Shown here piece after piece: positions 1 through 33,908 of a DNA stretch of 33,908 nt. The notes under the pieces are model-generated. The model did not search any database. It saw only the letters and a program-made list of their open reading frames with translations, and was not told the origin of the DNA. This DNA comes from Ignavibacteria bacterium (GTDB taxonomy: Bacteria > Bacteroidota > Ignavibacteria > Tepidaquicellales > OLB5), in contig JACSRQ010000201.1 in NCBI GenBank assembly GCA_014879675.1, forward strand, positions 1 to 33,908. Reading direction: 5' to 3'. Both the position numbers and the translations under genes were made by a program. Each line of letters begins with the position of its first letter. The stretch's first letter is position 1.

Positions 1-13
1 TTTTTGCTTTTGA

Positions 14-65
14 CCCTCACCCCCAGCCCCTCTCCCGAAGGGAGAGGGGGTTAGGGGGTGAGGTG
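14..65. repeat. Palindromic repeat, CCCTCACCCCCAGCCCCTCTCCC-GAA-GGGAGAGGGGGTTAGGGGGTGAGG
   Basis: Near-complete ~50-nt imperfect palindrome; same family as 20275 and 32285. Confidence 0.88.
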
Positions 66-250
66 AAATTATGCAGTAGTTTTTCAGATTTTGTAACTAA
101 TATCGTGTACTGAACTTTTGCCTATTGAAACGAATGCCTTCTGGTATCACAAACTGAGTATGATTATTCTATCATGTATAGAGATTTTTTCGTTAACATT
201 CTTTAAACACAAAATTGGTATATTTGTAGATTCCAAAACAAAATTCGATT

Positions 251-1801
251 ATGAAGGCAACTAAATCAATATTAATTATAGTATTAACGTTTATCACAAT
301 GGGAGTATATTCCCAATCTGTTAAAGAGGTGACCATTCTTCATTGGAATGATTTCCATGCGCGGAACCAGCCTTACAAAGTGAGCAAAAAAGACAGCGTA
401 ACAGGCGAGCAGGTTTATTACCTGGTGGGCGGTGTTGGCAGCATGTCCGGCTACCTGAAAAAATACCGCACCGCAAATTCACTGGTACTCAATGCAGGAG
501 ATGATTTCCAGGGAACACCCATTTCGAACTTTACCCGAGGTAAATCACAGATCGAAATTATGAACGATTACAATGTTGACGCATTTGTGCTCGGAAATCA
601 TGAGTTTGATTACAGCCAGTACTCGCTTGATTCTGCACTTAAGCTGGCAAAGTTCGATTACCTGAGCGGAAATGTTTATATGACCTCAGAAAATAAACTG
701 ATGGGCAAGCCATTTGTAGTTAAAGAGGTGAATGGGGTGAAATTCGGTATCATAGGTGTTACATTGCCGGAGCTTTTCGAAACCTCGCTTCCTGCAAATG
801 TTAAAGACCTTGTTATGCTGAACACTGATTCAGTAATTACCGTTGGAATTGCCGAAATGAAGAAACAGAATTGCGATGTGATTGTATTGCTTTCACATTC
901 AGGTTTGGATACTGATAAAGATCTTGCTGAAAAATTCAGCGCTGATGTTGATATAATCGTTGGGGGTCACTCGCATACAACCCTTTTTAAGCCCGTTCGT
1001 AAAAACGGTGTTGTGATAGTCCAGGCAGGTTCATACGGCAGGAATTTGGGCAAGCTTGATCTTAAGATCGATACGGAAAAAGATACCGTTACCGATGCTT
1101 ATGGTCTGCTTATAGAAACAGTACTTGATTCCGCTATATTTGATAAACAGGCAGCAAGTAAGATCGATAACATGATCGAGCAGTACCTGCCGGAGCTGAA
1201 TACCATCATAGGGAAACTTGAAACTGACTGGCGCGCATCGTACAGTGATGAAAGCAATCTTGGCCAGTTCGAGGCGGATGCTTTCAGAATGAAAACCGGC
1301 GCAGATGTTGGATTGGTCAATGGCGGGGGATTAAGGAAGAGTCTGCTTAAAGGTGATATACTTGTTGGCGATATTTGGGAGATCAATCCCTTTGGAAACG
1401 AGATACAGGTTATCACAGTATCTGGCAAAACCCTTAAAGAAATGCTGAAGAACAATATTAAGATTCGCGCTGAAAAGATAAAAGCAGGTGAGGGCGCTGA
1501 GCTGCTGCATAACTCGGGTTTGACATACAGCTATGATTCGAAAAAAGCCTTAGAAGGCGGTGATGATTTTCTGATCAGCGTAAATATCGGGCGGACTGAT
1601 GTACAGGATGACGCCATGTACACAATAGCATCAAACAATTATGTGTTCAGCCAGTTCAAGAAGTTCTTTGGTGAAATAAGCGAAACAGTTGAGCCAAAAG
1701 AAACCGGCTGGAATGACCGCGATCTTATAATAGAAGTTGTAAAGGAAATGAAGATCATAAATTCGGTTCTCGAAAAAAGATTAACCGATGTGAGCAAGTG
1801 A
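251..1801 (+). CDS. 5'-nucleotidase / UshA-like bifunctional metallophosphoesterase, secreted
   Basis: Signal peptide; metallophosphatase motifs LHWNDFH, GDDFQGT, GNHEFD, GGHSHT; C-terminal 5'-nucleotidase domain (NGGGLR...GDIWEINPFGNE). Confidence 0.93.
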   Translation: MKATKSILIIVLTFITMGVYSQSVKEVTILHWNDFHARNQPYKVSKKDSVTGEQVYYLVGGVGSMSGYLKKYRTANSLVLNAGDDFQGTPISNFTRGKSQIEIMNDYNVDAFVLGNHEFDYSQYSLDSALKLAKFDYLSGNVYMTSENKLMGKPFVVKEVNGVKFGIIGVTLPELFETSLPANVKDLVMLNTDSVITVGIAEMKKQNCDVIVLLSHSGLDTDKDLAEKFSADVDIIVGGHSHTTLFKPVRKNGVVIVQAGSYGRNLGKLDLKIDTEKDTVTDAYGLLIETVLDSAIFDKQAASKIDNMIEQYLPELNTIIGKLETDWRASYSDESNLGQFEADAFRMKTGADVGLVNGGGLRKSLLKGDILVGDIWEINPFGNEIQVITVSGKTLKEMLKNNIKIRAEKIKAGEGAELLHNSGLTYSYDSKKALEGGDDFLISVNIGRTDVQDDAMYTIASNNYVFSQFKKFFGEISETVEPKETGWNDRDLIIEVVKEMKIINSVLEKRLTDVSK

Positions 1802-1839
1802 TTATTCCGTGAAACGTCAAACGTGAAATGTGAAACGTG

Positions 1840-1909
1840 AAAAGGCAAAAGTGAAAAGGCAAAAGTGAAAAGGCAAAAGTGAAAAAGCAAAAGTGAAAAG
1901 GCAAAAAGG
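1840..1909. repeat. 14-bp tandem repeat (aaaaggcaaaagtg, ~5 units)
   Basis: Consecutive units aaaaggcaaaagtg x3, aaaaagcaaaagtg, aaaaggcaaaaagg read directly. Confidence 0.9.
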
Positions 1910-1956
1910 GTGAGACGAGTGTCTTGAAACGTCAAATCACGAATGTTAGAGATAAA

Positions 1957-1992
1957 AAACAGAAGGCAGAAGTTATCTTCTGCCTTTTCGTT
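1957..1992. terminator. Bidirectional Rho-independent-type terminator between convergent genes
   Basis: 10-bp stem aaggcagaag/cttctgcctt, loop ttat, preceded by an A-run and followed by tttcgttt. Confidence 0.75.
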
Positions 1993-2084
1993 TAATATGT
2001 GTTCCTTGACTTTCTCGCTATTAAAAATGATTTAATTCATCCTATTGAGTAGCGCCTGATTCTCGAATTTTTGAAAGTTTCAAG

Positions 2085-2172
2085 TTTGACATTTCACGTT
2101 TCACGTTTGACATATCAGGCCTGACTTTCGCTGTTTGAAAATTTTTGCCTTTTCACTTTTGCTTTTTGCCTT
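2085..2172. repeat. Inverted copy of the 1810-1909 repeat family (gtttgacatttcacgtttcacg...ttgccttttcacttttgctttttgcc)
   Basis: Reverse complement contains caaaaagcaaaagtgaaaaggcaaaa and gtcaaacgtgaaacgtgaaatgtcaaac, matching 1810-1909. Confidence 0.75.
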
Positions 2173-4525
2173 ACTTCACTAAAACCATCTTCTTCGAGTC
2201 TATTCTAACGCCATCGGCTTCCAGTATGTAGAAGTAAACTCCTGAAGTCAGATTGGTTCCTTCGAAATTCACTGAATAGGTTCCGCTATTCTGATATTCA
2301 TCAACAAGCTTTGTAATCTCCCTGCCTAAAGCGTCAAATACAGTAAGTTTGATAACTCCGGTATTTGCAACCTGGTATTTAATTGTTGAGCTGGGATTAA
2401 ACGGATTCGGGTAATTCTGGAACAGCCTGAATTCCGTGGGTATCTCCGCTGATAGCTGAGTAATGCCGATAGGGTTCGTTCCGCCGCCATCACGATAACG
2501 CATGTTGAATTCCTGCAGGTACAGATTCGTTACTCTTGCATCATAAATTACCAGGAAGTTCTCATCATTATCAAATGTAGCGTTGTTCGAGAAATTGTAA
2601 GAACCTGTTATTGTTACCGGGCTGCTTGCCGGTGTGAATGCATCTATCAAAATATACTTATGGTGCAACAATCCCACGCGGTTATCAAGCCATACATCTG
2701 CAGGGGGTGCCCATAACGGATTGCTGCATCCGCCGCCTGTTAAACCCTTCATAGTTTTATAAACACTTGAAGTGCTTCCTCCTTCAGCATCATCAAATAC
2801 TCCGCGAACATCTTTGCCCGCATCGTATTTAACTTTCATCCTGTTCATGATATTACATCTGGTATATGAAAGCACACTGAAAAATACGCTGTTATCGGTC
2901 TGCGTGTTTATAACATCTTCAATCCTTGTAGATGGATTATCGCTGGGCGAAAAATACACTTCTATCCTCTTGCCGGCTACATTGGTAAGGTGAGGGGTAT
3001 TATCTGATTTTAGCGGGCCGAATTTTGCTCTTGAAGGAATGGGAACCTCGTTTGCGCTGCCCCACATTTCTTCAAATTCCCGTGTGTATATTGCTGCAAG
3101 CGTTTGGTCCTGAATTTCAATAACGTTATTCGCATCATCAAAAAGCTGCGCATTTGTAATATTTGTTGAACCGGTCCAAAGCCAGTCATCTGTTGCGGAA
3201 CTTAAATTGCGGTAATCAAATATAAAAAATTTATTATGCATTAGATCCGCGTTCGGTCTTTTGCTTATTAAGATCCCGGCTGCAAGCAGGTCATTTACAA
3301 GCTGCTGATTCGTTCCGTTATCACGGAAATCATATACCAACCGTATTTTTACTCCTCTTAACTTTGCATTGATAATTGCATCACGTATCTGGTTGAGGTC
3401 ATTAAAGCTGTATATAGCAATATCGAGCGAGTATTGTGCGGCATTTATCCGCTGCAGCAGCTTCGTTTGAAAATTTACAAAACCCTGTGCATTTTCACCC
3501 GAGCTTAAAAGTGTATCTACAGAACGGTTGAAGTACACATTGATTGCGCCGCTTGAAGCTGATTGTGTGCAGAAATACTGCTGCGGACTGGTACCTGTTC
3601 CGTTGCCATCGGTTGAGCTTACATTATAATAATAGATCTTTCCGGGCTGGAGTCCGTTTAATGTTACAGAGTGGTTTGTAACATTTGCGCCATCCGAAGT
3701 TGAATCAGTGTACGAAACCACCTGGTAATTGGAGTCAGCGATCTGCCAGCGGACTTTTGAATTTGAAGATGTTGAAGACTGCCAGTTAATAGTAACACTT
3801 GTTTGCTGTATGTTAGCGTAACTTATTGAGCTGAGTAACGGACCTGAGCCGCCCTGTGTGTAAAAATCACCGAGTGAGCGGGGAAGTATCTGGTAACCTG
3901 ATGTATATGGAGCTGAACCATCAAACTGGCTTACAAGCGCAACAACATCAAAAGGAAATGGGGGAACGGGTGAATTCGCAATATTAGTTGAGCTGTAGAT
4001 CCTGATCTCAACTGAATCATTTCCTACAAGTATCCTGTAGTTGGTGCCCGAAGCCGATGTTGTCCATGTTGTGACATTTGCTCCTGAAGTATTATGAACG
4101 GCAGTAACACCGTTTATTCTGATCAATTGAGCTTCATATGTCTCTCCATCAAGCCTTACATTACTGCATGTAACGATGCGTGGAGTGAATGGCTTGTTTG
4201 AATCCAGCTTAGTGGAGCTGTTTACGGGAGTGAATTCTGTCAATCCGTTATACTGCGTCACAACACCGGTAACCTGAACGCTGTCACCGCTATTGGTATT
4301 TGTCCAGAATGCAGCGTCATAGCCGATCGTTCCGCCGGTTGGGTCCTGAAGGTAAACCAACGGCGAGCCAAGCTCCTGTGACATTGTTACAACACCGCGG
4401 ACTGTAACAGTTTGCCCGAGCAGGAAAGGTACACCATTGGCATCCTGTCTTCTCAATGAATCAATAGGAATCACCTGTGCGTATGTACTCAAGCACAGCA
4501 AAAGAAAAAGTATTACTTTTTTCAT
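2171..4525 (-). CDS. Secreted phospholipase D-like (two HKD motifs) protein with N-terminal OB-fold-like region, FN3 domain and T9SS type A-like C-terminal domain
   Basis: Signal peptide; MHNKFFIFD and LHHKYILID HKD motifs; FN3-like segment; FRLFQNYPNPFNPSSTIKYQV...KKMVLVK C-terminus. Confidence 0.88.
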   Translation of the reverse strand: MKKVILFLLLCLSTYAQVIPIDSLRRQDANGVPFLLGQTVTVRGVVTMSQELGSPLVYLQDPTGGTIGYDAAFWTNTNSGDSVQVTGVVTQYNGLTEFTPVNSSTKLDSNKPFTPRIVTCSNVRLDGETYEAQLIRINGVTAVHNTSGANVTTWTTSASGTNYRILVGNDSVEIRIYSSTNIANSPVPPFPFDVVALVSQFDGSAPYTSGYQILPRSLGDFYTQGGSGPLLSSISYANIQQTSVTINWQSSTSSNSKVRWQIADSNYQVVSYTDSTSDGANVTNHSVTLNGLQPGKIYYYNVSSTDGNGTGTSPQQYFCTQSASSGAINVYFNRSVDTLLSSGENAQGFVNFQTKLLQRINAAQYSLDIAIYSFNDLNQIRDAIINAKLRGVKIRLVYDFRDNGTNQQLVNDLLAAGILISKRPNADLMHNKFFIFDYRNLSSATDDWLWTGSTNITNAQLFDDANNVIEIQDQTLAAIYTREFEEMWGSANEVPIPSRAKFGPLKSDNTPHLTNVAGKRIEVYFSPSDNPSTRIEDVINTQTDNSVFFSVLSYTRCNIMNRMKVKYDAGKDVRGVFDDAEGGSTSSVYKTMKGLTGGGCSNPLWAPPADVWLDNRVGLLHHKYILIDAFTPASSPVTITGSYNFSNNATFDNDENFLVIYDARVTNLYLQEFNMRYRDGGGTNPIGITQLSAEIPTEFRLFQNYPNPFNPSSTIKYQVANTGVIKLTVFDALGREITKLVDEYQNSGTYSVNFEGTNLTSGVYFYILEADGVRIDSKKMVLVK

Positions 4526-4541
4526 AAAGCTATATTTTTAA

Positions 4542-5651
4542 TTAGTTATTATCAGTCGAAAGTATGAATCTCAATATGCGGTTATTGCCTGTATCACATA
4601 TATAAAGTGTTTTATTGAAGAAGGCAACGCCGAGGGGATTGTTGAATTGAGTAGGAGAGGCCCCTTCACCGCCGAATGATTCAGATCTAAGCTTGCCGAG
4701 GGAATTAAATTTGTAAAGTGAGTCTTTGTAGCTATCAATCACAAAAATGTTATTGAACTGGTCCAAACAAATATCAGCCGGTTCATTCAATAGGCCGTTT
4801 CTCAGCAGGTCAACACCGCTTGAAGGCTCAAACTTGGGCTCGTAGATCTCGTCAATGCTGTTGTAAATGCACCATTGGATCTTGAATGCAGTATTCTGTG
4901 ACTTCTGTATATAGATAAGATCAAAATTGTTATACGAAAATGTTGCTATGCCTGATACACCCTGTAATGACATTAATCCCTGGCCTTCAACTTCGAAGCC
5001 TGATAGTCTTTGCGGTACGGGATTGGTTTCATCAAACCTGTTAACTCTGAAAATTGCGTTATCGGGATCGATAGGGCTGGAGTTATTCACGCCGGATCTT
5101 GTTACTACATAATAGTTATCCTGGAATGTCGCAATTCCCGTAAAATTCCCGTGGTCGCCGGGTATCGGTGTGGGCTGGTTTGATTTGAATGCCAAAGTTG
5201 GAGTTACCCCTGAAAGTATTCCGCCGTTTTGTTGGAGCTTGTATCGGTAAACAACGTCAACAGTATCCAGAATATTTGGCGGTACGGTATCAATAACTGA
5301 AGCGATAACCAGCAGGTCGAAATTCCTGTCCTGCGTGATTTTTTTAGGTCGTAACACAAAATTAGAATAGCTTACAACTCCGCCTGCGAGATTCAACTGT
5401 ACTATTCTGTCATTGTTCTTATCTGCCACATATATCTGCTGGTCATATCCGAAAAATACATCGGTTGGCTCGTTGAATCCGGTTATGATAGGGGTAATAG
5501 GTATATATGTTGTATCACCGATCGTACCCGGGTCAACATTTATCGGAAATTCCGAAAGATCAACATTATCAGCATCTGCACATGCGTTAAGTGTCAGCGC
5601 CAGAAATAGAACTGCAGATGATAGAAATATATTTTTTATGTACTTTTTCAA
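4542..5651 (-). CDS. NHL-repeat beta-propeller lipoprotein (TTG start)
   Basis: Lipobox-like LTLNAC; repeats PTDVFFGYDQQIYVADKNNDRIVQL, PADICLDQFNNIFVIDSYKDSLYKF, PLGVAFFNKTLYICDTGNNRILRF. Start codon reads TTG. Confidence 0.8.
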   Translation of the reverse strand: MKKYIKNIFLSSAVLFLALTLNACADADNVDLSEFPINVDPGTIGDTTYIPITPIITGFNEPTDVFFGYDQQIYVADKNNDRIVQLNLAGGVVSYSNFVLRPKKITQDRNFDLLVIASVIDTVPPNILDTVDVVYRYKLQQNGGILSGVTPTLAFKSNQPTPIPGDHGNFTGIATFQDNYYVVTRSGVNNSSPIDPDNAIFRVNRFDETNPVPQRLSGFEVEGQGLMSLQGVSGIATFSYNNFDLIYIQKSQNTAFKIQWCIYNSIDEIYEPKFEPSSGVDLLRNGLLNEPADICLDQFNNIFVIDSYKDSLYKFNSLGKLRSESFGGEGASPTQFNNPLGVAFFNKTLYICDTGNNRILRFILSTDNN

Positions 5652-5758
5652 ACTTTTATCTTAATGACCGGCCACGCTACACCGGATTATTTTATTATTG
5701 ATTTGGGACTTCACCCCTCAACTAGTCTTCTTAACTTCTACTATATCGATTCACGCAT

Positions 5759-5968
5759 TCAGTTCACTACTTCACTTTTCACGCTTGACTTTCGCTTCTC
5801 AAAAGTCTTGACTTTCGCTTTTTGAAAGTTTTGACATTCTCGTCTCACGTTTGACGTTTGACGCCTGACTTTCGCTTTTTGAAAGTCCTGACTTTCGTTG
5901 TTTGAAAGTTTTGACATTTCTCGTCTCACGTTTGACGTTTGACGCCTGACTTTCGCTTTTTGAAAGTT
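5759..5968. repeat. Degenerate interspersed/tandem repeat block (cgtctcacgtttgacgtttgacgcctgactttcgctttttgaaagt)
   Basis: Two near-identical ~70-bp copies (about 5830-5893 and 5915-5968) plus partial copies; related motifs occur at 2085-2130. Confidence 0.85.
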
Positions 5969-5977
5969 TTCACGCAA

Positions 5978-6970
5978 TCATTTCTTCTTATCAAGCAGCA
6001 GGTTAATGCTGAGCCTGTGTGTGAATCCAAGATCTTTAAAATTAGCTATTGAGTAATCTAATGAAGTCTTTGTTATGCTTATTGGTACTTTGAATCCAAC
6101 ACCTGCCGAAAAATTTTCTGACTCAACATTGAACTTATACCCGCCCCGTAAAAACAGGAAATTCTTGTATGAATACTCCGCGCCAATGTTGAGATTTTCC
6201 GCATTATCATTGGGGTGATTAAGCTGGATCGATGTTGTCAGCTTATTGGTCTTATTATCTACTGGGTCATACGCGAAGCCTATCCTGAACATTGTCGGGG
6301 GAGGGAATGCCTGGAATTCCGATAACGTTCCGCCGGTCGATGTGGTAACTGAACCGGATGGCTTAACCTGCGGTCCGAAATTTGAAATCGTTACTGCGAA
6401 GCGTGTGTTTGATAGCCCTGTCCAGTAATATGTGCCGAGATCGACCATAAATCCGCGCATCTTAAGCTCTGCAAGCGTTTCTTCAACATAACGTAATGTT
6501 ACACCGAATGAAAATTGCGATGTAAGTTTTCGGGAATATGTCAGGCCTACTCCAAGATCGCCATACTTAAAATACTCACCGGTTCCGCCCGGCTGGAATT
6601 CTGTGGTTTTCTGCATTGCGGGGGTGTTGAGCGAAATTACACTTAAGCCCAGCGCATTGTTGCCGCCAAAACGGTAAACTCCGCCGAAAAATTCATGATT
6701 CAGGTCAACAAGCCACTCTGTATGCGAAAAATGTACTCCGCTTTCTTCAAACTGCATAAGCCCTGCCGGATTCCAGTACAATGCTGTGATATCATTCGAT
6801 ACAGCAATGAATGTTTCGCCCATACCGGTTGCTCTTGCTCCCGCGCCAATTTTAAGGAATTGCAGCGATGAAGTACCCGCGCGCTGGTTGCCAAGCTGCG
6901 GAATAAGCTGGCTGTATGAGCATGCTCCGGAAACCAAAAAAATCAGAAATATGTATACTATTTTTTTCAA
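5978..6970 (-). CDS. PorV/PorQ (UPF0164)-family outer-membrane protein, TTG start
   Basis: FLKIGAGARATGMGETFIAVSNDITALYWNPAGL is the typical N-terminal motif of PorV/PorQ family beta-barrels; signal peptide. Confidence 0.85.
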   Translation of the reverse strand: MKKIVYIFLIFLVSGACSYSQLIPQLGNQRAGTSSLQFLKIGAGARATGMGETFIAVSNDITALYWNPAGLMQFEESGVHFSHTEWLVDLNHEFFGGVYRFGGNNALGLSVISLNTPAMQKTTEFQPGGTGEYFKYGDLGVGLTYSRKLTSQFSFGVTLRYVEETLAELKMRGFMVDLGTYYWTGLSNTRFAVTISNFGPQVKPSGSVTTSTGGTLSEFQAFPPPTMFRIGFAYDPVDNKTNKLTTSIQLNHPNDNAENLNIGAEYSYKNFLFLRGGYKFNVESENFSAGVGFKVPISITKTSLDYSIANFKDLGFTHRLSINLLLDKKK

Positions 6971-6980
6971 ACTCTTTGCT

Positions 6981-7055
6981 TGTCATGCTGAACTTGTTTC
7001 AGCATCTTTTTTATTCTGCGTTTGTTATAGACCCTGCAACAAGTTCAGGGTGACA
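6981..7055. repeat. Palindromic repeat (TGTCATGCTGAACTTGTTTCAGCATC ... GACCCTGCAACAAGTTCAGGGTGACA)
   Basis: Outer arms are imperfect inverted repeats of each other. The region yields the spurious peptide CHAELVSASF...CYRPCNKFRVTS in the ORF track. Confidence 0.85.
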
Positions 7056-7061
7056 TCAAAA

Positions 7062-9905
7062 CTAATATTGGAAAGAAATACCAAATCTAAGCTGGCGAGG
7101 CGTTAAAAACCTTGCCGGGTTATACGGATATGGTGAAAGCGGTGCCTGGAGATCCGGATACAAAGGATCGTTCCATCCGTTTGGAGTTGGATCACCGTAT
7201 TCATAAGCTTTGCCTGTTACCGGGTTTATGATAGCCGCGTTCTTTATGTTAAATATATTCGATACTTCCAGTGTTAAAGTCAGCTTCATATTCTTGAAGC
7301 GGAAATATTTATCAACACTCATATCCATCCAGAACCAATCTGCGGCCAGCATGCTGAGCGGGTTATTTATATCAGATTCATACTCCGGCCTGCCATCGCT
7401 TAAGTAACCGATGAGTATCTGCGGTGTGTAGCGTTTGCCTGACTGGTAAAAAGCCCTGAACTTGAATGAAATATCATCAATTGCATTTTTGCCAAAACCG
7501 AATATACCAGTGCCCTTTGAGAAGAAGAAACTGGTGTTGGCGCTTATCTGCAGCGGCCTATCCCAGCTTAAATAATTCTCGCCGATATTTTCAAATGCGC
7601 CGCCTGTTGCTACAAGGTATCCCTGGTCAGGACTTGAGCTTTTTCCGGTTGCAATTGAATATGTTGCATTTATGTTACCGTTGAACCATTTGCCGATTCT
7701 TTTTTTATAGTCAAGCTCAATACCTCTTGACTTCGTATAATCCTGGTTAACATAAGTAATAAAGCTCTGTCCGGCAAACCTGGGATCGCTTATCTTTGCC
7801 GAAACGGTTGCGACGTAATCGTAAATATCCTTATAATATGCAGTGATCGTGAATACATCATCATTTGTGAACTGGTTCCTTAAACCAAGCTCATATGATA
7901 CGGTTGTTTCAGGATTCAAATTCGGATTACCGAACTTTTGGAATGATGATTTTGAGCTTACATTGCCAATCTTAGCATAAACAAACTGCGGCTTCGGCCG
8001 TTTCGAAAAATGCCCATAGCTGAAGAACAATGTCTGGTTATCTGTAATAGGATGAGAGATACCTACACGCGGGGATAGTCTGCCTTTCCACCTCCTGCCA
8101 AAAAGGCTGTATGTATCTTCCATGTACTGCTTCTTAACCTCATCGGGTATTGTTACAGCATTCGGATTATTGATAGCGTCATCAACAAGCTTGCCGGGGA
8201 ACCAGTAGTCAAACCTGAGCCCGAAATTCAATATCATGCCTTTGAATGTGATCTTGTCCTGCGCATACAGTGCACCGAACAATGGGTAAACTTTGTATGC
8301 ATCGTTATTCAGTCCAAAGGTGCCTATCCATGGTTTGTAGATATCGATAAGCTGCATTTCCTGGTAGCCGGTTTCAAACCCTGCCTTAAATCTGTTCTTT
8401 GCGTTGAACGTATGGCTAAGGTCAAACTTCAGCCTGTACTCATCAACAAAGTGGTCGTGCCATGTGTAAGCATTACCCACATCAAAAAATCCGTCACCGG
8501 GAATAATACCATATGGATTATTCGTATCGCCTGTTGGATAGTAAACAAACGGCGGTTTAATAATATCCTGCGGTTCAGTATATTCATCCCAGTTAAGTCC
8601 GTTAGCATCAACCCTTAACTGCGTGAAAAATTTTGTAAGCTTAAGCTCGTAGAAAGTTTTGGTGCCAACTGCATGCTCCCACCCGATACTGTTGAAAATA
8701 TTCAGGTGAGTGTAAGTATTCGCGTTATCAAGGATCTCTTGGAAATTATACTGGTAACCCGGATCAGGCTCCACGTATTCCAGATTCGTCTGAAGACTCT
8801 GCGAGTTCTGATTAATTGCTACCGACTGGTTGAACGAATAAGATAGCTTCATGTTCTCGCGTATCTTCCATGTAGCCTTACCCAGCCAATACCAGTTGTT
8901 GTTCTGCCTTGGAGCGAATTTTGAACCCTTAAAAATTGATGAATAAAGCTGATCAGATTTATAGCCGGAAACCTCGTTATCATATAGACCGGTAACTGAT
9001 GTGAACCCATCAGAAATGTTCATCAGGAAATTTCCGAAAAATGTAATTTCGCCCGGAAGCTTGATCCCAAGAAGCTGCTTGAAGAGGAACTTTGTGAGCG
9101 GTTCAGGCCCGCTGATATTTGCTTCAAAAATATCTGTATTAAAAGATGAACGGGAGTCTTTATTGAATCCCAAGTTGTCTCTTTTGTATGATAAGTTAAG
9201 AGAGAATTTGTTGTACGCGCCGTCTTTTGTCTTAACATTCACTACACCTGAAGTTGCCTGTCCGTATTCAGCATTATATCCGCCGGTAATAACCTCAACT
9301 TCTTCCAAAGCCTGCGCTGAAAGCTGGAGACCGAATCCGGTACCTGCAAGCGGATCCTGAACGGAGACACCATCCAACAAAAATGAGTTATCATCTGACC
9401 TGCCGCCTCGTATAAACAGCGCATCATCCTGTTTTATAACCCCCGGCTGAAGTGTAACAACATCAACAACGTTTTCAACTATCTTTCCTTCAATATCTTT
9501 TGCGTTCATTACGTGCTTCGATTCGGTCTGCTCAATATCAAGCAGGGGACGCTCGCCAATAACAAGTATTTCTTCGCCAACGGTGAATGAGGATGTGTTA
9601 AGGTTAACATTAAGCTCAGTGACTTCATCCTTCTTCACTTTTATATCGGTGTACTCAACTGTTTTATATCCAATTGATGAAACGGAAACAGTGTATTCAC
9701 CTTCGGGCACCTTTTCAAGCGTAAATTTACCATCAATATCGCTTGCAGTCCCTATATAGCTTCCTTTTATCTTTATGTTTACATCCGGTACAGGGTTCTT
9801 GGCGGAATCAACCACAATGCCGCTTATTGAACCGGTCTGGCTGCTGGCATTTGCAGCAATAACCAGAAGGATAAAAAATAATATTTTCGGTAGATGTTTT
9901 ATCAT
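7062..9905 (-). CDS. TonB-dependent receptor with N-terminal carboxypeptidase-regulatory-like domain and plug domain
   Basis: GSISGIVVDSAKNPVPDVNIKIKGSYIGTASDIDGKFTLEKVPEGEYTV; plug FIRGGRSDDNSFLLDGVSVQDP; C-terminal RQLRFGISFQY. Confidence 0.92.
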   Translation of the reverse strand: MIKHLPKILFFILLVIAANASSQTGSISGIVVDSAKNPVPDVNIKIKGSYIGTASDIDGKFTLEKVPEGEYTVSVSSIGYKTVEYTDIKVKKDEVTELNVNLNTSSFTVGEEILVIGERPLLDIEQTESKHVMNAKDIEGKIVENVVDVVTLQPGVIKQDDALFIRGGRSDDNSFLLDGVSVQDPLAGTGFGLQLSAQALEEVEVITGGYNAEYGQATSGVVNVKTKDGAYNKFSLNLSYKRDNLGFNKDSRSSFNTDIFEANISGPEPLTKFLFKQLLGIKLPGEITFFGNFLMNISDGFTSVTGLYDNEVSGYKSDQLYSSIFKGSKFAPRQNNNWYWLGKATWKIRENMKLSYSFNQSVAINQNSQSLQTNLEYVEPDPGYQYNFQEILDNANTYTHLNIFNSIGWEHAVGTKTFYELKLTKFFTQLRVDANGLNWDEYTEPQDIIKPPFVYYPTGDTNNPYGIIPGDGFFDVGNAYTWHDHFVDEYRLKFDLSHTFNAKNRFKAGFETGYQEMQLIDIYKPWIGTFGLNNDAYKVYPLFGALYAQDKITFKGMILNFGLRFDYWFPGKLVDDAINNPNAVTIPDEVKKQYMEDTYSLFGRRWKGRLSPRVGISHPITDNQTLFFSYGHFSKRPKPQFVYAKIGNVSSKSSFQKFGNPNLNPETTVSYELGLRNQFTNDDVFTITAYYKDIYDYVATVSAKISDPRFAGQSFITYVNQDYTKSRGIELDYKKRIGKWFNGNINATYSIATGKSSSPDQGYLVATGGAFENIGENYLSWDRPLQISANTSFFFSKGTGIFGFGKNAIDDISFKFRAFYQSGKRYTPQILIGYLSDGRPEYESDINNPLSMLAADWFWMDMSVDKYFRFKNMKLTLTLEVSNIFNIKNAAIINPVTGKAYEYGDPTPNGWNDPLYPDLQAPLSPYPYNPARFLTPRQLRFGISFQY

Positions 9906-9906
9906 A

Positions 9907-11277
9907 TCAGTTTATTATTCCCAGGTCTGTTCCAATTGCTCTTCGTAAAAAATATGTTGCGTTGCCGTTACCGTTCATTCTGTTGAGCGGTAATGATAAA
10001 AATATAACTTTGGGATTAACTGCGGCATCCTTAATACAAACAGTAAGCTGCCCGGGGTCATATGGCGGATTGAAAGGTATCCTGTAAACTACAGAGGCAC
10101 TCGATCCGTACTTAATGCCGCGAACAGCATCAGGAGCGGGGGAGCCCGCTTCAAGCAGCGGATAAGTGTTATCTATTACCACTATCTGTGTTTGAAACGG
10201 CATGTTCGCCTGAAAACTTGTAACGCTATCAACCGGCGCGAAATTAATTATACTGCCTTGCTGATCAATAGCATTCGGGAAACCGGTGGAAAAGAAAACC
10301 TTGCCGCCGGAAACCAGGTAAAACGGAAGTGTCTGCTGCGCCAGATCAAAATTTGCATTATCTGCGGCGGCATTACCCCGGTTTGCATACCATACTACAC
10401 ATTGAAAAAGCTTAAGTGTTTCAGTGAACATCGATACTATCTTCGGCAAATTGGCGCCGCCTGACGTTTTTATATCAAGCTTGCTGTACAGACCAAAGGA
10501 ATCAAGCGCGTTTTGGTAAAATGTTGCGGCTGCGCCGTTATCAAGTATAGAGCTGGGGTAATCATCAATTAACAATATTCTCCCCTTAGGTTCCCTCACA
10601 TACCATGTATCTGTGCTATCTGGCATGGTAACTACAGGGCTGAACGTGCCGGCAATATCTTTAACTTTCAGATATAACTTGTTGTTTGAGTTTGGTACAA
10701 GTCCGTTGTTCTGCCTTAAAGTAAGCGAGCTAACAGTAGAAGAAAGCTCATTCCAGTTGTTTGTATCATTTAACGCCCAGTAATAATTACTTATCGAGTT
10801 ATCTCCATCAGGGTCACTGCCTGTCCACGAAAATATTCCGACCGTAAATGAAGTATCCGGTATCTCCGTACCCGGATTAAATATCACACTTGGAGGAGAA
10901 TTAAATACTGGATACAGATTTGTGGCCGGCGTAGGATCAATATTTCCTTTATCATCAACAGCAGCTACCCAGAATCTGAAAGTACTGTCATTGCCAACTA
11001 TCACAAGCTGGAACGTGCTATCGTTTCCTTCGCTATAAGTCCAGTTGGTACTATCGAACGAGAACCTGTAGCCTGCGATCAGACCATCGGGATCATCGCC
11101 CCACCATGTAATTTTTATCCTGGTAATATGCGGCGAGATAATACTATCCGGGTATAATGTTAAATGTGTCTCCGGGGCATAGTCTGTAACAAGCCCTTCA
11201 GGCACGTCAGTGCAATTGTACAAAGTTACTGCACACATTAAAAGCAAAACGTAATATTTTATTAGTCTGATCTTCAT
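9907..11277 (-). CDS. Hypothetical lipoprotein with fibronectin-like domains (ORF track begins at 11292; ATG at 11277 preferred)
   Basis: MKIRLIKYYVLLLMCAVTLYNC lipobox; upstream ggggag as possible RBS before ATG at 11277; FN3-like segments. Confidence 0.7.
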   Translation of the reverse strand: MKIRLIKYYVLLLMCAVTLYNCTDVPEGLVTDYAPETHLTLYPDSIISPHITRIKITWWGDDPDGLIAGYRFSFDSTNWTYSEGNDSTFQLVIVGNDSTFRFWVAAVDDKGNIDPTPATNLYPVFNSPPSVIFNPGTEIPDTSFTVGIFSWTGSDPDGDNSISNYYWALNDTNNWNELSSTVSSLTLRQNNGLVPNSNNKLYLKVKDIAGTFSPVVTMPDSTDTWYVREPKGRILLIDDYPSSILDNGAAATFYQNALDSFGLYSKLDIKTSGGANLPKIVSMFTETLKLFQCVVWYANRGNAAADNANFDLAQQTLPFYLVSGGKVFFSTGFPNAIDQQGSIINFAPVDSVTSFQANMPFQTQIVVIDNTYPLLEAGSPAPDAVRGIKYGSSASVVYRIPFNPPYDPGQLTVCIKDAAVNPKVIFLSLPLNRMNGNGNATYFLRRAIGTDLGIIN

Positions 11278-11333
11278 TTTATTTCTCCCCAATCAATAGG
11301 GGATTCAACTCTTTTTTTTGCATTGCAGATTCT

Positions 11334-11380
11334 AATTCCCCTCTAGAGAGGGGTGCCGGCTTTAGCCGGTGGGGTGTGTC
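11334..11380 (+). repeat. Double-hairpin palindromic element, left copy flanking DUF559 gene
   Basis: AATT CCCCTCTAGAGAGGGG T GCCGGC-TTTA-GCCGGT GGGGTGTGTC read directly. Confidence 0.85.
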
Positions 11381-11736
11381 CATTGATCCATTCCATTAAT
11401 ATGATCAACAATACTTGTCAAATTCTGTTTTACATCACCATCATAATATCTCAAAACATTTAAGCCAAGTTTCTCCAGTTCTGTTTGTCTTATCTTATCT
11501 TCATTATACTTATCATTATGTGAGCATCCATCGATCTCAATTACCAGATCAAGCTCGTTACAATAAAAATCAACAATGTATTCGAGAACTGGCTTCTGTC
11601 TGTGGAAATCAAATCCAAGCTTTTTTCCTTTCAGCTCATTCCACAGCAATACTTCTGATAGTATCCTTTGCTTCCTTAACTTCTTAGCAAGCTCTTTGAG
11701 CCTGGGGTTATACGGAGTGATTTTTCTTCTTTCCAT
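11362..11736 (-). CDS. DUF559-type endonuclease domain protein (PD-(D/E)XK/Vsr-like fold); ATG at 11736
   Basis: LRKQRILSEVLLWNELKGKKLGFDFHRQKPVLEYIVDFYCNELDLVIEIDGCSHND...LEKLGLNVLRY is diagnostic of DUF559. The ORF-track start at 11751 is TTG within the flanking repeat. Confidence 0.88.
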   Translation of the reverse strand: MERRKITPYNPRLKELAKKLRKQRILSEVLLWNELKGKKLGFDFHRQKPVLEYIVDFYCNELDLVIEIDGCSHNDKYNEDKIRQTELEKLGLNVLRYYDGDVKQNLTSIVDHINGMDQWTHPTG

Positions 11737-11740
11737 TAAC

Positions 11741-11799
11741 ACTCCCCTCAACTGATGTCTTACCAGACATCAGTTTCTTCCCCTCTCAAGAGGGGAATT
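11741..11799 (-). repeat. Double-hairpin palindromic element, right copy, inverted relative to 11334-11380
   Basis: On minus strand: AATT CCCCTCTTGAGAGGGG aaga AACTGATGTCT-ggta-AGACATCAGTT GAGGGGAGT; perfect 11-bp stem. Confidence 0.85.
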
Positions 11800-11820
11800 A
11801 TCTATTTCCAAAACATCGTC

Positions 11821-14073
11821 TTATTTTACCAATACCATTTTCTTAACATCCCTGAAGCTGTTGCCTTCAATGGTTTTTGCTTCAAGAACATAAATATACA
11901 TTCCGCTTGCGAGATCCTGACCGTCAAACCTGATCTCATGTCTGCCCATATTCTGCATACCGTTTACAAGCGTTTTAACTTCCTGGCCAAGCAGGTTGAA
12001 TATCTTAACTGATACTTCTGACTCAACCGGAAGGTTATAAACTATGTTGGTAACCGGGTTAAACGGATTTGGATAATTCTGTTTCAGCCAGAACTGAGTT
12101 GCGATCTCTGAAACAGGGCTTACGCCAATTACATTTCCGAAATCTGCATTGGTTCTGGGAACCATTTTGTATTTACCGAAAGCATAATACAAAACTCCTT
12201 GTATCGAACCAATACCATCCCACTTCCAAAGCAGGCTACCGGGTAATCCGGTGTTGTAGTAATTAGCTCCTGCGGGATTCCATCCGTTCACTTTATTATG
12301 ATTTCCGTCCTGAAGCTCGATTCTTGATTCTACATTCTCGCCCGGATATACTACAAGTATCTCACCGAAATTCCTTCTGAAAGATGTATCAGGAACAGGG
12401 AATTCGCTTGTACAGCCTGATGTTGATGGTGCATTTACACATGATATCACACACTGGTTCGCGAATCTTACGAGTACGCTTTCCCATTTCTCTGCAGTTG
12501 TATCGCCATCAACTTTGTTATCAGCAAGTACAGCGGGTGTCAGAATTTCGAATGAGGGAATTGTACCCGTGCCAAGATTCTGAATATCGCCAGGTGTTGC
12601 AATTATGAGTCTTGTCATTCCGTTGGTTTCACTAACGGTACCTCTTACTCTAACCCTGGTTCCTTTTACAAGCGGATCAGTTGCATTTCCATCGATCCAG
12701 ATACCGCTCCATCCGCCGGCAATGCTGCCATCCTGGATGATCACTCTTCTGGGTGAGGTCTGCGTGCCGCCCGGTCCCGTAAAAGAGAATGCCGGAATAT
12801 CACTGGTATCGCATGTTACTATACCTTCAGTTGTAACATCATATCCGTTATAGGCTGAAAATCCGCCCATGTTGGGAGTGTACTGAATATCTTTAATTGT
12901 CATTGTGTCATTATTTCTTACATAGTAGAAATAAGTTGACTTGGATGTATCGGAAGGATTAAGCCTTACTGCTCCTGCATTATCCCTGGCTTTAATAAAA
13001 TACTCTACAAGTGTTCCAAGCGGCTGGGAGGGTAATGTTCCCGAAAATATATTGCCTGAAGGCGACATAGTAATCCGCTGGTACGCTCCTTTATTGATAC
13101 GGTAATAAAGCTGGCAGCTATCAACCGACATCAAGCCCGGTGAAAGTGTATCGGAAACTACAGCGTTGACCTGTACTGTGTTTGAGGGTTTTGGTACACC
13201 CGGTATCCTGTTTACACTGCTGATGAACGGTGGAGTGTTACCCAATGTAAGATCGTTCGGATATAATGGTACAATAACATAACCATAAAGTCCGCCGTTT
13301 GCATCTGCGTACGCACTGTTGATTATGACTCCGCGTATAGATGTTACAGTTGCACCGATCGAAGGCGGTGAGAAAACAGGGAATCCTGTATCGTTAGGAG
13401 CAACAGAGAAGAAGTTTGAAAAATCCCTTAAATATATTTTGTTTCCCTGTGCGTCAAGCAGTGACCTGATATTCCTTGCACCTAATGGACTCTGCGGTCC
13501 GATCGTAACATTGTTGATCTGAACATACATACCTTCGTACTTTTCGCCGCTCAAAAACTTTATTGTACCGAGTGAATCAAAATCGGATATATTCACTGTT
13601 AAAGGAGCAGGGCGTCTTTTAATTGTAGGAAGTTCTGTTACTATAAGTGTTGTATCAAGCGCTATCTGTGTTGAGCCCGATGAGAGGATATCGGGGAACT
13701 CGCCAACTATACCGGTTACTATAACTTTAGAACCCGTATCCAGTGTTGTGAACTGAGTATTTGCAGTAATGCTGCTCTGTCTTACAATGATGCCTCCATA
13801 TAATGCATTGGTGGTGTCCTGCAGGTACGCAGTTCTTGAAGTGGTTCCTCTTAACAGAACCCGGTTATCTATACCTGCTTTTACAAGCGGCGGAGCTACA
13901 ACTCTTGCAGTAAATGTAACTGTGTCACCGACCTTTAATGAACGGTCATGCCCGATAGCAAGTGAATCATTCGGAACGGTCTGTACTACCATTATGGTAG
14001 TTGTGTAAAGATAGTAGAAGCCTATAGCAAAGATCAAAACAAAGGCTGCAAGGTATGGTAGTACTCGTTTCAT
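11821..14073 (-). CDS. Secreted protein with OB-fold-like/FN3-like domains and T9SS type A-like C-terminal domain
   Basis: N-terminal hydrophobic segment; FWLKQNYPNPFNPVTNIVYNL...DVKKMVLVK C-terminus. Confidence 0.82.
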   Translation of the reverse strand: MKRVLPYLAAFVLIFAIGFYYLYTTTIMVVQTVPNDSLAIGHDRSLKVGDTVTFTARVVAPPLVKAGIDNRVLLRGTTSRTAYLQDTTNALYGGIIVRQSSITANTQFTTLDTGSKVIVTGIVGEFPDILSSGSTQIALDTTLIVTELPTIKRRPAPLTVNISDFDSLGTIKFLSGEKYEGMYVQINNVTIGPQSPLGARNIRSLLDAQGNKIYLRDFSNFFSVAPNDTGFPVFSPPSIGATVTSIRGVIINSAYADANGGLYGYVIVPLYPNDLTLGNTPPFISSVNRIPGVPKPSNTVQVNAVVSDTLSPGLMSVDSCQLYYRINKGAYQRITMSPSGNIFSGTLPSQPLGTLVEYFIKARDNAGAVRLNPSDTSKSTYFYYVRNNDTMTIKDIQYTPNMGGFSAYNGYDVTTEGIVTCDTSDIPAFSFTGPGGTQTSPRRVIIQDGSIAGGWSGIWIDGNATDPLVKGTRVRVRGTVSETNGMTRLIIATPGDIQNLGTGTIPSFEILTPAVLADNKVDGDTTAEKWESVLVRFANQCVISCVNAPSTSGCTSEFPVPDTSFRRNFGEILVVYPGENVESRIELQDGNHNKVNGWNPAGANYYNTGLPGSLLWKWDGIGSIQGVLYYAFGKYKMVPRTNADFGNVIGVSPVSEIATQFWLKQNYPNPFNPVTNIVYNLPVESEVSVKIFNLLGQEVKTLVNGMQNMGRHEIRFDGQDLASGMYIYVLEAKTIEGNSFRDVKKMVLVK

Positions 14074-14108
14074 AGCTGATATATTTTTAATTTTTCAAAA
14101 TTCGTTCT

Positions 14109-14186
14109 AATTCCCCTCCTGCGTTTTGTGTTGTCCCGCCTTGGCGGGATGTGGGGTGTCACGCTTTAGCGTGAAGGGGTGTGTTA
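14109..14186 (+). repeat. Solo copy of the double-hairpin palindromic element (no internal gene)
   Basis: AATTCCCCTCC ... TCCCGCC-TT-GGCGGGA tGTGGGGTG TCACGC-TTTA-GCGTGA AGGGGTGTGTTA; overlaps the stop codon of the 16286..14184 gene. Confidence 0.8.
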
Positions 14187-16286
14187 CTTTATTATCAAAA
14201 ATTTCCCCTTTTTGATGAAGCCCGTCTTATTGTTCTTCACTGTGAATATGTAAAGACCTGTTGCGATCGCCTGATCATCTTTGGTAATCAAATCCCATGC
14301 ATGTTCACCGCCGGACATTATTTGTGTTCCATCGGCAAATGTCTTAAACCATTGTATATCACTGCCACTATATCCGCGTGAGTCATGCGTGAATTTCTCC
14401 ACCACATCACCTGCAACTGTGTAAATTGTGATCTCAGCCTGCTCGGGCAGATTGTAGAAGTATATCTTTCTTTCGCGTTCCTGCTGTCCGTCCCATGCGG
14501 CATTGCCGTAATATGGATTTGGATAAACACCTATAGGCGTTGATTCATCTTCATTGCTAGGTGAGCCCGGTATCAGGCGGAATGAATTAGCAAGTAAGCT
14601 GCTTTCCAGTGATTCAAGGTTATTGGCTGAGTCACCCTTATCATACGCGGTTAATGCATATACATACTGCCAGCCGCGAAGCTGGTTATTATACTCAAAC
14701 CTGTACCAGTACTGATTGGTATCATTGGGGAAAGTCTTCGGCTGCGTAAGCTTTATATAATTGAACCCTGTGTTGTTACCGATATTATTGATACTGTCAA
14801 AATCACCGTTCAGTATAAAAGATGAAAGCAGGGAACCGCCCAGTTCAACATCTGCGCCGGCATTTGTTCTGTAAAGTCTGTAGCCTTCAAAATCCTGTGA
14901 GAGCGAGATCGGGTCAATGCTTCTTTCTGAATTTGCCGCCCAGTAAACAGAAACCTTGCTCTCTTCGTTCACAATTTTAGTTGTCGGAGAGTTCGGCGGA
15001 GATGGTAACAGGTATCTATCAAGGAAATTGTTTCCGTTGATATCTTCACCCGGGTCAAGCCTGCCGTTGCCGTTCTTATCTTCACCATTATATGCCTTCT
15101 GACACCAGTCCGCATGGCTTCTAAGCTCTGTTCTCTGTATGGTTGAATCCCAGCTCTGCGGATCATTACCGGTTTTTTTTGCGCAAATTATACCGAATAC
15201 AACTTCCAATGTATCAAGGTAATTGAGCGATGTATATGGCCCGCCGGAAACAAGTACTGACCTGTTTGAGGGCTGTTTGATCTGCGATATAATTGTTGGG
15301 TTTACCTGTGTTGTTCCGGTGAAATAACCTTTCATTTTGCCATAACGGCCGATCTGCGTTGGAGTACCTTCATCAGATTGCGGTGCGAAATACACAGGGT
15401 CAACGGTATTCCTGAACTGCCATGTTACAAAATTTCTTCCGGTCGGAAGTGTATCAGCCATTGTTCTGCCGAATGGCGTTGAACCAAGGAATTTTACGCC
15501 AATATAACTGTTAGTAAAGCCAACATCCCCGGCTGCATCAAACTCATAACCCATATTATAGAGGCTATCCCACCCGTTGCCGCCCTTTGTATAAAATGTA
15601 GAGCCGCCCGGCCTGGTAATCTGTGTATTTCTGACAACCAGATCTGTCCACATGCCGGTGTAAATGCTGTCTATTCTGGAATTGTCGCCGCGGTACCCAA
15701 TGTTTATTATCCTGTAGCGCATAATTACAAAAAAATCCGCGTATGGATAGTTCCAGCAATATGACTGCTGAATAACCTTAAGCCCTAACGGATTATGGTT
15801 CACAATAAGCTGGCCGCCAATATTGGTATTTGTATCAGTGTATTCGCAAATGAAATCCTGGTGTGAAATTGCAAGAGGAGAGTAAAATGGTGATGTTAAA
15901 AGAGATGACCTTTGTGTTATTGTCTGACCCGCCGCGTTCGTGTATTCAAATCCTTCGCCGCGGTTTGAAGATGATGCGTCTATAGCACCGGTCGTAACCC
16001 TGATTACTCCGTTCTTATAGCCGCCTATCCAAAGGCCGCCATCAAAAAGGTGCTCAATCGCCGATGCTTTTGGATATTCGCATGAAGGCTGCCCCGGCCA
16101 GAGTGTAAAACCGTGCCCAATTGTTCCGAAATTAGTTATGGTAAGGCCAATGTTTCCAACATTCGTGTATTTGTTAACGTCGTCATCAGCCATTAAAAAT
16201 CCGCCGTAGAGTATCACGGAAGACAAGATGGCTGAAATGGAATATTTAACAATACGGTTTAAAAAAGAACCGGTATAAATTCTCAT
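14184..16286 (-). CDS. Large secreted protein with C-terminal sorting-like domain
   Basis: Continuous 700-aa ORF; IGVYPNPYYGNAAWDGQQERERKIYFYNLPEQAEITIYTVAGDVV...GKFLIIK resembles T9SS-associated C-terminal beta domains. Confidence 0.78.
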   Translation of the reverse strand: MRIYTGSFLNRIVKYSISAILSSVILYGGFLMADDDVNKYTNVGNIGLTITNFGTIGHGFTLWPGQPSCEYPKASAIEHLFDGGLWIGGYKNGVIRVTTGAIDASSSNRGEGFEYTNAAGQTITQRSSLLTSPFYSPLAISHQDFICEYTDTNTNIGGQLIVNHNPLGLKVIQQSYCWNYPYADFFVIMRYRIINIGYRGDNSRIDSIYTGMWTDLVVRNTQITRPGGSTFYTKGGNGWDSLYNMGYEFDAAGDVGFTNSYIGVKFLGSTPFGRTMADTLPTGRNFVTWQFRNTVDPVYFAPQSDEGTPTQIGRYGKMKGYFTGTTQVNPTIISQIKQPSNRSVLVSGGPYTSLNYLDTLEVVFGIICAKKTGNDPQSWDSTIQRTELRSHADWCQKAYNGEDKNGNGRLDPGEDINGNNFLDRYLLPSPPNSPTTKIVNEESKVSVYWAANSERSIDPISLSQDFEGYRLYRTNAGADVELGGSLLSSFILNGDFDSINNIGNNTGFNYIKLTQPKTFPNDTNQYWYRFEYNNQLRGWQYVYALTAYDKGDSANNLESLESSLLANSFRLIPGSPSNEDESTPIGVYPNPYYGNAAWDGQQERERKIYFYNLPEQAEITIYTVAGDVVEKFTHDSRGYSGSDIQWFKTFADGTQIMSGGEHAWDLITKDDQAIATGLYIFTVKNNKTGFIKKGKFLIIK

Positions 16287-16599
16287 TCAGTAATATTAAA
16301 ACTCGTTTTAGATGAACCGATGTGTATTACCGCTCGAGGGCGGAGTTAAGCAAATAACCCAAAATTTGCTATTGCAAAATAGCCAAAGGTTGTACAAAAA
16401 TCAATTCTGAATTCTTAATATACCGACTTTTGTTAAGCCTAATATTGCAATTTATAATTGTTTTTCAAGAAACAGGTTAAGTATATGTTAAGCAGATGTT
16501 AGCACTAATATACGCCTTAAACATGATTGCTATAGAAGCGGAATATACCTAAATTGCTATGCAGTTGATTCAATAACCTTTAATAAGAAACTTAAGAAA

Positions 16600-17973
16600 A
16601 TGAAAAACTATAATAAACCTTTACAAATTTGTTTCAATATTTTTATGATCTTTTTGTTTTTTGCAGCCGGGCAAACTTACTCGCAATTCACATGGAGCAG
16701 AACTTTCGGCGGTACAGCAAACGATGAGGCGTTCACTTCAATTCAGACACGCGACGGGAATTTTCTGGTTGTAGGCGATAGCGGCTATGGCGCTTCATCT
16801 GTGATCATTAAATACTCTAAACAGGGCGATATTATGTGGAAGAAAATATATTCCGGCGGCGACCGTGTATATATCCGCACTGCTGAAGACCCTTCGGGCA
16901 ATCTCTATTTCAATACTGCAGATGGCATTCTGAAGATCAGCCCCGGCGGCAATACTTTATGGAGAAAGGTATTCAGTCATGTTATTGGATTCCAGTACCT
17001 GAAATTCACTGAAGACTACAAATACCTGATATGCTACGGCAATAATTCGGCAGGTAAGGTTGATTCAAGCGGAAACCTACGGTGGTACAGGGAATACCAG
17101 AACACCACATTCCCAAACACATTCGTACTCGATTTCATTGAATCAAATAACGCGTATTACTTTACGGGAATAGTTCAGTCAACAGGCTATCAGGGATTCA
17201 TCCGAAGGCTGGATACAGCAGGCAATGAGATTTGGTCAAAATATACAACAGCCGGAACAATGATGTGCTCGCTAGTCAAAGTATCCGCCGGAAGCTTTAT
17301 CGTATCCGGTAATACAGGCAATTTTCTGTATTGCAGAAAGTTTGACGCTAATGGTATTACGAAATGGGAAAGAACTTATACTGCCGATTCGTTGATGAAC
17401 GGTTATGCCATAATCAGGGCAGGAGCCAATAAGCTTGCACTGGCAACAGGAGGATATGGCATCAATAGCAGGTTCGTTATGATTGACTCCCTGGGCAGTT
17501 TAGTTATGAATAAGGTTCACTATTACCCGCCTCTTGATAAAGTAATGTATCTCTCGATTTCCGGACCCAACGATAGCGGCTTCGTTCTCACAGGATATAT
17601 AAAGCCGCAGAATTCTGCCACTTTCAACTGGCTTGTAGTGAAAACAGATAAGTACGGAAATACTTCGCCTATTGGTATTGAGCAAATCTCTAATAATGTG
17701 CCTTCAGGATTCAAACTTTACCAAAACTATCCAAATCCATTTAATCCTGTTACCAAAATTATGTTCGATATTCCACAAGACTACAGCGGTCAGCTGGTAA
17801 GATTTTCAGTTTATGATATTTTGGGCAGAATAGTCTACAGTCTTGAAGAAACAAAAAAGGCTGGAGCTTATGAGTTGAGCTTCGATGCCGGTAATTATTC
17901 ATCTGGCATGTATTTTTATACAATAGAAGCGGGTGAATTTAAAGAAACCAAAAAAATGATACTGCTGAAATAG
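16600..17973 (+). CDS. Secreted beta-propeller-like protein with T9SS type A-like C-terminal domain
   Basis: Signal peptide; repeated W.+.+GG/IWSK-type strands; FKLYQNYPNPFNPVTKIMFDI...ETKKMILLK. Confidence 0.85.
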   Translation: MKNYNKPLQICFNIFMIFLFFAAGQTYSQFTWSRTFGGTANDEAFTSIQTRDGNFLVVGDSGYGASSVIIKYSKQGDIMWKKIYSGGDRVYIRTAEDPSGNLYFNTADGILKISPGGNTLWRKVFSHVIGFQYLKFTEDYKYLICYGNNSAGKVDSSGNLRWYREYQNTTFPNTFVLDFIESNNAYYFTGIVQSTGYQGFIRRLDTAGNEIWSKYTTAGTMMCSLVKVSAGSFIVSGNTGNFLYCRKFDANGITKWERTYTADSLMNGYAIIRAGANKLALATGGYGINSRFVMIDSLGSLVMNKVHYYPPLDKVMYLSISGPNDSGFVLTGYIKPQNSATFNWLVVKTDKYGNTSPIGIEQISNNVPSGFKLYQNYPNPFNPVTKIMFDIPQDYSGQLVRFSVYDILGRIVYSLEETKKAGAYELSFDAGNYSSGMYFYTIEAGEFKETKKMILLK

Positions 17974-18078
17974 TATTTCTTCCAATTTTCACGGTCGTCT
18001 GTTTTTTTCAGTTGAATATGTTTACAAATATCTCTAACCTTGCTAACCCTCAGGTAATTATTCAACTGAAATTAAGAA

Positions 18079-19029
18079 ATGATCCTATTAGGTTATCCTG
18101 ATTATACAAAACCGGGTTTTGATGTGAATGCTCCATGCCCTGAATGGAGGTGGCCGAATATGATCATCTATAACCGGACCAAATCTGCTTACTATCCTCT
18201 CCATACTGGACCGCTCACCCTGAAATTTACAATAAAAGGTGAAGAGTATTTCGCTACCAAAGAACGCAGCTACAGGGTGCAGCCATTTTCTTACTTGATA
18301 TTCAACGAAGGGCAAAAGTATTCCGCTAGGATACAATCAGTAACTGAGTCCGAAACGCTTTCGGTGTTCTTCAGGCCTGCATTTGCGGAAGAAGTGCTTA
18401 CTAGCCTCATCGCAGGTGAGGATATGATCCTGGAAAACTGCAGCAGCCAGAGCGCGCAGCCTGTCAGATTCATGGAAATGATCTACCCATTCGATGGCAG
18501 GATCATGCAGTTCATGTATAAGTTCGCACTTGCGGCAAAAACCGGCTTCGATGATAACCAGTGGCTTGAAGAGGAGTTCTTTCTCCTGCTCAAGCTGCTG
18601 CTAAATATACACAGGCAGGTGGGCGAGGATATCGGAAAAATACCTGCGGTCAAAAAATCAACAAGGATGGAAGTTTACAAAAGAATAAATAATGCCAAAG
18701 ATTATATCGATGATAATTTTGACTCTGAGATCAAAATAGAAGATGCCGCAAAGATTGCATGTATGTCGAGCTTTCACTTCATAAGGCTATTTAAAACTGT
18801 TTTCGAAGATACTCCATACCAATACATTACTCAGAAGAGGCTTTCAAAAGCAAGCAGCCTGGTAATGAAAACAGATATTCCTATTACGGAAGTGTGTTTA
18901 TCGGTCGGATTCAGCAGCCTGAGCTCTTTCAGCTGGCTCTTTAAACAGAAATACGGTATATCGCCTGAAACCATGCGAAATAACTATTTTTCATTCGAAA
19001 GAAAATTAGCAGGAATTAAGAAGTCATAG
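18079..19029 (+). CDS. AraC-family transcriptional regulator
   Basis: C-terminal double HTH: IKIEDAAKIACMSSFHFIRLFKTVFEDTPYQYITQKRLSKAS...ITEVCLSVGFSSLSSFSWLFKQKYGISPE. Confidence 0.93.
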   Translation: MILLGYPDYTKPGFDVNAPCPEWRWPNMIIYNRTKSAYYPLHTGPLTLKFTIKGEEYFATKERSYRVQPFSYLIFNEGQKYSARIQSVTESETLSVFFRPAFAEEVLTSLIAGEDMILENCSSQSAQPVRFMEMIYPFDGRIMQFMYKFALAAKTGFDDNQWLEEEFFLLLKLLLNIHRQVGEDIGKIPAVKKSTRMEVYKRINNAKDYIDDNFDSEIKIEDAAKIACMSSFHFIRLFKTVFEDTPYQYITQKRLSKASSLVMKTDIPITEVCLSVGFSSLSSFSWLFKQKYGISPETMRNNYFSFERKLAGIKKS

Positions 19030-19088
19030 TCTGTCCTATGCAGTATCTTTGTCTATCAATCAATTAATTATTTACTGAAAGGTTTAAT

Positions 19089-19472
19089 ATGAGTAATACA
19101 ATAAACTGGTTTGAACTGCCTGTTATAGATTTCGACAGGGCAAAGAAGTTTTATGAAGCAATTTTTGAAAGTAAGATCGATGACCAAATGATGGGTCCCT
19201 ACCGCATGGGATTCTTTCCGATGGACGGAGCAGGAGTGGGCGGCGCTATCGTTCACGGCGAGGGATACGAGCCAAGCGATAAGGGCGCGATGATCTATCT
19301 GAATGCTGATGGAATTATTGATGAAGTTATCAGCAGGATCGATGCAGCGGGCGGCAAGGTTGTAGTACCCAGGACTCCAATCACGCCGGAAATAGGCGAC
19401 TTCTCGATCTTCCTCGATACAGAAGGCAATAAAGTTGCATTGCACACACCGCCTGCAAGAGAAAAGAAATAA
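19089..19472 (+). CDS. VOC (glyoxalase/bleomycin-resistance) family protein
   Basis: NTINWFELPVIDFDRAKKFYEAIFE...GGKVVVPRTPI...GDFSIFLDTEGNKVALHTPP. Confidence 0.9.
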   Translation: MSNTINWFELPVIDFDRAKKFYEAIFESKIDDQMMGPYRMGFFPMDGAGVGGAIVHGEGYEPSDKGAMIYLNADGIIDEVISRIDAAGGKVVVPRTPITPEIGDFSIFLDTEGNKVALHTPPAREKK

Positions 19473-19486
19473 GTTGAGTTAAATTA

Positions 19487-19513
19487 CAAAAGGGGCATTT
19501 GCCCCTTTTTGTT
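19487..19513 (+). terminator. Rho-independent terminator after VOC gene
   Basis: aaaaggggca/tgcccctttt stem followed by tgttt. Confidence 0.8.
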
Positions 19514-19671
19514 TATCTGCCCCGAGTAATAATACTGCTATTGTATCCTTGCCTGCCAAAAACCACAAATTTCTATTTTTGGAGTGCATCAACTGTGTGG
19601 ATGCTTAATCACTTTTATAGTGTATCAAGTACTGCCGCATTTAAAGCGATTGCCTAAAAGATATACAAGTA

Positions 19672-20034
19672 CTAAGCGAATAATGGCGTATTATCAATAA
19701 ATATAAGGTACCTTTCAACCAGGTCGCCCTTCATATAAAAAATGTTGGTGAAGTTTACCGGAACCACTTTGCCGTCGAGCCTTGTATATGTTACTCTGCC
19801 TTCCCACACGATACCATCTTTGTTTTCCCAGTAATTTAATACTTCATGCGAGCTTGAACCGATCATTCCGAAGAATGCAGCGACATAGTCTTCAATAGGC
19901 TTTCTTCCGAAAACAGATTCAGCGTTACCAAAACGGAACTCACCATTTTCTGTAATGTACTCCGAAAACTTTTTTGCATCTTTTGCGTCAATTGTTTCGC
20001 CAATACCGGCGAGCCAGTTTTTTATATCCTGCAT
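19672..20034 (-). CDS. NTF2-like/SnoaL-type protein
   Basis: WLAGIGETIDAKDAKKFSEYITENGEFRFGNAESVFGRKPIEDYVAAFFGMI... NTF2-like pattern. Confidence 0.75.
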   Translation of the reverse strand: MQDIKNWLAGIGETIDAKDAKKFSEYITENGEFRFGNAESVFGRKPIEDYVAAFFGMIGSSSHEVLNYWENKDGIVWEGRVTYTRLDGKVVPVNFTNIFYMKGDLVERYLIFIDNTPLFA

Positions 20035-20274
20035 CTATTACCTCTTTTAATGGATTGATTTAAGAATAAGCTACAAAAATCTGCATTCAAATAGTAAATA
20101 GCAAATACCAAATCCCGCTCCATGCTTCCTCGTGCCACGAATCGCAAATAGCGGGAATAAATAGCACTTCATTTATCTTTTGTTCAACATCAATCTTGCA
20201 TACTCTGATTTCGTGGAACGAGTATCTTCTGATAATTTAGCTCAAGGGGTTTTGTATTTTCTAAATCCATCCGC

Positions 20275-20317
20275 TCCCCCTCTCCTTTTAGGAGAGGGGG
20301 GCTGGGGGGTGAGGTGA
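20275..20317 (+). repeat. CCCTCTCC..GGAGAGGG..GGGTGAGGTG palindromic repeat
   Basis: ctccccctctccttttaggagagggggg ctggggggtgaggtg; same family as 14-65 and 32285-32386. Confidence 0.85.
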
Positions 20318-20440
20318 TAATCATCGCCTGCAAGCAGAAATCCCCGTCTTGCCTTAAGCAGAAACGGGGATTTGTACTCATATTCTGAAATCATGGTTAA
20401 TCTAATCAGGTAAATCCTTTAATCAGTGTAATCTGCGATC

Positions 20441-22228
20441 CTATTTGATCAATATCATCTTCTTCACATCCGTAAATTCGCCTGCAGTCAGTTTATAGAA
20501 ATATATTCCGCTTGCGAATCTTGATGCGTTCCACTCGAAGCTGTATGAGCCTGCATTCATGTATGCATCCGTTACTTTCAATACTTCTCTGCCTGACGCA
20601 TCATAAATTTTCAATGTAACGTTTGAGCTCTTTGCAATATCGAACTTAATTTTTGTTGAAGGATTAAACGGATTCGGAAAGTTCTGCATTAGCGCAAACT
20701 TGAGAGGTGTTACGCTGTTTATTGGCGTAACTGCTATCGGACTCGATACAGTGAATCTGAAGTTACCCGAAGGTGCCGGAAGCGGCTTGGTCACAGTTCT
20801 TCCGCTTACTGATGCGGCTGAGATATAGTAATATATTTTTGTACCGGAAACCTGTGCCGGTATGTTAGCCCTGAATGTATCGCCGGTATTGGTCATGTTC
20901 ACCTGTGTGAATCCCGAAGTTGTGTCTAGTGTCCAGAACATCTTCGCACTCTGAATACCGCTTTTTGATTTTATGTAAGCTTTTACTTCAGTCGGATTCC
21001 CCGCATTGCTTGTATCCCTTATGCCTGAATGTGAAATAAATACCGGTTCGCTCACTCCAATTTCTTTGGTTATGCAATGTATCGCGCCAAGTGAAGGAAT
21101 GATAGCATTGCAGTCAATACCAACAATTTTGTATCCAGGTAATGCTTCCCTGTATATTCTGAGAGCGGTAGTATCATACTGCTGAGCGTAAGTGGGAACA
21201 ATTACAGTTTTATTAACAAATACTGAATTCGTATATGTTCTGTAATCGCCGCCATTGTTTGGATATTGTCCGTTTGGTCCCGGAGGCATTGGTATCCTGA
21301 TAACCTTATAAGGCTTATTAAAGCATGTTCTGAAGTTTGCCAAAACATACTGCAGGTTCAGCTCGATCTGGGGACCATCCGCAATGCCCGCCGGGTATTG
21401 ACCCACAAGCAATGTCTCTTCATCGAGCAGCTTTATGTGCATATCAATGTGGTGGATCTGGTCATAAGGGAGCGTCTCCATCTTGATATACCTGTTTATC
21501 CCCATGTATGTGCTCATAATCCCATTTATCTGAGACTCGTTCTTAGCCGATACACCGTAAGGATTACCAGCCTGGTTTTCAGTTAGAATTAGCTTTGAAG
21601 CGAAAGCCGTTCCGTGGCCATCTGCCATAAAATTCCCGCCAGTGTTCACAAGGTCATTTGGTGAATTCAATGTCTGGTGGATCGGTACTCCCATATAATT
21701 CGAAATAAACACGGGTGAGGCATTATCTTGCGGCCTGCTGGGTCTGTTATATATCCAGTCAACTATCCTTAATGTATCAACCGTTCCGGAATATACGGTC
21801 CACGGACCGTAATCTCTGCACCAGATACTGTTAAATGAAGTTATCAAAAACCGCAGGTTTGTATGCGGCACACCTCCTGAAGTTAAATATGTTTTCACGC
21901 TGTTTGAATCCGAACATATTATATACACTAGGCATTCTTCCTGTGCATGGTCAACTATCTGTCTAAGTATTGGAAGCTGTGCCGTCCAGGTTATTTGTAT
22001 TGCCTGCAGCTCTTCCCATTCCGCCATTGTTCTGACAGGGCCGGGCGGGGGATTAGGATCCATAACCTGCTGCGGATATGGATTTTTCCTCAAATACTCG
22101 AGCTGGGATTTCTCCCACTCCGTCATATAGTTTGGAAGGAAGGTTTTGCTGTTATCCTGTGTGAATGCGCCAACAGGTAATAAAATCATTGAGAGCAAAA
22201 AAATTAACAAGCCTGTAGTATATTTCAT
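20441..22228 (-). CDS. Secreted agmatine deiminase/peptidylarginine deiminase (PF04371-type) family protein with T9SS type A-like C-terminal domain
   Basis: MAEWEELQAIQITW, WCRDYGPW, GGNFMADGHGTAF, IHHIDMHIKLL, LGAIHCITKEIG; C-terminal FALMQNFPNPFNPSTKIKFDI...KKMILIK. Start set at MKYTTGLLIFLLS signal peptide. Confidence 0.88.
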   Translation of the reverse strand: MKYTTGLLIFLLSMILLPVGAFTQDNSKTFLPNYMTEWEKSQLEYLRKNPYPQQVMDPNPPPGPVRTMAEWEELQAIQITWTAQLPILRQIVDHAQEECLVYIICSDSNSVKTYLTSGGVPHTNLRFLITSFNSIWCRDYGPWTVYSGTVDTLRIVDWIYNRPSRPQDNASPVFISNYMGVPIHQTLNSPNDLVNTGGNFMADGHGTAFASKLILTENQAGNPYGVSAKNESQINGIMSTYMGINRYIKMETLPYDQIHHIDMHIKLLDEETLLVGQYPAGIADGPQIELNLQYVLANFRTCFNKPYKVIRIPMPPGPNGQYPNNGGDYRTYTNSVFVNKTVIVPTYAQQYDTTALRIYREALPGYKIVGIDCNAIIPSLGAIHCITKEIGVSEPVFISHSGIRDTSNAGNPTEVKAYIKSKSGIQSAKMFWTLDTTSGFTQVNMTNTGDTFRANIPAQVSGTKIYYYISAASVSGRTVTKPLPAPSGNFRFTVSSPIAVTPINSVTPLKFALMQNFPNPFNPSTKIKFDIAKSSNVTLKIYDASGREVLKVTDAYMNAGSYSFEWNASRFASGIYFYKLTAGEFTDVKKMILIK

Positions 22229-22417
22229 TTTATAACGTATTTTTGTAATGTGTAATAATAATAAAATATGTTTTGGCATACAACGGACATAATGGGATTA
22301 TATTGGGAATTTTGGCCGCCACCGCCGAATTTTACTAATTATCTTGAATATTGCCTGTGTAAATGATATTTTTACATATATTGTGTATATATATAACAGT
22401 TTGCTGTAAATACGGCT

Positions 22418-23140
22418 ATGGGCGGAAAGTTTGACTATATAGAAAGCAACCTGCTGAAACTTAAGCAAAAAATTCAGAAGGTTTGTGTAAATTGCGGAAG
22501 GGATCCCAAAGAGATCTACATAATTGCAGTGAGCAAAACTTTCCCGGTTGATGCAGTTGCATCGGCTATGGATTATAATCAGCTAGATTTCGGTGAGAAT
22601 CGTGTGCAGGAACTGCTCGGCAAGGAAGAAGAGCTGCGTGACAGGATAATACACTGGCACCTGATAGGCCACCTGCAGACAAATAAAGTGAAGTTCATTG
22701 TCCCGTTTGTTTTTCTGGTGCATTCACTTGATAGCCTCAAGCTTGCGCAGAAGATAAATTCAGAAGCTGCGGCTATTGGCAGAACCGTAAAGTGCCTCGT
22801 TCAGGTAAATACATCCGGAGAGGACCAGAAATCGGGCTGCGAAGCAAAATACGCTCTGAAGCTTGTGAAGGAGATTTCACTGCTCGAAAATATCAGGATA
22901 AAGGGCCTGATGACGATCGGAAAAATAATGGCCGATGAAAAAGATCCCGCTGAAAGGGAAGTTGTAAGAGGTAATTTCAGGCAGCTTAGAGAATTATTCG
23001 AAGAAATTAAAAGTCACAGCATACCCGGAGTTGATATGAAGTATTTATCAATGGGTATGACATCAGATTATGATATTGCAGTTGAAGAAGGCTCAAATAT
23101 GTTAAGGGTCGGCTCGGCAATATTCGGCAAAAGAGATTAA
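22418..23140 (+). CDS. yggS: YggS/YlmE-family PLP homeostasis protein
   Basis: IIAVSKTFPVDAV, DFGENRVQEL, IHWHLIGHLQTNKVK, VNTSGEDQKSGC, LSMGMTSDYDIAVEEGSNMLRVGSAIFG. Confidence 0.95.
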   Translation: MGGKFDYIESNLLKLKQKIQKVCVNCGRDPKEIYIIAVSKTFPVDAVASAMDYNQLDFGENRVQELLGKEEELRDRIIHWHLIGHLQTNKVKFIVPFVFLVHSLDSLKLAQKINSEAAAIGRTVKCLVQVNTSGEDQKSGCEAKYALKLVKEISLLENIRIKGLMTIGKIMADEKDPAEREVVRGNFRQLRELFEEIKSHSIPGVDMKYLSMGMTSDYDIAVEEGSNMLRVGSAIFGKRD

Positions 23141-23216
23141 AATAAACGTAACTGGATCATCTGCTTTTGAAGGCAGTCCGGAAATATAACCGGAAATTAT
23201 AAAGGGAGAACAACAA

Positions 23217-23831
23217 ATGAGGTTATCAGCAATCGATATTAAGAAGCAGGAATTTAAGAAGTCAATGCGCGGCTATGATGTAAGTGAGGTTGAAGCTTAT
23301 TTGGATACTGTTGGAAATACTGTTGAGAATCTTTTCCGCGAAATTGAAACATTGAAAGAACAGGTTACAAAGCTCGAATCTGAAAAGGAAGAGCTTGATA
23401 CCGAGATACAGGTTTACCGCGAGAATGAAAAAACATTCCAGAAGGCCATCGTGAAGTCACAGGATATGGCCGAAGATATTCTGGATAATGCGAGAAAACG
23501 CGCCGAGCTTATCATTAAAGAAGCTGAGATACTTTCCAGCAAAACCAAAGTGCAGGCACAGGAAGAATTCCTTAACCTCAGGCAGGAACTGGAAGAACTT
23601 AAGCAGAAGAATGAAGTTGTGATAGATGATATCCGGAATTACCTGGTTGAAAAGCTGAATTCGATTGATGAGTACCAGCGCAACAGGAAGATATTCAAGC
23701 TGGAAAACAATATCACTTCAATGGAAAAAGTTGCGTCAATGGAACCCGCAAAGGAAGAACAGCCCTCTAATACATTCGGACTCAACCTTGGAAATATAAA
23801 TATGGGACTCGACGACCAGGGCAGCAAGTAA
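23217..23831 (+). CDS. divIVA: DivIVA-domain protein
   Basis: MRLSAIDIKKQEFKKSMRGYDVSEVEAYLDTV followed by coiled coil. Confidence 0.93.
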   Translation: MRLSAIDIKKQEFKKSMRGYDVSEVEAYLDTVGNTVENLFREIETLKEQVTKLESEKEELDTEIQVYRENEKTFQKAIVKSQDMAEDILDNARKRAELIIKEAEILSSKTKVQAQEEFLNLRQELEELKQKNEVVIDDIRNYLVEKLNSIDEYQRNRKIFKLENNITSMEKVASMEPAKEEQPSNTFGLNLGNINMGLDDQGSK

Positions 23832-23959
23832 TACTATGTGCTCTCTGCTTTGATCATACTTAGCTGCGATAATCCAAGTTGCTTCCTGTATGCACAACGA
23901 AGCAATATTCAAAACACAATTGAACCTTGAGAACTGTATATAGAACCGCTGAACATGAA

Positions 23960-24742
23960 ATGAATTCGTATGAATTCATCGGTAATACAACCGGTGGATT
24001 CACCGCTGATGTTGGCATAATCCTCGGCACAGGTCTTGGCGGTTTGGTTAAGGATATAGATATACAGCATAAGATCGATTATAAAGAAATACCGCATTTC
24101 CCCGTATCTACCGTAGAGTCACATCACGGCAACCTGATACTCGGCAAAATTTCTGGCAAAAATGCAGTCGTGATGCAGGGCAGGTTTCACTACTACGAAA
24201 ATTACGCGCACGAAGAAATTACTTACCCACTGCGGTTGATGAAACGAATGGGTGTGCATACTTTGATAGTCTCAAATGCCTGCGGCGGACTTAATCCCTC
24301 ATACAGGAAAGCAGACCTGATGATTATGCGCGATCATATTAATTTTCATTATGATACTCCGCTTAAGAATTTCAAGCTTCCTGCTTCAAACAGGCAGATT
24401 TACGATAGGAGCCTGATATCACTAGCGGAAAAAGCAGCGCTCGATAACAGCATCAGCGTAAGGAAGGGTGTTTACCTCTCGCTGCACGGACCTGCGCTGG
24501 AAACCAGGGCGGAGTACGGCATGGTGAGGAAGTTTGGGGCAGATGCTGTTGGAATGTCAACAATCCCCGAAGCAACTGTGGCAGCAAATATCGGCATCAA
24601 AACTCTCGGGCTTTCGATAATAACGGATATGGGACTTCCTGATACGCTTAAGCCTGCTGTGCTTGCGGAGATACTTGAATCCGCAGCCGAAGCTGAGCCG
24701 AAAATGACCCTGCTTACACGCAAAACTATTGAAATGTTATAG
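23960..24742 (+). CDS. Purine nucleoside phosphorylase (trimeric PNP family); ATG at 23960 preferred
   Basis: GIILGTGLGGL, QGRFHYYENY, SNACGGLNPSY, RDHINF, GPALETRAEYGM, GADAVGMSTIPE. Confidence 0.94.
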   Translation: MNSYEFIGNTTGGFTADVGIILGTGLGGLVKDIDIQHKIDYKEIPHFPVSTVESHHGNLILGKISGKNAVVMQGRFHYYENYAHEEITYPLRLMKRMGVHTLIVSNACGGLNPSYRKADLMIMRDHINFHYDTPLKNFKLPASNRQIYDRSLISLAEKAALDNSISVRKGVYLSLHGPALETRAEYGMVRKFGADAVGMSTIPEATVAANIGIKTLGLSIITDMGLPDTLKPAVLAEILESAAEAEPKMTLLTRKTIEML

Positions 24743-24767
24743 AATTTATTTAACCGGGCTATAATTA

Positions 24768-25598
24768 ATGACTGAACAAAAAGAACTGATACAACGATCG
24801 GCAAATTATATAAAACAAAATTCTCCGTTTACCGGAAAAGTGAATTTTGCGCTTATCACTTACCGCGACCCTTCGTTCTTAAAAGATTATAAAATTATTA
24901 AAAGAGTTAAGTACTCTGATATTCCGCCTGTTTTTGGCGCTGATGCGGATAGCAGCGGCGAGTTCATTTATGCTTCAACCAAAGACGGAAAGAAAAAATT
25001 CTATATTCTCAATGGTCACATAAATTTCTACAATGGCTACAGAATGCGTGAAGCAGCACACCCTGTATATGTATTGAATGAACTTGGAGTAAAAAATATA
25101 ATCGTAATTGAAGAAGCAGGTTACCTGAATCCGCGTTTCAGCATTGGCGGGGTGGCAGCAATTTATGACCACATAAATTTTATGGGCGATAATCCGCTGA
25201 TCGGAGAAAATGACAGCACAATTGGCACTCGTTTTCCTGATATGAGTGATCCCTATGACGCAAAGTGGTACGAAAGTATCACTGCTATGTTGAGGGAAAG
25301 GAAGTTTCGATTTTATCCCTCTGTATATCTCGGTATTACCGGACCGGAAACCGAAACAGAAGCCGAGTGCAGATTCTACCGCGATACGGGCTCAGATATA
25401 CTCGGCTATTCACTGGTGCCGGAAAATATGGCAATGGTTCATGCCGGAATCAAGTGCGCAGCGTTCGCCATGCTTTCAAGAGAGCTTGTCGCGGATCGCT
25501 TAGTTGAGATCACCGATGCCGAAAAACGCGCTAACAGGCAAAAGGCAGAAAAGTCATTCGCACCGCTTCTGGCAGAACTTATCGCATCAGTTAAGTAG
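24768..25598 (+). CDS. PNP-like paralog with altered active-site motifs
   Basis: Retains YDHINFMGDNPLIG and GPETETEAECRFY but lacks G-x-G-LG and GRxH(Y)YE motifs; tandem to a canonical PNP. Confidence 0.8.
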   Translation: MTEQKELIQRSANYIKQNSPFTGKVNFALITYRDPSFLKDYKIIKRVKYSDIPPVFGADADSSGEFIYASTKDGKKKFYILNGHINFYNGYRMREAAHPVYVLNELGVKNIIVIEEAGYLNPRFSIGGVAAIYDHINFMGDNPLIGENDSTIGTRFPDMSDPYDAKWYESITAMLRERKFRFYPSVYLGITGPETETEAECRFYRDTGSDILGYSLVPENMAMVHAGIKCAAFAMLSRELVADRLVEITDAEKRANRQKAEKSFAPLLAELIASVK

Positions 25599-25672
25599 AG
25601 TAGGTGAGTTGGTGAGTAGTTGAGTAGGTAAGTGGGTGAGTAGGTGAGTGGGTGAGTTGTTGAGTAGTTAAT
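25599..25672. repeat. Degenerate short tandem repeat (gagtaggt/gagtgggt-like)
   Basis: gtaggtgagttggtgagtagttgagtaggtaagtgggtgagtaggtgagtgggtgagttgttgagtag. Confidence 0.85.
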
Positions 25673-25677
25673 TATCA

Positions 25678-25806
25678 TAGTAGCACAGACATTCCTGTTT
25701 GTGAAATAGTAGCACAAACATTTCGAATAGCACTTCGAGACTTGTCAGTGAAAATAAGATTAGTAGCACAGACATTTAGAAAAACACTTCCTGGCTTTTC
25801 TGTGAA
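25678..25806. repeat. Three degenerate copies of tagtagcaca(g/a)acatt... element
   Basis: Copies begin at 25678, 25707 and 25761; each ends with a ...gtgaa-like motif. Confidence 0.75.
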
Positions 25807-25820
25807 CCTGATTTGAGTTA

Positions 25821-25880
25821 CTCCGCTCTTTAGAGCGGAGATTAAAATTAAATTATCCCGGGACTTTAGTCCCGATTAAA
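25821..25880 (+). repeat. Two tandem hairpins with TTTA loops, each followed by GATTAAA
   Basis: CTCCGCTC-TTTA-GAGCGGAG ATTAAA ... CGGGAC-TTTA-GTCCCG ATTAAA. Confidence 0.85.
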
Positions 25881-25889
25881 CAATTTATC

Positions 25890-26819
25890 ATGGGCGCACT
25901 AAAAGAACTTCTTCAAACCGGAAAAACTATAATCCTTGATGGCGCGATGGGTACTGAGCTGCAAAGCCGCGGACTCAACGTAAAGCTCCCGCTGTGGAGC
26001 GCAGGCCCGCTGCATGATAAGCCTGATACCGTAAGGCACATCCACATTGATTACATCGATACCGGCGCGGATATCATAACCACCAATACTTTCCGTACGC
26101 AAAAACGCACATTTGAAAAAGCAGGTTTTGCGCAGGGAGATATGGATTTTGCAGCAACTGCCCGGCAATATACCATCGATGCCGTTGACCTGGCAAAAGA
26201 TGCCGTAATGATAGCAGCCGAAGAGAATGAAGTCCTTGTAGCCGGATGTATTGCGCCCCTTGAAGACAGCTACAGACCCGAATTAACCCCCGATACCGAC
26301 ACACTTTGCACCGAGCATTATGAGCACATGAAAAATCTTGCGGATGCCGGAGTTGACCTTTTCATTGCTGAAACTATGACAACTATCCGCGAAATTTCTG
26401 CCGTGCTTAACCAGATGCACAAGTTTGAGCTTGATAAAATTATAAGCATAACACCGCGCAATGATAAAGAGCTTTTTTCTGGCGAACCTATCAGTGAAGC
26501 GCTCAGTATAATTAACAAATATTCACCCGATGTAATTTGCGTAAACTGTATCCATCCCTACCTGGTTGAGCCTGTGTTAACGTATATTAAAACTCTGACC
26601 GAAATTCCGCTTGGTGCTTACGCAAATATAGGCGACCCGAATTACAAGCAGGATCCGAACCACAAAGAGGGTGACCCGATGCGCAAAACCGTATCGCCGG
26701 ATGAATACCTGAAGTTTGCCCAGAAGTGGAAATCAATGGGTGTGCGTGTAATTGGCGGCTGCTGCGGAACAAATCCATTATACATCCGCAAACTGAATTC
26801 GTTGAAAGGAAAGAAGTAA
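25890..26819 (+). CDS. Homocysteine S-methyltransferase family protein (BHMT/MetH N-terminal-like)
   Basis: ILDGAMGTELQSRG, NTFRTQKRTFEKAG, ICVNCIHP, VIGGCCGTNPLYI Zn-ligand Cys motifs. Confidence 0.93.
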   Translation: MGALKELLQTGKTIILDGAMGTELQSRGLNVKLPLWSAGPLHDKPDTVRHIHIDYIDTGADIITTNTFRTQKRTFEKAGFAQGDMDFAATARQYTIDAVDLAKDAVMIAAEENEVLVAGCIAPLEDSYRPELTPDTDTLCTEHYEHMKNLADAGVDLFIAETMTTIREISAVLNQMHKFELDKIISITPRNDKELFSGEPISEALSIINKYSPDVICVNCIHPYLVEPVLTYIKTLTEIPLGAYANIGDPNYKQDPNHKEGDPMRKTVSPDEYLKFAQKWKSMGVRVIGGCCGTNPLYIRKLNSLKGKK

Positions 26820-26830
26820 TTAATTTCAAT

Positions 26831-26852
26831 AAACCAACGATCGATGGTTTTT
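26831..26852 (+). terminator. Possible terminator after methyltransferase gene
   Basis: aaacca-acgatcga-tggttttt. Confidence 0.45.
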
Positions 26853-26975
26853 GGGAGCACAACTTCTTCCTTGCGCATTTGTGCGAAAATTGTTGTTGAT
26901 GGATTTTTATGAATAGCCTCGTTCAGATACCAACCCCCTTAACACTTTTCTAACAATATATTTTTATTTTTGCGG

Positions 26976-27419
26976 ATGGATAAAACTAAAGTACTATTCG
27001 TCTGCATTCATAACAGCGCGCGCAGCCAGATGGCTGAGGCAATACTAAATCATTACTACGGCGACAAATTTCTCGCCGAGTCTGCCGGATTCGAAGCCGG
27101 TACACTTAATCCATTTGCTGTAAAGGCTATGGATGAGTGGTCAATCGATATCTCTGAAAATAAAACGGACCTCGTGTTTGATTTCTTCAAGCAGGGGAGA
27201 ATATTCAGCTATGTTATAACTGTTTGTGATGAATCAAATGCCGAAAGATGCCCTGTGTTTCCCGGTGTTACCACACGGCTGCACTGGTCATTCCCCGATC
27301 CCTCTGCATACAAAGGAAGGGATGAAGATAAGCTGCTCTTTGCTTTAAATGTTAGGGACGAGATAAAAGAGAAGATCGATGAATGGGTGAAGAGCCTGGA
27401 TGATCAGAAGGTTGTATAA
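26976..27419 (+). CDS. arsC: Thioredoxin-type arsenate reductase / LMW-PTP-like ArsC (ATG at 26976)
   Basis: VLFVCIHNSARSQMAEAILNHYYGDKFLAESAGFEAG with CX5R P-loop; VCDESNAERCPVFPG. Confidence 0.92.
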   Translation: MDKTKVLFVCIHNSARSQMAEAILNHYYGDKFLAESAGFEAGTLNPFAVKAMDEWSIDISENKTDLVFDFFKQGRIFSYVITVCDESNAERCPVFPGVTTRLHWSFPDPSAYKGRDEDKLLFALNVRDEIKEKIDEWVKSLDDQKVV

Positions 27420-28105
27420 ATAAAATGAACCCCTCCAAGGATCACCAGTACGCCGCACGCCTTTTTGAATATCAATACTGCTCGTGAGCTATCTGCCCAA
27501 TTCAGGTATTTTCCTATCTTAGCGCTCATAGTTCCCGCTGCCGCGATCACCAGTGCGTGTCCAACAGCAAATGCAGCTATCAGCAGGATAGCGTAAGCGA
27601 AATGTTCAGCGGAGTATTGAAACACAACACCCAGTACCGGTGCCATGAATGCGAAGGTACATGGTCCTAATCCTGCGCCGAATAATAAACCCAGCAGGAA
27701 TGCCAGCAGGTACCCTTTTGAATGCACTTTTTCAGGATGGATGAAATTCCAGTCAGGGTTAATTACACCAAGCAGGTACAGCCCCGCAGCAAAGAAAACA
27801 ATCGCTACCATATAGTTGCCCACAGTTCCGATATCACCGATCAATCCGCCCAATAATCCGGTAATCAAACCTATCAAAGCAATTGTAATTAATATACCGG
27901 CGGCAAACATGAGAGAATTATAAAAAGCAGTTTTAACTGTCGTCACCCCGTTCCGGTTTATGTACCCGATCACAAGCGGCAGGCTTGAAAGGTGGCACGG
28001 ACTCAGCAGAACGCTCAGCAATCCCCACAGGAATGAAGCCGTAACAGCCATATAAATATTCTGCGTCAGAATATTATTTAGCCACTCAAATATTCCGTTT
28101 ATCAT
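27404..28105 (-). CDS. CcdA/DsbD-type transmembrane thiol:disulfide transporter
   Basis: Polytopic; LSPCHLSSLPLVIGYI and GAGLGPCTFAFMAPVLGV Cys motifs. Confidence 0.88.
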   Translation of the reverse strand: MINGIFEWLNNILTQNIYMAVTASFLWGLLSVLLSPCHLSSLPLVIGYINRNGVTTVKTAFYNSLMFAAGILITIALIGLITGLLGGLIGDIGTVGNYMVAIVFFAAGLYLLGVINPDWNFIHPEKVHSKGYLLAFLLGLLFGAGLGPCTFAFMAPVLGVVFQYSAEHFAYAILLIAAFAVGHALVIAAAGTMSAKIGKYLNWADSSRAVLIFKKACGVLVILGGVHFIYTTF

Positions 28106-28115
28106 TTCTTTCCGG

Positions 28116-28517
28116 TTATGGTTTTAAACCTCGTTGCTCAAGCAGTTTCACGATCTCTTCTTCTGCGAAGAAACCTTCATGCCTGAAAAATTCCTTGCCG
28201 TTCTCATCAAGAAAAACCTGTGTTGGTATAAGCTGAATCCCGTATTTTGGGGCTGCTGATTTATCCTTCCACACATCATGAAAAACTACCTTCACCCGCC
28301 CCGCATACTTATCTTCAATTGATCTCATCACAGGCTGCATTTGCCGGCAGGGGATACAGTTAACCGAACCAAGCTCTACAAATGTTATTTTAGCTTTCTT
28401 TATATTCTGTTCATTTGTACTAACTATGCCATCCTGTTTTAACCCGGTTACTTCTTTTTTCCCGCATGAGAACATTAATACTGCTAATACAATGTAAACA
28501 GATAACTTTATTTTCAT
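28116..28517 (-). CDS. Lipoprotein thioredoxin (CIPC)
   Basis: Lipobox VLMFSC; VELGSVNCIPCRQMQPVM...GIQLIPTQVFLDENGKE. Confidence 0.88.
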   Translation of the reverse strand: MKIKLSVYIVLAVLMFSCGKKEVTGLKQDGIVSTNEQNIKKAKITFVELGSVNCIPCRQMQPVMRSIEDKYAGRVKVVFHDVWKDKSAAPKYGIQLIPTQVFLDENGKEFFRHEGFFAEEEIVKLLEQRGLKP

Positions 28518-28519
28518 GA

Positions 28520-28756
28520 CTAACCTTCCTTCAGCCATGCAAGGATCTGTTCATCTTTTGGAATATTTCCGTACATTTTGAGTTTTTCATTAATTACTAA
28601 CGCCGGGGTTGACATGATGTTGTACTTCATCATTTCATTCAGGTCGGTCACTTTTTCCACTGTGGCGTCAATTGAATGAAGTTCTACCACTGCTTTTACT
28701 TTCTCCTCAAGTTTTCTGCATTTCGGGCATCCTGTGCCTAGAATTTTTACGATCAT
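28520..28756 (-). CDS. Small thioredoxin/glutaredoxin-like protein (MTH895/TM0996 type, CPKC)
   Basis: MIVKILGTGCPKCRKLEEKV...YNIMSTPALVINEKLKMYGNIP. Confidence 0.92.
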   Translation of the reverse strand: MIVKILGTGCPKCRKLEEKVKAVVELHSIDATVEKVTDLNEMMKYNIMSTPALVINEKLKMYGNIPKDEQILAWLKEG

Positions 28757-28771
28757 TGTATTCAGTACCTT

Positions 28772-29371
28772 TCAATTATTCTTTATGAATTGGTTTAATT
28801 CAAATTTTACATATTTTTTAAATGATTCCTTATCATTTACTAACTTCCATGTTTCTTCCAGATTTTTCCATTTGTCTTTTCTGCCCTCAGTATATCTTGC
28901 CAATACCAGCGAACTGAATTCAAGGTTATACTCGCTTACATAGTGTTCGTTAACTGAATCTTCAATGTTCAGTTCTTTCCAAACTACTTTTTTTCCCGAT
29001 TTTTCTTCCCATTCATTAATTGCCTCAATCGAATATGCTTCTATATTCCGGCATGTAACACATCTGGCAGTTGGGTGGAAGTAATAAGCCAGAATTTTTT
29101 GAGTTTCTTCCTTTTTGTGTTTCGTTGTATCCTGTTTTATTTTTGTACTTTTGTCAATATTGTTTGTGTCCTTTACATTTGGTGTTTGCTTTGTTATCAA
29201 GCTATCTACTTTCTGATCCGGTTTGGTTGTGTCAGATCTTACAATATTATTCCCCGAAACCTGCGAAGTAGAATCATTTATACTTTGCTTTTGGGATTCT
29301 TCTTTACAGCCCGAAAAGAGAAAAACAAACAGTGTAAATGAGAGGATGTATAATATTGTGTTTGTCAACAT
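28772..29371 (-). CDS. Lipoprotein with CxxC-containing thioredoxin-like domain
   Basis: Start set at MLTNTILYILSF; lipobox LFSGC; low-complexity linker; ILAYYFHPTARCVTCRNIEAYSIEAINEW. Confidence 0.75.
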   Translation of the reverse strand: MLTNTILYILSFTLFVFLFSGCKEESQKQSINDSTSQVSGNNIVRSDTTKPDQKVDSLITKQTPNVKDTNNIDKSTKIKQDTTKHKKEETQKILAYYFHPTARCVTCRNIEAYSIEAINEWEEKSGKKVVWKELNIEDSVNEHYVSEYNLEFSSLVLARYTEGRKDKWKNLEETWKLVNDKESFKKYVKFELNQFIKNN

Positions 29372-29382
29372 GATTTGATAGT

Positions 29383-30360
29383 TTAGAAAAGTAAATTGAA
29401 TAAGTATCCTGAAATTATGATGCATACCGCAACAACACTAAAAAATATAGCGATAAGTTTGCCGGTCATTACTTTTTTTAACAATATGGCTTCGGGAATC
29501 GATAGACCCACAACAGCCATCATGAATGATATCGATGTACCAATCGGGATCCCTTTGGCAACAAAAACCTGTATTACTGGAATTATCCCCGCAGCATTGG
29601 CGTACATTGGCACTCCAATAATTACAGCCAGGGGAATTGCATACCATGTATCTTTGCCTATATACTGCTCAAAAAATCCTTCGGGAATGTAACCATGCAT
29701 ACCCGCGCCAATTCCAATGCCGATCACCACATATATCGCTACACTCTTAATTATTCCCCACGCGTCATTTATAATAAAAGGGATTCGTTTCACAAAGGAG
29801 AGCTTTTCGGCTCTGAATTTATCATTTTCTTTCTCTGAATCCTGCCACACTTTTTTAACCCAGTCAGTAAGCAGGTATTCAAGCTTCATCTTACCAAGGA
29901 TCATTCCGCTGGTCACTCCTAGTAATATTCCGCTTATAACGTATATTGTAGTTACCTTTAACCCAAATGTACCAATGAAAAGTGCTATAGCTACTTCGTT
30001 GATAAGAGGTGATGTAACAAGAAACGCAAACGTAACCCCCAGGGGTATCCCGCCCTTTACAAACCCTATGAATAACGGTACGGATGAGCATGAACAAAAG
30101 GGCGTAACCGCGCCGAAAATTGATGCGAAGAGATACTCCAGGCCATAAAGTTTATTACGCGAAAGGAAATTGCGGATCCTTTCAATAGGGAAGTATGAGT
30201 TTACTATCCCCATAAAAAAAGTAATTAAAAAAAGCAAAATAAGGATCTTGATAGTATCGTATATGAAAAAGTTAAGAGCTGAACCTAATTGACTTTGTTC
30301 ACTCAAGCCAATCATATTATAAACTAACCAGTCAGAAATATTTTGCAGCCAGTCAAACAT
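29383..30360 (-). CDS. ArsP/DUF318 (PF03773-like) permease
   Basis: FGAVTPFCSCSSVPLFIGFVKGGIPLGVTFAFLVTSPLINEVAIAL; multiple TM helices. Confidence 0.9.
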   Translation of the reverse strand: MFDWLQNISDWLVYNMIGLSEQSQLGSALNFFIYDTIKILILLFLITFFMGIVNSYFPIERIRNFLSRNKLYGLEYLFASIFGAVTPFCSCSSVPLFIGFVKGGIPLGVTFAFLVTSPLINEVAIALFIGTFGLKVTTIYVISGILLGVTSGMILGKMKLEYLLTDWVKKVWQDSEKENDKFRAEKLSFVKRIPFIINDAWGIIKSVAIYVVIGIGIGAGMHGYIPEGFFEQYIGKDTWYAIPLAVIIGVPMYANAAGIIPVIQVFVAKGIPIGTSISFMMAVVGLSIPEAILLKKVMTGKLIAIFFSVVAVCIIISGYLFNLLF

Positions 30361-30407
30361 AAAGTTGTGTTAAAAGTTGTCAATATTTGTTGCTGGTAAA
30401 ATGTGTT

Positions 30408-30755
30408 TTATCTTTTGCAAATTTCTATTCTATCAACAAATCCAAGTTTGATACGGTCACTTTTGATAACTTCATCATCTTCCAGGACAAAATGCATGCT
30501 CGTCATTAATGAAGATATCTCAGGTTTGTTTATGTTTTTACTTAGACTATAATTTATCCATTTGCCTTCTTTGTAGTCTTCAACGAATCCGGCCTTTTTA
30601 AGTATGTTAAGGTGTGTTGAAACTGTTGATGCGGCTAAACCAAGTATATCTGTTATCTCGCAAACGCATAGTGGTTTTACCTGCAGCATTTTGATGATTC
30701 TCAATCTGTTCGGATCGGAAAGGGCTTTAAAAAGATTTGAATGATGTTTTAACAT
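30408..30755 (-). CDS. arsR: ArsR-family metalloregulator
   Basis: LFKALSDPNRLRIIKMLQVKPLCVCEITDILGLAASTVSTHLNILKKAGFV. Confidence 0.93.
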   Translation of the reverse strand: MLKHHSNLFKALSDPNRLRIIKMLQVKPLCVCEITDILGLAASTVSTHLNILKKAGFVEDYKEGKWINYSLSKNINKPEISSLMTSMHFVLEDDEVIKSDRIKLGFVDRIEICKR

Positions 30756-30761
30756 AAAATC

Positions 30762-30781
30762 ATTTCGTTATTTAACGAAAT
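30762..30781. promoter_or_regulatory. Putative ArsR operator: ATTTCGTTatttAACGAAAT
   Basis: 8-bp perfect inverted repeat, 4-nt spacer, 6 nt upstream of the minus-strand arsR start. Confidence 0.65.
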
Positions 30782-30905
30782 ATAATCGGTTGATATTTTC
30801 TTTTTTATGATTTAGAACATAGAAAGAAATGATTGTTATCAAACTATGGAAAATAAACAATTTAGAAATTGGAGATAAATTTATCCCTTTTCTACTGCAT
30901 TTCTT

Positions 30906-30923
30906 TATCGTAATATTGCAATA
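30906..30923. promoter_or_regulatory. Possible operator/promoter palindrome upstream of plus-strand arsR (TATcGtAATATTgCaATA)
   Basis: Imperfect inverted repeat (7/9) 18 nt upstream of ATG. Confidence 0.35.
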
Positions 30924-30941
30924 AGACAATAAGGAATTGAT

Positions 30942-31268
30942 ATGGGACTCACTAAAACAGATAACTTCACTACTACACAAAACGAACTCGCTTCTCTCGC
31001 TAAAGCGCTCGGGCACCCGGCCAGGGTAGCTATCATTGAATACCTCGCAAACTCTAATAGCTGCGTTTGTGGTGATATTGTTGATGTAATTCCATTGGCT
31101 CAGGCAACAGTTTCACAGCACCTAAAAGAGCTGAAGCAGGCCGGATTGATCCAGGGGAGCATCGAAGGCAACACTATTTGCTACTGCATAAATGGCGAGA
31201 TGTGGAAAAAATTCAGCACTATGCTTGAGCCGCTGTTCGAAAAAGCAAGAAGTCCGAATTGTTGCTAA
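30942..31268 (+). CDS. arsR: ArsR-family regulator with CVCG motif and C-terminal CC
   Basis: LAKALGHPARVAIIEYLANSNSCVCGDIVDVIPLAQATVSQHLKELKQAGLI...SPNCC. Confidence 0.93.
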   Translation: MGLTKTDNFTTTQNELASLAKALGHPARVAIIEYLANSNSCVCGDIVDVIPLAQATVSQHLKELKQAGLIQGSIEGNTICYCINGEMWKKFSTMLEPLFEKARSPNCC

Positions 31269-31358
31269 AGTTTCCTTGTTGTTAAATTAGTTTACGGAAA
31301 TAAATAAAACAAAAATTTTTATCATTTTATCCAATTATAAATTCAAAACATTAATATA

Positions 31359-32282
31359 ATGACAACTACAAAAACTAAAACCTCTCTTAAAGACCTCGGA
31401 AAAAACGAAGCTGAACCATGCTGCGGTCCGGGCTGCTGCGATGATAAAGAAACCGATATACTTACCGAAGTAAAAACAGAGCAGGAACTGAAAGATATTG
31501 TAAAAGATCAGTATTCCAAAATCGCACTTCAGTCAAAAGAGCAGAACGAATCTTCCTGCTGCGGCTCAACATCAGCTTGCTGCGGCGAAAATACCACTTA
31601 CACTATTATGTCCGATGAATACAAAGGTATGCCGGGCTACAATCCCGATGCGGATCTTGGGCTTGGCTGCGGCTTGCCTACGCAGTTCGCAAAAATCAAA
31701 CAGGGCGATACTGTTGTAGATCTTGGCTCGGGAGCAGGCAATGACTGCTTCGTAGCAAGAGCCGAAGCAGGCGATACCGGGCACATCATCGGAATCGATA
31801 TGACTCCCGCAATGGTTGAAAAAGCCAAAGAAAATGCCCAAAAGCTTGGATTCACCAATGTTGAATTCCATTTAGCTGAAATTGAGAACATGCCTCTTGC
31901 TGAAAACACCGCCGATGTAGTTGTAAGCAATTGTGTTCTTAATCTTGTACCAAATAAGTCAAATGCATTCCGGGAAATTTACAGGATTTTAAAACCGGGC
32001 GGGCATTTTTCGATAAGTGATATCGTGCTGACGGGTGAGCTTCCTGCTTCGCTGAAAGCGGCTGCAACAATGTACGCAGGCTGTGTATCCGGCGCGGTAA
32101 AGAAATTTGAATACCTCTCAATTGTTGAAAAAGCCGGATTCAAAAATATCTCCGTTCAAAAGGAAAAGCTTATCATTATTCCCGACCAGATATTGCTTGA
32201 TTACATGACTGCAGACGAGGCCAAAGAATTCATCAGAATCGGTTACGGAATATACAGCATCACAGTTTACGCCGAAAAATAA
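31359..32282 (+). CDS. arsM: Arsenite methyltransferase ArsM with Cys-rich N-terminus
   Basis: LGLGCGLPTQFAKIKQGDTVVDLGSGAGNDCFVAR, VVVSNCVLNLVPNK, MYAGCVSGA; N-terminal CCGPGCC and SCCGSTSACCG. Confidence 0.93.
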   Translation: MTTTKTKTSLKDLGKNEAEPCCGPGCCDDKETDILTEVKTEQELKDIVKDQYSKIALQSKEQNESSCCGSTSACCGENTTYTIMSDEYKGMPGYNPDADLGLGCGLPTQFAKIKQGDTVVDLGSGAGNDCFVARAEAGDTGHIIGIDMTPAMVEKAKENAQKLGFTNVEFHLAEIENMPLAENTADVVVSNCVLNLVPNKSNAFREIYRILKPGGHFSISDIVLTGELPASLKAAATMYAGCVSGAVKKFEYLSIVEKAGFKNISVQKEKLIIIPDQILLDYMTADEAKEFIRIGYGIYSITVYAEK

Positions 32283-32284
32283 CA

Positions 32285-32440
32285 ACCCTCACCCCCTAAC
32301 CCCTCTCCAGAAGGGAGAGGGGAGCAAAGTGTTTCGGATTTTGGTTCTCCCTCTCCTTTTAGGAGAGGGAGTTAGTGGGTGAGGTTTTCATTCAAAATAT
32401 TCCTAAACCCTCCCCTTCGGGGAGGGCAGGGTGGGGTCAA
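32285..32440. repeat. Cluster of three palindromic G/C-run repeats between arsM and acr3
   Basis: ccctcaccccctaacccctctccagaagggagagggg; ctccctctccttttaggagagggagttagtgggtgaggtt; ccctccccttcggggagggcagggtggggtc. Confidence 0.85.
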
Positions 32441-32441
32441 T

Positions 32442-33509
32442 ATGTCATCAAACAACTGCAATCCAACAGAACGAAAACATTTAAGCTTTCTTGATAGATT
32501 CCTTACCTTATGGATATTCCTCGCCATGGGCATTGGTGTATCACTCGGTTATTTTGTGCCGGGTACTGCAGATTTCATCAACTCATTCTCAACCGGTACA
32601 ACCAATATTCCCATTGCGATCGGACTCATTTTAATGATGTACCCGCCGCTTGCGAAAGTGAAGTACGAAGAGCTCGGAAAGATATTCCGGAATTTCAAAA
32701 TCCTCGGACTCTCTCTGCTTATGAACTGGGTTATTGGTCCGATTCTGATGTTTATCCTGGCTATCACTTTTCTAAGCGGTTTGCCGGGGTATATGGTTGG
32801 ACTCATTATGATAGGTCTCGCCCGCTGCATTGCTATGGTGATTGTGTGGAATGAGCTTGCCGATGGCAGCAGGGAATACGCTGCCGGACTTGTAGCATTC
32901 AACAGCATATTCCAGGTACTGTTCTACAGCCTTTTCGCGTGGATATTTGTTACCATTTTACCTCCGTACTTTGGCATAACAGGTCTTGAAGTGAATATCA
33001 GTATCGCTGAAATTGCCACAAGTGTTTTCATCTACCTTGGTATTCCGTTCATTGCCGGATTTTTAAGCCGTTATATCCTTATTAAACTAAAAGGTAAACA
33101 GTGGTATGAAACTAAATTTGTTCCAAAGATAAGTCCGATTACTCTAATTGCATTATTATTTACAATAGTAGCAATGTTCAGCCTGAAGGGTGAGCTTATT
33201 GTAAATATCCCAATGGATGTTGTAAGGATCGCAATTCCACTTCTTATCTATTTCATCATCATGTTCTTCATAACATTTATTATTGGGAAATGGCTGGGAG
33301 CTGATTATTCCCAAAATGCTGCGCTGTCGTTCACTGCTGCCGGCAATAATTTCGAGCTGGCCATCGCTGTTTCTATTGGAGTATTTGGCATTTCGAGTCC
33401 CCAGGCTTTCGCAGGTGTTATAGGCCCCTTGGTTGAAGTACCTGCGCTGATAGCTTTAGTGAATGTTTCCTTCTGGCTTAAGAAGAAGCTGTACGATAAA
33501 TATAACTGA
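32442..33509 (+). CDS. acr3: Arsenite efflux permease Acr3 (ATG at 32442; ORF-track extension from 32379 is repeat-derived)
   Basis: [61 protein letters not shown]. Confidence 0.94.
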
Positions 33510-33601
33510 TGTATTCTTACGACTGCCAATTCAAGAAATTTGAATGGTAGGTTGCTGCCTCTTGTAATTTCCTGCCGCTTCCAATTTCAAAACTCAGTTA
33601 A

Positions 33602-33621
33602 CCCCGGCTTTTAAGCCGGGG
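33602..33621. repeat. Hairpin CCCCGGCTTTTAAGCCGGGG
   Basis: 9-bp palindromic stem with TT centre, intergenic. Confidence 0.75.
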
Positions 33622-33908
33622 ATATAGCGAACCTCACAGAATGGGCTTTAGACCTGAACAAGAATGATGAATGTTTTTAGTAATTCTTATTAAGGATCGT
33701 TTGCTGTGTATAATAAATACATTCTGCATTCCTTTGCGTCTTTGCTGGACACCATTTAGTACTAAAAATATCCAGTGAGAGAGGTTGAGAACATATGATC
33801 TCAGTTTAAATCAGCAAGACTTCTAACCTTCTTATCTATAACAACTTGCTATCACTTCAAACTACACTTGAAAATAAATTGCTTAAGTATCATTCAATGA
33901 TACACAAC

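Follow-up and report, generated by a model that had tools for sequence, protein, structure and literature searches.

A DUF559 gene enclosed by inverted repeats

Within the window analysed here, a 33,908-nucleotide stretch of an Ignavibacteria bacterium genome (contig JACSRQ010000201.1), positions 11334–11799 form a 466-bp unit in which a DUF559 gene is flanked by inverted copies of one element. Both copies have the same layout, AATT followed by a CCCCTC/GAGGGG hairpin (hairpin 1), a second hairpin (hairpin 2) and then GGGG(T/A)GTGT. The left copy (11334–11379, plus strand) consists of AATT (11334–11337), hairpin 1 (CCCCTC-TAGA-GAGGGG, 11338–11353), hairpin 2 (GCCGGC-TTTA-GCCGGT, 11355–11370) and a G-rich third strand (GGGGTGTGT, 11371–11379). 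The right copy (11739–11799) reads in the same order on the minus strand, with AATT at 11799–11796, hairpin 1 (CCCCTC-TTGA-GAGGGG) at 11795–11780, hairpin 2 (AACTGATGTC-TGGTAA-GACATCAGTT) at 11775–11750 and the third strand (GGGGAGTGT) at 11747–11739. The outer 21-nt arms of the unit are 95% complementary. Gene and repeats interlock: the 124-aa DUF559 frame runs on the minus strand from 11736 to 11362 (PF04480, E = 2.3e-27), the left copy encodes WTHPTG, the C-terminus of the protein, and the TAA stop (11364–11362) lies within the TTTA loop of left-copy hairpin 2. An earlier sequence-only reading of the locus had described exactly this layout, including the stop codon in the hairpin loop and the origin of WTHPTG, but had placed the ATG 4 nt after the right copy; the actual distance is 2 nt from GGGGAGTGT.

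The two neighbouring genes share the minus strand with the DUF559 gene. One (11821–14073) encodes a surface protein with a type IX sorting domain (Por_Secre_tail, E = 6.4e-10), and the other (9907–11292) is a 461-aa open reading frame with no Pfam match; the reading had placed the unit between two co-directional surface-protein genes. A degenerate third copy of the element (AATTCCCCTCCTGCG ... AAGGGGTGTGT; 14109–14184, plus strand) lies in the next intergenic region.

The DUF559 protein matches PF04480 with 95.5 bits (cut-off 20.6) and retains all of the family-invariant residues (E, RQ, DF, ExDG, H, D, R). The folds closest to its AlphaFold2 model (mean pLDDT 87.5; plasmid-collection sequences left out of the input) are 3hrl, a gonococcal protein that itself matches the DUF559 profile, 3r3p, the homing endonuclease I-Bth0305I, and Vsr; the YcjD profile also matched Vsr in earlier work (PMC1189080). 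By Pfam match and modelled fold the protein is a Vsr-type PD-(D/E)XK nuclease; it is not an HUH enzyme. For a defence role, PADLOC returned only weak matches.

That the closest fold match outside DUF559 is a homing endonuclease favours the main rival to the explanation developed below, a homing-type parasite for which the repeat is the cut site: the gene would invade repeats by break-induced gene conversion, and the repeats themselves would both originate and spread by replication slippage or recombination. The setting differs from that of both fold relatives, however, because the gene is intergenic, with no mismatch-repair context, no intron or intein context and no Rfam match in 11200–11950.

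A dispersed repeat with a predicted triplex fold

In the 3.79-Mb window genome, CCCCTC-loop-GAGGGG-spacer-GGGGTGT is found 31 times and the reversed pattern not once, so the copies exceed chance. Across 13 genomes of the genus, copy number ranges from 2 to 32 each, again with none for the reversed pattern. Solo copies are sharp-ended: AATT precedes CCCCTC, GTT trails GGGGTGT, the information content beyond these is near zero, and the flanks of different copies are unrelated to one another. Hairpin 2 varies in sequence and keeps its pairing: among 103 distinct elements, 95 have a stem of 4 bp or more (92 of these stems being distinct), compared with 57% when halves were exchanged between elements. 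Its loops are strand-specific (GAA 29 versus TTC 1; TTTA 18 versus TAAA 0), as is the loop of hairpin 1 (TTGA 53 versus TCAA 3); the GNA preference is less marked (17 versus 4) when all DUF559-linked elements are taken together. GNA loops closed by C-G form extraordinarily stable DNA mini-hairpins (PMC4686876), and because the loops are both strand-specific and of a kind that is stable in DNA, they suggest that the G-rich strand folds as DNA.

The tail of the element, GGGGTGTG, mirrors the G-arm GAGAGGGG, T standing where the arm has A; BoxC/PIT/TM and other class II intrastrand triplexes are described by the same rule (PMC4666352). In the window, AGAGGGG would pair by mirror with GGGGTGT in the left copy and with GGGGAGT in the right copy, over 7 triplets each. 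Both copies follow the BoxC/PIT/TM arm rule (a pyrimidine arm, a purine arm and a mirror third strand, with G on G and A or T on A), and the wider family shares with that class dispersed copies, inverted pairs of two loop types and strain-variable presence and absence. They differ in the second loop, which is 17 or 32 nt long and contains the covarying hairpin 2, against the 1–6 nt covered by the published search (Holder et al. 2015; PMC4666352), and further in the intragenic position of some copies and in the link to a nuclease gene. The window family therefore fits, by its arm rule, as a variant of the BoxC/PIT/TM class outside the published set, with a predicted triplex fold. The earliest descriptions of such triplex repeats date from the 1990s, and they are known from more than 260 genomes (PMC4666352).

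Near DUF559 genes in general, third strands of at least 8 triplets accompany 38% of 454 C/G hairpins, compared with 8% when a direct-repeat rule replaced the mirror rule and 10% when arms were swapped between elements; at least 9 triplets are found in 27% versus 3–4% in the controls. The enrichment thus requires both the mirror rule and the element's own arm. Motifs with 7 or more triplets are present at 104 of 150 DUF559 loci and at 38 of 1,901 control positions.

DUF559 genes lie near repeats in many phyla

The window genome has five other DUF559 matches, four of which have hairpin repeats of their own nearby, and the DUF559 genes of its relatives do likewise. A 6-protein alignment served for the locus scan. 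Loci from many phyla were examined with an element grammar written after viewing loci of the class and of a plasmid collection; by this grammar, an element lies within 300 nt of 123 of 150 DUF559 genes and of 39 of 641 other open reading frames at the same loci, and on both sides of 66 of 150 and 6 of 641, respectively. About a fifth of the DUF559 loci have no element by this grammar. At the 80 GTDB loci, which had been fetched by protein alone and were uninspected beforehand, 68 had an element within 300 nt and 37 had one on both sides. A motif-free test compared the upstream flank with the reverse-complemented downstream flank and used sliding controls on the same locus; 37 of the 58 loci of the class and 43 of the 75 multi-phylum loci outscored all their controls. 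At the loci of this test the flanking copies are not always inverted, and many are direct. DUF559 genes are thus far closer to the repeats than random genes are, which was the comparison on which the earlier suggestion of a linked element was to stand or fall. Relatives that have the gene but lack the repeats would also have spoken against it; in G003 and G012, where the gene occupies the next-door intergenic site, it is likewise accompanied by repeats. The earlier interpretation is supported in part: its core, the pairing of DUF559 with hairpins in a compact element, withstood both comparisons, with the amendment that the repeat goes beyond two hairpins and fits BoxC/PIT/TM.

Repeat-associated DUF559 genes occur in, for example, E. 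coli, Sinorhizobium, Azospirillum, Sphingomonas, Neisseria, Synechocystis and Deinococcus; a phage search gave only 2 DUF559 matches. GAGAGGG-...-AGGGTGAGGG repeats are common to E. coli, S. meliloti and Azospirillum. The repeat beside the E. coli gene, which from its position we take to be ycjD, has the BoxC/PIT/TM form, and in the E. coli record recognisable copies lie solely downstream of the gene. Several S. meliloti repeats form inverted doublets whose spacing is a constant 107 bp, and the DUF559 genes of S. meliloti and Sinorhizobium lie between paired inverted copies, which may correspond to the rhizobial RIME1 repeat. An apparent K101/C101 length difference in Sinorhizobium was spurious and came from the joining of BLAST pieces.

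G/C-rich hairpins between co-directional genes could also be ordinary terminators or RNA structures, or the pattern could be an artefact of composition. The same-locus controls of the motif-free test and the 39 of 641 other open reading frames speak against this, as do the lack of an Rfam match at the locus, the GNA and TTTA loops, which are of DNA type and not RNA type, and the in-frame copies inside genes described below. BoxC/PIT, moreover, had neither promoter nor terminator activity in earlier tests (PMC4666352), and we regard this explanation as hardly credible.

Cognate pairing of nuclease and repeat

Within the genus, similarity between DUF559 proteins predicts similarity between the repeats in their flanks (rho 0.32; the 60 nt next to the gene were removed on each side before comparison). 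Shuffling genes within genomes gave a mean of 0.04, and none of 2,000 shuffles reached the observed value. Across genera the correlation is 0.22, against a permutation maximum of 0.10; a control with reversed sequences showed no correlation within the genus and a weak one (0.09) across genera. Among 286 genomes of the class outside the genus, a close DUF559 relative (at least 100 bits) is present in 11 of the 19 that carry the strict window element and in 31 of the 267 others (p = 6e-6). Gene and repeat therefore travel together. Pairing alone is no proof of catalysis, since it is also expected if the two merely travel together, and that the DUF559 protein recognises, cuts or spreads its repeat is what we infer.

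Gene-bearing and gene-free states of homologous sites

The surface-protein gene at 11821–14073, of which nine other genomes of the genus carry an orthologue, served, with the start region of the 461-aa frame on the other side as second anchor, for comparing sites in relatives. In the window genome its 3′ site holds the full unit. The same site has only a palindrome, AATTCCCCTC-NNNN-GAGGGGAATT, in G012 (L283) and G008 (L286), with a similar, imperfect one in G002 (L281), a single element in G009, G004 and G003, and no window-family element in G005, G010 and G011. At its 5′ site, full DUF559 units are found in G012 and G003, a single element in G004 and remnants in the window genome (14109–14184) and G002; the remaining orthologue loci of the genus have no window-family element there. 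Because hairpin 1 is itself palindromic and recombination between the two outer copies would leave just such a sequence, the lone palindrome could be a deletion product as well as a target.

In E. coli, BoxC is polymorphic at recA–recX, trpS–yhfZ and yhfS–frlR, where the flanks differ too, so that no insertion junction or target duplication can be read. At trpS–yhfZ (L249, L330, L331, L333), one strain has BoxC, another an unrelated sequence and the others neither. Neither at the window locus in relatives nor at these E. coli polymorphisms did we find a clean empty site or a target-site duplication. The search for empty sites in close relatives that the sequence-only reading had proposed thus yielded gene-bearing and gene-free states at homologous sites and no clean junction; set against a classical transposon, the unit shows presence and absence at homologous sites, with junctions that are not clean.

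These states bear on the homing-type parasite, for which the lone palindromes of G012 and G008 could be uncut targets. Window-type elements are, in addition, abundant in two genomes in which no close DUF559 relative of the window gene was found (40 copies in G023 and 9 in G290), which would suit repeats that persist independently of the gene; these copies are either relics or the work of another mobiliser. Against homing, the palindrome could equally be a deletion product between two palindromic hairpin-1 copies, and the sharp ends and unrelated flanks of solo elements call for a mobiliser of the repeat itself. Together with the genomic setting described above, we consider homing possible though rather unlikely.

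A caretaker role, in which DUF559 resolves or repairs folded repeats that are tolerated only near or with the resolving enzyme, would agree with the fold relation to the repair nuclease Vsr and with the reported link of TM repeats with genome instability (PMC4666352). VsrA, a DUF559 protein of Caulobacter, triggers the SOS response upon methyltransferase loss, so members of the family can damage DNA in vivo (PMC12907096). Such a role explains neither the bracketing of the gene at many unrelated loci nor the gene-bearing and gene-free states of homologous sites, and we judge it improbable.

Relation to REP/RAYT and other repeat systems

The unit resembles REP/RAYT systems ('REPtrons') in its short, structured and dispersed repeats, in a small nuclease-type gene bracketed by copies and in having a cognate repeat for each gene family. 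This architecture, a bracketed nuclease gene with cognate repeats elsewhere, is general for DUF559. The nuclease is of the PD-(D/E)XK type in place of HUH/Y1, however, and a triplex motif replaces the GTAG-tagged palindrome. Y1 (IS200/RAYT) transposase genes of the genus are unlinked to the element, which occurs at 0 of their 27 loci, the general grammar fitting 1 of 27. By analogy, the DUF559 unit would work like REP/RAYT without being a member; the earlier term 'RAYT-like' thus holds for the architecture and fails for the protein and for the Y1 genes of the genus.

The same counts bear on the possibility that another transposase, IS200/RAYT or otherwise, moves the repeats and carries DUF559 genes along as passengers. 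Y1 transposases are present in 12 of 13 genomes of the genus, which would provide such an agent, but besides the absence of linkage at the Y1 loci, the pairing of repeats is specific to the DUF559 subfamily and the surroundings of TM sites in E. coli yielded no mobility gene in an earlier study (Holder et al. 2015; PMC4666352). We regard passenger transport as very improbable.

CGTC-tagged REPs are said to lack a dedicated transposase (Di Nocera et al. 2013; PMC3733652). Some hairpin-2 copies of the window family read CGTC ... CCA on the opposite strand, whereas the window's own copies have no CGTC head, and the CGTC-REP form (CGTC head, 8–9-bp stem, CCA tail) is not enriched, with 3 of 150 DUF559 loci against 15 of 1,560 control positions.

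A proposed mechanism of spread

The observations are that DUF559 genes and repeats are associated and cognately paired, that copies are dispersed, that homologous sites show turnover and that loops of DNA type occur on one strand. From these we take DUF559 and its repeat to be a cognate selfish unit that resembles a REPtron, the spread of which would be catalysed by the nuclease. Our preferred reading of the 466-bp unit, held with moderate confidence, is a minimal selfish element in which a DUF559 nuclease gene is bracketed by inverted copies of its own intrastrand-triplex repeat. The Vsr/homing-endonuclease fold and the unlinked Y1 transposases also favour it. The DUF559 loci that have no element by the grammar, the direct flanking copies, the element-rich genomes G023 and G290 and the failure to find a clean empty site or target-site duplication count against it. 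We suggest that the G-rich strand, once single-stranded, for example at a replication fork, folds; that the DUF559 protein binds the folded G-strand and nicks it at the foot of the fold; and that the element, with or without the gene, is then copied or inserted elsewhere in the course of repair or recombination. A PD-(D/E)XK nuclease would thereby take the place of the HUH transposase in a REP/RAYT-style pair.

In open-access papers, bioRxiv excluded, we found no report linking DUF559 (COG2852/PF04480) to repeats or transposition. The DUF559 enzyme is the best candidate yet for the agent that spreads BoxC/PIT/TM-type repeats. More tentatively, DUF559 nucleases could make up a mobile-element enzyme class of a new kind, in which a single PD-(D/E)XK protein recognises an intrastrand DNA triplex, whether or not a hairpin is added to it, and in this way spreads BoxC/PIT-type repeats, often with its own gene, across phyla, including E. 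coli DUF559 with BoxC. Two long-standing unknowns, the agent of the BoxC/PIT/TM repeats and the role of the widespread DUF559 family, would then explain each other; the cognate pairing seen across phyla offers a substrate on which the enzyme can be tested and, for the repeats, an agent that can be tested in turn. Should this be borne out, the pair would amount to a transposon-like system in which a PD-(D/E)XK nuclease acts with a signal of three-stranded DNA.

Element copies within genes and arrays

The element also occurs in frame inside genes of the window genome (L010, L020, L021, L024, L025 and L027). The in-gene copies lie within type IX secretion sorting domains, where they read FxIP-LSRGVSEGRGV-xLxVYD, and related genes have no insert; they recall the palindromic elements within Rickettsia genes. 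Gene conversion between sorting domains is a possible route for the spread of these copies. DUF559 domains also appear in very long open frames (about 880–910 codons) full of repeats (L001, L065, L071, L073 and others), which are probably read-through of repeat arrays. A different arrangement is seen in G154 (C5:102829–103079), where three tandem element copies with CCCCTCTATAGAGGGG are spaced about 104 bp apart.
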